64,000 bases of DNA from Schizochytrium sp. TIO01 (Eukaryota > Sar > Bigyra > Thraustochytrida > Thraustochytriidae): NCBI GenBank assembly GCA_004764695.1, contig SMSO01000033.1, forward strand, positions 821,001 to 885,000. The letters run 5' to 3'. This document shows positions 1 to 64,000 of the stretch, piece by piece; the first letter of the stretch is position 1; the number at the start of each line of letters is the position of its first letter. The translations under genes and the position numbers were made by a program. The notes under the pieces are model-generated. The model did no database searches. It was not told the DNA's origin and saw only the letters and a list, made by a program, of their open reading frames with translations.

Positions 1-443
1 CCTATGAGGCCCAACACGCTCGTTGACTTTGGCGTTTAGGATTCGAGAGAGAGCTGGAAAACGTAGTTTGTGTCACAGTTTGTGCTGTTCAAGAAAGGTT
101 GACAAGAGTCCACAAGGAGCAACCTTCGTGTGCAGGAGCCCAACTTAAGATAGCACTCTTGTTCCCAGGGTCAACGTTTTCAGATAATCTTCTCCACGCT
201 ACGGCAAAAGGATCCGCGAGCTAATTCTCTTCACAAGAACCCGTAACCTTTTATAAACGAGAGATCTATCGTCACAATCCAAGCAGTACGAATCAAAACC
301 AAGCTGGCGCTTCTATACTTGGCCAAGACACGTCGTTTTGCCTTTGAGCCTTCCTTGCACAGCTCACAGCTTCCGGCCGAACCACACTGCTTCACAACCG
401 GTTGATTGTTGCAACGAGGATAACACGAGAGTCAAGAGCTTTC

Positions 444-514
444 CAATTGATTGAGTGATCGATCGATGATCAATCTATCAATTGTCGATTGCCTCAGCAA
501 ACGATCGAGGCAAT
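444..514. repeat. two tandem short inverted repeats
   Basis: Two imperfect stem-loops sit side by side. The first pairs caattgattga (from 444) with tcaat...atcaattg (to about 484) around a gatcgatcgat core. The second pairs attgcctc at 488-495 with gaggcaat at 507-514. No gene is adjacent, so a role as protein site or RNA hairpin is unknown. Confidence 0.5.
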
Positions 515-811
515 GTCCTGACTGAGTGAATTAAAGCTATGTATGCAGTAACAAGGCAGCACAAGCACAGGTGCAGAGCTATACTCTATAGTACTAGCAG
601 TACTGCGCGTGCACACCAAGGCAATGACGGCGGTCGCCCTCTTGAGTCCACAAGACCTTGCTCAGTTGCTCTTACGGCTGACAGGCGCTCAAAGGCTTTC
701 ACAGCCTGATTTATTGAGCTCTATGGCCTCTGCCCGTCTCCACCAAGCTCCAGCAGGTGCTTGCGAGCGTGTACGGGGGGCGTCGAGGACGGTCGATTTG
801 TAGTACTAGAA

Positions 812-894
812 GTGAATGAGTGAGTGAGTGAACGAGTGAGTGAATGAGTGAATGAGTGAGTGAATGAGTGAATGAGTGAATGAGTGAATGAATG
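812..894. repeat. (TGAG/TGAA)n microsatellite
   Basis: About 83 bases of interleaved tgag and tgaa units. It produces spurious His-Ser-Leu-Thr repeat frames on the minus strand. The same unit class recurs at 52091, 54091, 58712 and 59203. Confidence 0.95.
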
Positions 895-2443
895 CCGCGC
901 GTGCAGGAAAGCAAGCGCGAACTTGTGAAGAGGTCAGCAAGACCTCCGGCCTCGAGGAAAGACTTGGGGTTTGCAAGTGGGCTCAAAACCGTTTTCCTGG
1001 ACGCTCAACTTTCCTTGACTAGAGGAGGATTGCGCGATGACTGAGGTTGCGAGAGAGGCACGAGTGCAGATTGCGCGATGATGATGTGCACCACATCGAG
1101 TTAGTTAGCTATTGTTAAAGAAAAGTTTTTAGGTACTTAATCTAGAGTGCACAGTACCAATAGAAATTGATGATACACGTGTGCTCGAAACCACTGGAGA
1201 AAGTAGCAAGAATATTATGATATACCCTGTATAGATCCTGTCAAATCATTTCCTTGACTTATGGAAACGAGAGGTGGACGAATGTTGAGAGGGAGGTAAG
1301 TATGGCTTTTTTCAATTTTGTACTTTCTATTCTTTCAGAGTCCCTTTTTATTTGATTTGACTACATATTTATATATTTATTTATTTTTAAATTTCATTTT
1401 TTTTTATATAGGCCCTGCTAAATATGTAAACTTAATAATAATAATGTAATAATAAATATTTAAAACTTGACATAATTTAAAAATAGACTATCATTACACG
1501 TTCTATGTAAGAATATGGTAAGTATAGATTTAGATTAAATTATTCTTCGGTTATTTTTATCTTTTCAAATCTTTATTTTTATTTTTGTATCAATAGGTTA
1601 TTACGTAGAGATAACTTAGCCAGAAAAGAATGTACAGAGACAAAAGATGTACTTGCGATTGGGCACACAAAGAATCGACGGCAAGATAGTTATGCTATTA
1701 TGTGCCACTTGCCTTGTTGAACTCGACAGTAAGTAGCTTTACTCCTTCACTATGCCAAGCTACAATGTTTTCATAAATGGGTATGGTATTTGGGTGAGCC
1801 TTGATTGGGTCCGATTCGAGGTCAAGAAGTAGTCACCAATGTTGCAAATGTTAAATTTCAAGGCTGGGCTATAAGGGAGGACATCGACACAATGCATCCA
1901 ACAACATAATACGATGTCATTCTCCTACTACAGAGCAACGCAGTTGTCTTTGAATTGAGCTTCTTCAGCTTCTGCAGGGCGACAATTTGGTTGAAAACAC
2001 CTCTCTACCTTCTCTTAGGCAGGTACGTACCGTTTTGAAATTTTTAATCCCTAGTCCCTGATCCCTATAATTCACATATGTTTCAAAATAATAAATAAAA
2101 CTAGCATCACGAATCCAGGTAATGTGGGTTAAAATTAATTTTAAAAATTATGATGAAGTAGAAAGAAAACAAACCTTTTCACAAATGGCAAGAATTTCGC
2201 TGTACACAGCAAACGAGCGTGAGGAATTGTAAATCCATCCCACTGCCTATATTGCCAGCAAATTTGAATAACACAACCAGTAGGGAGTGAAGAAAGCAAG
2301 AACAGTAACGTGAAGCTCATATCTACCGTTACCTGTCTTCTTTGTGTTGAGAAGTTGCGCGGTGGAATGCACTTTCCAGATATAAATTCATTAAAACCTG
2401 GAAACATCACAGTACCTACCAGTATTATTTAAAATTAAAATAA

Positions 2444-2445
<2 letters not shown>

Positions 2446-2483
<38 letters not shown>

Positions 2484-2518
2484 CTTATCTATTTATTTAT
2501 TTATTTATTTATTTATTT
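2446..2518. repeat. (TA)n followed by (ATTT)n microsatellite
   Basis: About 17 TA units (2446-2480), a short spacer, then about seven ATTT units. Confidence 0.95.
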
Positions 2519-4442
2519 AGAGTATTTAGAATATTTTTAAAAGCAATGCCTTGAAGCAAAAGTCAAACCCACAGTCTCGAGTGGAGGGCCGCACCTTGAA
2601 AATAAGAAAGGAATTCACTCCTGCTCTCTCCTGGCAGTCTCGTTCGTGTTTCTTCACAGAACAGAACATTGCGTAGATGATACCATTGCTTGCGTTGTAG
2701 AGGTGAAGAGCACCACACATAGGACGGGCATAACCATCACTCTGGTTAACCAAAAGCTTGTTCGTGTGCAAGTATAGCAATGTTTACTCCACCCTGAAGG
2801 ATTGAAGCACAAATTGTCTCCAAAGTACTTTAAGATGGTCCTTTAAAAGAATTTACCTCCTAGCACGAGTGATCAATGTGCACAGCATTTTTAGCCCTGG
2901 TTTTACATACTAAGTATGTGTGACTCGATTGCATTCTTGATCTTAAGGGAGGAAGAAACGAGGTTTGATAAAGAGCTATGCATTTGTGCAGGTTGTTCAA
3001 TTTCACGGAGACGTGCACGCGCCCAAGAATTATCCCACTAAGGCCGCACAAGAGCCTCCTTGGTGTGCAACTTAGCAGGACCTCGAACAGGATTGCAGGG
3101 CCAACTGCAGTGATATTGCTGATAAATTGAAATGTCTGATACCGCCGTCTTTCATTCATCGATTGTGTATTCTTCTCTGCTTGCTTAAATGTCGAAGCTG
3201 AGCTCATCGCTGTAGTCAAGCGATATGCGTTTCTTCGTCATGAAAATTCTTTGCCCTAATTTTGGGCTGCTCCTCTGCCAGCCTGCAATGTTCACCATTC
3301 ATTGAGAACAATCTAATCCAGAGCATCTCCGTCTTGGCTATTGTCGTACTCGTACTCTGCAACACCTCAACAGCAATATATGAAACGAACGAAAATTGGG
3401 TCTCGACACCTTTTTAGACACCATTTGCGTGGCATCGCTTCCTGACAGAGATCGCTGGGACTTTCCTACGCTCACAGAGCTGTCTGTCAGCTTCTCCAAA
3501 TAAAAAATATTAGTTTGGCTTCAGAATCAGGCTGCATTTGAGAGATTTGATCTCTCGAGTTGAAATCCAATGAGCTGCCTAGAGATACGTTCGCGTATAA
3601 GTGCCTATAATATTTTACGAGCCCAAGGGGAACTTACACGCGTGCTGCAAACCTCCGAGGTCTGCGTGTGTGGACAGTGTGTACCTCCCTCCACCCTGCA
3701 AGTTGAATTTCATGATTATTCAACTCTTTGAAATGATTTCCTTTTTTCTTATTTTCTTTTTAAATTAATTCATTATAAATAAATGAATAAATGGATATTT
3801 CAAGATTAGAATGAGATATAAAGATATGAAGTGATACATGTTGATTTTAAAACACCGCCTATATGAGACAGCTGTCTGCATCTTCGTTGCATAGCTCATT
3901 TCTGATCGCTTCAGAGAATTGAAACTTAGACAGTCAAAGCTGAAAACTAAAGGGAATTATAGATTTTGAAGTTTCAAACTGGCGGTGGATAAAGAAAAGT
4001 GAGATTTGATAAAGTGAGAAGTTAAGGTGTGAAAGAGCAATACAGCGTAGTAATACTACTATTCTAAATAGAGAGATAGAGAATGCATAATACTTTAGGA
4101 TTAGGTAGAGAAAACGACATGTACTTCAATGATAATAAACTGAAAGAACATTGCGATGCCATTGATGCTCTCTTTTAAATTCTAGCTTTACTTATATATC
4201 ATATACCTTTCGAATTGATGCCGCGAGGCTGCACACCAGTTAAGCAATGGTGACAATCCTAACTAAGAGCTCTTCAGAGTGCGTAAAGTCAAAATTGCCG
4301 CACGCGGCTCACTTTATGACAATAAACGAACATCTACTTACAAAAACATGGTTCTAGCACTTTTAATTCAATAATTATTTTTATTTACTTATTTCCTTTA
4401 TATTTGAATAGTCATGGTGTTTATGACGATAAAAACATATTT

Positions 4443-4472
4443 AAAGGAAAAGAAAAGAAAAGAAAAGAAAAG
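4443..4472. repeat. (AAAAG)n microsatellite
   Basis: Tandem aaaag pentamers, about six copies, within AT-rich spacer. Confidence 0.9.
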
Positions 4473-6681
4473 GTCTGATGAAAAACTAAAAGAAAGGAAT
4501 CCATAGGTACCAGAAACAGATAAGGTTCAGACACACACGTGTAGAATACCCCAGTCGTGCACGCGCGGAGAGATATCTGGTGCCATATATTAGCAGTTTG
4601 GTGAGCTGCGGCTCCCGAAGGGGTATAGAAGCTATTTTAGTGGCACGAGCCTCAAATCTCAGAATGGGGTGTTACTAGGAGGTATGCTACTGTGAGTGCT
4701 AATAGTACGAAAGAGAAACCCAGAGTAACTTCAATATTTAGTATCGGTAATCATGTCAGTGTTGCTCCAGCAGAGCACTTCGAAATGGAGGTACTAGGCA
4801 CTAGGCACTACTTATTGCGCTTCCGCTGGAGGTTGCAAGCTTGTGTGAACACAGGAAGCTCTGTTTCAGAGTAGCGGAGCTCCCTTTAATTTTTAAAGCC
4901 GCTGAGTCTTTGAAATAGGATGGAGGTTTAAACTCTATGACCTCATCGCCTTTATCAGATAACTGCTAAGACTTAGGTTCTCCCAACTTCCGGCAAAGCT
5001 CCACTTGCACCTCTCACTTTTGCACACACCCTGATCTGGACAATGGGCGGTATCAACATTGTTGCTGAGTCTTTTCTGTAGGTGAGAACGATTTGGTATA
5101 CGCGATTGCTCAGATTAGCATGGGAAGCGTCATTTTGAAATATATTTGGAGTGGGGGGGGCAGAACATAGCCACCGGTGTGTAGCAAATATCTAGCTAGA
5201 GTAGCTAAAATTGCACATCAATTTCTTATTAGATGAGAAAAATAGAAAATACTCAAGCACATTATTAAGGAAGCAATGATCTCATGTTACTGACTTTGCG
5301 TTGTTCAATGTGATTATCTTTCAAGGTAAAATCGATAATAACAGGTGTGGCATCTATCGATGATGAGATGCAATCTTTCATTGCATTCTAAAAGGAGCCA
5401 CTCAATTCTGAGACTTACAGAGAATGACGTATCGGTTTACGCTGACGTCACAGACGATGATTACAACACCTTTACCTGCGGAACCTAGCAGTACACATAG
5501 CTTCAAAAGCAAGGGCAAAGCAAAGAACTATAGATTCAACAGTTGCCATGGCTAAGCATCAATTTCTCGTTTCACACCTTAGAGATGTTACAAACTTAAA
5601 TGTATTCCCTCGCAGTGTAGAGGACCATAGAAACAGATTTGTTGATATTCCAGGGTTCTCATATGTCTTCTGTGCGATTAATGACAGATAATTAACTGAT
5701 CTTTGCCTTTAGGCCAAAATACTGTAGTGAATGAACTGCTTCGCCATCAAAAGTTCTAAGAACTGCTCAATAAAGACAGCTTAGTGCTATTAGATGAATC
5801 TAATCATCTTGCAGATTAAATGACTCCAAGCAGCGCTATAAACCGTTAAACCCCTCTAGACTTACCTCCAGCATGGTCATGGTAAAACTTGCTATCATTT
5901 CAAAACATTGGAATTCTTCGGAGCGTATGCGATTGATAAATAAGCTTCCCTGAGGCACTATTAAGTAAGCGTATCGCGGGCCCTAGAGTAAAGATACAAA
6001 TTAGATCATGTTCGTACTCCAGATTTTGCGGAAATTTGTTTAGTAAAGTAAAGGAGCAAGACGAAACGTAATTAGCCTCGGAGAGGAAATATAAGAAACT
6101 AAAGACGCGAGAAAAGTAAGATCAGCTTGGTTATTTTGCAGTTTACAGTGATTAACTAGGATGCACTCCTTGGGGGGTTGGAAATGTGCATATATTTATT
6201 CAGCGAAATACTCTCAATCGCCTGTGCTGAAGTCTGAAGCACGTAGATTAAGGCATTGAGCGTTTTCGCATCTCAATAAGGTCCTTAGACCTGATATTCA
6301 CTCTAAAAGTATAGTGGTAGAGATAAAGTGGGGATCTGAGCAGTACCTCGCCAAACTCCAAAAGCGGAAAAACCTGTCTATTTCTGGTGAGAGAATTTTC
6401 TAGCCATTCAGTTAAATACTCATAAACTATAACCTTCGAAGGATGGTTAACTCTAATCGTTCTAGTTTCAAGTCTGACATTTAAAAATATTGACAAGAAA
6501 CAAAAGGTAGATGCTGATTTTTTTAAAAACAAAGATTGGAAAAATAATAGACGAAGAAAGAGAAGAAAGAGAAGAAAGCGACCGTTCCAGGGCGAAACTT
6601 GGCCCGACAAACTTAGCCAAGTACAAAATGCTGCCTCACTTGGTACAACAAATAAAATGGGGATGAGACATGTTAATCTCC

Positions 6682-7444
6682 TTACACAATTGTACAGCAG
6701 CCACCATTAGACCCGGCCTCTGATTGAGTGGATGCCGTCATATATGGAGAAGATGCCTTCTTCGAGAGTGCATTGACAGGGTCTTTTAACTCCTTAAGTC
6801 TCTTCTTGTCATGCAAGCATGTGTCTGCAGCAAGATCAAAGATCTTGTCAATATTATACATTTCCTTTGCAGAGGACGCTACAAACCCTACAGCGCCTAG
6901 CTCCTTGGCTAATTTTTCGAGTTCTGCGCGTGTATAGCCCAACGCCTCTTCGTTCAACAAATCATGTTTTGTACCTACAAGAATAAATGGGGTGTCTGGA
7001 CAATGGTGACGGATTTCTGGGTACCATTTGTTCTGCGCATTAAACAAAGAGCGGTCTCCTGTGAGTGAGAAACAAACCAGGAAAATGTCTGTTCCTGGAT
7101 ACGAGATGGGCCGCAAGTGCTATTTTTATACAAGATATAGTGGTCCCTGAACAGTCAGCTCCCTATTTAAATTTGCTATTATTTCCGTCAAGCAGCAGCA
7201 TGTAAATTAAACTTACATCATATTCTTCTTGCCCAGCAGTATCCCACAAGGTCATCAGGTAGTTATCGCCATCCACTTTGACAACTTTCTCAAAATTGTC
7301 GAACACCGTCGGAACGTACTCCGAAGGGAACCTTCCCCACGAATAACTAATTAAGAGACTTGTCTTGCCGATCGCGCCGTCTCCAACAATCACAATTTTT
7401 AGACTACCCAGAGGGTCTTCCTCTTGCGCAGGAGGGGAATGCAT
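6682..7444 (-). CDS. Rho/Rac-family small GTPase, two exons
   Basis: Small GTP-binding switch protein of the Rho/Rac/Cdc42 group, expected at the plasma membrane controlling actin and polarity. Exons are 7217-7444 and 6682-7119, joined across a 97-bp intron, giving 221 residues. Seen in the sequence: P-loop GDGAIGKT (residues 21-28), switch [10 protein letters not shown] (43-51) with the Mg-binding Thr, switch [10 protein letters not shown] (68-75), TKHD in place of TKLD for guanine specificity, SSAK, a Rho-type insert after it, and a C-terminal CTIV CAAX box preceded by another Cys, predicting prenylation and possible palmitoylation. The junction rebuilds the family sequence [14 protein letters not shown], which supports the splice sites. 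The start is the ATG at 7444. The C-terminal linker is Ser-rich rather than strongly polybasic. Family assignment is firm; the Rac versus Rho subclass is not resolved. Confidence 0.93.
7120..7216 (-). other. spliceosomal intron in the Rho GTPase gene
   Basis: On the minus strand the donor GTAAGT follows the GAT codon of EEYD, and the acceptor ...AAAATAG precedes CAC-TTG-CGG. The phase-0 junction restores the conserved switch II to helix sequence. It is the only intron in the window I can define at both ends. Confidence 0.9.
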
Positions 7445-8364
7445 TTTTAGAAAGTATCAGGGGAATGATTGAAATAGAGAATGACAGAAGTAAAAGTCTT
7501 CGTCGCCGTGCGTCTATGCAACTTTCACGGAACAATAACAATTCGCTTCTTCAGATTTTCAATCAGCACCTCCTCTATTGTGCAAAACCTCAGTAAGCTT
7601 GTTCCAGCGTCTTGATCTTCTAAGCGCTTCGGCTTTTCCCAGCCTTTTCAGAAAAAGTTGTACCTAAAGTAAAGCACTCTTCTAGCACGTGCAGCCTGGT
7701 GTGCATGCGACTCACACAACACGGAAACTTCTGAAAGCCCCGTAGCTGCACCTAGCGTGAATGAAAACCACGAGACGAGAGCAGTGTCGCAGAGTCCCCG
7801 CTTCTTGCCTGAGAAAATGAAACCTTATTCTAGTCCAGACTTCCACCAGTTCTCCTGCCTTCACGCGATTCGGATTTGCTTTTTATGGAGGTGCTTCCTT
7901 GCCTCCCTTTTTCTTTTCCTTAGTTTACTTCCCTTATAGCTTTGAATGTATCATAGAAGGTAGGTGCCTAGTAGTTAATAGGTGAGGTTAGCGTGACACT
8001 GTTTGTACATTTTTTACTGCACTTGTCTCAGAAATAGTCTACTTTATGAGATTATATCCTATTATATTTCTGAACTGAGTATCCCAGAATATTACAGTCT
8101 CTTACAATAAAATAAATGTAAAATAAATGCTCTGATGTATGATTATTAAAAATGAGCATGAACTCGAAGGGAAATTAACTAACGATCGTAGTTGACACAG
8201 GCACAAGCAAATTAGAAAGCACGAGACAAGGTCTCGCTGCAGGTACTAAATTTGTCATTCGTAGTTGTGGATTTCGCCTGTCTTGGAGATCGCGGTAGAA
8301 CGCTCGTCAATGGGTTTCAACGGGTGGTAATGCAGGCAGACGAAGCAGCGGTTGGCAAAGGACC
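7445..8364. other. divergent intergenic region
   Basis: About 920 bases between the start codons of the Rho GTPase (minus) and the coiled-coil gene (plus); it must contain both 5' regions. I see no TATA box or named motif I would defend. The small frame at 7757-7939 begins on GTG and has no recognisable product. A ggtaggtgcctag element, of a type scattered in other spacers of the window, lies near 7960. Confidence 0.6.
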
Positions 8365-11091
8365 ATGACAACCACGCCTTTCTCCTCGACAAGCCCTGTA
8401 CTACAGGGCTTGCCTTCGAGGATGGCAGGGATTGACGCATCCTTAGCAGAAATTAGGCGCGGTCGAATGGCGTTTCAAGAGCTTCGCAAGGCTGCGAGAG
8501 AGCAGGACCTAAGTCAATCGCAATCAAGCCATTTGCACGAGAGTTCGCATCTGGTGTGGCAACGAAATCAAGGTGCAGAAAGAGCCTTAGCCACGGGATC
8601 TCTGGATCATACAACAACGCCAAAACGTCGAGAACGTCTCGATTCAGGTGGTTACCGTACTGTAGAGCGTGCTTCAGATGCCAGTTTAAAGGCGTACACT
8701 CCACATTTAGTGTCGGAGCTTGCAGGAATTAAGGAAATGATCTCTAGCCTAAAAATCCAGCATACGAATCAAGAAACCAATAACATCCCCCACAAGGGGC
8801 TAGCAAATTCTTATCCTGGTACAAGCAATAGATCGCGGCCTACTTCTGCGGATGGAGCGCCACAATTTGACTCAGAAGGAAATCAACACTTACGCTATCG
8901 CTCACCATTTCAGAATGAATCTTCTTCAAAGGTTTTTAAACAACATACTAGCCCTGAGCCCTCGCACGGCAAAAGCGCCCAACACCATAGCAAATCTAAA
9001 GGCGCCGACCATCAGGATAACAAAGCCATCCAGTTTGAACTAAAGGAACTGAGGCGACAAGTTGAACTTCTCCGTGTTTCTACCCCGCCTCATCGTTCAG
9101 GACGTAAAAAACATAGGGCCAAATCAAACTGTGACGATGATGACACGCAGGTTGTGTTAAGGTTGCAAGAAAGTCTGCAGCTCAAACTTCGCAGACTCGA
9201 AGATCAAGAGGCTGCTTCTCGCCAAGCCGCAGACAAATCGCAGAAACAAGCAGAAGAGGCGCGTGCTAATCTACGTTTGATTGAGCATCGAAACCAAGAG
9301 CTCACTACAGAAGTCCATAACATACGCCGCCAACTTCAAGGAGTAAAGAGAGAAGGCCAGGAGGAAATTGAGCGTGTGGAAAAAGAGCTTCAGGATGCTC
9401 GTGCTCGGCTTGCTAACCGTGAAGCAGAGGAACGTGGTGCTCAGGCTGCTTTGAAGAGTGTCCGCTTACAGATATCCAAGCTCGTTCCCACGATATATGG
9501 TTCAGCTTCCAAGATGAAAGCACGCAGTAGAAGTCTCGAGGATAAATCGAGCGCAAAAGATAATAACGACATCACCGTCAACAAGGCAACCGAGGAAGCC
9601 TTGACTGCGTTGCAGGATTTGCGCGGTCTCCTGGAACGCTTGCGGCTTGCAAAAGCTCAAGCTCGTGACAAAGAAAATATCGTACGCAAAGCAAAGAAGA
9701 ATGTTGCACAACTTTGCGAACAAATCCAAACACAAAGCCAGACGCCAGTAAGGTGCCCTCCAAGTGAGAATAAGAAACGACTTGGCAAAGAACTTCGAAA
9801 TGCACAAGGGAGTCTTATTCGAGTTGCCGAGGCAATCCTTAGAGAAGGTACTCTTTTACGCCATGCGACAGAAAGGTTGCAGCAATTTCATGCCGCTGAG
9901 AACTCTAGAAGTGAGCAACACAACCGTATTCAAGGTTTGCAGGAATCTAGCAAACAGTGTCAGACGATCAACGAAGGTCTTGCCAGTAAAGTTGCTAAAA
10001 TGCAAGCAGCCTTAGCGCAAGAGCGCAGGCGATTTGCACAGGAGATGTCAGATGTGCAGCAGGCTATGGAAAAAATAAAATCCTCGGCTTCAGAACACCG
10101 TACCAAAGCCGCCCGCTTTATTGCTGAAGCGCCTCAACTTGAAAATAAAATCGCGACCCTGAAGAAAGAGATTGAAGACACAGAAGCTGGTTTACGACGC
10201 ACTCATGATCGTACAGAAGCTCTCAACTTCCGCACACAGTCCTTCACGCGTATGGTGTCACATATGAATCATCCTGACACTCAGAATGGTTTAGATGGAG
10301 ACCTTGAAGAACTTGAAACAGAAACTAGAGAAGCAGTACAGGAAGCATCCAAAGCACGGAAGGGATTAGCCAAAGTGAAGAAAAATCTAACTTTGGAAAC
10401 GGGGCGTCTAGAAAGCCGTCGTATAGCTCGAGCTGATCTAGATCGTGCCATACGAGGGCTTACTGATGAAGCAAGTTATTTGCGAGAACAGCTATCAGAG
10501 CTTGCGCAGTCTGCTGCCTCAAATGAACAGGCAGCAGCTCTGACAGGTGCACTTACAGGCTCTAAAGAGTTCGGCGATATGAGTTCAAGGCTCCATTCTG
10601 CTAAGCAGGAGAACTCGAGGCTTCAGGAAACTGTAGTACAACTTCGACAATCTGTTGAAGAAGCTAAGGTGCAAAATGTAGCCCTGAGTCAAGAGGTCGA
10701 ACATCATCATGCAACTATTAAACAACTCAAAGAACAAACCCACAAACAGCACGAGCGATTTGCTGAGTTCCAAGCTGCGATTGAACAGAATGACCTCATG
10801 CGGGGGCGTTTAGTTTCACTCAGCCATGACGCAAATGAGGCGCAACATGAACTTCGAACGCTCCTTGAGCAAGAGACTCAACACAAGGAAAAATTCAAGC
10901 ATATTGATTCTCGCATTGAGGAGCTTAAGAGTCTTGTTGCTCGTTTGCATAGGGCAAAAGCAGCAAAGTCCAAAGAAAGTAACATATTACCACAATCAGC
11001 GAATTCCCCTTCACACAGGAACCGAATTCGGGCCTCGCCCTCCCTTGAGCGAATATTTCAGGATCAAACTTATCAACAAAAATTCTTTTAA
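8365..11091 (+). CDS. large coiled-coil protein, unknown function
   Basis: A 908-residue intronless frame from ATG 8365. The first ~210 residues are low-complexity (Ser/His/Gln-rich, polar, probably disordered). From about 220 to 870 there are long heptad-type stretches rich in Glu, Lys, Gln, Arg and Leu, broken near 370-400 and 460-480 by short Ser/Pro linkers. The tail after ~880 is Ser/Pro/Arg and ends QQKFF. There are no membrane spans and no catalytic motif. The structure suggests a filamentous scaffold such as a centrosomal, ciliary rootlet or cytoskeletal linker, but coiled-coil composition alone cannot assign a family. It is divergent from the Rho GTPase and ends ~310 bp from the convergent EGF/7TM gene. 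The gene model is strong because so long an open frame would not persist by chance. Confidence 0.85.
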   Translation: MTTTPFSSTSPVLQGLPSRMAGIDASLAEIRRGRMAFQELRKAAREQDLSQSQSSHLHESSHLVWQRNQGAERALATGSLDHTTTPKRRERLDSGGYRTVERASDASLKAYTPHLVSELAGIKEMISSLKIQHTNQETNNIPHKGLANSYPGTSNRSRPTSADGAPQFDSEGNQHLRYRSPFQNESSSKVFKQHTSPEPSHGKSAQHHSKSKGADHQDNKAIQFELKELRRQVELLRVSTPPHRSGRKKHRAKSNCDDDDTQVVLRLQESLQLKLRRLEDQEAASRQAADKSQKQAEEARANLRLIEHRNQELTTEVHNIRRQLQGVKREGQEEIERVEKELQDARARLANREAEERGAQAALKSVRLQISKLVPTIYGSASKMKARSRSLEDKSSAKDNNDITVNKATEEALTALQDLRGLLERLRLAKAQARDKENIVRKAKKNVAQLCEQIQTQSQTPVRCPPSENKKRLGKELRNAQGSLIRVAEAILREGTLLRHATERLQQFHAAENSRSEQHNRIQGLQESSKQCQTINEGLASKVAKMQAALAQERRRFAQEMSDVQQAMEKIKSSASEHRTKAARFIAEAPQLENKIATLKKEIEDTEAGLRRTHDRTEALNFRTQSFTRMVSHMNHPDTQNGLDGDLEELETETREAVQEASKARKGLAKVKKNLTLETGRLESRRIARADLDRAIRGLTDEASYLREQLSELAQSAASNEQAAALTGALTGSKEFGDMSSRLHSAKQENSRLQETVVQLRQSVEEAKVQNVALSQEVEHHHATIKQLKEQTHKQHERFAEFQAAIEQNDLMRGRLVSLSHDANEAQHELRTLLEQETQHKEKFKHIDSRIEELKSLVARLHRAKAAKSKESNILPQSANSPSHRNRIRASPSLERIFQDQTYQQKFF

Positions 11092-11405
11092 GTAACATTA
11101 GTATTCAATATGTTCAAACGCAGGTATCTGTTTTATTGTGATGGAGGCACGAAAAGTTGGCACATACTTGCTAGCAGAGTCCTTTACTTATATGTATTTA
11201 ATATGCAAGGGATTTCTCTTGCTGCCATATGGCAAGTACATCATCACTATACAGTGTTCTATGCGAGAGGTGATGGATTGGAATCGACCTAGACTTTGAT
11301 TGGCAACAGCTCGTTGATCGTGTTCACCAAAGCTTCAGGAACAACTTCAGCCATTTCTAAAATAAATTCTACCAAATTTTGGAAAACAAGAGCCTCGAGG
11401 AAAAG
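11092..11405. other. convergent 3' intergenic spacer
   Basis: About 314 bases between the stops of two convergent genes; it must hold both 3' ends. A short plus-strand frame at 11110-11292 has no features. Confidence 0.6.
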
Positions 11406-12962
11406 CTACTTTGAAGAACCTCCAACTTGTCGAGTTTTTGATTTACGGGTTGGTAACGGGGGTGGGGCGTCGTTGGTAGGATGTCGCAAAATACTAGTGC
11501 GTGCCGGGGGGGCAAGCTCTGCAGGAGAAATCTGCAGGATACCAGGTGGGCTAGCCGGCTTTTTGATAGGTTCAGAAGGCCCTGATCGACCCCTTTCACG
11601 ATCTGTTTGACATTTATTTTTATACCTATTCGAAAGTGTACGGGTATTCTCATAAATATCCTTTTCTACCGCTACAATACAGCCAAGCAAGAAAAACGCA
11701 CTGATGTCGCTACAAACTGCTGGAGCACAAGCACGGCTATCTGGTCTACATACTTGCCTTTCCCCAACAGAAACTCCAATTATTGAATAGACTGCAACGA
11801 CTGCAAGCAAACAAGAACCAGAGAAGAGCATTTCGAATGTCGTTCTGCGAACCTTATTTAGAACATGAAGATACTCACTTCCCCGCTCTCGGCGCTGCTT
11901 GAATGTAAGCTTTTCGAGTGACACTGTTCGAGTTCTTATCTTTGTTTTGGCTGCCATCATTGAATTGCGGACACGGGACCCGACAGAGTTGCTCATACTT
12001 GTGATAAATTCTATAGCTGAGTTGTTTGACTTTGGTCGCTTATGTGGTTCTCCTCCATTACCATCCTCGAGTGACATGGATGTCGTTGGGATAGGAGAAG
12101 CTGATGCTGCAGATGCGCGCGTATTTGGATCTTGGCCGTTGTCTGCGTTACCATCCAAATGTAACTCTGGAGGGAGCCCGACAATACTTTGTGAACGGTT
12201 CATAGCTGAAGCAGTTGGCGAACTCAAGGCGCCGCTAATGGCAATACTTTCGTCTAGCTGGTGAATAAGATTATTCATACGTCGGAGTCCATAGCCATAT
12301 GTGACTCCAATCACAACCAAAAATGGGATACTAAGGAGGGCAGCCAAGCTTGTTGACGCCTTGGCAGCAGCAACAATGATCACAATAAAAAAAAGGAACT
12401 CAAAGGCATATACTTGTTTCCGGAATCCACCCCAAATAGAATCATCAGTGTTTAGTAAATGCGCTGTTTTTTTAGCCACTTCTAGCCAAAATAATGACAC
12501 ATTAAGTGAGGCGAGCGTTGTGAAGACGATCGCAATGCCAAGGAAGACTTTTTCGGCCATCACCGCAGGGTGAACTTTTTCATCAGTGGTAGCAATGTGT
12601 AGGATATAAGCTTGAGGTGTCAGCGTGATTGCCATTGTGGAGATACGCCAACCCAGGATCCCAAGAAGCGAGAGTAAAGTAAAAGTCAGCGTGGCTGCCG
12701 AGATGTCCCATTTACGCTGCTCGGGAATCTGTAGCAGTCGCCAAACTGCGCCTATATTGTACAGGAGCGCAAGTACAGCGAGAATAGCAGCGATTGAGCA
12801 CAAAGCAATACTCAATTTCGTCTGTACCCCGCGAACCTCGCAGTTGTCCCCCGACCATCCATAATACGCAGAACACAGGCACTCAGATTCACCTTCGCCG
12901 ATCCAACTTACATCTCGATAGCAAACGAGAGATCCCGGACAATCGAAGTCTGTCTCGCACAT
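11406..12962 (-). CDS. EGF-like domain plus seven-transmembrane protein, N terminus incomplete
   Basis: From the first in-frame ATG (12962) the product is 518 residues. It opens inside an EGF-like module with six cysteines spaced C-x5-C-x5-C-x13-C-x1-C-x10-C (residues 2-41). Seven hydrophobic segments follow at about 49-73, 88-113, 137-162, 185-205, 207-230, 388-412 and 428-447. A ~155-residue Ser/Asn/Pro-rich loop lies between spans 5 and 6, followed by a basic stretch before span 6, and the cytoplasmic-type tail is Pro/Ser-rich. With the EGF module outside, this is the topology of a 7TM receptor with a long third intracellular loop. No signal peptide is visible; the frame stays open only seven codons 5' of this ATG before a TGA, so an upstream exon with the signal sequence is likely. 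Family is unknown; a THH1/TOM1-like or GPCR relation is speculative. Confidence 0.8.
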   Translation of the reverse strand: MCETDFDCPGSLVCYRDVSWIGEGESECLCSAYYGWSGDNCEVRGVQTKLSIALCSIAAILAVLALLYNIGAVWRLLQIPEQRKWDISAATLTFTLLSLLGILGWRISTMAITLTPQAYILHIATTDEKVHPAVMAEKVFLGIAIVFTTLASLNVSLFWLEVAKKTAHLLNTDDSIWGGFRKQVYAFEFLFFIVIIVAAAKASTSLAALLSIPFLVVIGVTYGYGLRRMNNLIHQLDESIAISGALSSPTASAMNRSQSIVGLPPELHLDGNADNGQDPNTRASAASASPIPTTSMSLEDGNGGEPHKRPKSNNSAIEFITSMSNSVGSRVRNSMMAAKTKIRTRTVSLEKLTFKQRRERGSEYLHVLNKVRRTTFEMLFSGSCLLAVVAVYSIIGVSVGERQVCRPDSRACAPAVCSDISAFFLLGCIVAVEKDIYENTRTLSNRYKNKCQTDRERGRSGPSEPIKKPASPPGILQISPAELAPPARTSILRHPTNDAPPPLPTRKSKTRQVGGSSK

Positions 12963-13601
12963 CTTTTGATTCAAACGAAAGCCTCAACCCCAGTCAGATC
13001 TTTTCTGATGTATGCAAGAATTCACTAGAAAGTAAGGTAAATGCTAGGGGATCAGAGTTTCACTATTTTTGAGCCGTAATTTTCTTTCATCAATTCCAAA
13101 TACTCAACAGCTTTAGGAATGCCAATTGTGCCACTCGACTTTCGGTCTTGTTTTTCCGCTCACAGCGTGAGGCCGAGGCTGACCTCCGTTGTTTTCGCAA
13201 GTGCAAAGTGACGCACAGATGTACTAGTTGTAGCAACACGTGAAAACTCCGGCACGTGCTAAACTCTTGCTCCCTCGTTCGCTTGCTCGCTCCCATGCAG
13301 CAGCTAGAACCGTGACCCAAGGTCTAGCTGACCGCAGCCGGGTCGCGGTAGCGTCCCTCACTCGCAGATAAGCTGATGTACGTAGCTTTGGGATTTGCAG
13401 AGCTCCAGAGTGGGTTTGATTTTAAAGAGCCCATTGATCTTCTAAGTGGGTACGCATTTTTTCGCTTACTATCTCCGTTTTTACTTAATCATAATTATGT
13501 CCTATTGGGCGCTACTACCGAGTAAAGAAAAATTACGAGTCCTAGAAAATAAATAACAAGCACCATTCACGGCACACAGGTGTGTACGCGCTGGGCATTT
13601 G

Positions 13602-13662
13602 AAGTTGAACCTTTAGTGACAGAACTCCGAGAATAAATGCGGAGTTTGCAAAAGTTCAACTT
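13602..13662. repeat. nested inverted repeat (hairpin)
   Basis: The outer arms aagttgaac (13602-13610) and gttcaactt (13654-13662) are perfect complements. The inner arms aactccg (13623-13629) and cggagtt (13640-13646) are also perfect and nest inside them. Together they could fold into a two-tier stem-loop. The right half overlaps the first codons of the 58-codon frame at 13637. Confidence 0.7.
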
Positions 13663-13813
13663 GCTCATAGTGCGTTATGTAGGGCTTCAAAGTTGTGTTG
13701 GCAAAGTTGATGCTTGGGATGATCTTGCGATTGGAACTTATTCTGCGACCCTTATTTGGGATGGCGATGGATGGTGCATACTCGAAGTTCTTCCAGCGAC
13801 AAATTCAATGTAG
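13637..13813 (+). CDS. possible 58-aa small ORF or gene fragment
   Basis: A short ATG-initiated frame whose second half (residues ~22-55) has a protein-like mix of Gly, Asp, Trp and beta-type residues, including IWDGDGW, which looks less random than neighbouring frames. Overlapping plus-strand frames continue downstream to about 14114, so this could be a fragment of a decayed gene. No family is recognised and the call is weak. Confidence 0.2.
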   Translation: MRSLQKFNLLIVRYVGLQSCVGKVDAWDDLAIGTYSATLIWDGDGWCILEVLPATNSM

Positions 13814-16800
13814 CGTTTCATTTCAGGGCTACCTACAATTTAACGACGAGCAGTTATCATATGGACCAGGTAGGCAAACAGCGGTTCGTAAACTTCGAGT
13901 CGGAGCTGGAGCTGCGCAGTGGGAGGACCAGTGTGGCTGTGGTGAGATGGGTAACTTGAACAGGTGGTGGGTAATAGGTTTAATAGTCATGGTGGTTGTA
14001 GACACTGCTTCTAATGATCCCAAGCCTTCAAGCTGCCATTTGACAGAAAGCAAATCTTGTATCTTGGGAGAGGGCCCGCGAGTCTTAAGACTAAAAACTT
14101 CTATCAGAACTTGAAGCTGCAGCAGACGGAGGGGGGCAGCCTCAATCTAGAGACCCGTTGCTTCTATCGATCGAGCATGCGCCTATCAGGGTTCGGGTAT
14201 GGTCTGAGGCATCGCTGGCTGGATAGCAAGATGAAAAAAAGCACGAAACTTCAAAAACGGGCGTGCGCTCCTCGCTTTTGAGCAAAAGCCAGCCTCATAC
14301 TAATCGCTGATCTCGAGTTTAGTTTTCCGATTGCTCGCCTACGTTTATGTTCTTTGATTGTGGAGAATGTCTGAGATGGTGACATTGGTGAACCTAAACA
14401 AACTTTAGTCATGTCCCTTGGAGGCCAGCAACCTTGTCACGGGGATTTTAAGGTGTCGCCACTTTGTCATCGTCATCATCAGGCTATTATAGCCATATGC
14501 AGATTTCCGCCGTGGCCAAGTTGCTATCGCAGAACCTTGTTTACCATGGGGTGTGCACTCAAAAGGTTCCATCAACAACGAGAGGTAGGCTACCACAACA
14601 AATTTCATTCTTTAGCTAGAGACTGAATATTATATATTTTTATAATTAAAATATATAATTTAAAAAAGTCATGATTGAGGACACGGTATAGTATGCTGTG
14701 GACTACTATGGAGGTCATTGTCCAACAGCCTGAACTTATTCATTTGACGGGGGCGGCCCAAGGTTGTTCCAAAATAAGCGAGGGTTGTGGTTATAGCTAT
14801 TCTTACAAATGTATGTTATTTACTACTACTACTACAAGATCCCTAATATCTCAAAAAACATCTCGTCTGTGTTGACACTTTGCCCAAGTATGTGAAAACC
14901 GGTGAATGCTTTAGTTCTTGGAGACATTTTAGGGTGTAGTGCTGTTATACCAGTATTTTGGGTTTTGAGAATCATGCTGTTGGGACATGATGGATACGCA
15001 TCAATATTATCCGGAACAACACTTTTGATAAGTCACATTTCATAAACCCGAAACAAATATGGACAGGTATAATACAGTAAGTGTTACCTTCTTTTCAGAT
15101 AGACCTTGCGTAGCGGAGTGTGCTGATAACTGTAGATACCGCATAATTTTTAATATCTCTCCACTCACCCAGGCACATAATGGTTTCATAATTCTTATTC
15201 GTATGAATGTGTTACAACACATCGTTTCAAGATTGCAAGCCATTGAGCATGCATCAAGTATCCGCAGACAAAGTTAGAATTTACTCGTACATGGTTTTTA
15301 TAGCAAAGCCAAACCCAATAAGATCAAGGCCAAGGTGTCATTGCTGAGACCTGTTGGAACCTAGATTCTCGATATATCCTAAAAGATAAATTGAAACCAG
15401 TGCACTCATGTAATGTTATATGTGCGAATAAGTCATCGTCATGAAGCTAAAATTTAGCTGAAAGTGTTCAGGCTTCCTCAGTACCCGTCTAGTAAATGGG
15501 TTGAAGTAGTCCGCTATGAAGATTGAATAGCTAACTTTCTAGATGAGCCTAAAAATAGGGTATTGCACAAGTATACTGTTCTATAATTTTAGTTGAGGCT
15601 TTCATACGAGCTTCAGCACTTTTACTTGTGTAGCTCCTGTTTCTTTGTGCTACCGTTTAAATAGCGTCATGTCATTCCTCGTCATTTGCAAGATTCTTAC
15701 TATACAGCTGATAAGTAGAATGGTTAGCTATAGTTTCAATTCTAGGAAATTCTTTTGCAAGAGTCATTAGTTTCACATGCAAAACGGATCTTAAACTGAA
15801 TGTTAAGATGAAATTTGTAGCATGGCTCCTGTTTGAGTTGGCGTTCGAACAGACTGCCTCTCCCTTCGTCAAGTAGGCGAGTTCTACTAAATTTCCCGTC
15901 CTTGTTCGCAAATAATTACCCAAACGAAAGAAAATAGAAAACCTTTTTTTTCTTTTCTTTTACTGTTTGAAACCTCATTTCAACTCACCTTTTGCTTTCT
16001 TTAAACTTGGCTGCCTCATCCTATTCTCAGATATCTGACTTCTACCCACCTCTTTTCATCCACTTCTACGGGGTGTACTTTGTACAATTTATCTACAATA
16101 CCTCAGTTATATATTGGAAGTCACTGTTGAAAGTTTTAGTCTTACTTCCCCTTATACCCCCCAAGCTCATGGCTGCACTTCTCTTCCAGACCAAAGAAAC
16201 TTATCGTATCATCTTTAAACTGCCTGATATCGTTCTAAACACCTTTCAGTTATTCAATTATGACCTCTATGTGTTCCAGATCGTTCTAAATGTGTTTCAT
16301 AGTACCCTGGTAAGACGTCAACGTCGTTCCAGAACGTTTATTGTTACCCTTTAGGGTTTCTTGTTTCTATGGTCGCTCTGCGTTCCCTCAATTACTCAGC
16401 TCTTCGTTCACTGATTGCTGTGATTGCACGCAAAGCAATGCATGCGCTGTATGAAGTCTGTATGACCCTGAAATGCTTGCTGCATCAGCTTCCCGCAGAT
16501 TGCAAAGTGGCAGCCAGGTAGGTACCTAGGTAGCAAGAACCTAGGAATGACCTCTTCGTTCGCAGTGGCAGTACATTAGTTTCTCCTTCTCGCTCATATT
16601 CACCCATTTTGGCCCCTATGATTATTATTCTCCTTTCCTTTCCAATGAGGTGCGCGTTAAACAGTGGAGAAAACAGTGGAATAAACAGAGCTATACAGTA
16701 GAACAAAATGGGACAAGTGGGAAATAAAACTGAGGCAAGTAGAGCAAAATTCAAGCAAACAGTAGAGTTAAACAGAAGGAGTAACATAAGAGAGAAAGCA

Positions 16801-16968
16801 GCGAAAGCAAGCCAAAGCAAGCCAAAGCAAGGCGACCGAAACCGCGAGCAGACCGCTCAACCCGCCGCCTCGTGACCCTGCTGTCGCAGTCGCTCTCCCT
16901 GAGCCGCGTTATTATCTAGCTGTGTGCTAAGTACCGAATATCGTCGCGTCGTTTGCTTCGTCCTCGCC

Positions 16969-17436
16969 ATGCTCGCCTCCATCGTACAGCGCCGCAGCGG
17001 CCTCATGAGCCGTCTCCCTTGCGCTCTGGCACAAGTGGCTCCGTCTCAACAGCAGCGTGGGTTTGCGAAGAAGGCCAAGGGCGGCAAGGGCGGCAAGAAG
17101 TCCTCCGGCCCGGCCGGCATTGAGCTTCCCAAGGCCAACCGGCCCGAGGATGAGATGCTCGTGCGCATGCTCACCGCACAGCCCCCTCACGGTAAGCCGG
17201 ACCTCAGCGCTGAGGAGCTTGAGAGGCGGCGTGTGATTGCCGAGAAGTACATGAAGATGAGTCAGGTGCGTGATCTTCGCGACTCTGCTGAGGTTGACCG
17301 CCGCGAGGTGCTTCTTGAGTTTGGCCTTATGGCACTTCCGTCTGATGAGGAGCGTCAGATCGCTCTGAAGGATCCTGGCTTCGTGCCGCCGCTGCACAGA
17401 CGCGTGTGGACCTGGACCCCGCCGCGTGATATCTAA
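16969..17436 (+). CDS. mitochondrial protein, possible mL40-type ribosomal protein
   Basis: A 155-residue basic protein. The ATG at 16969, in a GCC-ATG context, was chosen over the upstream GTG-initiated extension because it gives a classic mitochondrial presequence: Arg/Ser-rich, no acidic residues before about residue 55, and a processing-type RGFA motif near residue 35. A Gly/Lys linker follows, then a helical block with RRRVIAEKYMKMSQVRDL and a C-terminal TPPRDI. The order of helical basic block followed by an R...TPPRD-like end recalls mL40 (yeast MrpL28) of the mitochondrial large ribosomal subunit; that is a resemblance from memory, not an alignment. Third positions are strongly G/C-biased compared with the other genes here, which would fit high expression. 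Confidence 0.75.
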   Translation: MLASIVQRRSGLMSRLPCALAQVAPSQQQRGFAKKAKGGKGGKKSSGPAGIELPKANRPEDEMLVRMLTAQPPHGKPDLSAEELERRRVIAEKYMKMSQVRDLRDSAEVDRREVLLEFGLMALPSDEERQIALKDPGFVPPLHRRVWTWTPPRDI

Positions 17437-18688
17437 GTGTAAATGCTTCCATGGCTGGCTTCTAGCTCGAATGCATTTAACGAACTGGTGGACGAAGGAT
17501 TTGATTATTTGAGTTTTTCTTGGGGAGGGGTTTTAACTAGCAAAATTGTTGGGTTTAAATTGATGATTTGCAAGTTAAGATCTGCTTGCACGTGGTCGTT
17601 TCATTGGGCACGGTAAGAGGTTGTACCTTGGCAAAGGGTTTTCTCTTCCTAATGTCCCCTTTTTTGTTTAACAGAAGGGTGGATAGCAGACGACTACATT
17701 GTGGTTGTTTGAAATCGATGCAACTGTCTATTTGAGAAGCAAACTGGGATTAAACTCGAACTTGACGGCCTCCAAGCGTGCGAAATTGAGACTCATCAGA
17801 TATTCAACTCTTCAGTCAATCAAAATGTTGATCAAGCGAGCGGTCAGCTATTTGGCTTGTTACTATTCCTTATGCTTGTGGGCATGTGTCAATGACAATA
17901 GTTGCCATACTGCGATCTTTGACTTGGCAGACTCCGCCAGCAAGCAGAAGGTAGTTTTCAAAGGCATTATTTAGATTTTATTTTACAACATGACAGACAC
18001 ATCTCTGACGCAAACCTGAACACATGCGGATGGGTTGAGGTTGTGTCTTCTTCACGAGCCGGTTGTCTGCTGTGAGAACAGCGACACTGGCTCTGTTTGC
18101 AGCACTACACAATTAATGGACTTGCAAATAAGCCTTTCGATCACACGGGGGCGATATGTGCTTCCTCTTCTACACCGAAAGGCCTTTTTCTTCGAGGGAA
18201 CGTGCAATACATTGTACAGTTATGGTTTGGAAAGGCGAGCTATGCCAAGAATGTAGTATGCGTCCGTGAGACCAGCCTATCTTCATATGCTCACCGAAAC
18301 TTATCAGCTGCCTCGAAAAATTGGTTTTGTCTTTTTCAGTGAAAAAGCAAGGGAGTTAGCTCGACTAGAAAGGTGCATTGCAAGTGCACTTACAACTACG
18401 ACTATTCGATAGAAATCAAACCAGAAAGTATTAAAAAGAAACAGAAAGTAATGATTACCTCTTTAATCTTATCCTATCTATATCCAGATCAAATATAGAA
18501 ACTATCGACCCCCCCAAAACTAGTCTCTATATTTCGTGAACAAGTTGAGTTCGCCTTTTCTTCCCCCACCCCCCTCAAATACAATAATATAAAATAATTC
18601 CCACAGGCTCTTGCATCACTCAATAGAAAGTAAAATTATGGCATACAAGAGCTACTTGAACAAATTGTTATATTTGTCTAACGCCATT
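17437..18688. other. convergent intergenic spacer
   Basis: About 1.25 kb between two convergent stops. No gene seen; frames at 17699-17974 and 18035-18342 begin on non-ATG codons or lack features. C-rich runs occur near 18510 and 18565. Confidence 0.6.
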
Positions 18689-21280
18689 TCATTGGCGTTG
18701 AGGTTCGACAACAAACTTTGGTCTCGGGTCTTTAGACTTGGGTTTTCGAGGCGAGGACTTCTTTGGAGATGCAACTCGCTGACGCAAGGACTCGAGCCTC
18801 TCCGCGTTACTTGTATGGCGCAAATCGGCGGCACCACTGGCCCCAGTAGCCAAAAATTTACTGTGCCGTGGTGAATTACTTTGAGCTGCGCTATAAAGTT
18901 TGATCCCAGATTCTGGAGGCCGAGGCTTAGCACCAGAAGCACGTGCAGCAGTCAAAGCTTTTTCAAAATTGGAGTAAATATCCTTTCCAGCATATAAATC
19001 ATTATCTTGACGCCCGGTAATCTCAGTGTGCAGATGGAGCATGTTTGCCTTTTCATAAGACCCAAAGTGATTACTCTTATGTTTCTCAGCAATGGGCAAT
19101 CGAAATGTACCATCTGCATAGGCTGCTGACAGCTGTTTGAACTTTTGAAGGTATTTCATACCTCGTGCTAGCTCTAGAACTTCAGCACGATCAACTAGCT
19201 CTTCTCTGCCATCCAACACTGCTTGAATGTTGGACGGGGCCTGGAACTTTACCTTAGCTTCATTTTTCTTCGACCTTTTGCTCTCACTCGTGTTAAGGTT
19301 TTCTGTGTGCTCATGCTCAACTTGCTCTCTTGTTTCGTCATTCGCAAGATTTTGCGAGCCCGTATATTCTTTTGCATGCTCACCATCCAGAACCTGCTGC
19401 AGGGTTGCGAGTGCATGCCGAAGACTCCTAGGATCGATTTCCTTCTCGCCTCCCCGGGAAGACTCTGTGTTTGATGTTGCTAAAGAGGAATATCTATCAT
19501 TAGAACCAACATTTGAATTTTCATCTGTGCGAAAGGCAGATCGGATACGAGAAAATAAAACTCGAGAGAACGTGCGGACCATGTCGGTAAGCTCCTGTTC
19601 TCGAGCCTGTTTGAGCGAAAGTGCACGATCAAGCTGCTGCTGCTGTAATATGTTCTTCTGTTCAACTAATTTGTGCTGTTTTACAATGAACTCATAATGC
19701 CCCATTAGTTTATTATATTTTGCTTTCAGCGAAGCTGTCTCCAAAGACAGTCGCTTGACAAGGTTTGGGAGCGTCTCTGCACCCTCACCCTTTACCTTAA
19801 TTTTCAGTCGAACAATACGGTGCCTTAAATCTTGTTTTTCCTGGTTGAGTTTCTCCTGGGCACGATGTGCAGTTTCCAAAAGATCTTGGATACCTTGTAT
19901 CTCCTTCGCATGTTTTTGGTCACGCTGTGCAAGTTGATCAAGTCTCCTCTGATTTAGTTCATTGGCTTCTCGTAAGCGGTCGTCAGCTTTTGCCAAACTT
20001 TCCTTCAATTTGGCATGTGTCATCGCGCTCGCATCCAGTTGTTTATGCAAGCTGGCAATTGCGTCTCGCTGTTCCATCTCTGTGCGTTGACGCATTGCTT
20101 GCAGGTCGTCTGCATGAGATCTTCGAAGTTGTTCAATCTCTTGCTCATGTTTGATGAGGATGGCCTGTAAATCAGTACCCTCAATGAGGTTCATAATCTT
20201 CGCGTCCTTTGCGGTCATCATAGTATCAAAGTGTTGATCTTTCGCTTTGATGATATATTTAATCTCCTCTTCGTATTTGGCAGATTGCATACGCAATTTA
20301 TCCTCCCATTTGGTAACTTCTGTCATGAAAAGGTACTCTGCTGTTTGCCTGTATTCTTCAAACTGAGTTTGCAACGCCTTAACAACCTCGCGTTGCTCTC
20401 TTAAAAGCTGCTGTTTATCTTCAAATTGCATAATCTTGAGATTGTCCAACTGTTGCTTTAGCTTGTTGTAATCTTCCACTTTAGCTTTGCGATCCTGATT
20501 CCACTCCGCTCGTACGAGTTCAGCGTGTTCTTCGTATTCGACTTTAAGTTCCTCGAGGAGTTTTTGGTGAGCCAGTAAGGAAGCGTGCATTTCACCTTGG
20601 ATGCGATTGCTGTTTTCGGCCAGCAAAAGCACTTGGCGCGTTGATCTATTTTTTTCTCTTCGAGCTGCATTCATATCAGACTTTTGCTTGCCGATGAGTT
20701 TAGCTTCCGTCTGCAAGCTGCCAAGAATATCATCTTTGTTTGCCAATGAATCTCGAAGCTCCGCCTCTACAACACGCATATCTCGAATCTCTTCAAAGAG
20801 TCTCGTACACTCATCCTCAAACTCATAAGCTACAGATTTAACACTTTCCAAAGACTCTTCAAGTCCTTCAATTCGCAAGTTTTGGCGGTCGATTTCTTCT
20901 CTAGCTTGTGCCTCTCGGATTTTCCTGTCATCTACATCTTGAACAAGTGCCTCCTTCTCAAATATTGTTTTGTCAAGGAGTGCTTGCAACTTATGAACCT
21001 CATGTTGCTCATGATCTAACTGTTTGCGAAGGTTCTCAATTGTCGCCTGTGGCCCTGCATTTTGACCAAATCCATTCTCGCCACCTTGATGGTCCACACG
21101 TAGTTTCCTATATTTAATTTTGAGCTCTCGCAGCTCGTCCTCAGTGTCTTTCAGGAGTACGCCTTGACTGTCATATTTTAGCTGTAGCTCTCGTAGCTGG
21201 CCCACAGCTGCATTTACTTGCTGATATAGTCTTTGCTGAAGGGCAGATCCCAGTCCTTCCCCATCGTCGTGCTGCTGCAT
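18689..21280 (-). CDS. long coiled-coil protein, probable cytoskeletal or ciliary component
   Basis: From the ATG at 21280 the product is 863 residues. The frame remains open 28 codons further 5' without an ATG and a CTACAG acceptor-like site lies just beyond, so an upstream exon is possible. Nearly the whole region from residue ~10 to ~600 is heptad-rich coiled coil, with one hydrophobic interruption (EYLFMTEVTKWEDKLRM) near 330. The C-terminal ~250 residues are polar, Ser/Lys/Arg-rich and probably disordered, with a basic tail (KKSSPRKPKSKDPRPK). No catalytic or membrane motif. It resembles basal-body and axonemal scaffold proteins in general build only; I cannot name a family. It reads head-to-tail after the acyltransferase gene on the same strand. 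Confidence 0.85.
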   Translation of the reverse strand: MQQHDDGEGLGSALQQRLYQQVNAAVGQLRELQLKYDSQGVLLKDTEDELRELKIKYRKLRVDHQGGENGFGQNAGPQATIENLRKQLDHEQHEVHKLQALLDKTIFEKEALVQDVDDRKIREAQAREEIDRQNLRIEGLEESLESVKSVAYEFEDECTRLFEEIRDMRVVEAELRDSLANKDDILGSLQTEAKLIGKQKSDMNAARREKNRSTRQVLLLAENSNRIQGEMHASLLAHQKLLEELKVEYEEHAELVRAEWNQDRKAKVEDYNKLKQQLDNLKIMQFEDKQQLLREQREVVKALQTQFEEYRQTAEYLFMTEVTKWEDKLRMQSAKYEEEIKYIIKAKDQHFDTMMTAKDAKIMNLIEGTDLQAILIKHEQEIEQLRRSHADDLQAMRQRTEMEQRDAIASLHKQLDASAMTHAKLKESLAKADDRLREANELNQRRLDQLAQRDQKHAKEIQGIQDLLETAHRAQEKLNQEKQDLRHRIVRLKIKVKGEGAETLPNLVKRLSLETASLKAKYNKLMGHYEFIVKQHKLVEQKNILQQQQLDRALSLKQAREQELTDMVRTFSRVLFSRIRSAFRTDENSNVGSNDRYSSLATSNTESSRGGEKEIDPRSLRHALATLQQVLDGEHAKEYTGSQNLANDETREQVEHEHTENLNTSESKRSKKNEAKVKFQAPSNIQAVLDGREELVDRAEVLELARGMKYLQKFKQLSAAYADGTFRLPIAEKHKSNHFGSYEKANMLHLHTEITGRQDNDLYAGKDIYSNFEKALTAARASGAKPRPPESGIKLYSAAQSNSPRHSKFLATGASGAADLRHTSNAERLESLRQRVASPKKSSPRKPKSKDPRPKFVVEPQRQ

Positions 21281-22054
21281 TTCAAAACCCCGGCAAAAGT
21301 CATCAAGACTACTTTGCTTCTTCTTATGTCCTCTTGCAGAGGAATCGCGCGGTGTTGGCACCAAGGCTCGGGCTGTAGCCGTCCCTTTGCCAGGTATTTA
21401 TGAAGAAAGACCGCTGGCCCAAGGAATAGTAAGTCACTTATGGGCTAGAACAAAATTGTTAAGTAGGTAGATAATACCCTACTACCAGCTAAAGGTGAAA
21501 AGGTCATTAATAACCTCACCAAGGCTTTCTCAACGGTAACACTATATGTATAGTATATATGTATAGTTTATTCATAGGCTTGCTTCAAAACAAAGTTAAG
21601 AATAATAACAATGTTTCTAAAAAGCACATGGAATCCTTCTTGCCAACGAGTCAGCATCATTGTGCAATAATAATCATTCTTATCAATGGTAAATGTTATA
21701 AATCAATTTACATATTCTAGTATGTTTGAAAGAAAGCAAAGGCATGAATTCCTATTTACCCAAATCAGGGGGGGGCGGAATATGTTGCCATGGTCTCTCA
21801 TTTGCAGACGAAAGATGATAAAACAATGTACCTCAGCTTTATTTAATTTTAATTTTATTTTATTTTCTCTATAGTAGTAAGACAAGAGTACTTCGCCTAC
21901 TGCAGGTTGAGTTTTGAAACATGTTCAGTAATTTACTTCCCGGTATGTGGCATTCTGGTTTGCGGGATTATAAGCTCTGCTACTTTGCAGGGCTTGCATG
22001 AAAGCAAACATGTTGTCTCACTGACATAGCCAACTTCATGTGCAGACCTGCAAG
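21281..22054. other. intergenic spacer, 5' of coiled-coil gene
   Basis: AT-rich between about 21530 and 21880, with a short tatatgtatagt repeat near 21545 and a G7 run near 21769. It holds the 5' region of the coiled-coil gene and the 3' end of the acyltransferase gene. No gene seen. Confidence 0.6.
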
Positions 22055-23983
22055 TTAATTTGATTTCTTAACCTTGGGATCAAGGGGAGTCGGGGGTGGC
22101 GGGATAACAGGTCCATCAAAGCTGGGAAGCTGGGAGAACTTGACTTTGGCAATTGCAGAGTTGATAAGCTCAGGAAACTCCTTGATAAGATCGCGGAAGA
22201 GTTCCCATGACAAAAGTGGTTCACCATCTTCGTTGGTTTTAGCACCATTCATTTTTGCCCTTTGGAACATATCCTCAATAGCCGTTTCGACGGTTGTTGC
22301 GTCGGTATATGCACCTCCAGAAGAGATTTCTAGCAGATCTCGAATATCTTCACCAGATACAAGGCCGTCCTTGTCAGTATCAAATATACGAAAAGCAAGT
22401 TTCGCTTTCTCTTCGTTTGAGGTTTTAGGTGAAGTCAGAGCCATAGAAAGTACAAGATCTCTGAAGTTGATTGCGCCAGAGTTATCGCGGTCGCAGAAAT
22501 CAAAGAATAGCTTTGATAAGTCAGACTCAGGAGGGGTACCAGTAGCCTTGCAAAATTCATCGTAGCTGATTGTGCCATCATCGTTCGTATCAAACCCTTC
22601 GAAAACTTTGAGCGCATTTTTTATTTCACTGAGGGGAGATCCCGACCCACCGAATATATCCTTGATCTCCTTCACTTGCAAGCCATGAAGGCGGACATCA
22701 TCAATATGCTTTCGTTTCTCAAGTGGTGCGAGCACATGTTTTGCCTGGCGACGATCGAGAGCGGCTTGGAAGAGTTTGCAATCCTCGAAGTAGTGATCGG
22801 TCATCTGAGCGCCAAGTTCGCGAGCAATTTCTTCGCGAACTGTATTGGCAAAAATCGTTGGATCTTCCTTCTCTTCTGGAGTCGGGTAGTGAACAGGTAG
22901 AAAAGTAACCTCCATATGTTGCACGAATTGTGTCCAATGACGGCGATGGAAATAGTCTTTCTTGCGCGTACAAACATAGGCCGGATTGAAGTAGCGATGC
23001 GGATACTTGATTGCCACCGGTTGCACAGGAAGCCCGGGCAAGAAGGCCCCCCGCTGGAACATAGTCACGCAATCGTCCTTGGTGCAAGTGCCCTGCGGGA
23101 AGATGAGGACTTGAGGGAAGCGTTTAGAGAGGTCTGGATTTGTGTGTGACTTTGCGAAAAGGTCCAGGATACGTTTAGTTTCATCACGACCCTCTTTTGA
23201 TTCACGGGCGACTGGGATAACCTGTAGACCCCGCATGATGCGACCAAGAAGAGGTTTCTTAAACAGCTCAGCCTTGGCCACAGCGCTTGGCATGGTAAGC
23301 CAGTACATGACTAAGGCATCAAATAGTGAGCAATGATTGGGCGTAAAGAAAGCGGCATCCATGGACGGCTTGCCCTTAATTTTGATGTGATAAAACCCAA
23401 GCAAAAAGAGAGCCGCACGACACAGCCACGCTACTGGTACAAGAAGAAGTCTGCGCCACCTAGGAAATGGTTTCTCATAGCATTCTTTCTTATTTAGGCC
23501 CAGATTCGCTAGTGACGAAAACATGAGCACTAGAAATAGAATGATCATGAAGATCACAAATCTCACGAGCGCAATTCCACTCGCAAACATGAAGACCATT
23601 TTGGCCAGCTCGTATGGAGTCACCGGCGTGTCATACTCAAAGGGGTTGTACTCATGCTCATCTTCACCCTCGATAGTCTCCTCTTCTTGCCCACGTTCCT
23701 GCGCAAACTCCCGATTGCCATATGCTGAGACATTTTGCATATGAGTATCCTTATTCTTTTGGGCTGCTCGAAGCTCCGCCTCGCGTTCTTTGCGGTGTGC
23801 CTTGGCTGCATCACTTGGCAGAGGAGGAGCGTGCGTAGGCAACGGCTTGGGGACAGAATCATGATGATGTAGAGATCTCCTCCGCGTCGCAGAGGTCGAA
23901 TTCGTACTCATGTTTACTGCTCCTGTTGCTGCGGCGCCACTAGGCCCCTCCTGGGCCGCTTCGGACTCGCGTCCCATGGCCAT
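22055..23983 (-). CDS. EF-hand lysophospholipid acyltransferase (LPCAT1/2-like)
   Basis: A 642-residue membrane enzyme of the PlsC/LPCAT group, which re-acylates lysophospholipids in the ER (Lands cycle). The first ~115 residues are polar. Two hydrophobic stretches follow (about 126-158 and 179-197), then acyltransferase motif I NHCSLFD (catalytic His217, Asp222), a motif II-like VIPVARESKEGR (~254-266), motif III FPQGT (295-299) and motif IV VQPVAIKYP (~320-328). The canonical motif III is FPEGT; here the Glu is Gln. Three EF-hand loops lie at 465-476, 498-509 and 535-546, all with acidic residues at positions 1 and 12 (Asp in two of the last positions), predicting calcium binding. Start is the ATG at 23983. 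Calcium-regulated phospholipid remodelling is expected from the family; activity with the E-to-Q change is uncertain. Confidence 0.9.
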   Translation of the reverse strand: MAMGRESEAAQEGPSGAAATGAVNMSTNSTSATRRRSLHHHDSVPKPLPTHAPPLPSDAAKAHRKEREAELRAAQKNKDTHMQNVSAYGNREFAQERGQEEETIEGEDEHEYNPFEYDTPVTPYELAKMVFMFASGIALVRFVIFMIILFLVLMFSSLANLGLNKKECYEKPFPRWRRLLLVPVAWLCRAALFLLGFYHIKIKGKPSMDAAFFTPNHCSLFDALVMYWLTMPSAVAKAELFKKPLLGRIMRGLQVIPVARESKEGRDETKRILDLFAKSHTNPDLSKRFPQVLIFPQGTCTKDDCVTMFQRGAFLPGLPVQPVAIKYPHRYFNPAYVCTRKKDYFHRRHWTQFVQHMEVTFLPVHYPTPEEKEDPTIFANTVREEIARELGAQMTDHYFEDCKLFQAALDRRQAKHVLAPLEKRKHIDDVRLHGLQVKEIKDIFGGSGSPLSEIKNALKVFEGFDTNDDGTISYDEFCKATGTPPESDLSKLFFDFCDRDNSGAINFRDLVLSMALTSPKTSNEEKAKLAFRIFDTDKDGLVSGEDIRDLLEISSGGAYTDATTVETAIEDMFQRAKMNGAKTNEDGEPLLSWELFRDLIKEFPELINSAIAKVKFSQLPSFDGPVIPPPPTPLDPKVKKSN

Positions 23984-26372
23984 CAGAACCGAAGGAGAAA
24001 CTTTGCCGCTAGCAGACCTTCTCGTGCCAGCTTTCTCAGCAAGTAAAACCAGTAGCAGCAGGCACTATGTCTTTTGTTGTGGCGATAATCTCTCGAGCCG
24101 CCCGCAGAGCAGACCTGCTGCTGCTGGGAGTGAAATGATTTGAATCAATTTTGCTCGTTCATCTGAAATGAAATGAATAGTCGAATGAACGATTTATCCA
24201 ACACGAAGCTCAGGTCCTCTAGATACCATAAACTATAGGACTTGGGCGGTCGTCCTATGCACGCATAGTACCCAGTAGGGGTTAGTAGCAAGAACTGTTG
24301 TACATGAAGGATTAGTCGTAAGGCACCCGACGTGGAACAAAATATTACACATCATTGCCTTGGACCTGGGAGTTCGCTCATTTCAGATCATGTACGACGC
24401 CATGTGGCTGTTTTGGCTTGTGTTTTCTACCCAAACTGAAGACTCAAACTCAGTACCTTGACTAGTGCGAGTGGTATAACCCTGATGACCGAGCCTTTGC
24501 ATGGAGACAAAAACCAAAGTCTTCTCTGTCGCCGTACCGACACAATTCAAGGTAAACAGGCTCAAAAGAATAAAGACAAAACTGCCTTGAGACGTGCATA
24601 CCTACGCGCACTCCTTAAGATTAAGAACAAAACTCCCGAGATTCACCGCAAGCTTGCTCTTTGGTTCTGTGAAAACTACTGTGTTATCCTGTTGCCTAGA
24701 TTTTGAAGCCTCTCAGATCGTCACCACGTGGACAAGACGGGTCAAAAGCAAGATAACTCCAATAGAGCGTCGTTGAGGGCACACTAGCTTCTGCCAAGCG
24801 CTTATTCCTAAAGCCGAGCTTCCCCCTGGTGTAGACTTGTTATTGCTCTCTCAGAATTTAATTTGATAGATCAGGCTGTTTGCAATGACTTGATCTGGAT
24901 AGACTTTCTAAGTCACGTTGAATACCTAAAGAAGAGTGGAAAATGCAATTTGATCACCAGGGAATTACTTTTTACATGTATAAGCTTTATGAAGATAGTA
25001 ATAGAATATAAATAATTAGGGAAAAGGCTGTGCAACTGCATCGAAAGGTTTACTCTATCTTGCTTCTTCATGAGTACTCCTGTTTGAAGCTTACACAACT
25101 ATATCGTTGTGCATTCTCTTTGTTGAAGTGCCTGCCTAACCATTTTCTTTCTGTCAGTGTCCTGGTCCTTTGGTAATGCTCCTCTTTCTCTGTTTGACCT
25201 TTCTATTCCTTAGTTCCGATCGGGTGGTGGAGTGTATTGTTACATAAGTGATCTGTTCTTGATCAATATTACATGTTTACTACAAAAATAATGGGAAACC
25301 CCACGATCAGAAATGCTCTTTTTTGCTTGCAATTTTGAGTAGGATAATTGTTTCTGCTACGTTCATGGTAAATGAACTAAAGCATGAAATAAACAGCATC
25401 GTTCGTTACATGATACTGTGACCGTGCTTTGGATTAAGAATAAATAGCCTTCACTCGTCTAAATGTTGAACATTTGAATGCCTTATTTTTAGCTAAATGA
25501 GAACAGAACGATCAAGGAATAGCGTTTTTCAGTAGCACAGAAAACTGAAGTATATGTAAATGTAGTCCAAAGGCACTTGTAGGTAGTAGCAAAGTTGTCT
25601 CAGAACCAAAAAAGAAAAAGAGCGTTAGTAAAAGTGGGGAAGAACAGAACATGCATGTAAGTAGTATTTATTAGTATATCTGTTCTGTATTTAGAATAGA
25701 ACAATTTTTAACTTTTATATATATTTTTGTTCTTTTAGAGAAATAAAATAATAAAAAGTTCATACTACGACTTGTTCTTTTATTTTTTTATTTTTTAAAT
25801 TTAAAATGTAATCATGTGGATTCCTCTGAGACGCCCTACAATGTAATTGCTCCGTAGAGCTCCCCCCCCCAAAGACTAGCAATGGAAGCACTAAGTACGC
25901 ACACTTCAGAAAAGCACATTAAGGCTTAACTATTTTGTTTTGAACCAGCTTTACTACGACTATTATGTACTTTTGGACTCTGCGTTTACTACCGAGAACA
26001 TCTTTCCTGATCTGTTCTGTTCTTCGTCAAAACTAAAATATTTATAGGAATAACCTTGACTCGTGAGGATTTCAAACCAAAGCATAGTCACAGTAATATG
26101 CAATGATTGAGACTGCTTCTTCATGCTTTAGTTTTAGAGCTCTTCATTCGCCGTGAACGTAATAGAAGCAATTATCCTACTGAAAATAAAAAATAAAAAG
26201 GTGCACTTGAGATCGTGGGGTTTCCTAACCTGAATATTGTATTTTCTTCCTCTCTTTTGGTTTCTTTCAACTCTGTGTATTTTTATTTTCTCTTTCTTTT
26301 GGCTTGGCGGTTGCAGAAGACAAGTTCGAAAGCCCGCAAAATCTCAAGCTTGTCAGCTCTTCAAAAGTGCCG
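23984..26372. other. intergenic region with nuclease relic and polypyrimidine tract
   Basis: Contains the decayed Fanzor/TnpB copy described separately (24354-24776) and otherwise no gene. From 25,680 to 25,810 it is AT-rich. At 26,235-26,325 a long T/C-rich tract ends in GGTTGCAG just before the GCP4 frame, which looks like a 3' splice site of an intron in the 5' untranslated region. Confidence 0.6.
24309..24776 (+). pseudogene. decayed Fanzor/TnpB-type RuvC nuclease, copy 1
   Basis: Reading across frames gives the ordered landmarks of the TnpB/Fanzor (OrfB_IS605) nucleases, which are RNA-guided DNA nucleases of IS200/605, IS607 and eukaryotic transposons. RuvC-I: IIALDLGVRSF at 24351-24383, catalytic Asp codon 24363, where families usually read LDPGVR. 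Next comes a Lys/Arg-rich bridge (KQAQKNKDKTALRRAYLRA) from about 24550. The IHRKLALWFCENYCVILLP block follows to 24695, then RFEAS with the RuvC-II Glu (24705-24707), reached by losing one T of a TTTT run. It ends RRVKSKI where families have KIxSKTAR, then stops. Breaks: a stop after the RuvC-I segment, at least two frameshifts, and no zinc ribbon or RuvC-III. Which branch (Fanzor or bacterial/giant-virus TnpB) cannot be told from here. Confidence 0.75.
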
Positions 26373-29300
26373 ATGCTGCACGAGGTTCTCTTGGCACTCC
26401 TCGGCCACGAGGGTTCTCTTATATCCCTCCACGTTGGCCGTCTCAACCGTCGTCGTGCTCCCAAAGCGTCGCTTCTCCACGGAGGTCACACTGGCGACCT
26501 CGTCAAACATCTCAGCGACGCCAACGGCGACGTGCAAAGTGGCTCTGAAAATGAATCTGAGATTGCCAACACCGATGGTGATGTTGGCGATGACGAATAC
26601 GGTGTATACGCTCGCGTGAGTCGCCTGCTTGTGCCTTCAGCCTTGTCTGGGGCCGAGGCAGCTGCTCTCGAAGCATTAGCGAGGCAAGGCGCCTTGCGTT
26701 TGGCTCTCGAGGACTTCGTGCAGGGTGTGGAATCTTCGCAGGTGGCTTCCCAGGATGGAGGCTCACTCGTGCTGAGGGCCTTGTGCGAGGGAGTTCAGGA
26801 TACACTAGCTTGGCAGCATGCCAAGGTCGCCGAGGTCGAAGAAGAGGCTCGGCGCACTTCTGGGATGACAATTTCTAGGGTGAGATATCTCATGCAAGAC
26901 TCAGAGACTGTTCTCGACAGAGTGTACGTGTTGTGCTGCGAGATTGAAAAAAAGGATCTCAAAGGAGGCCAGGTGCTTGAGATTGTGCACGAGATGCTCG
27001 CCAGGTGCGGTGTGCAGGCGGTACGAGAGCGCCTCGCGAAAATTCTTAGAACGTGCGTGAGGGTGCTGCTTAACCTCGTCGAGGCTTGGACAGTGCATGG
27101 TATTTTACTAGATAGAGCTCACGAATTCTTTGTGCAGGAAAGGACTCACAAAGTACATGTTCCGGGCCAGTATGCATCAGGACTCGAGGATATGGACGAA
27201 TGGGCAGACTCAAGAGGACACCATCCACTCATTGCAGAGTACGAATGGAAGTCGCGATTTCGGATTCGGGAGGCTATGCTTCCAACCTCGTTCTTCCCCC
27301 GAGACCTTGCAGACCTCGTGCTGTTTGTGGGCAAAGCAACACGAGTCCTGCGCCGATCCCAGCTCATGACTTCAGATTCACAAGATTCAGCTTCATTATC
27401 ATTATCACTATTATCATCTACAGCAAATTCATCTTCAGAAGAAGAGGATAAAGAGGATGGCAAGAAAACAAACCATGGTCAAATGGCTTTGCAAGGATAT
27501 CTGGATGCCTTGCATCAAGCCCGCGAACGCGACCAACTCGACATGGTCTTTGTGACGCAGGCGATTCGCAGTTATTACAAGGCCGTAGCCAGGGACCTGC
27601 AAAACCTTGTCGTGAACCATTCAGGGCTTAAGGAGCACCTCTCCTTCACGCGGGACTTCTTTTTATTGGGTCAGGGTGCCTTCTATTCATTCTTTATTGA
27701 GCTAAGCCGATCTCTCTTCGCTTCGGACCCTCGCGCCGCTCTGCCTCAAGCTGAGGCCGCCGTTAACAGCGGGCCATGGCGAGAGGCTGCTGAACAACTT
27801 GGCAGTGATGCATGGCCAAATATCCAGGAGCGTCTCTTTAAACAGCTTCGCATTGTTCTACTACGTCCTCGCGTGGATTTTCGCGCAGGTTTTGGCCAGG
27901 CACACCATGTTCCTGTTGGCACATCGCTTGCAGATTCCTCCTCTGCAAACCTTCGTCATTTTCACAACCATCGAAACCACCAAAATCAAAGCATGGACTC
28001 CGCTTCTGTGGTTTCCTCACGAACTCGCCGTTCCCTGTATTCCGGTAGCGCTGCAAGTTCTTCAACTACTGAACCTCACGCAAGTTCATCTGGCCGCGGA
28101 TCCCTTTCAGACCTTGTTCTTGTAGGACCTAGCTCAATTCGAGGTAATGCTATTGCCGTTGAAGGTACGAGCGGAGGTCTCTGGCACGGCCGCAAGTTGC
28201 CCGTGGAGCGCGGTTTCCAAACCTCTGTAACCTTTAGGCATAGAGTCAATGACGAAGACACGCTCAACCAAAATGTAAACCACATACGACCTCACGATAA
28301 CAACAATATCGCACCGGACTTTGAGGTTGCCATCTGCGTTCAGCATGATGCAAGTTTGGGCCCTACTGCGTTATGTGCTCTAGATGACGCCGTGGACCTT
28401 GACCACCAGGCGCACCTGAACTCTGATCAATCACGAACTGCCTACGGAGGGCTCCGCAATAGCGTTTCATTCGTAGCAAGGGTAGCCGCAGATCTTTCGG
28501 CTGTGCGGGTGATGGTCTGTCGCGAGGGCGAGACGCTCTTTGCTAGCGATCCTCGAGAACTAGTGCATATGGAGGGGTTACAAGAAAGAACACATCGTAT
28601 GAACGTCGCATACAAACTGCAAGGGCAAGACCGCGTGAAGATGGTGGCGGAGATCGACCTCCGCGACGACGATGACCACGTGTTGGCACAGGTGAAGGTG
28701 CCGCTAGAGATTGGTGCCGAGATGCAACTGGAGCGCGGTAGTGGCAGGGCGTGGGTTGGCGTGCTACTCACAGGACCTGGCAAGGTTCTTGCGTGGTTCT
28801 TGAGCGCCGATGAGGCCGGAGACAAATCTCGCGCCGAGTACGACCCGTGGAGGTCGCTCTTAAATCTGCACATGCATGTTGAGTGGCCGCTACACCTCGT
28901 TCTGACGCAGAACGCGCTTGACCAGTACGGTATGCTATTTAGGTTCATGCTGTGTCTGCGTCGTGTGGAGACCGCGCTCAAGGAAGCCTGGGCAGCACTC
29001 AATCAGACACAGTTCAAGGGCGTAGTACTACGAGGTGACTCCGCACAGACAGCTCGCCTCATGACACTCTGGCGTTTGCGCTCAAGCATGGCATACCTCG
29101 TGAACAACCTACAATACCATCTGCAAGTGGACGTTGTGGACGCCCTGCACAAACAACTACTTGACCAAATCAAAACGGCATCGGATTTCCAACTTGTGGA
29201 GGAAGCTCATGAATCATTTATGGAGGCGCTTATCACGCGCTCCTTTCTGCACAATAAGGTTATTCGGAACACAATTGACACCGTTCTGCGCAGGTGTCTG

Positions 29301-29609
29301 CGTTTCTGCAGCCTTGTCGACCGCTTCGTTCGCCTTGAAGGCCTCAAGGCGGGCCAAGCATCAGGATCAGCAGCAACAGGATCACAACAACAGCGACTCG
29401 ATCCCGACAAATATGTGGAGCTGGATAAGGCCTTTGACGATCTGGCCGTATCATTCTCAAGGGATGCGACCTTCCTGTATGCTCTTCTCACACGCATCAA
29501 CTCTAACCTGCTCCTTCGCGTCGACTTCAATGGTTATTTCTCCAAACTCGCACAAGGTGACGTAAAGTACACAAAGAAAAAGCATCAATCAAATTCGTCG
29601 TCTTCTTGA
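26373..29609 (+). CDS. GCP4: gamma-tubulin complex component GCP4
   Basis: Subunit of the gamma-tubulin ring complex that nucleates microtubules at centrosomes and basal bodies. The ATG at 26373 gives 1,078 residues beginning MLHEVLLALLGHEGS, the invariant GCP4 N terminus, so the upstream open 23 codons (no ATG, preceded by a TTGCAG acceptor-like site) are excluded. GRIP1 features include LRALCEGV, ISRVRYLM and a HGILLDRAHEFF block; GRIP2 features include WPLHLVLTQNALDQY (about 838) and MAYLVNNLQYHLQVDV (about 906), which contacts gamma-tubulin. Metazoan GCP4 is about 670 residues. The excess is mainly one insertion at about residues 496-830: a Ser/His/Asn-rich linker, then a folded-looking segment. 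The last ~15 residues past the conserved VDFNGYF core overlap the convergent ATPase gene by 25 bp. Confidence 0.93.
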   Translation: MLHEVLLALLGHEGSLISLHVGRLNRRRAPKASLLHGGHTGDLVKHLSDANGDVQSGSENESEIANTDGDVGDDEYGVYARVSRLLVPSALSGAEAAALEALARQGALRLALEDFVQGVESSQVASQDGGSLVLRALCEGVQDTLAWQHAKVAEVEEEARRTSGMTISRVRYLMQDSETVLDRVYVLCCEIEKKDLKGGQVLEIVHEMLARCGVQAVRERLAKILRTCVRVLLNLVEAWTVHGILLDRAHEFFVQERTHKVHVPGQYASGLEDMDEWADSRGHHPLIAEYEWKSRFRIREAMLPTSFFPRDLADLVLFVGKATRVLRRSQLMTSDSQDSASLSLSLLSSTANSSSEEEDKEDGKKTNHGQMALQGYLDALHQARERDQLDMVFVTQAIRSYYKAVARDLQNLVVNHSGLKEHLSFTRDFFLLGQGAFYSFFIELSRSLFASDPRAALPQAEAAVNSGPWREAAEQLGSDAWPNIQERLFKQLRIVLLRPRVDFRAGFGQAHHVPVGTSLADSSSANLRHFHNHRNHQNQSMDSASVVSSRTRRSLYSGSAASSSTTEPHASSSGRGSLSDLVLVGPSSIRGNAIAVEGTSGGLWHGRKLPVERGFQTSVTFRHRVNDEDTLNQNVNHIRPHDNNNIAPDFEVAICVQHDASLGPTALCALDDAVDLDHQAHLNSDQSRTAYGGLRNSVSFVARVAADLSAVRVMVCREGETLFASDPRELVHMEGLQERTHRMNVAYKLQGQDRVKMVAEIDLRDDDDHVLAQVKVPLEIGAEMQLERGSGRAWVGVLLTGPGKVLAWFLSADEAGDKSRAEYDPWRSLLNLHMHVEWPLHLVLTQNALDQYGMLFRFMLCLRRVETALKEAWAALNQTQFKGVVLRGDSAQTARLMTLWRLRSSMAYLVNNLQYHLQVDVVDALHKQLLDQIKTASDFQLVEEAHESFMEALITRSFLHNKVIRNTIDTVLRRCLRFCSLVDRFVRLEGLKAGQASGSAATGSQQQRLDPDKYVELDKAFDDLAVSFSRDATFLYALLTRINSNLLLRVDFNGYFSKLAQGDVKYTKKKHQSNSSSS

Positions 29610-30976
29610 GTTTCCTCATATTCATTCTCGTTGACCTCTTGAACATGGGCTTTGGTTCCGTTCGTCGGTGGCACCAGAGGCGTCTGGTTCTGGCCTGCAC
29701 CAACTGGCGATACGGCGTTTTGCATTGCTTGCTCCATGAATGCACGAACAAGGTGCTGCATTTGGTCTCCGGAGAAGCCTTGCTTTGCTGCAGTTTCGTC
29801 TTGATACTCGTAAGCGGCTTGACCAGTAGCTTTAACGTCGTTCATGGCTGAGAGAAAGTCACGGATGTTAAGCTTCCGCAGCTGCGTTGTCTCCTCCTGC
29901 AGATCTCCATTAGTGCGGCACTCCTGTGCAAACTCACGGAATGGTAGCATGGCTGCAGCCTGACAGAGCTCCTTAATGTCACTACCACTATACCCTTCGA
30001 GGAGCTGCGAGAGTTTGCCAAGATCTTTTGCGAGTGAAGGGTCAAGATCTTCATCTTGCAGATAGATGCGCAAGATTTGTTTGCGCTGCTCTGCACTTGG
30101 CAGGTCAAGCTTGAAAGTACGTGGCATACGCCGCAGGATCGCCTGATCCACGTCCCACGGCCTGTTTGTGGCGCCCACCACGATGACTCCGTAGGCACGG
30201 CCTGCGCGTTGGATATCTTGAGTGAGCAAGCCATCCCAGAGAGCCATGAACTCGGCCTTCATGTTGCCCTGTGCGGCATGGTCATCACTAGTCCGTTCGC
30301 GGAGAAAAGAGTCAATCTCATCAATGAAAATCACACACGGCGCCAGCTTCCAGGCCAATGAGAATGTCGCACGCACGAGTTTCTGCGACTCACCAAACCA
30401 CTTGTTCATTGTAGTAGACATTTGCAAGTTGATGAAGGCTGCACCGGACTCGCGAGCGATGGCTTTGGCCATCATAGTCTTACCTGTGCCGGGAGGACCG
30501 TACAGCAAAATGCCCTTTGGGGGGCACAGGAGCTTGCTGCGGCCCTCAAAGAGATCCGGGCGGCGAAGGGGTAGAGCGACAATGTCGAAGATCTCCGTTT
30601 TCACATGATCAAGGCCACCAATCATGTCAAAGTTCACGTCAATATCCTCAGGGTAGATAAGATCGCTCGAGACAATTACTTCGTACTCATTCATCTCAAA
30701 CGGTTGCCTACCATTTGCAAGGAGTTTCTCCACAAGCCTGCGCTTGCTTGCTTTGGCTGCGTCTTTTTGTTTGCGCATCGGGTCCATCTCCCGCATAAAG
30801 TATTTGATTCCGAAGAACAGCAGTGCATATGAGGCCGTCATGGAGACCAGCTCAATTGCCAAATTTTGCAAAACTGCTGCTGTCGAAGGCGACGAGCCGC
30901 CATTCGATCCTGCTGTGGAGTCCTGCGAACCACCATGAGCTTGTGGCCTGCTCCCCGATTCACCTCCTGTATTCAT
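29585..30976 (-). CDS. Msp1/ATAD1-type AAA ATPase
   Basis: Membrane-anchored AAA ATPase that extracts mislocalised tail-anchored proteins from the mitochondrial outer membrane or peroxisomes. The ATG at 30976 gives 463 residues; the open frame 5' of it has no ATG and begins just after a TTGCAG acceptor-like site. Seen: a polar Gly/Ser N terminus, one membrane span at about 41-60, a basic linker, Walker A GPPGTGKT (160-167), the pore-loop MNKWFGES (190-197), Walker B VIFIDE (215-220), sensor 1 GATNRP (268-273), paired arginine fingers in RRMPR (282-286) and a Gly-Ser-Asp sensor 2 region (YSGSDIKELC). This order matches Msp1/ATAD1. An acidic, Pro-containing C-terminal extension (~60 residues, ending EDDEFD) is longer than in human ATAD1. 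Its last codons overlap GCP4 antisense. Confidence 0.93.
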   Translation of the reverse strand: MNTGGESGSRPQAHGGSQDSTAGSNGGSSPSTAAVLQNLAIELVSMTASYALLFFGIKYFMREMDPMRKQKDAAKASKRRLVEKLLANGRQPFEMNEYEVIVSSDLIYPEDIDVNFDMIGGLDHVKTEIFDIVALPLRRPDLFEGRSKLLCPPKGILLYGPPGTGKTMMAKAIARESGAAFINLQMSTTMNKWFGESQKLVRATFSLAWKLAPCVIFIDEIDSFLRERTSDDHAAQGNMKAEFMALWDGLLTQDIQRAGRAYGVIVVGATNRPWDVDQAILRRMPRTFKLDLPSAEQRKQILRIYLQDEDLDPSLAKDLGKLSQLLEGYSGSDIKELCQAAAMLPFREFAQECRTNGDLQEETTQLRKLNIRDFLSAMNDVKATGQAAYEYQDETAAKQGFSGDQMQHLVRAFMEQAMQNAVSPVGAGQNQTPLVPPTNGTKAHVQEVNENEYEETQEDDEFD

Positions 30977-33235
30977 GGTGCTTTCTCGAATTCTTGCTAC
31001 TGCTGCCTGCAACCACAATGAATATCTTCCTCACTTTTATGCAAACTTGCGAAGCGTGCAACCAAAAGGATATGTCTGTATAATCTCTATTCCCAAGCAC
31101 AACCTAGCCAAAGCTTAGCGTGCACAAAGACCTGTTTCTTCAGCCCAAATACAATGTGGAATATGAAATCTGCAGCGAGTACCGAAACTCTAAAGAGCTT
31201 CCTATTTTTGCAGTTCAAGTAGCTCTATTTAGGCAAGCAAGCAAGTCAACAAGCCAAGCTGAGCCCTTCGCTGCCTCGCTCAAAGATACCTCAAGATTTG
31301 TTAACCTCTCAACTCCAACAGCGTAAACAGTTTATACTAGGAGGTATATACGTGAGTAGATGGATAGATAACTGGATGGGCCTCTTCAGGCAGCCTGGCG
31401 ATCTCGATCTCGAGGCTAATCCGGTCGGCTGTGCTTCGTCCTCGCCCAGCCCGATACACAGTGACGTGGAATACACCACGTGGGCTGCTGCCAGTGGCCT
31501 TTCTCCTTCCAGCCGCACTCGCGGATCGCAGAGCGGTCTTTGGAGGCGATGGATACGGGTCTGCTGTCTTGCTTGCTTGGTATGTGTCTGTCTCTCTGTC
31601 TGTCTGTTTCTCTTTTCTCCTTTCTCTCTTTTCCTTCTTTTTCTAATGCTTTTTCTCTTTCTCTTTCTTTCTCCCTTTCTCTCACTACTATTAGTGGCGC
31701 TACTCCTCGATGGACTAGCGCTACCCTACCAGCCGCTAGTTGAAACTAGAGGTAGGTATTCATTCTCCAGAGGCGTCCTTTCTTTCCTTGTGCGGAATGG
31801 CCACAGAAGGGTATTTGAGGTTCTGCAAGTGGGCTATGCGCAGTACAAGTGAGCTATTTTCGCAATAGTCTACTTGTCGGAGTTTAGCCAAGTGCCGAAA
31901 GGACTCTCTCCTCAGGTTCTTCGCCGCCTCTGCCATAAGCGAGAAACGTGCCGTTCTGGAGGCTCTGGCTGGCCATGACCGAAACGTTTCCTAAGACGCT
32001 CTCGTTGAGCCAGTTGGATTTCCATACGCATGTGCTGATTGACAAGGAGCCCAAGAACGGTCCTTGAAGCCAGCAAATGAATGGAGTTTAGCAATTAAAT
32101 AAGTAAGCATGAATTTGGAGATGGTCGCCGACGCTGTTGTGATGTTCGAGCTTGGCGAAATTAGCTCCAAAGATGGGCTCCGAAACGGAGTGATCTAAGT
32201 TCGCACTGAGGTTGAGAAGTAAGTAACGACACACACTGGGAGCCACGAATTAAATGGCCAAACTCTCTCCATGTGGTCGAGGAAGTCCATAACGGTAAGC
32301 TGGAAAAGCTCGTCGTTCCGAGTGCCATCGTGGCATAAATCTCGCTATTACTTCGCAATTGTCGAGCTGGTTGAGAATCAATTTCCTTTCGGTCCTCTCA
32401 AAATCAACTTTAACGCGGGCAGGGAGTGGACACGAAAGCTCTCTTCTGGTCAAAGCGAAAACTTGTCTTTTGCCGACAGCACGAGTCCCACGTTGAGGAT
32501 ATCGGGGTCTGATTCGCCCTCCAATTGAGACTTGAACACCTGCGAAATGTGAAACACGGAGAAAATGTGGTGCTGTCTACTTTTGCTGGTTAAGACTTTT
32601 GGGATTCTGAGGAAATCAGAATATTGGCTGTTCAACAGACGAACTCGATGGCGTGATTGAGGAGAGGCTCGCAAGAAGTTCGCGATACAGGATGAGGGAT
32701 GTGTACCAAAACAAAGCGGCACGCCGGTGCCACGAAATGCCTGGTTTTCCTTGCTTTTTATAAAACCTGATTCGCTTCAAAGGATTCTTTTTCTTTAATC
32801 TAAAAGAGATATAAGAAGGCATAAAGGATGGTTTGCTCTAAAATCTTATCCAGCATGCTGGGCAAGAGAGTTTGATTGTCTAAGAAAGGTGTTTTCAAGC
32901 CATGAAATAGTTGGTTCTTTGTAACCTGTGAAGAACCAAAACTTTCACAGCCTTTAAAAAAAAACATTGTATGTGTACAATCTTCCTGGTTCTCCGGTTC
33001 CTTTTCCTTGCACCTGTAGAATGTTGTATCATATGCAACATTGTATCGTAGCTCACAAAATTCATAACTTCTTGCATGTATATGCGAATGTGAAATCGTG
33101 TACTCTCGTCACGCGTGTGCAAAGCCTTGATTAAAATCTAAAACTATTTGTAATAGTAAAGTACCTAATACTATCTTTATGTTTTAAAATTTTTTAATTC
33201 AGTTTTTTATTAAAATTAAAATATATATCATATAC

Positions 33236-33275
<40 letters not shown>

Positions 33276-33726
33276 ATATAATTCTTGCATTTGAGAGATT
33301 TTGCTCTGTATCACCACAACTTTTCCTTTGCGAATTCTTTCCCGCAAAACTACATAAGCACCCATGCCTTGCTTCTGGACATGTGGGCTCTACATAGAGC
33401 ATGTCAGGCAAACTACTCTTCTAAAGCTCACCTTCACTGGTTCCTCTGAATAAGTCACATAGTTGGATGGGTGAGCTAGAACACCCCTAAGCCAGAACGC
33501 TAGTACCTAGTGCCTTATTTACTGTATTGGAAAGAATGGAGTCGTAACGGACTCATGCAAAGCTATGTCATTCTTGGGACTCGATGGGATTCGCTTCTCG
33601 AGGTACTTGCACTCGCAGCCAAAGCTGTGCTACCACTGCACTAGAGTCTTCTTGGGCAAACCCTGCTCTGTCGCCCTCAGGGCGAACTGAGTGCTGGCCT
33701 TGAAGATTGTCTTGCACTGAAGCACG
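30977..33726. other. intergenic, about 2.7 kb, with possible decayed coding tract
   Basis: 5' region of the ATPase (30977 on) and of the giant gene (to 33726). Between about 31911 and 32820 the minus strand has several short adjacent open frames in shifting phase, with one TTTCGCAG acceptor-like site at about 32540, reading like a disrupted gene, but no family is recognised. C/T-rich simple sequence lies at 31590-31690, and an (ATA)n tract at 33236-33269. Confidence 0.5.
33236..33269. repeat. (ATA)n microsatellite
   Basis: About eleven taa/ata units in AT-rich spacer ahead of the giant gene. Confidence 0.95.
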
Positions 33727-36700
33727 ATGCAACGCAGTCGTGCTGCAGCCCAAGGTGAGGGCCATAGACCAGGAGGAGCACGGGAATTGCCGCGGGTTGC
33801 CAAGGTGAAGTTTCGTTCTCCTAAGAAAGGCCGTGGAAAGAGGAACAGTTCAGGAAGACCACCAAGTGCAACACAAGTGCAGAGACGGAAACGTCAAAGA
33901 GAAATTAAAGTTATTGATAATGCATTAGTCGACCATGCTCTGCTGAGGGACGGCGAGCACAACTATTTGCATCAAACAAGCAACAACAACAGTCATGAAA
34001 GCGAAGATGTTGGCTATAAAATTGGCAATAAAATCGGTGAATATAATTACACGAGTGAATTTGAACAAAATGACCCAAGCTTTGAATCTGGGCCGGACAC
34101 GGACCGCAAGGTATCAAAGTTGGATAAGGCCGCACGGAGAAGTGGCTTCGTGTCCGCAGCGATGCACTCTCCAACCATGAGAGCATCTCCCCGAAGGCTT
34201 CCAGGCCTTAAGTTTGCGAGACCACCTGGTTGGGATACGCAGAAGCAAGCAAAACACTATGTAACTCTTCGAAACTCAGTACCGAAGGAGGACTTCCCTC
34301 GCCACCTTGCAGACGGTATTCAGCATTTGGAAGACTATGAGCGCGTGCGTAGTCCAACAAGTCCCCCTCTAGACCAAGGGCTCCACCAAAGGCTTCCTTA
34401 CACTAGCACAAAGTCAATTACTCAGCAAGAGGCTATTGCTCAGTACCACGAGCTTTTGCAAAAGGTTCATGCGCTTTCACAGGCAGAGAGGCTTCGAAAA
34501 GAGAGGCAAATGACTCCTGGTAGTCATGGCGATATTCGTGACGATGACGGCTTTGGTGAGGAGGAAGCACTCTTGGGAAGAGGAGAGAGCGCTGGCGCGA
34601 CCTCAAACCGTGCGCCTCATCCATCTGAACTTGAAGACTTGCCGTTCGGTCACTTGGCATTTCATCATTTGAGCTGCGAACCTGCAGAAGAAATTGATTT
34701 GCGTCACTGGCGAGAAGAGATATCTGATGACACACTTTGCAGACTACTTTCGTGTACTTTAGCATGCCGTGTACTTGATATCCGTGGTGCAAAGCTCATT
34801 TCCGATGTTGGATTGATTCGTGCAGTTGGCTTTTGCCCACATTTGGAAATTCTTCGGATCGCTGGTTGTGAACGTCTTACGGATGATGGTATAGAGTCAG
34901 CTCTTAACATCTGCGGACACAATCTTGCCGAGTTGGACTTGGCAAAGTTTGCTTCTCCTCCTTTACAACATGAAGATTCGCTGAGTGGTATGAGCACAGA
35001 ATTATGGTGTAACTGCTGTCAAGGTCCGCGCCTTCGTTGCGCAGACCAACCACGTAATGAACTCTTTCGCTCTGGAGAAAGGTCAACCTCTCTGAAAATT
35101 TCAACTAAAGCTCTTTACTGTCTTGCACAGATATGTATACGTTTAGAGGTCCTTGTGCTAAGAGAACAACATGAAGCTGTAACAAATGACACTATGATAG
35201 CTATAGCTTCAAGCTGTGGTGACTTACGACTTATTGACGTCGGAGAATGTGATCGTTTAGGACAAGAAACAATGAAAGCCCTTGGTCGGAAATGTGGACC
35301 GAAACTCCAAGATGTTCGAGTTTCGAAATGCAAATACATCAACGATCAGGGGCTACGATCTCTTATCGGGAAAGCTTTTCATCTACGTTGTATTGATTTA
35401 TCAGATCTACAAAAAATTTCTGATGATGGTGTGAGGATATTTATGGACTCAAAAACAATGTGGGGCCACATTGAACACCCTGGGTTTCATAATGTTCATG
35501 CTGTCTACTTGCGTAATTGTCACGAGTTAACTGATATATCTTTAGGCTGGATTGCATCAGGTTGTTCCCAACTTGAGACTTTAGACGTTCAGGGTTGCGA
35601 AAATTTAGGGGACTTTGGTCTACGAAGCATAGGAGGACTCAACCATCTGAAAACTCTCAATATGCAAGGTTGTGATGGTATTTCTGACTCGGGGATATTA
35701 CAGCTCAGTTCCAATGCTAAAGTGGAATTTGGACTTGAGGCTCTCCCGGAGCTCCACACAGTCATTCTTTCTAGATGTAGCAGAATATCTGAGAAAGGAC
35801 TTCTTGCTCTAGTTCAAACTCTCAGTGGCTCGTTGAGTCGCCTTGAGGTATGCTACACAGGCCGAATATCGGACGATTTTATCCGTCATCTCGCCCTGCT
35901 ATCGAACAATCGTCTACGATGTCTGCGTTTATCTGGGCATAATAACATTACGGCTGCCGGAATTGGTGCTTTGGGACAAAGATGCAAGTACCTCGGAGAG
36001 CTTGATGTAGACTGCTGTGAAGGGTTCGCAAACGACAGCCTCGTTAGTTTGCAAGTACTCCGGCATGTGCACTCCTTGAATTTATCGTATTGTCCCCAAC
36101 TTCAAGGTGTACTTGCAGTTCCAAACTGGAAACTTCAAGTTTTAAGCTTGCGGGCTTGCACAGCCCTGGATGATGGTGCCTTACTAACCCTTCTAGGTCT
36201 GTGCCAAGAGCTCCGCACCATTGACCTAAGTGAATGCACAAACCTTACATCTCGTGCATTCTCATCCATTTTACGACGCCGAAAGGAAATGCCACCAAAT
36301 CTGGATATGTTAAACGTCAAATCTTGTCCACATGTCTCAGACGCTATTATGAAAGAAATTGCATCTGCCTGGAGAACCTCGGGGCTAGAATGTGAATTTG
36401 TAAATGCGGACAGATTTCGAGGAATTCGCCCCAATCTTGCATATCAGATGGCTCTTCATTCGAAAAATCAAGTTGAAGCCAAACGAAATGCTACTCTTGC
36501 ATCAATCATGATTCAGTGTCGAGTTCGTCAGCGTCAAGCATACCAAAAGTTACTCATCTTGCGCCGAGAGGACTACATGCGCAGGACTACCGCCGCAACC
36601 CAAATTCAGCGCATAGGACGGGGTTTCCTTGCTCGGACTTTTTATTATGAATTGCGCCATGTATTGAATTTTTTGGCATTACGCACACAATATCTGTATC

Positions 36701-39700
36701 GACAATATCGCATTGCAAAAATCACAAAACGAGCACTTGCGATTTGGAAGTCTCGCACGATTTCCCGTGCTTTTTTTGCATGGTATGAGAACGCCCAAGC
36801 ACAAATTGACGAACGGCGAACGGAGGCTATTCGCAAGCTTGTTCAGCAAGCCGCCGATTTCTTTGCAAACACTCTTTTGAAAAATAGTTGGGCTTCCTGG
36901 CAAAACCATGTAGTGCACCGGCGTTGGAAGAAGGTTCAATATCCGAAGGCAGACGCATTTTATACTGAGCGGGCAACCTGTCGATATTTTGACTTATGGA
37001 TAGATAATGCAAGACCTGGAATTCTGCGTCGCAAGAATTTAGTCAAAATCTTCCTTTTGTGCCTTCCTTTAGAAGTGCGAAATGCACAAGTCTCTAGGAG
37101 TAATATTTATGCAGCATCGCGCTTTTATAGGCGCACGCAACGTTCATATGCATTTTCTGCTTGGTTTCAAATTGTTCTGCAGGCAAGAGAAAACATTAAA
37201 CTTGCTGATCAGTTATGCTATAAGCATTTTCTCGCAAAACCACACGGCCCAGCCCATGAAATCTTAACGTACTGGCGTAGATTTACAGTGTACAAAATGG
37301 AGATTAAAGAAAAAGAGCGCGTATTACGTTCTCATATTGTTACAATGAGACAGGCTCGAGTAGTCGCTCATTTAGCATATTTGGCAGGTCGACGAGCGCT
37401 TCATGTGAAACAAACTGCAGTTGCGCGCACGCTTTTCTCAGCACAGGAATCCCGAAAAGCATTTAGACGCTGGATAGAGTATCAACACGAACTTCGCGAA
37501 GCAAAAGCAAAAGCGCAGCGCGCATTAGCGTTCATGCGAAACGCTAGTTTGGTACGATCTTTGCATGCATGGAGGCAGGCGATTGAAATTCGTAAAACCT
37601 ACGACGTTAAAATCGAGCGAAGTATTGCACGCATGCTCCAGCGGTATGTTGCAAAATGCTTTCATACATGGAATTATGTCGTCCGACAACAAAGGGCTTT
37701 CAAAGAACGATCACTCCGACGAATTGCGTCTCGGCGTCTAGCTCATGTCTTAGATTGCTGGAAAGACTTCGTAACTGAACATCGCATTCGCCGGCAGTCG
37801 CAACTGCAGAGTTGGTATCTACTAAATAAAACAGTTGTGAGAATCCAAGCCCGATGGAGAGGTGTTCTTGGACGCGAACAGATTGAAGATATGCGTCTAT
37901 TGAAACAATTTATGGCTATTAAGATACAGCAATTTTGTCGCATCGTACTTGCCAAGAAGAGAGCATTTCGAGCCGAGCGCATGAAAATCTTGCGCCTCTA
38001 TATATCTGAAGAACATGAGCGAGATCTTATGGCTTACGAAGATATGGTAGCACAAGACATGCAAAAGGAGTTTAAAGCTGCTCGGTTGGTACAACAAAAC
38101 TTTCGTGCTCGACATGCACGGGATATGGTATATTTTGCAAAGCGAGAACTTGCACGTCAAAAAGAAATTAAGCGACGCGAACATCAGCATCAACTTTTGC
38201 TGGAGCATGAAGCGAAGATGGAGGAAAGAAGACTTGAGCAGGAGAAAAAAGACCACCTCACAAGCAAAATTCAAGGTGTTGTGCGAGGTATGATTGCTCG
38301 GAAAAGGTACATGGTCGTTTGGGCGCGTGCTTACATGGATCGCCAAGCTACGAAAATCCAAAGTATCAGCCGCTTACGTGCTGCTTTGCATAAACTTGCA
38401 GCAGAAAGGCGATGGAACGCACTAATCAAACAAACAGCCAAGCAACAGCGGACAAATGCCCGTATCTTACGCGCAATGAGGCTGAAGAACCGTTCTCAGC
38501 AGAAAATGGCGATGGTGCCACTTGATATGCTTGGTATCCACCCTGATACGTTTACATTGGACCTGAATCAGCTTCGTAAGGAAGTAATGTATGATTTTCG
38601 GGACTGGACGAGGTTTGCTCGCAGCCAGTTTGACGCTTATCGTAGAGCCGGAATGAACACTAGCCAGCGCCAAGAAATTATTCGAGCGTTCTATGAGCGG
38701 GTGAAAGACGAACAATGGATTACCAAAGGTAACGCTATTAAGATTGTGAGTAAGCAGAGCCCTTATCGAGGTGAGACAGGATATGTACTAAATGTACAAG
38801 AAGTTTCCACTGTTCCTGGCGGTGCTCAAGCCTCTATTCGTCTCGATCGTACTGGCACTATCATTCTTTTGCCTTTGATGACAACTCCAACCGCCTCAGA
38901 GGATAGTGTAAGCAGTATGATTCGCGTGAAGAAGATGGACAAGGATTTCGCCAAGACAAAGTTGACGCCAGAGCTTGTACATAGTAACAGAGAAGCACTT
39001 ATTGAATATGCAGAAGGCTTAAAGGAGGAAACTAAGCAGCGCAGAGCTGCTTTACTTATACAACGGCACTTTCGAGGTAAAAAGTTCCGTAAATATTTCA
39101 AAGAAGCATATGCTAAGCAAGTTGAGATTGACAAGGCCAAACAAGAGAAGCTACTGAAGCTTCTTCGAAAACTTGGTCTTGAAAATGCTCGTACAGGGCG
39201 TTTGTTGGTAGCTTTGGGACTTGTATGGCCACGTTACGTGCCAGAAATGCCAGATAAACCATTTGCAGTTGAGACATGGGCAAAAAAGAGACAAATGTAC
39301 TATGAAATGTGGAATTATCGGCGCTTTCAGGTTCTACTTGCACGTGACGAGCGTAAACTCCGCGTGCGCGACCTCAAAAAGAAGTTCAAGAAAGATGAAG
39401 ATTTTGCTGAAGACTCTGAGGAATTGACAAAACCTACCTTGTTATTGCAGAATGGAGAGAGTCGACCCGGGACTAACATGAGTGTCCGAGAACCAAACAG
39501 CGTTACTCATATTCCCGCAGATGTGATTGATGAAGCAGGGGGCGGAGGAGGTGTTGAGGCAAACAACACCAGCATTGTTGCCTTAGAGGTACCTAGCCTT
39601 CCAGATACTCATGTCTCATTGTTTCGAAGAAGCTTGTTGGACTCGTTACTCGCTGCGGAAGGTCATATGTCCGAGGAACAAGAAGCGGTCATGCCCTGGC

Positions 39701-42700
39701 GTATACGAAACCCATTCAAAGCAGCCTTCTGGCGTGGCGTGTATGCGATGACAGATCTCGCACTAGCGCCTGCAGCAGAAGCCATCCTTATTAAATCTCA
39801 AAAGAAACGCGAGAAAGGAGAAATTCCCCTGGCAATTCTTTTGCAAATTCTTGCCAAAGCAGTAGGCGGTCCTCAATGGCGCCAAAGTCCCATCAAACGA
39901 CTTACTTGGGTGGGTGTGTATAATTTTGACCAATTGCATGAGAGTTGTCATGTCACAATGGGTGGTGCTGCTGTATTTCACGGCACATGGAATACACGAG
40001 GTGTACCGCATGGTCTTGGGTTTTTGGAACTGCCGGAAGGAAGGGGTTTGGAACGAATTCGTGAAAAATATGCTATATATCTTTTGCCGAACAAAGACGA
40101 TGATGAGGAGAGTGAAATGTATCGTAGCTTAATGGCATCTCGAAAACAGCTTCGCCATGACAAGTGGGTTGAAAAGACTCGACGTAAAATTAGAGAGGTG
40201 TCACGCAGTCTGAACGAAATATCCAAAAATACTGATGAAGAAAAGAAAGAAGAATCCGATGACGATGATGGAGAGGAGTACCAAACAGATACTGATGATG
40301 AAATCGTAGCAGACCCTGAATATATTGGACGCAAAGGTATTTCCGGGCGTCTGCAAATGAGAGAAGACATTGTCGCATCTGAGAGCGCACCAAGTACACC
40401 CTCTATGACAATGCGCCAAAACTCAGACGACAGCTTTCGAATTTTTGGGGACGCAACTGGTCCTAACGATTTGCTTTATGTTACCATCGCAGCAAAGGTC
40501 AACAATGGCGAAATTGTTGGCAATGTGAAAATCCATTTTAAGACTGGTGACACTTATGAAGGTGGGTACTTTGGAGAGAAAAAGCACGCTTGGTTGGATG
40601 CTTCACGCGCAAGTGTGGATTTTGTCAAACTTGCTTACGATGACGATGTCGAGGCTTGGATGCCGTCTGAAGAAGAGTTTGATGCTTTGGAGACAGTAAA
40701 TCGCTGGACAACTCAAAGCAACATCGTGTACGAGGGAGAAAGTGTGACACATCACTTTCGTCCGAATCACCTGCAAGGTGTAGTGCGGGTCACCTGGCCA
40801 GAAGATGAGGTATACTTTGGTGAAATGAGGGAAGGAAAGAAATATGGTTTTGGGCGGCTTAGTATGCCAACTGGTGACGAGTACAGAGGGCAATGGAAAG
40901 ATGACCAGCCCCATGGAGTTGGTATATATTTTTGGGAAGAGAATCGAACAGCATATGCTGGAGACTTTCTCAATGGTTTTCGTCAAGGTTTGGGTAAGCA
41001 GACCTTTCCCGATGGATCTCGGTACGAAGGAGAATATAAACAAGATCAACCCACGGGTACAGGAACTATGATGAAGCCTAATGGCGATGTGTACGCCGGA
41101 GAATTCTTGGAAGGTAGCTTCCACGGAAAGGGTCTTATGAACTACGCTGATGGTTCAGAATACGAAGGATCATGGAAGAAAAACCGCCGACACTCAAGCA
41201 TAGGAGAAACCAGTCGATACATCAATACAGAGGGTGACGTCTACCACGTGACGTTTGTAAACGATGAAATGGATGGGCAGGGTACCTTTTTACAGGCTAA
41301 ATTGAATCCATGGAAACTCGTGAAACATGGTGTTTGGAGACATGGGAAGTTATCTCACTGGGTAGGCGTGAGTATCAATATTGAAAGTACCAATGAATTC
41401 TGCTCAAGGTTTGTAATATATGGTGACTATAGTAGCCAATATGCAGCTCTGGTCGCTCAAAATCTTCCTGAGCTACCATCGGGTGTTGATCCAGATGACA
41501 GACGAGTAGAACAACATGTCAATGGAATTTTGCGACGGGCCGGGCCTTTGGCAAGTGCCTCTGTTGTAAGTCGATCTGAGAAAGCACTTGCGGAATTTCA
41601 ACCCAAATATGATGCACTCCTTGAGACAAAGGAAGCAGCAGACGAAAGTCTTGCACGCGCAACAAAGCAATGGACCGCCGATAAAGAAGCCCATGATGAA
41701 CAAGACATGCTTTATGAGAACTTGAGTGCAGAGCTAGAGAATCTTCGCTTAACCTTAAAGGGATTTTGGCGCAGAGGCACAAAGGAACATCGCCTGAAGA
41801 GGTCGTTCAAGCGTGCTTACAAGCGTTTGCGAAGTTTCGACACCTTGGAATGGTTTGCTTGCAAAATGACAACTTTTACACCTCCACTCTGGATCGGCCT
41901 ATGGAGAGCAATTGCAAAGATACACCTCCCAGAACTAGACAAACGAAGCTACCAATCAAACGATATGGAAAGGCTTTGCAACAGTGCAGCGATCAATCGA
42001 GACTATGGCGAACACTCGGCTCTTCTTCGAGACTACAATATAAAGCTTCTTGATGAAATTGCTTTTTACAATGTTTATGAACGCACCAAGCAAAAGCAAA
42101 TGTTGAAGGAGGTTGGCAGTATCGTTCATCAACGTGACTTAAATCCTCGAAACAGTGAGCTAACCCAAATTTGCCCTCTAGCTGGACCCTTAATTTCTTA
42201 TGTGAAAGCGGCATATAATTACACCGTTGCAGCTCGGCCACTAGCGGAAGTGATGGAGAAGGCCTTAATGAAACTGGATGAAGTTGAACACGCAAAGTCG
42301 TTATTACAGACACGAAAAGAACAGCTACACACAAGCGAGACTAAGTTGTATGAGTGCGATCGCGCTGTGCAAATTGCGACCATTGAGCTCGAAAACTCCA
42401 AGGTACGCCTTCATGAGATTCAATTGAATCTTCAGCGTGCTCGTGAATGCCAGGCGGTGGCTCAAGAGGCAGCTGAATCTGAGCGCCTCCTTCATAAATT
42501 TACGCGAGCAGAGGAGCTTGATGATAGCCCTATTGATCCTTGGATGAGCCGAGAGGACGAGGTTATTTTTAATCACTGCCTAGACGCAATTGAGTATATG
42601 ATAGACCTATTGGAAAACGTTGAGCCTGAAGTATGGGATTGTATGTGGACAATGAAAGAGTTGACTGTCGCTCGGTTTCAATATCAAGAAGAATATCAAA

Positions 42701-43911
42701 TGCTAGAGGACGACCCGCATTTCGTGCCACCAGAAGTGCGGGATGCGATGGGCGCTCTCGTGAATTGCGTCGCAGGTTTCGATAAAGACGGCGCAGAAAT
42801 TGAAGTGCAAGACGCTTTGAACGAGATTCTGTACAAGGTTCAAGGTGGACCTGAACCCGAGGTTGTCGAGGTCCTGGATGCTGCGATTACACAGGGAGTG
42901 GAGATTTTTCTCTTCGAGGATCGGGCTGAGAAGAGACAAGCAAAGTTCCAAGGTAAACGTGTGGTGGTGACAATGGCCCCGGAGAGGGAAGGCGCACGAG
43001 TGCCACGAAAGTTTGGAGTTTGTGAAACAACTTACGATTATGATGTACCTATCCAAGCCCCACCAGAACCTGGGACTGGTGTAATATATTGTGAAATGGG
43101 GACTACGCAAGTCTATGGTTTTGAAGACACGTGTCAATTTCTGGCAGAAATTCGCATCGGGGATCTACTGTGTCTTCCCGATCCTAATGATTCTGCTGGC
43201 CTGGTAGAGCGTACGGTCGTGAGTATTTGGTATGACTATCACTTAGAAATTGATTTACCTTTTCCGGATGAGCTGGTCATGGAAGGTTGGACAAAGCAAT
43301 GGGCATTTCGTAAACCAGATGCAGTTCTCGAGTACGTGCCGAAACAATTTGCCACTGTTGAACTTGATGAAGGAGGCACGATTGATGTTGAGATTGAGCA
43401 AGTGGAGCTTGCCGAGGAGGAGATTCAGGCAATGGCAACTACGAGTGGTGAACTGGATTCAGAAACTAGTGATTCTGATGATTATTCTATCTATTCTGGC
43501 GATGAAGATTTTCCATTGGATGAGGACACACTTGGTGATAGCACGGGCAGTGCGAGACCTGGAGGTAGATCTTCAATGTCCGTGGGCACACGGCGAACAC
43601 GAGTTTCGCGTGTCTCTGGCAGATCTCAAGGTCGCCGGGGCCGGCGTAGGTCCTCGTCTGCTGCTTTGCAGATTTGGCAACGCTTTGAGGATGAGCAAGG
43701 AAACTCATATTGGGCCCAGATGAATGCTACAGACCCAGGAATCACAACATCCTGGCAAGAACCTTCGTACGGACCGAACGTGTGGTTTCAGTTTGAGGAT
43801 GAGGGCACCGGGTTTTACTATTTTTTCAAACCAAGCACCGGGGAAACAACATGGATCGAGCCCACCATATCCAACTCGAGCACTACCTCCAGCTCCGCCA
43901 TTAGCAAATAA
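33727..43911 (+). CDS. giant LRR-IQ-Sfi1-MORN-dynein-stalk-like-WW protein
   Basis: A single unbroken frame of 3,394 residues from ATG 33727. Residues 1-300: basic, disordered. About 307-882: tandem cysteine-type leucine-rich repeats (LxxLxxxxCxxITDxGL, as in AMN1/FBXL). About 922-975: two IQ motifs. About 1000-1355: Sfi1-like helical repeats with regularly spaced Trp (AFFAWYE, AFSAWFQ, AFRRWIE), the centrin-binding type. About 1368-1560 and 1774: six more IQ motifs such as IQARWRGVLGRE. About 1655-1718: a KOW/SH3-like strand block (GETGYVLNV). About 2070-2490: at least six MORN repeats (DGSRYEGEYK type). About 2615-2925: two coiled coils flanking a globular segment resembling the dynein heavy-chain stalk. 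About 3315-3381: one degenerate and one good WW domain. No motor or kinase. Best guess is a centrosomal/basal body or axonemal scaffold. A poly(A)-type AATAAA follows at 43975. Confidence 0.93.
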   Translation: MQRSRAAAQGEGHRPGGARELPRVAKVKFRSPKKGRGKRNSSGRPPSATQVQRRKRQREIKVIDNALVDHALLRDGEHNYLHQTSNNNSHESEDVGYKIGNKIGEYNYTSEFEQNDPSFESGPDTDRKVSKLDKAARRSGFVSAAMHSPTMRASPRRLPGLKFARPPGWDTQKQAKHYVTLRNSVPKEDFPRHLADGIQHLEDYERVRSPTSPPLDQGLHQRLPYTSTKSITQQEAIAQYHELLQKVHALSQAERLRKERQMTPGSHGDIRDDDGFGEEEALLGRGESAGATSNRAPHPSELEDLPFGHLAFHHLSCEPAEEIDLRHWREEISDDTLCRLLSCTLACRVLDIRGAKLISDVGLIRAVGFCPHLEILRIAGCERLTDDGIESALNICGHNLAELDLAKFASPPLQHEDSLSGMSTELWCNCCQGPRLRCADQPRNELFRSGERSTSLKISTKALYCLAQICIRLEVLVLREQHEAVTNDTMIAIASSCGDLRLIDVGECDRLGQETMKALGRKCGPKLQDVRVSKCKYINDQGLRSLIGKAFHLRCIDLSDLQKISDDGVRIFMDSKTMWGHIEHPGFHNVHAVYLRNCHELTDISLGWIASGCSQLETLDVQGCENLGDFGLRSIGGLNHLKTLNMQGCDGISDSGILQLSSNAKVEFGLEALPELHTVILSRCSRISEKGLLALVQTLSGSLSRLEVCYTGRISDDFIRHLALLSNNRLRCLRLSGHNNITAAGIGALGQRCKYLGELDVDCCEGFANDSLVSLQVLRHVHSLNLSYCPQLQGVLAVPNWKLQVLSLRACTALDDGALLTLLGLCQELRTIDLSECTNLTSRAFSSILRRRKEMPPNLDMLNVKSCPHVSDAIMKEIASAWRTSGLECEFVNADRFRGIRPNLAYQMALHSKNQVEAKRNATLASIMIQCRVRQRQAYQKLLILRREDYMRRTTAATQIQRIGRGFLARTFYYELRHVLNFLALRTQYLYRQYRIAKITKRALAIWKSRTISRAFFAWYENAQAQIDERRTEAIRKLVQQAADFFANTLLKNSWASWQNHVVHRRWKKVQYPKADAFYTERATCRYFDLWIDNARPGILRRKNLVKIFLLCLPLEVRNAQVSRSNIYAASRFYRRTQRSYAFSAWFQIVLQARENIKLADQLCYKHFLAKPHGPAHEILTYWRRFTVYKMEIKEKERVLRSHIVTMRQARVVAHLAYLAGRRALHVKQTAVARTLFSAQESRKAFRRWIEYQHELREAKAKAQRALAFMRNASLVRSLHAWRQAIEIRKTYDVKIERSIARMLQRYVAKCFHTWNYVVRQQRAFKERSLRRIASRRLAHVLDCWKDFVTEHRIRRQSQLQSWYLLNKTVVRIQARWRGVLGREQIEDMRLLKQFMAIKIQQFCRIVLAKKRAFRAERMKILRLYISEEHERDLMAYEDMVAQDMQKEFKAARLVQQNFRARHARDMVYFAKRELARQKEIKRREHQHQLLLEHEAKMEERRLEQEKKDHLTSKIQGVVRGMIARKRYMVVWARAYMDRQATKIQSISRLRAALHKLAAERRWNALIKQTAKQQRTNARILRAMRLKNRSQQKMAMVPLDMLGIHPDTFTLDLNQLRKEVMYDFRDWTRFARSQFDAYRRAGMNTSQRQEIIRAFYERVKDEQWITKGNAIKIVSKQSPYRGETGYVLNVQEVSTVPGGAQASIRLDRTGTIILLPLMTTPTASEDSVSSMIRVKKMDKDFAKTKLTPELVHSNREALIEYAEGLKEETKQRRAALLIQRHFRGKKFRKYFKEAYAKQVEIDKAKQEKLLKLLRKLGLENARTGRLLVALGLVWPRYVPEMPDKPFAVETWAKKRQMYYEMWNYRRFQVLLARDERKLRVRDLKKKFKKDEDFAEDSEELTKPTLLLQNGESRPGTNMSVREPNSVTHIPADVIDEAGGGGGVEANNTSIVALEVPSLPDTHVSLFRRSLLDSLLAAEGHMSEEQEAVMPWRIRNPFKAAFWRGVYAMTDLALAPAAEAILIKSQKKREKGEIPLAILLQILAKAVGGPQWRQSPIKRLTWVGVYNFDQLHESCHVTMGGAAVFHGTWNTRGVPHGLGFLELPEGRGLERIREKYAIYLLPNKDDDEESEMYRSLMASRKQLRHDKWVEKTRRKIREVSRSLNEISKNTDEEKKEESDDDDGEEYQTDTDDEIVADPEYIGRKGISGRLQMREDIVASESAPSTPSMTMRQNSDDSFRIFGDATGPNDLLYVTIAAKVNNGEIVGNVKIHFKTGDTYEGGYFGEKKHAWLDASRASVDFVKLAYDDDVEAWMPSEEEFDALETVNRWTTQSNIVYEGESVTHHFRPNHLQGVVRVTWPEDEVYFGEMREGKKYGFGRLSMPTGDEYRGQWKDDQPHGVGIYFWEENRTAYAGDFLNGFRQGLGKQTFPDGSRYEGEYKQDQPTGTGTMMKPNGDVYAGEFLEGSFHGKGLMNYADGSEYEGSWKKNRRHSSIGETSRYINTEGDVYHVTFVNDEMDGQGTFLQAKLNPWKLVKHGVWRHGKLSHWVGVSINIESTNEFCSRFVIYGDYSSQYAALVAQNLPELPSGVDPDDRRVEQHVNGILRRAGPLASASVVSRSEKALAEFQPKYDALLETKEAADESLARATKQWTADKEAHDEQDMLYENLSAELENLRLTLKGFWRRGTKEHRLKRSFKRAYKRLRSFDTLEWFACKMTTFTPPLWIGLWRAIAKIHLPELDKRSYQSNDMERLCNSAAINRDYGEHSALLRDYNIKLLDEIAFYNVYERTKQKQMLKEVGSIVHQRDLNPRNSELTQICPLAGPLISYVKAAYNYTVAARPLAEVMEKALMKLDEVEHAKSLLQTRKEQLHTSETKLYECDRAVQIATIELENSKVRLHEIQLNLQRARECQAVAQEAAESERLLHKFTRAEELDDSPIDPWMSREDEVIFNHCLDAIEYMIDLLENVEPEVWDCMWTMKELTVARFQYQEEYQMLEDDPHFVPPEVRDAMGALVNCVAGFDKDGAEIEVQDALNEILYKVQGGPEPEVVEVLDAAITQGVEIFLFEDRAEKRQAKFQGKRVVVTMAPEREGARVPRKFGVCETTYDYDVPIQAPPEPGTGVIYCEMGTTQVYGFEDTCQFLAEIRIGDLLCLPDPNDSAGLVERTVVSIWYDYHLEIDLPFPDELVMEGWTKQWAFRKPDAVLEYVPKQFATVELDEGGTIDVEIEQVELAEEEIQAMATTSGELDSETSDSDDYSIYSGDEDFPLDEDTLGDSTGSARPGGRSSMSVGTRRTRVSRVSGRSQGRRGRRRSSSAALQIWQRFEDEQGNSYWAQMNATDPGITTSWQEPSYGPNVWFQFEDEGTGFYYFFKPSTGETTWIEPTISNSSTTSSSAISK

Positions 43912-45753
43912 GCTCACCAGATTTCTGGAACAGCTTCAGTGATGAACTTCTCTAATTTTGTGTCTTTTATTGTAAATAAATTTTGCCTACCTTTAAAAGC
44001 CTGAAGTCCAAATTCTCTGTCTACTTAGACTCACGCATCAATCGAATGCGATTAAACGAATCCGTTTCTACCAGTACCTGGGTACTTGTTTGGCCTTGAG
44101 ATTCTAGTTTAACGGATTGACAGGACTGACAAGTGAGCGAGAATTCCAGATAAATGATATATTCTCATTATTTAGGTCTTTGTGAAGAAGTGGAGATTAG
44201 GTAAGAAACTGGAATGATCAAGGGACCACCAAGTTCCAAGTACTACAAGTGAAGCAAATCTTCAATTCAAGTTATCAAAGTACTTCAACCAGAGGTTTGG
44301 GGGCTCAGCAAGTGCCCTTTGGACGCTTTCCCGAATGACAACGTTGGGCGCACCTAAGGCTTCGGAATGTTCCGGCGGCCGCGAGCAGCGCAGAATTGAC
44401 CGTACCATTATCTATGCTGGAGTGTCTTCCGCCAAGCAAAAGGAGAATTTTAAATGATACATTGGTGATCTCCAGCGTACCTATTCAGACGGCTCTGCTG
44501 TCAACAAAGACATTGGCAGCAGGGTCAACTACAGAAGGGCGGGCTTCCGGACCTGCTGGACCACCGGGATTCACCGTAAGCTTTCGCTTCGACCCTGTGG
44601 AAACTACGGTGTTATCCTTTTGCCAAAATCTGAAAACTCAACAAGCTAACTTGATCGTAGATCAAATCCAAGACAGCTCGAATGATGTATCATTCGTTGG
44701 CTTTCGAGAAGCTCTCATTCACAAAGACGAGTTCCCCACCCCCCCTGCCAGTGGTGTAAATTGTTTAGTTGCCGAGAGTATTCTACTTCAAAACCATACA
44801 ATGAATGTGGTACCATCCACGACGAGCTGGGAACATCCAAGATTTCCCAAATGCCCCAAAAAAATGCAAACGCGTAGCCTATAGTGATAGATACATACGC
44901 CTCCAGAGATATCCTTTTTTGCTGCCTATCCAAGGGCATGAATAAAGAGTTGTCAAAGAGTTGTCTTTGAGTCCCGGGTTGGTCTTTACCCGCGATTGGG
45001 TCTTGGCCTCACTTTGTCACCATAGGAAATGCAAGTTTTGCAAATTTTACAGTTTAGTCTCTCAGTGTCTACTACTTAATGTTATTAGTACCTACTTAGA
45101 TAATACTGGTAGGCCTACAGTCAAACGTATGCGAGTCTTTCACAGGAACCTCAAGGGGCATTGTATAACTTTTATTTTTTTCCCGTTCCACATAACTTCC
45201 TCTGGTATATAGAGAAAAGGAATTCCAGTCCTTTGTCCTGGGGCTCTATCCATACTTGGCACCTATTTGTGTGGGGGTATACTGGAACTCCTACACGCCA
45301 CTCGCGCGCGGCCGACTCGTAGTATGGACTCCTCCAAAGCGACTCGGAGAAGAGGCTTTGGTCAGCAAGTGAACAGTTGCGGTGCGCGAGCGTGGCGTGA
45401 AAGGTCACCTCCGGCGCGGGAAAAGCTTGCAGGCTGCTCTGGGGGGAGGAAGAACTACCCCCCTTGGCGGAGATCTCTTGTGGTTTGGCCTGGCGGACGC
45501 TCGCTCGTCCTCGGCGCAAGATTGCCAGCTCTAGAGAGCAGCGACAGCAACAACGTTGCGATCGTCTCCGCTGGCCCTTGCTGAGAATTCGATCTCTCTG
45601 AGATCTCTTGGGTCTGATTTCCATTGATCTCTTAAACTTCTTTTGCGACCGAGTTATCGCTGCTGGGATTCGGCTTCGCGTATCAAAAGATTTATAACAA
45701 CGGCGGCTTTAGTGTACTTGATTGGACCCAAAAAGAGATACTAGACTCAAACG
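43912..45753. other. intergenic with second nuclease relic
   Basis: An AATAAA at 43975-43980 would serve the giant gene. The decayed Fanzor/TnpB copy occupies about 44413-44930. The GC-richer stretch 45290-45600 precedes the next gene and holds its 5' region; its open frames on both strands lack features. An isolated palindromic taccTGGGTActt-like element lies near 44076. Confidence 0.6.
44413..44930 (+). pseudogene. decayed Fanzor/TnpB-type RuvC nuclease, copy 2
   Basis: A second relic of the same nuclease family, keeping more of the C terminus. Phase-1 reading: YAGVSS (44413) sits where LDPGVRx should be, the catalytic Asp now Tyr; then GDLQRTYS (about 44465) and GIHRKLSLRPCGNYGVILLP (44566-44625), matching copy 1. 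A stop follows, then in another phase IKSKTARMMYHSLAFEKL (44661-44714), the family's KIxSKTAR helix. Back in phase 1, EYSTSKPYNECGTIHDELG (from 44776) is the zinc-ribbon TSKTCxxCGxIHxxLG with the first Cys changed to Tyr. After a seven-A run, CPKK and VAYSDR continue the ribbon toward RuvC-III in shifted phase. There are at least two in-frame stops and three frameshifts. The same parent family as copy 1 is likely. Confidence 0.8.
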
Positions 45754-47952
45754 ATGCCAAGTCCCAACGAAGAGGTACAAGACGTGCAAAACTCAGCTGG
45801 TGAAGGGGTAGGACACGAGAGCGGTGCACATGATCACCATCATGAGCACGATGACATCCAGCGCCACATGGATCACCATCATCAACACGAACATGACCAG
45901 CACAATGGAACCCATGAGCTCATATCTCAAGCGGACCACCATGAAGATGTTACAGAAATAGAGCGTGACGCGTCTACTCGAGCAGGTGGTTATACCACAC
46001 CTGTGCCGGCGCAGCTTACGCAAGGACGAAGTCCTGTTCCTGGAATTGCAGGCTCAGGTGCTTCTGCCACACTTACTGGTCTACACGAAACTGACCCAGG
46101 GATGACTGCTCATAATAATGGTAATGGGGAAACCGATGACTTTGATCTTAGTGCGAGCACACAGGAGCATCAGCAGCAACAACGCCGCCGAGAAAACCAA
46201 GGACGTGGAGGAGACCCGGATCATCATCATGAGCACCAGGACAGTGTCGCTGGCCAGCCGATGGCTGAGGACATTGTTTCTGCAGATGATTCTTCGTCAA
46301 TCCCACCGCTGCCACGAAATACAAGGCCTGGTACTACTCGTTCAAATGGTGAACGTCTATTTGTAAATGGCGAGCCGTTCTCGAAGCGACGCTGCCTCTG
46401 CGAGCGGGTTGATTTGGTGAGCATCAAGGGAGAAACATCATGGTGTCGGTACGCGGAGGAGCTGATGGGTGAAGAAAAGCATGAGTGTTTTGACTGGATG
46501 GTCACCTTGCCACCAAAGGGTAGTCCAGGTGAAATTCGTCATGGTGTGAATATTAGGGAGCGTTGGCTTCAACACCTTGGCTTGACGGAAGCTATGATTG
46601 AGGGTGTGAAGGACCAGCGGATCCGCTGGACTCACTTCCCTGCTAAATGCTGGGATTCTGCAGTCAAGGCTCGCCAGGAGCTTCGACAGCAGGCACAGAA
46701 ACGAATTGAAGATCTCAGAGCAAAGGCAACGTTGGCGCACAACTCTGCTGATGCCCAACCTGATACGGCAGCAGGTCGCGCACAAAGAGCAGCCGCTTAC
46801 GCAGAAGTGAAATTGCTGTTGGCAAAGATTGAGAGTATTCAAGAAGAGGCTGACAAACCCAAAAGAACATTGCGGCGACTCACCTGGTTCGTGGACCGGG
46901 ATATGGACGACTCACCTGAGGATTATATTATGTACCGTCGACGCCGTGATCGTGGCGAGCTCGTCCCTAAGGCTTTAGCTATGCCTAATGTAAAATGGGA
47001 TGATCTCAAGCCCAAGTTGCAGAAAGCTCCAGCCCCGGCATCAGAAGTATTGTCTGATTTATTCACCTGGACCAAAAACCTTGTAGCAGATGCGTTAACG
47101 GATTCAGATGCAACAGAACAGAAGACAAATGGTGAAGATACAGGAGATGGGTCTTCAGGTGAGGCGAAAGAGGAAGATCTTGAGAAAGCACCTGTGATTT
47201 CGTCATTTCAACTTTTTGGTGTTTCAGGTGCAGATTTACAGAAACTAGAGCAAAGTTTAACACCTGAAGAGCGCGCTTCACTTGATGAAAAGGATCGCCT
47301 CGCTTTTGTTGAACATGAGAACGAATTGTTGAGACGAGTACTAATGTCAATGAAGCCAACATTTGAAATGGTCATGCAGAAATTTGCTGACAAGTTGCGT
47401 AGGAACGAGGTATCCTCTGATGTGGGTTCAGGCTCTCGAAAGGGTGGCCAATCTAAAACTTTGGGTGATTCAATAGATCAGGCCGGTGAGGTGCCGTACA
47501 AGCACAGGGGAGGCTCTGAGGATACGCTAACCCGCGAAAATCCAATGAATCCATCTGAGCGACGTCATTCTGCCACTTTGCTTGGAGACGGACCTCCTCA
47601 TCAGGAAACAGGAAATGAAGATTTGGACTCTCGTTCTCTAGATCCGACCCGAGGCGATGAAATGGATGAAGATGTGAATGAGCGTCCGACGAAACGGGCA
47701 CGCCGAGAAGAGGCTGAAGATATTGAAGAAGATGTCAGCAATGTTGATGGGCAACGAGCTGCAGGTAACGATGCTATTAGGGCTGAAGCAGGGTCGGGAA
47801 TGGTTGTGGAGAATGGACAGCATGGTGGAAATGAAATTGGGCAGGTTCATGGACCCGGCAATGACATCGTCAATAGTCAAGTTCAAGACGAAAATATGTC
47901 AAAGCAGGAAGGTGACGATGTTGATGTCCAAGCTGAAGAAACCTTGGAGTAG
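45754..47952 (+). CDS. His-rich putative nuclear protein, unknown function
   Basis: A 732-residue frame from ATG 45754. Residues ~20-70 are a His/Asp/Glu-rich stretch (HHEHDD type), ~100-200 are Gly/Gln/Asn low complexity, and ~205-420 form a core rich in Cys and Trp (KRRCLCERV, SWCRYAEE, HECFDW, FPAKCWDS) followed by a helical Ala/Glu segment and RLTWFVDRD. The last ~250 residues are acidic and disordered with a basic nuclear-localisation-like cluster (RPTKRARREE) near 650. The ordered Cys/Trp core suggests a conserved domain, possibly nucleic-acid or chromatin related, but I recognise no family. The acidic tail plus NLS-like cluster make a nuclear role more likely than not. The His-rich run could bind metal, which is untested. 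Its stop lies about 710 bp from the convergent ammonium transporter. Confidence 0.82.
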   Translation: MPSPNEEVQDVQNSAGEGVGHESGAHDHHHEHDDIQRHMDHHHQHEHDQHNGTHELISQADHHEDVTEIERDASTRAGGYTTPVPAQLTQGRSPVPGIAGSGASATLTGLHETDPGMTAHNNGNGETDDFDLSASTQEHQQQQRRRENQGRGGDPDHHHEHQDSVAGQPMAEDIVSADDSSSIPPLPRNTRPGTTRSNGERLFVNGEPFSKRRCLCERVDLVSIKGETSWCRYAEELMGEEKHECFDWMVTLPPKGSPGEIRHGVNIRERWLQHLGLTEAMIEGVKDQRIRWTHFPAKCWDSAVKARQELRQQAQKRIEDLRAKATLAHNSADAQPDTAAGRAQRAAAYAEVKLLLAKIESIQEEADKPKRTLRRLTWFVDRDMDDSPEDYIMYRRRRDRGELVPKALAMPNVKWDDLKPKLQKAPAPASEVLSDLFTWTKNLVADALTDSDATEQKTNGEDTGDGSSGEAKEEDLEKAPVISSFQLFGVSGADLQKLEQSLTPEERASLDEKDRLAFVEHENELLRRVLMSMKPTFEMVMQKFADKLRRNEVSSDVGSGSRKGGQSKTLGDSIDQAGEVPYKHRGGSEDTLTRENPMNPSERRHSATLLGDGPPHQETGNEDLDSRSLDPTRGDEMDEDVNERPTKRARREEAEDIEEDVSNVDGQRAAGNDAIRAEAGSGMVVENGQHGGNEIGQVHGPGNDIVNSQVQDENMSKQEGDDVDVQAEETLE

Positions 47953-48664
47953 AGTAAAATAGTTGATCACACACAAAAATGTTTGTTTCCTTATTATTTT
48001 GATTGATCGCTTCGATTGTAGGAGTACTAGCAATACCCCCACAGCAGTTGCTTGCGTCGAACTCGCGTTGAGCTCCCCATCGAACAGAGGACGATTAAGC
48101 ATCGCGAATCAGATGCAACGTTACGTTAGCTTCTCTCAATAAAGTTGTTTCTTATGCCCCCACCAGGGGATTCGAATATTTCCCTTCAGACATGAGTCAA
48201 ATCAAGGGTAGGCAGATCGGCTTGGAACTGGGAAACATAAGGTTGTTTGTAAAATAGCTGTAGTATTTGAATTATTAGATGAGTGAAAGAGTATATGAGG
48301 TATGTAGAGCCTAGTATGGAGTACATATATAGAAGAACAGAGGTGATATTTAATGACGTTGACTTCGGCGAAATAATTTGCGATAACGATGAACAACATA
48401 TACGAGCGTTAACCCGCAGAATTATAAAGATGCGCGAGAAGGTAGATGATGAAAGGTAAAAAAAAGGGATCAATCGTCTTGCTTTCTTTTCAGAAGAGCA
48501 GGACATTCGTTGTGATAAGAAGTAGCGCAATATGAGAAAGGAGATCTTTCACAACAACAAAAGACGAAACAAGATGTATTCCTCTTAGTCAGGAGCGAAC
48601 GATTGCGCTCTCCAGCAAGAGGTCAACAGTCGTTATGCTTTCATATAAGCCTAACTATGAAGAC
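47953..48664. other. convergent intergenic spacer
   Basis: About 710 bases between convergent stops; contains both 3' ends. A ggggattcgaat stretch near 48165 was examined as a tRNA T-arm and rejected. No gene seen. Confidence 0.6.
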
Positions 48665-50149
48665 TTAAGCTTGGGCCAAAGCTGCATTGTTATCGTTGTT
48701 GTTATCATCGGTTGGGTCGTTTTTAGCCTTCTCCTTGGGCGGGTTGGCATAAGAAGAATGGACGCTGTGAACAGAGCCGTTCTGGTTTGAGTAAGTAGAG
48801 CGTGAGACATCCGGGAAGAAGTCGGGGTAGGCATGACCACCGTGGGAGCTGTTATCAATACCAATCTCTTCAGCCTGTGCACTAATGCGAAGGAAGTTGA
48901 GCTTACGGAGGACAAAGAAGTAGGGGAAGATCAAGGCGGTGACCCAGGGGACAATACAAACAATTTCAACAAGCTGGCATCCAAGAAGAATTCCATTGCC
49001 ACCATAAAACACACCGGAGTAGTCCTGGTAGGCGACGGACTCGTCAAATCCTGCGAGCTCCTGCACAAACTCAGTCTTGGCAAAGAATCCAACCGCAATG
49101 AGACCCCATGCGCCGGTGAAAGCATGCACAGCTACAGCATCGAGAGGGTCGTCGAGTTTCATGACGAGAAGAACAAACTTTGAGGCACACTGGTAAACTA
49201 CTCCACCGAAGACTCCAATTACGAGCGAGGCCCAGGGTGAGACCACGGGGCATCCTGCAGTGATGGAAACTAGGCCAGCAAGGACACCATTCAGGGCACC
49301 GTTGATGTCCCACTCGCGACCCGGGTTGATGGCAGTTGCAAAGAAGAGCGAGGAGAGACCTCCGGTGGCGCTACAAAGAATTGTGTTAACAGCGGCACGT
49401 GCAGCAATGTTGCTGTTACCAACGAGCGAGAGCACACTGCCAGGGTTAAAGCCGAGCCATCCAACCCAAAGAATGAAGGTTCCGAGGGTGGCAAGAGGAG
49501 TGCTGTGGCCAGGCATAGCGAGCGGCTTGCCGTCGGAGTCGAAACGTCCAAGACGAGGCCCGATGAGGTAGGATCCAACGGCACCTGCAACGCCACCAAC
49601 CATGTGGACGGGACCACATCCTGCAAAGTCGAGAGCACCAACGCCACCGACTGTAAAGCCGTCGTTGTTAAGGGTAAGGAAGCCACCACCCCAGACCCAG
49701 TGCACGACGACAGGGTAGATGACGGCAGAGAGGTAGAAGGAGTAGGTGAGGTAGGATTCGAAGGTGGCTCGCTCAGCGACAGCTCCACTTACAATGGTGG
49801 CAGAAGTGGCCGCGAAGGCGAATTGGAAAAGCCAATCGATGTAACCGACACTCTCGCCGAGCTCGTCGCCAGCAAATTGGGAGCCACCGATGAAGGATCC
49901 ACGATCCTCACCGTAGGCAAGAGCCCAGCCCATAAGCCACCAAGCAAAGGCACACGCACAACAATCCATCACAACGCAGATAAGGATGTTGGTGGTGGAC
50001 TTGGTCCGCACAGCACCGGCGGAGAGCATGGCAAAGCCAGCATGCATGAAGAAGACCATGGAAGTGGCCCACAAGGTGAAGAAGTTGTTAAGGTCTGTGG
50101 ACATGCTGTTACACAGCTCAAGGGCCTCGCCCGTGTAGTTGTCACACAT
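48665..50149 (-). CDS. AMT-type ammonium transporter
   Basis: A 494-residue AMT/Mep/Rh-family channel moving ammonium across the plasma membrane for nitrogen uptake. Eleven hydrophobic spans run from about residue 24 to 420, N terminus outside. Family marks: ATSATIVSGAVAERATF near 113-130, LDFAGCGPVHMVGG with the first pore His182 and the structural Asp174, GWLGFNPGS (230-238), and VHAFTGAWG with the second pore His342. Twin-His pore residues are intact, so the protein should transport. The 80-residue cytoplasmic tail is Ser/Asn/Asp-rich with many possible phosphorylation sites, as in tail-regulated AMTs. Start is the ATG at 50149. Third positions are strongly G/C-biased, as in the mitochondrial protein gene, suggesting strong expression. 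Eukaryotic AMT1-like features fit; the isoform is not resolved. Confidence 0.95.
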   Translation of the reverse strand: MCDNYTGEALELCNSMSTDLNNFFTLWATSMVFFMHAGFAMLSAGAVRTKSTTNILICVVMDCCACAFAWWLMGWALAYGEDRGSFIGGSQFAGDELGESVGYIDWLFQFAFAATSATIVSGAVAERATFESYLTYSFYLSAVIYPVVVHWVWGGGFLTLNNDGFTVGGVGALDFAGCGPVHMVGGVAGAVGSYLIGPRLGRFDSDGKPLAMPGHSTPLATLGTFILWVGWLGFNPGSVLSLVGNSNIAARAAVNTILCSATGGLSSLFFATAINPGREWDINGALNGVLAGLVSITAGCPVVSPWASLVIGVFGGVVYQCASKFVLLVMKLDDPLDAVAVHAFTGAWGLIAVGFFAKTEFVQELAGFDESVAYQDYSGVFYGGNGILLGCQLVEIVCIVPWVTALIFPYFFVLRKLNFLRISAQAEEIGIDNSSHGGHAYPDFFPDVSRSTYSNQNGSVHSVHSSYANPPKEKAKNDPTDDNNNDNNAALAQA

Positions 50150-50619
50150 GGTCTCTCTGTTTGGCTGATATTCAACTGAGGATCACCCGAGCTTTCCTTT
50201 TCTTCGTTAAGGTTCTGCAGGCAGCAGCTTGTGCAAGGAGAACTGAATCAATATACTTTCCAGGCAGGCAAATGTTCTCGCACGAGGAGGATCAACACAC
50301 TCCTTCCGGCAGCGTTTCTTCTCCCAAACGTTTGCGGCGGCCTCGTGTCGATCGACAGTCGCTCTTATGCTCTCTGTGCCTCTTCGTCTCGCTAGTCCCT
50401 AGAGACAGCCTCCTTGAGTCCCTTTTTTGAAGGTTTGCGCGAAGCCTCGGCGTTGGTGCGGTCTTGAGGAGCTTTGGCTTGCGAGCTGTTGCGAGCTCTG
50501 GTGAATGGGTTTTAGGCGTGTGCCTGGGTCAGCTTCTGGAGGGGAGGCTCCAGGCTGCGCGCTGGCGAGGTACGGGTCCTGCGAGCGGCCGCGTTTGCGA
50601 TTTGCTCTCTCCGAGGCGC

Positions 50620-50632
50620 TGCTTGCTTGCTT

Positions 50633-50668
<36 letters not shown>
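50620..50668. repeat. (GCTT)n microsatellite
   Basis: About eleven GCTT units with one interruption; gives spurious Ala-Ser-Lys-Gln repeats on the minus strand. Confidence 0.95.
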
Positions 50669-51096
50669 GGTACTGCTGCTCGGACGCAGTGGACTCCAAA
50701 AGGCACTTTTTGCTAGGAGTGTCCTATGCGCAGCTACCCATAACTGCGAGTGCTGACGATGTTTTCTCTCTTTTTTCCTCTTTTCTTTGGGAAGAAGAGC
50801 GAGCAAAACAAAACAAAACAAAACCAAACCACGTTCGTTCTTCCTTTTCTCTCCTTTTCTCTCCTTTTCAAGGATGAATAACCTTCTTCTTTCCTCTGCC
50901 TCTGTTTCTTTCCCACTGGGTTTAATCAAAAGTACGTTCTTTCACTGCAAGTTGTCGCTATCATTTTCCATTATTACTTCAATAAAATGAGCAGAGTTTA
51001 CTAAAATGAGCTTTAAAACAAAAACAAAACAACGCACCTGGGCCTATCAATCATTCCCATTCATTATTTTTTAATCTAAAGTTTTAATGTTAAAAG

Positions 51097-51168
51097 TTCT
51101 TTTCATTTCTTTTCAATTTTCTTTTCATTTCTTTTCATCTCATTTCATTGCTTTTCATTTCTTTTTCG
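51097..51168. repeat. degenerate (TTTTCATTTC)n repeat
   Basis: Roughly ten-base pyrimidine-rich units of ttttcatttc type repeat seven or so times with drift. Confidence 0.8.
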
Positions 51169-51306
51169 TTTTAAACTAATGCATGACTCGTTTGGAATGA
51201 GAGGTCGATGTTCGAAACAGGCTTTTTCCAAACTCTTATGCAGAGGCCAAAGCTTTCATAATGCTGTATGGACTTGCTTGAAACCTGCTTACAGGCGGCC
51301 TCAGCT

Positions 51307-51329
51307 GAGAGAGAGAGAGAGAGAGAGAG
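51307..51329. repeat. (GA)n microsatellite
   Basis: About eleven ga units. Confidence 0.95.
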
Positions 51330-51710
51330 CTGTTTCGGTCGGAAGGCCGACGCAGGGAGCTCCTTGTCAGCTGCGTATCGAGGGCTTTCGCAGATGCAGA
51401 CGCGTCGCCATACTTTCGACGCGTGCCTTCCTTCTGCGCCGAGCATTCGAGCCATACGAGCGAGCAGCGAGCGTCTTTTTCTCCATTCCTGAGTTTGTTT
51501 ATTCATTCACTTCTAAGTAAACCTATCAATCAGCATTGTATCCGACTTGGTCGAGAATCGCTCTTCTTGGCAGTCTTACTCCCGTCTTAGTTAAGGGGTT
51601 ACTTCTCATTCTTCTCCTTTCTTGTTTTAAAACCAATATTTGCTTCGCTTAATTGGAAAACCTTTCAACGCCACAGACAGAGGTCACAGGCATATATGAA
51701 AATAATGATG

Positions 51711-51772
51711 ATGTAATGTAATGTAATGTAATGCAATGTAATGCAATGTAATGCAACGCAATTTAACGTAAT
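51711..51772. repeat. (ATGTA/ATGCA)n pentamer repeat
   Basis: About twelve tandem pentamers alternating atgta and atgca, with drift toward acgca at the end. Confidence 0.9.
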
Positions 51773-52362
51773 GAGCACTTTTCTTTGCCAGTGTGCTATT
51801 TTACTTTCTGAAGAAACTCGCTGAAAAGGTGCTTGAAATTCGAGGCAAGCAAACGTAAATAAATAACTGCAGTCGCTGGGACTAACCCTTACTTACACCA
51901 GCCGCCGCGTCGGCGTAGAGCTAACTTCCTCGCCCCGAAGCTCTCTGGTCGCCGTATTCTTGACATAAGCGCGCAGGCCACCTACCGCCTCAGTGCTTGC
52001 TTGCTTGTTGCTTACTTTCTCCCATCGTTACTTCGCTTCCGTGGATTGATTATTCGTTCGTTCATTCTTACAAATAAAGGAATGAACAAATGAGTGAGTG
52101 AGTGAGTGAGTCCATGTGTCGGCGCCTCTTCTCCTTCTTCTTCTTTGATCAGTTTAAATTAAAAATGAGATAAATAAAAACAACTCTTCTTTTTATTTAG
52201 CTTCAACAAGTCGCTTTCATAATCAGCACGAAGTGCCCCTTTTATTCAAGCAGGAGATATGTTAATGGGCCATTTCAAAGAAACCAATTCGCAATTGAGT
52301 GGATTGCGCGTGTTCCTGCTTAGTTTGTCAACGTTTGAAGCCAAGTTCCACACTCACTAAGT

Positions 52363-52420
52363 CATCCATCCATCCATCCATCCATCCATTCATCCATTCA
52401 TTCATTCATTCATTCATTGA
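52363..52420. repeat. (TCCA)n(TTCA)n compound microsatellite
   Basis: Tandem tcca units pass into ttca units over about 58 bases. A (TGAG)n tract at 52091-52111 lies nearby. Confidence 0.95.
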
Positions 52421-52969
52421 GTCCCTCACTTTCTGCCATTCTATCTATCTACCCAGCGCACTATCAGTTTCACTACTCTGGTTTTCGGCCTAAATAAGTC
52501 CGAAGAGGGCCTCGATCTTATCAGAAAGAAAGAAAGAAAGAAAGCAACTTTTAAAAAAGGCGCTTCATCTCCTTTCATTAACCATTAATCGATCGATCTC
52601 TAGCTAGTGAACCTTCGCTTCGCTTCCTTTTCCGCGCCGTCATAAGCGCCTCGAAACTAACGCAGGCGAGGCCCCGTCCGCTCATTTTACGCCAAGTCAT
52701 GGTCCATCACGCTCGCGATATCGCGTGGGGACAGCGAGCGAACTGCTTCTGTGCGAGGCGCTCTAAACCTCTTCGAGGCCATCCTCAGAGCTCGAGGCGA
52801 ATGGCCGTCGAGTCGAGTTTGAAACATGCCATGGATATATATATATATGTATATATATACTACTTTCGCCAGCTCAAGAACCCAAAGACGGGAAGTCAGA
52901 GACCTTTGTTTCCTATTTTCTAAAACTGAAAGCGCTTATTAAAAAAGCAATGAGCTACAGAGAAAGAAT

Positions 52970-53022
52970 GAAACAAAGAAACAAAGAAACAAAGAAACAA
53001 AGAAACAAACAAAGAAACAAAC
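52970..53022. repeat. (GAAACAAA)n microsatellite
   Basis: About six octamer units of gaaacaaa type. A (GAAA)n tract is at 52526-52543. Confidence 0.9.
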
Positions 53023-53768
53023 ACCGGCGCATGCACTTCCTTTTACTGGAAACAAACAGTAGTCCAGCTAGAGGCCTATGTCCTACTACGAGTTCTAGTT
53101 TATAAAGTTAAAGAAGAGGAAGAAGAAACCAGATCGAAGATAGGAAATACGTAGTACTGCTAGCTGCGAATGGTAGCTTCATCCTTGATTTTCTAAACTT
53201 TTTATTATTATTTATTTTTTTAAATTAACATATTGGAAATAAATATGTATATAAACATTCTAAACAAATTCAAGTGAATATAATAATTAATAATTAAAGA
53301 GGTATCCAGGCGAAGGCGAAGAAAGAAAAGATCTCAAGAAAAGATATGGTTCGAGCCGCACCATTCCTTCGCCCCTCTGCACAGACGTAGCTTCGCCTTT
53401 CTAACGTGTGGTATACCTCGCAAGGAGCAGGTTTCCCAACGGAGTTTCCAACAGATGCACCGCCTTGAGTCCCTTTGGCGGCTCATCATTCGAATGACCC
53501 AACAATTCCTCTCAGAAGCTCGCAATTTTTGGCGTTCTTTTAAACGCGACTACTAGGCACCCACCTAGCTGGGCGTCTAGGCTCTAAACCCCATCCAAAA
53601 CTCTTCTCTCCCCGTGCGCTACCCCGCGTCTACCGTTTTCCCTAGCCGTGCGCGCGCTGTCCCGAGGTAGCTGGACCATTGGACTCCTTCCATCCATCCC
53701 CTTCCTTCCTTTGGCTCTGATGACTCTTCCTCTCTCATACATATTTATTTACATTCGTCCATGATAAC

Positions 53769-54071
53769 ATGGATGATGAAGACGCCTATCCATCCGTACC
53801 CACTGCTACTGCTACGTTTGGAGCTGCTCGCAGCCCTGGCGATGACGACGAGCTAAAAAGCCGTCTCCGCCACGGACCCTCTCAGACCGCACTTGAAACC
53901 TGCTCGAAACTGCTCGAAACTGCTCGCGCGGAGCGGAAATCCGCATCGCAGAAGCCGCTTTTGCTCGCCCCCCGAACGCCCATTCCCAGCTCAAGCAGGG
54001 CGCTCCAGATATCCGCGAGAACTGCCTCCACCTGTACAGTAGAGGCTATGTGCCTCCCTAGCACGTCTTGA
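53769..54071 (+). CDS. possible 100-aa ORF, unknown
   Basis: ATG-initiated frame in a CC-rich context, starting MDDEDAYPSVP and containing a short amphipathic helix (ETCSKLLETARAERKS). It ends just before the large GAATGAAGGAAT tandem repeat. It could be a first exon or chance. An antisense frame of similar length spans the repeat, so coding is not established. Confidence 0.2.
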   Translation: MDDEDAYPSVPTATATFGAARSPGDDDELKSRLRHGPSQTALETCSKLLETARAERKSASQKPLLLAPRTPIPSSSRALQISARTASTCTVEAMCLPSTS

Positions 54072-54090
54072 AGTGAGATGAAAAAAAAAA

Positions 54091-54253
54091 AGAATGAATG
54101 AATGAAAGAATGAATGAATGAACGAATGAAAGAATGAATGAATGAAAGAATGAATGAAGGAAGGAATGAAGGAATGAAGGAAGGAATGAAGGAATGAAGG
54201 AATGAAGGAATGAAGGAATGAAGGAATGAAGGAATGAAGGAATGAAGGAATGA
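54091..54253. repeat. large GAATGA/GAAGGAAT tandem repeat
   Basis: About 163 bases of tetramers gaat, gaaa and gaag, with a regular gaaggaat arrangement in the right half. It is the longest tandem repeat in the window. Confidence 0.95.
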
Positions 54254-57200
54254 TAGGGCTGAGATCGCAGAAGAAGTGGCCACCAAACAAGATTTCCTCA
54301 GCTGAGGCGGTCCTCGTGCCCACGTAGGCACCTGTAGGTGATGGTGGGGACTCTGAATAATGGCGGATTCCTCTTTCTTGGCTTTCTGATTTAGAGCAGA
54401 GGAACCTCTGTAATTGAAACGTTGCAATTTGGTAAACATACATGGTGGGCAGACGGACGCAAGGGCCGACTGACAGTATGGGTCTGTCTCCTTTTTGTGG
54501 GTGGCTCAGAGAGAGAGAGAGAAGGGGGCGTGAAAAATGAAAAAATTAAAAAGAAAAAGGGGGTTTTGCTTTATTTTGTTTGTTCATTGGTTTATAGATA
54601 AACAGTATGTAGGTGCTAGAAGAAGAAGTTTCATTCTTTAGAAAGTGGCGGTCGAAGTCTTTACTTTGTTGGTTTTGGCACGAGTGGAGGTGCTAGTGGA
54701 GAGTAAAAGGCCATACGCCATAGTGTGCTCAGGAAAGAATGCTTAAAGCCTATGAGAGCTTTGGATTCTGCAAATAAGGAAGAAGAGCGGCATGGAGAGG
54801 AAGGTTGAAGCAGCTTAGTACCAAAAGCACTTTTAAGCAACAATGACAAACCTTGAAAAGCAACGACCTGAAAGCAAAACTAAAGAGCTTTAAGCGAATA
54901 ATCGAAGCGAAGTTATAATACACTATGGCATCTACAATCACCCCGGGACACGCCTGATTCTGAAAAAGGGGTCGATCCAAACGATGGATCTACTGCAAGT
55001 CTGGTTTTAACTCGGCAGTACCTCGTCATCGGTCGAAGAAATGGCCGCTATTACAACTCCTGAGCCCCTTCTTGACTTTTTTTTTTTTTTTTTTTTAAAT
55101 AAATATTTTAATAAATATTTTATATAATATTTTTTCTAAATAATGGTTCTCAGTTTTCCGGATCAAGACAAGTTCTACTGCTTTGAATTGAAGTCTTCAC
55201 GCTTGTATACCCAAAGTTTGGCCAATACCTGGTTAATATAATGCACCTTTGGCCGTCCGATGTTCTGTGTTTAGCTAGCAACCATACCCCATCCGCCATA
55301 ACGTCTCGCACAAACGGAGGCCTCCCTTCAATTAAAGCCAAAAGTCGGAGACCGTCGCGTTCGAGCGCCTTTTATAAAAGCGCAGGTTTAACAATTCTTT
55401 GTCTACAATCTCTCGGCACTACCTAGTAAGTATTATTAATTATAGTAGATGCTAAACGAAAAGCTATATCTTCCACGAGCAAGGATACTGAGGACAACTA
55501 CCAAGTGTTTCCTCCTGCTATTACTACCTCTGCAGCGGCTTGTGTTTTCATAGTTGTTAGTTAGCGTTTACCTCCCACAAGTGCTTCCTATTGAAGGAGA
55601 CTCGTCATTTTCTTTTTTTTGCTTTTCTTTTCAGAGCTCTTAGGCATACCTAGCCATGGCTAGTCCTTTCCTTCTCAAGCTTTACTTTTTAGTTACTCTT
55701 TTAAAGGAAAAAAGGGCAAACGAAATTTCGCATGATAGGGATGAGGCCAAGCCAGCGACCCTCTGCAGCTGCTTGGAGCTTGCTTGAGACGAGCGTCAGT
55801 GCAGAGCCAATGGAGCTGATTTCTAGCCGCTGCCGTCTTCTTTTTCAAGGCGTCGCGATGCTGTTGTCTTGGCGGAGACTTGTTTGCTTACAATCGATCA
55901 TTCAGACTGCCATACAACTGACTGAAAACTTGGATTGCAGCGATGAGTACTGTTGCATATTGCTAGTTTCAAGAAATTATACTAACTCTAATTTTAAAAA
56001 CAAACAGTATAAGATCATCGAAGGCAGGACTCAGAGCGAAGAAGCACGGAGAGGCCGGGCTCGCGAGGCGACCGTTTGAAAGCAAGGCGGCTCTGAGTAT
56101 CCTTTTGCGTTTGAAGGGCCGTCTCAATTGCGGCAGGGGAGATCTTTGAAATCGAATGGCGGTAGATTCCGGCTGACCTGCAAACGAATGACAAGAAACT
56201 AACCATGGGCGATCTTGAGACACCGCGAACTGCATCCACCCATTCATTCATTCTCCATATACCAAGCCACTTTAACTATTTTATTATTATTATTATTATT
56301 ATTAATATCAGAGCTCTTTCTCCCTAGCTAGGAGGTCTGTTTCTATTTAGAAAATTTAAATATATATATTCGAAATATAATTAAGATATAGGTAAGGTTT
56401 TATTAAAACATTTTTTTTTTGGGCGAGGTTAATTAAGTTTTTAATTTTTTTCCTTTTTTTTAATTTTTTTTTTTTTTTTAAAATTAATAATATAAAGTAG
56501 TTTTGGATGATCATTAAGAATTAATTAAACTAAAATAATCGTAGCAGATTGTTAAGGGGAATAAGAAAGCGCCATGCTTGATAACAGAGGACGACGACCT
56601 CGTGCGGTTCTAGAGCACATGGATTGGTCGAATCGTAAGTGAGATTATCCATTTATCCATATCAACCCTGAAATATTCGCAAGCGAGACGGAGACTTTCT
56701 TGGTACTTAGTTTACAAGTCGAGTTAATCGCCCATTTGTGGTTTGCGTAAGGCAGATTTCTGGCCAGAATCGAACAGCGCTCGTGCGCGAAGAAAGCCGG
56801 AGCTATTTTGAAGAAGGTAGATACTCAGATAGTAGTAGTATTATTTTTTATTAGTATGTTCTTTTTCGGGATTAAAGAAGACAATCCCCACGTCTTGCTT
56901 GCTCACCGTTCAAGACTAGGGCTATATTCATGTGTTGGAAATGAGATCCAATCACCCCAAAGCTGAGCAGCAAATATTCGATCGGCGCCAAGGTATCTAT
57001 TCTCTTGGCTGTGAACTTCTGACTGGACTTGTAGTTGAAGTTGAGGGATAGTTCGCAGTTGATCAAACAAATGTATGCATTCTGTGATGATGCTAAAGAT
57101 GGTCACGACTATGCTCTTTGTAAGGACTACATCCACGTTACAGCCACCCTTTTGACCAACTTTTGTCAAGTCCTGGCTACTTGCACATGAGCTCATCATT

Positions 57201-58711
57201 CACTGCGAGCTTTACGCAGTACTTGGTCTCAGCGCTAAATGCGTGGGCGCGCCTCATAAGCGCCACGCCGTCTGCATAATAAGAGCGCCAATTTAAAGGT
57301 AAGGAAAGGCTTTCACGTGAGCGCGACAGTAGTTTTACAATTTTGGATGTGCTCAAGAACAGTCATGGCATTTGTCGTTGTTACGAGGACAAGTATTAGC
57401 TCCAGCACATTATGGAATCGCCACGAGTTTTGCTTCTGGGGAAATGCCCATGATATGTATACCCCAGCGTCTCGAAAAGGTCTTCCAGAGAGCGAGCAGA
57501 GCGAACAGAGCGAGCAGAGCGAGCAGGAGGACGAACAGGATTTTGCAAATGAATGTACATTTAGAGACTGACAAGTAAAATATTACGAAGAAGAGCATTA
57601 AGGAATTCATCAGCCACTGCATGCTTAGACAATAAATATCGTGGAAAAGACGTTTAAAATATAGTTGGCCGATGGCTCCGCGTGTCCAAGCCTATATCTT
57701 CTCTCATGATTCGTGAGTGCCACTCATGGCCATGCAAGCAAATGCTGCCAATCTATTGATCCACTTCATCAGTCTACTCAAATCAAACAGGTATACTATG
57801 ATATGATATAATACAAGGTACATCTGCTTCGTTTGCCATACTATGAAATGATTGACGTAATTTCCGAGCTAAAAAAAGAAAAAAATCCTGCATTATTTAC
57901 GATTTGAAAATACTCACTTTCCATTTTATCGATGGTTTTACTTTATTCTTTAAGATTTAAACAGAAATGAAACATTTATAAATTAAAAAAAAAAATAAGT
58001 AAAATAATAATGACAGGAAATTGAAAGTAATAGAATATAAATTTTATGAATTCTAGTAGAGGCTTAGAGTAGCGGGTAGTCAACTTGCCAAGGTCGCCCT
58101 TTTCTCTGCACAGGGGCGAACGTGGCGAGACTTTTAACAGTGACTCGCTCAGTGCGAGAAAATTGCTTTCGTTCGAATCGGGGCTCCATCGGATCGGGCA
58201 AAAAGGGCAAAAGCCAAGGAAGAAAACACACGAGGCCAGCTAGTACCCAGATAGTCAGTCCCTAGTACCCACGCTGGCCATCTTCAACTAGCACAGAAAC
58301 CAAGCACGAAGAAGCATCGAAGACCAAAACAGAGGCACATCCGCGATAGACGCAGGGATCTACCCATCCCTCAGTGCGGCAACTCGGGCCAAGGGCCACC
58401 CACATATTGAGCGAGCCCTCTCTTGAAGTTGATTCAACGAAGTTATGCAAAGAGGGGGCCCAGCTATAGTGGATAATGGATGGTCTTTGCATTTTATTTC
58501 AAGTTGCTGTAGGTAGGTGAGCAGAGCAGGCTTAGGAAAGTACCTATGTGGCGCCTAGCACTGCCAGCAGAGTCTCGGCGACGGGGCTAGGGAGCAGATA
58601 GGCAAATAGGTAGAAGGAGGATGCCACAGAGGTGCTGTGAGTGATTTGGTAGTGAGAGGGCGGCAAAGAAGACCGACGATTCTTCCATTCACGGCAAAGA
58701 CCCCTTTAGTC

Positions 58712-58743
58712 AACTCACTCACTCACTCACTCACTCACTCACT
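58712..58743. repeat. (TCAC)n microsatellite
   Basis: Eight tandem tcac units. Confidence 0.95.
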
Positions 58744-59202
58744 TCCTAGTTCAAAGGAGCAGCAGAGACTAAGACTTCGTTGTTTGTGTCCTCCCTTTCT
58801 GGTGGAGCGATTGCTCGATTGATTGATTGATTGATTAATCAGATTGATCTGCACTCGAGATATCACGAGTGACGCTGCAAGTTTTGGCCATGACGGCGCA
58901 CTGCTGAAGGGGCCAAACTCTGCGAGCTGCCGAGGAGTTGGTGATGCTTTCGTACGCCGTTGGAAACTTGTGTTTTACAGACAAAGGCAGTGATGAATAA
59001 TGGTACCTGCATTGCATTGCTACATAGCTACATACCTACCTCTGACCCGTACGAGTGGCTGGAAATGGCCGCTTTCTTCGGAGAATGAACTCAGCGAGAG
59101 CACCGCTGAGTGAAGGCATTAACTTTTCATGATAGATTGGGCAGTCGGCCGCTGAGTGGACCTGTTACAGCACCGTAGAATAGCAGGCGCTGTTTATCCG
59201 TC

Positions 59203-59298
59203 CATTCATTCATTCATTCATTTGTTTATTTATTTGTTTATTCATTCATTCATTTGTTTATTTATTCATTTATTTGTTTGTTTATTTATTCATTTATA
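59203..59298. repeat. (TTCA/TTTA/TTTG)n compound microsatellite
   Basis: About 96 bases of att-c/a/g tetramers in mixed order. Confidence 0.95.
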
Positions 59299-62076
59299 AA
59301 GAGCGAGAGAGAGTCGCCGTGCCACGTCCGAGAAAGGTAGGTAGGTACCTGCCTCAAGGGTAGCAAAGCAGCAGCGATGCCTTTGCATTAAATGTGCTTT
59401 GAGGTTTGCAAAAGTTTAGGACTTCAAGAGCAACATCTCAGCAGCCGAAGTAGTGAGAGCACTGTCTGTTCCTAATTGACTGGTACGTACCAATGCGGAA
59501 AACACGGCTTTGTTTTCCTCGGAGTCAGAGCAAAAAGGCTGAAAGTGCCTCGCATTGTTTTCCTCCACAGCCGCTGACACCAATCCAGCGAGGAAATAAG
59601 GGAATAGGGCGGTGTACACCAGTTTTATACGGCAAAAACACGTGGTACGCTGAGAGAGAGAGCTGGTTAATGAAAAGGTATTTCCTGTTTCCTGAAATTG
59701 TTTTTAAATTTAAAATTAGTATTATTAATTTTTCGAAATAGCACTTTTCATCCAGTGAATCGTGAAAGTAGGTTTCATACCTTTAATTAATAGATAGACC
59801 TGGTAAGAATTTAAAGGGAAAAAAAAAAATGATTAAAAAAAAAAATACTAGACACTAGAGAGGGAGGGGGACTTTTACCTATTTCCTTTATAGTAGTAAA
59901 TAGATAAATATCTGCAATCACGGTATGTGATATATAAACGGGAAACGTTGTTAATTTTAAAAATAAAAATAAAATTAATTAAATGAAGGAGAGGCTCGAC
60001 CAGACAGCACGCGAACAAGGAGGAAAACATAGACGAAAGCACACCAGACACTAAAGGTACTATAGTATGTATCTAATCTTACGCACCTAAGGAAGATAAA
60101 GTTATCTATTCACGTAGTGTAGCGATGTTTGCACACGTGAGGAGCTTGGACAGGCAAACAACAAGAAGCGCATTCCTCGAAAATTATTAACAAATGGTGC
60201 TGCTACTTTCCAGCACGTCCAGATTCACTTTTGATAGCTAGCTTCGAGCAAAATGACAATTGACATTATTATGAGCACCTGTTCATCAATGCCTATAGGC
60301 ACGATTTATGATGGTTTTGCCCCTATGAGTTGAACCAACTTTAAACTTGTCTTGTCATCAGATCCTGCCTTACCAAATGCACACCGCACGCGGCATGTGG
60401 AGACTCGCTTTATGGAAATTAGCCCTTTTGGTTGTTGACTTGAAAACGGTGACTTGCTGCTATGAAGCCGGGCGGGCTCAAAGGTGATGCAAGATTTCCT
60501 GAGAATGTTGTTTACCATGTTGATCTGTAAGATGCGTATTTAGGGATTAAAACCAAACACATCGATTGCATCAAGACTTCTTTTATTTATTCAAAAACTC
60601 ACTGGGCAATCGAACTGTTGAAGAGGCTGTTCAAAGAGCCCAAGATCCTCCATGTTATCCTGCGAGTCTCTTGGTCGTTGAGATCTTCTTGTGCACCTAT
60701 GGCTGGTGGTCTGGGGATCGTGCAAAGGCCGGATATTTATATCAATGATTTGTAAGTCAGGCTAGTTTTGTAAGCAAGGCAATTTATGACGCGGTTGCGA
60801 GAAGTGAATCTGGCCTTCCATGAAGAACTTACTTGGGCATGCGACCACTCTGAAAAGCTTGTGCGTTACTAAAATTCTACTCTTCGAAAGATATGCAAAT
60901 TTCTATTCCTTAAACTGAATCAAATGGTACTTCATATTTTGCTTGCAAACATCTTAACTCGTTGAATGAATAGCTCTAGGTCATTTGTCGATCTCCGATC
61001 AGCCTGTTCGATGCCATACTGATTGCTTTCATAGTTTTTCTTATATCTATCAATGTGCGCACTCATTGAAAATATAGCAAAGTTTTTCCCTTTTATTCTC
61101 CAGAGCTCGTTAAATACTCCATCCATCATGAGTTTTGGAGATTTAGAAAGTAACCATTGTCATTCGAGCGAGCTTGAACTAGGTAGGTAGGTATCTTTTT
61201 ATTTATTATTGTTTACAATATGTATATCTATATGCAAAGAACTAAGCAAGCCGCTGTTAGAAGGAAAAAAAGATGCAGGTATTTATCATGGGAATGCTTT
61301 CTTCTAGCTAGATCTAGATTACCTTGTAAATGGTCCAGTATTCTATTATTGCTGCTAATTCGACTCGTAGGCTTGAAGTGTTTTTTCTTCTTTCTGACCT
61401 CCTTGTCCGTACCTATGCAGGTACTTACCTAGGCGCTACCACCTGTGCATTACCTTTTCTTTCTAATGATCAAGAGTACTTACTACCTAGCTAGCTCTGC
61501 CCTTGCCTGAGCACTGGCTGCAATTCCTTCTACCCTCTTCAAAGACAGAATGGATTTCGTCATGCCGGCACGAAAGAGTATTTTATTCTTATTTAAAACT
61601 TTAATTAAAATAGTATGATGATTATTTATAATTAGTTACTTTAAAATAAACATACTGGTCTTCGCAGTACCTACTTTCAAGTTCTATGTGGACGGATGGA
61701 TGGACGGTCAGAGGTTATGAGTTATGAAATCTTGTAGCTTGAGTAAAAACTCGAGCCAAAACATCCAATCAGTCATTCCGCAAATGAACACTTTTGTACT
61801 AAATATGATGGAATTTCAACGCGAGTGAAACTTAGTTATGAGTGATGTATTATAATCGAGTTCATTCATGCCTTACCCAAGTACGGCTCTTTTTTTAAGG
61901 ATACGCGCGTGCCCTGGAAAACCTCATTCATTTATTGTTTAGTCAGAAGCCATCCTTGGGGAAATCTTTCCTTGAACTTGAAAATTGCTGGAAATAAATT
62001 ACTTAAATATCATTTCTGTTGTTGCCATACGTAGATGCCTTTGCAGTGCTGCCCCATGTTTTCTAAACAGATCATA

Positions 62077-62226
62077 ATGAACAAGACAAGAACAATTGCC
62101 GCTCTGCGCTTATTAGGTGTCATTGGTTTCCTTTTGCTCCTCAGCCTCTGCGTATCCGACTTCACTTTTAATCTAAAAAACCTTCGTTGCAAGAAGGAGA
62201 AGAAGAAGAAGAAGTCGCACTGCTAA
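62077..62226 (+). CDS. possible 49-aa secreted or anchored small protein
   Basis: ATG frame with a short basic start (MNKTRT), an uninterrupted hydrophobic core (LLGVIGFLLLLSLCV) typical of a signal peptide or single membrane anchor, and a Lys-rich tail encoded by an AAG repeat. A longer in-frame start exists at 62035. It may be the first exon of a spliced gene continuing into the GC-rich sequence downstream. No homolog is recognised. Confidence 0.3.
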   Translation: MNKTRTIAALRLLGVIGFLLLLSLCVSDFTFNLKNLRCKKEKKKKKSHC

Positions 62227-62260
62227 CTCACTCCACTACGATGGTTGCAGGTGTCTCGCT

Positions 62261-62294
62261 ATGGATTCAGCAGCTCGAGCAGAACAACATCATC

Positions 62295-62332
<38 letters not shown>

Positions 62333-62521
62333 GAAAAAGAAGCAGACGATTTGTCCGTGAACGGCGGAGAGAGCAAGAAAGTCGCAGCACGCAGTCAGCG
62401 ATCTTCAACGGGTTTCCCCTCCGTAATCCCGGGTTGCGAGTTGGAGAAGGCAAGCGCGCAACGAGCGGTTCCGGGCGGCGACGTAACTGCGGGGACCCCC
62501 GGTGATGGTCTGGCCGTCTGA
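62261..62521 (+). CDS. possible 86-aa polyglutamine ORF
   Basis: ATG frame starting MDSAARAEQHH and running through a CAA repeat that encodes about 13 Gln, then a polar stretch. It follows the 49-aa frame by 34 bases and a GGTTGCAG acceptor-like site at about 62251. Overlapping frames on both strands are open too, so coding is uncertain. Confidence 0.25.
62285..62332. repeat. (CAA)n microsatellite
   Basis: About 15 caa units, in phase with Gln in the 62261 frame. Confidence 0.95.
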
Positions 62522-64000
62522 CCGCCTCTGACTGTCCCTGACTGTCTGACTACTGTCGAGGATTGATTGCTTTGACGACCTGAACGACGGCGAAGAAATG
62601 TCTCCGCTGGAGAGGATGCATTCGCGTTGTTGGTCGGTGTCGTGGGTTGACTGGAGTGGTTGCTTGGCGGATGGACCCAAGTGCTCGCACGGAGGGAGCG
62701 GGCGAGCGAGCGAGAGAGAGAGCGGAGGGAGACGCAGCGCTGAGCCCGGTGCCATCTCGGCCAAGCCGGGCGCAGTCGGGTGGGCGGAAGATGATGATGA
62801 ATCATGGCATCGACAGCGAGAATCGCTTGACCTCGCGAGAGGAGCAGCCGAGGCTTGAAGGGTAGACGCCTCGCGCGGCACGCCTCGGGAGCGACGAGTC
62901 GAGTCTGCGGTGCGAGCAGTGCTGCGATCTGCGAGCAAAGCCGCGATCCGCGAGCAGTGCTGCGATCTGCGAGCGGAGCAGGAGCGGGGCACGAGCAGGT
63001 GAGGGGAAGTCGGTTGAGCTCTCGAGACCCTCCCTGCGCTCGAAAGCACTGCCGCGCGAAACGAACGACGCTCGGGCCGACCAGGATCGAGCTCTGCGAA
63101 GCAAGCATCACGGCACGGACGGAGGCGAGGCATCCTGTGGATGGCGGTGACCAAGGCCGCTGGAGGCAAACTCGAATCCTTGAATGTCTTGGCCGGGGCT
63201 GCAACACAGGTGGCCGTCGTCGGGGCGATCGATGGTCGCAGGCGCAGGCGCAGGCAGAGGTCGTGGGTTCGGCGCGGAGGGGGGCCCAGTCGCCATGGCT
63301 TGACCGGGTCGCTGCCAGGAAAGCTGCGCTCCGCCAGCCCGCTCTTGAGGAGCTCATGGATGAAGGTCGCGAAGATGGCGATGGCTTGGGAGCGATCTCT
63401 GGTCCACCTGAACTGCGAAGGCCGTGCGCGGGGCACTGATGATAGCGAGCTAGATGGAGAGACACGAGGCGAGAAGAGCGAGAGGAGACCACTTCGCCGG
63501 TGGAGGCTCCCGTCTCTGGGGAAACCCTAGCTTAGACAGGGGGGAGATCGAAAGGGCTTGCGAGGGAGATCGCACAGAATTATGTCCTATCTGTGCTATT
63601 TGAAAGCCTGAAGCAGTTCCTCCTGGGCTCGCAAAAGCCTCGGGTTTCAGCATCCACAGTGCGAGCCGAGCTGAAGAAAGAATATGCATGTGCAGGCGCA
63701 CCAGGGTTCTGGCAGCGGGCCCGCAACGTTGATTTAGGATGCCTATTCATTCATCCCAGTTGCACAAACCATTTTGAGGGAGCCAATTAGGACCTACCGT
63801 GACGTACAGGGCTTAGGAAATTGGAGGCATAGAAAGAGCTGTTAGGTGGATATGTGTGTAGCCTCCCTCGCCAAGGAAGCACGGCTGATGTCGTTATTAG
63901 TGCCCGGGAACCTGCTCTTACAAATCGGGGTTTCCGGAGCAATCTTGTTGGGGAAGAACTACTTTGTCATCTCCATGTCTAAGGAGCAAATGAGTGGATA
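62522..64000. other. GC-rich island with multiple overlapping open frames
   Basis: GC content rises sharply from about 62.4 to 63.5 kb. Long frames are open at once on both strands (minus 62395-63492 and 62405-63436; plus 62855-63439), which is expected by chance in GC-rich DNA where stops are rare. Translations are Arg/Ser/Ala/Pro-rich with no domain, and none of the long ones is preferred. It may be a CpG-type promoter region of a gene beyond the window. Confidence 0.5.
62912..62985. repeat. 19-bp tandem repeat
   Basis: Three 19-bp units (62912-62930, 62931-62949, 62950-62968) of gcgagcagtgctgcgatct type followed by a partial copy; the first and third are identical and the second differs at four positions. 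Confidence 0.85.

Follow-up and report, generated by a model that had tools for sequence, protein, structure and literature searches.

Towards the C-terminus of a giant protein from Schizochytrium sp. TIO01 we identified, on the basis of structure prediction, what is likely a stalk-like coiled-coil hairpin without a motor. A dynein stalk ordinarily belongs to a motor. Our best explanation of this protein (P0001), to which we give slightly better than even chances, is that it serves as a large scaffold of the cytoskeleton, most likely in the flagellum or at the basal body, and carries a diverged dynein-type stalk with no motor attached; for the dynein kinship of the tip, taken as a separate question, the balance tips just as narrowly in favour. 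The main competing explanation is an ordinary long coiled-coil hairpin whose helical tip is unrelated, of the kind found in SMC-type arms and other scaffolds, in which the dynein-like residues are convergent and were picked out by a motif-aware reader. We consider this a substantial possibility that falls somewhat short of even, and the evidence on both sides of it is given below.

P0001 is encoded by a single open frame of 3394 amino acids (33727..43911) on the forward strand, as are all its features described here, within the 64,000-nucleotide stretch of DNA analysed (the window). The open frame, coordinates and peptides quoted in the earlier note all agreed with the sequence, residues 2612-2928 exactly so. 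That note had described an LRR/IQ/MORN scaffold without an AAA motor, and both parts of the description held up. Leucine-rich repeats (35206..36246) were matched by Pfam LRR families above the cut-off within residues 494-658, with weaker matches out to residue 840, and the region resembles F-box/LRR proteins in the PDB. MORN repeats at residues about 2363-2490 (40813..41196) also exceeded the Pfam cut-off. An IQ motif is present under the cut-off, the best of four stretches (39040..39102) having a whole-protein score of 18.8 against a threshold of 20.3, and a WW domain close to the C-terminus (43774..43863) likewise scored 20.6 bits against a cut-off of 26.9. Between the LRR and IQ regions, there is a Trp-rich helical stretch at residues 1007-1377 (36745..37857); residues 931-1450 hold 14 Trp where 9.2 are expected, with 30-37 residues in 5 of the 13 gaps. 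By eye we take these Trp-bearing helices to be similar to Sfi1 centrin-binding repeats; the Pfam scan gave no Sfi1 match. A Pfam scan of the whole protein at E ≤ 10 detected neither AAA, linker or other dynein parts nor the SMC head and hinge families, and none of the DHC_N2 and AAA_6 matches in the genome (E ≤ 0.001) fell inside the window. Elsewhere in the window, about 2.7 kb away from the P0001 gene, a gamma-tubulin complex component (26304-29606) and an AAA ATPase with AAA_lid_3 (29585-31018) lie tail to tail with overlapping frames.

The region of interest consists of a spacer of ∼135 residues flanked by two long coiled coils. The first, CC1-like helix spans residues 2611-2684 (41557..41778) in an AlphaFold2 model and runs into a strongly basic stretch at residues 2676-2703 (41752..41835; net charge +11 in 28 residues), beside which lies the tip region (residues 2704-2838, 41836..42240; 135 residues). 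The CC2-like second helix, placed by the model and by profile alignment, covers residues 2819-2931 (42181..42519). The tip begins with FDTLEWF at residue 2704 (nt 41836), followed by TPPLWIG at 2718 (41878); LAGPLISYVKAAYNY begins at residue 2818 (42178) and RPLAEVME at 2837 (42235). The motif LAGPLISYVKAAYNYTVAARP (42178..42240) was aligned by profile to the dynein AAxLCxWVxAMxxY region.

For comparison with bona fide dyneins we built a stalk profile (alignment A1) with the stalks of 16 of the 18 dynein genes in the genome, the two remaining genes being one split across two frames and one with an in-frame stop. The WV...Y...P motif that the earlier note gave for dynein proved to be real: in 16/16 of these stalks the Trp (15/16; Phe in one) sits 7 residues before the Tyr, and an invariant coil-2 Pro follows 9 residues after the Tyr, again in 16/16. 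P0001 has a Tyr at the Trp position and the next Tyr at 7, with the Pro at 6 rather than 9. Thirteen of the 16 stalks carry PP (AP, PS or PG in the other 3) in a column 80-108 residues before the Trp; the PP of P0001, at residues 2719-2720, lies 106 residues ahead of the Tyr in the Trp position. These aromatic-to-Tyr and PP-to-aromatic spacings fit dynein and speak against convergence in an ordinary hairpin. The combined pattern PP-70..115-aromatic-[VI]-x5-Y-5..9-P occurs in 14 of the 18 dynein genes and in P0001, in 14 of 20,000 shuffles, and elsewhere in one TPR stretch (among 66,192 residues of stop-free stretches, overlapping loci counted), a case that favours the ordinary-hairpin explanation; since the pattern was set after viewing the sequence, its rarity is a description and not a test. 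The stalk-base motif LxxxLxxExxRW, invariant in 16/16 stalks of A1, is absent from P0001, where the profile match ends at position 290 and no RW occurs later in the coil. Its absence is what one would expect of a stalk outside an AAA ring.

Searches with profiles of the full stalk gave a mixed result. The earlier note had looked to the Pfam MT profile (PF12777; cut-off 24 bits) to recognize the region, and here its expectation failed: there was no match at E ≤ 10 with either the stalk region alone or the whole of P0001, and P0001 was not among the 23 matches of a genome search. This favours an ordinary hairpin. The own-genome profile scored 18.0 bits on the stalk region (P0002) with filters off, in an alignment spanning profile positions 146-290, that is, mid-tip into coil 2. 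Among the 1,419 scored shuffles (420 plain, 499 local and 500 heptad-preserving, after exclusion of 80/500 plain and 1/500 local shuffles that returned no score), none reached 18.0 bits and the best gave 14.0. In 149 tiles, an SMC segment reached 15.1 bits with the same profile, a further point for the ordinary-hairpin explanation; because real SMC coils score this high, coils alone are poor evidence, and we judged the tip separately. HHalign with a single-sequence query returned a probability of 8% (P 0.0042), and in single-sequence phmmer searches background and not dyneins ranked first, with the mean dynein score above background.

Six dynein-tip profiles were run against the 135-residue tip, 5,000 shuffles of it and 962 real windows, the latter drawn outside P0001 window starts 2650-2850 and outside the frames of three PF12777-positive genes considered below. 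For four of the six profiles (scores 8.7-9.7) none of the 5,000 shuffles reached the real score, where between 541 and 918 of the 5,000, for four profiles, gave no scored line and were counted as not reaching it. None of the 962 real windows scored as high for four of the six, one margin being as narrow as 9.0 vs 8.9, and the fifth tip profile was outscored by 5 of the 962. A small helix profile, h5, scored 6.2, a value reached by 5 of the 5,000 shuffles. That the tip, taken without the long coils, exceeds every shuffle for four of six profiles and every real window for four of six counts against an ordinary hairpin with an unrelated tip. The entry-half profile, which holds the PP, behaved differently: it scored -1.5 on the tip, a value reached by 1,598 of the 5,000 shuffles and by 399 of the 962 windows, and found no match anywhere in the whole of P0001, which favours an ordinary hairpin. 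By profile, then, the resemblance of the PP half to dynein appears to be no more than chance would give, and of the "PP-containing entry" in the earlier note the PP itself is present, but the half that surrounds it is not supported by profile. Because the entry-half profile fails while others beat the shuffles, we place the likeness, a remote match to own-genome stalks that exceeds shuffles, in coil 2 and the latter half of the tip.

Across 417-residue tiles the profile of the tip core gave P0001 6.4 bits vs 3.3 for the best other tile, well below the 13.2-37.3 bits of the three PF12777-positive frames, and in a comparison with two tip profiles the margins were 7.3 vs 6.3 and 7.8 vs 5.2. When the whole of P0001 was searched with the matching tip profiles, this tip was the best place, with scores of only 0.1-4.0 bits (E 0.003-0.06). 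Taken as a whole, these comparisons give a dynein-like tip signal that is weak yet repeated, and it falls at the sole place that the architecture predicts.

AlphaFold2 was run on residues 2590-2935 as a single sequence in one chain, without an alignment. Ten-residue blocks reached pLDDT 85-98 across about residues 2610-2669 and 87-98 across 2850-2909, or 60 residues per helix; pLDDT was 30-77 where each helix approaches the tip and in the short helices that lie between the two, and the pTM was 0.53. The model thus provides the two confident long helices, in a hairpin-like arrangement with helices between, that the earlier note had proposed to look for, and we infer that the two coils would pair antiparallel into a hairpin. 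The same note had also envisaged a small helical domain as the cap, for which neither this model nor one of the tip with short coils gave a confident fold: pLDDT in the tip was under 50 in both, and the second had a mean pLDDT of 40.5. Of the two observations that together were to count against the stalk, a failed profile search and a lack of paired coils, we thus found the first and not the second. Nor was the fold comparison specific to dynein. The top Foldseek match was 9e5c_5k, a 3425-residue chain of the Trypanosoma brucei axoneme (E 4.3e-3); chain 5j of the same entry is a dynein heavy chain. In a VIA-align comparison of 178 of 328 chains, confined to chains of up to 3,000 residues, hairpins were among the best matches and 17 entries outranked the dynein stalk 8i3j. 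Many of the proteins that outrank it are unrelated coiled-coil proteins, which suits the ordinary-hairpin explanation. It is very unlikely that the coils, instead of pairing with each other, dimerize in parallel with those of another copy, hence no stalk: the single-chain, alignment-free model with its pTM of 0.53 and low-confidence tip-side helix ends leaves room for this, but 60 residues of each helix have high local confidence from a single sequence and hairpins are among the top structural matches.

Twenty of the 23 PF12777 matches in the genome fall in 18 heavy-chain genes (two genes have two each), and in each of these genes DHC_N2 is matched no further than about 7 kb away. The other three lie elsewhere, with no DHC_N2 or AAA_6 match nearby at E ≤ 0.001. 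C24:2704491 (54.3 bits, open frame of 2592) also carries SAM, IQ and ankyrin (2321 residues scanned); C34:2642424 (29.2 bits, frame of 1349) has no other Pfam family at E ≤ 0.01 (1069 residues scanned); and C33:1536376 (24.4 bits, frame of 2358) has WW, p25-alpha, TPR and IQ (2281 residues scanned). Scored as proteins, the first two exceed the PF12777 cut-off of 24 bits, which the third narrowly misses with 21-22. The C24:2704491 frame also shows sequence matches to dynein heavy chains of known structure (8glv_Fm, E 1.1e-13). In all three frames the match starts at profile positions 89-124 and ends at 206-210 of 344, so that the tip is matched and most of both coils is not. Three PF12777 matches without nearby DHC_N2 or AAA_6 indicate that this genome contains dynein tips in frames with no detected motor, a conclusion that, as far as sequence comparison goes, would hold regardless of how P0001 is read.

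Several other dynein-related loci were noted. C30:8175742-8178504 (open frame of 5946 aa) has DHC_N2 and a partial AAA_6 with no stalk match nearby, and C33:4489217 (frame of 1907 aa) has a DHC_N2 match, again with no stalk match nearby; these two are possibly diverged dynein-like giants without a recognizable stalk. In the dynein heavy chain at C35:2216361 the stalk reading contains an in-frame TAG and an apparently out-of-frame stretch, for which an intron, gene decay or an error could account.

Searches for relatives of P0001 were largely negative. Pfam and NCBIfam scans of the stalk region returned nothing relevant, and a PDB sequence search of it gave a single ribosomal match that we dismissed as chance-level. 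Against its own genome the stalk region found only itself and one match at E 0.029 containing stops, while the C-terminal 459 residues found themselves and three short matches, including the WW part. No relatives were detected in viral contigs and prokaryote genomes, collections in which relatives of a protist protein are not expected. Among the literature matches listed (titles and abstract openings) none described motor-less dynein stalks or tips, and published cases are possible.

Compared with the dynein stalk (PF12777), P0001 has two coils and a tip of similar lengths, PP ahead of the tip, a coil 2 that opens with aromatic-V-x-A-x3-Y, and a similarity to the own-genome profile that exceeds shuffles from mid-tip into coil 2. 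It differs in lacking a Pfam match, an entry-half match, the stalk-base motif, the linker and the AAA ring, and in having Tyr for Trp and a coil-2 Pro three residues early. The Pfam, entry-half, base-motif and Pro differences weigh against the favoured explanation, as do the low whole-protein tip scores, the SMC score, the higher tip-core scores of the three PF12777 frames, the HHalign and phmmer results, the low confidence of the tip models and the lack of any relative in the collections searched. We do not file it as a dynein or a PF12777 member, because it lies below the curated threshold and lacks the base motif and the motor. The three PF12777 frames resemble P0001 in being multi-domain and scaffold-like without a detected AAA motor, and share IQ (two of three) and WW (one) with it, but they keep a recognizable tip, whereas P0001 has both coils and a more diverged tip. 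The MORN array of P0001 is similar to those in solved structures of the ciliary proteins RSPH1, FAP266 and FAP207 of radial spokes and the central pair, with matches limited to the repeats themselves (query residues about 2348-2513). A long two-helix hairpin is shared with SMC-type arms, but P0001 has no SMC head or hinge family.

How such a protein might work can be outlined from the favoured reading, that of a scaffold with a diverged stalk; the stalk module may have been grafted onto the scaffold. The two long helices are predicted to hold a small helical tip between them, which would descend from, or imitate, the dynein microtubule-binding domain and could dock on tubulin. That domain, as described in passages of PMC6629372, consists of six helices, and the dynein stalk relays a half-heptad registry shift between the tip and the ring (PMC6629372). 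Lacking both the AAA ring and the stalk-base motif, the P0001 hairpin cannot be ATP-driven like dynein, and any registry shift would be settable only by load or partners, P0001 having no ring. The hairpin would be a passive arm of roughly 9-15 nm, from 60 to 110 coil residues, by which the LRR/IQ/MORN/WW body is tethered to a microtubule while the tip is kept off the body. The tip, together with the adjacent +11 stretch, would contact the microtubule, the LRR, MORN and WW parts would bind other partners, and calcium sensitivity of the tether could come from calmodulin or centrin bound to the IQ and Trp-rich helices. The region may thus work like a stalk without being a dynein.

A bolder proposal, which we regard as improbable, is that the dynein stalk has become a mobile domain in this lineage, exported into motor-less scaffolds on several occasions, three of them receiving a tip that lacks the full coils and P0001 the complete hairpin, and that in P0001 it could act in reverse, tip binding or load shifting the coil registry and reporting to a body loaded with calmodulin or centrin through its IQ and Trp-rich parts. 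If the likeness of P0001 is convergence, the protein would be an ordinary coiled-coil scaffold and the three other motor-less PF12777 frames would be unaffected. If dynein kinship is correct, microtubule grip by a full stalk or a tip would be reusable as a plain tether or sensor without a motor, and this organism would offer natural motor-free stalks in which the coupling between tip affinity and coil registry could be tested.
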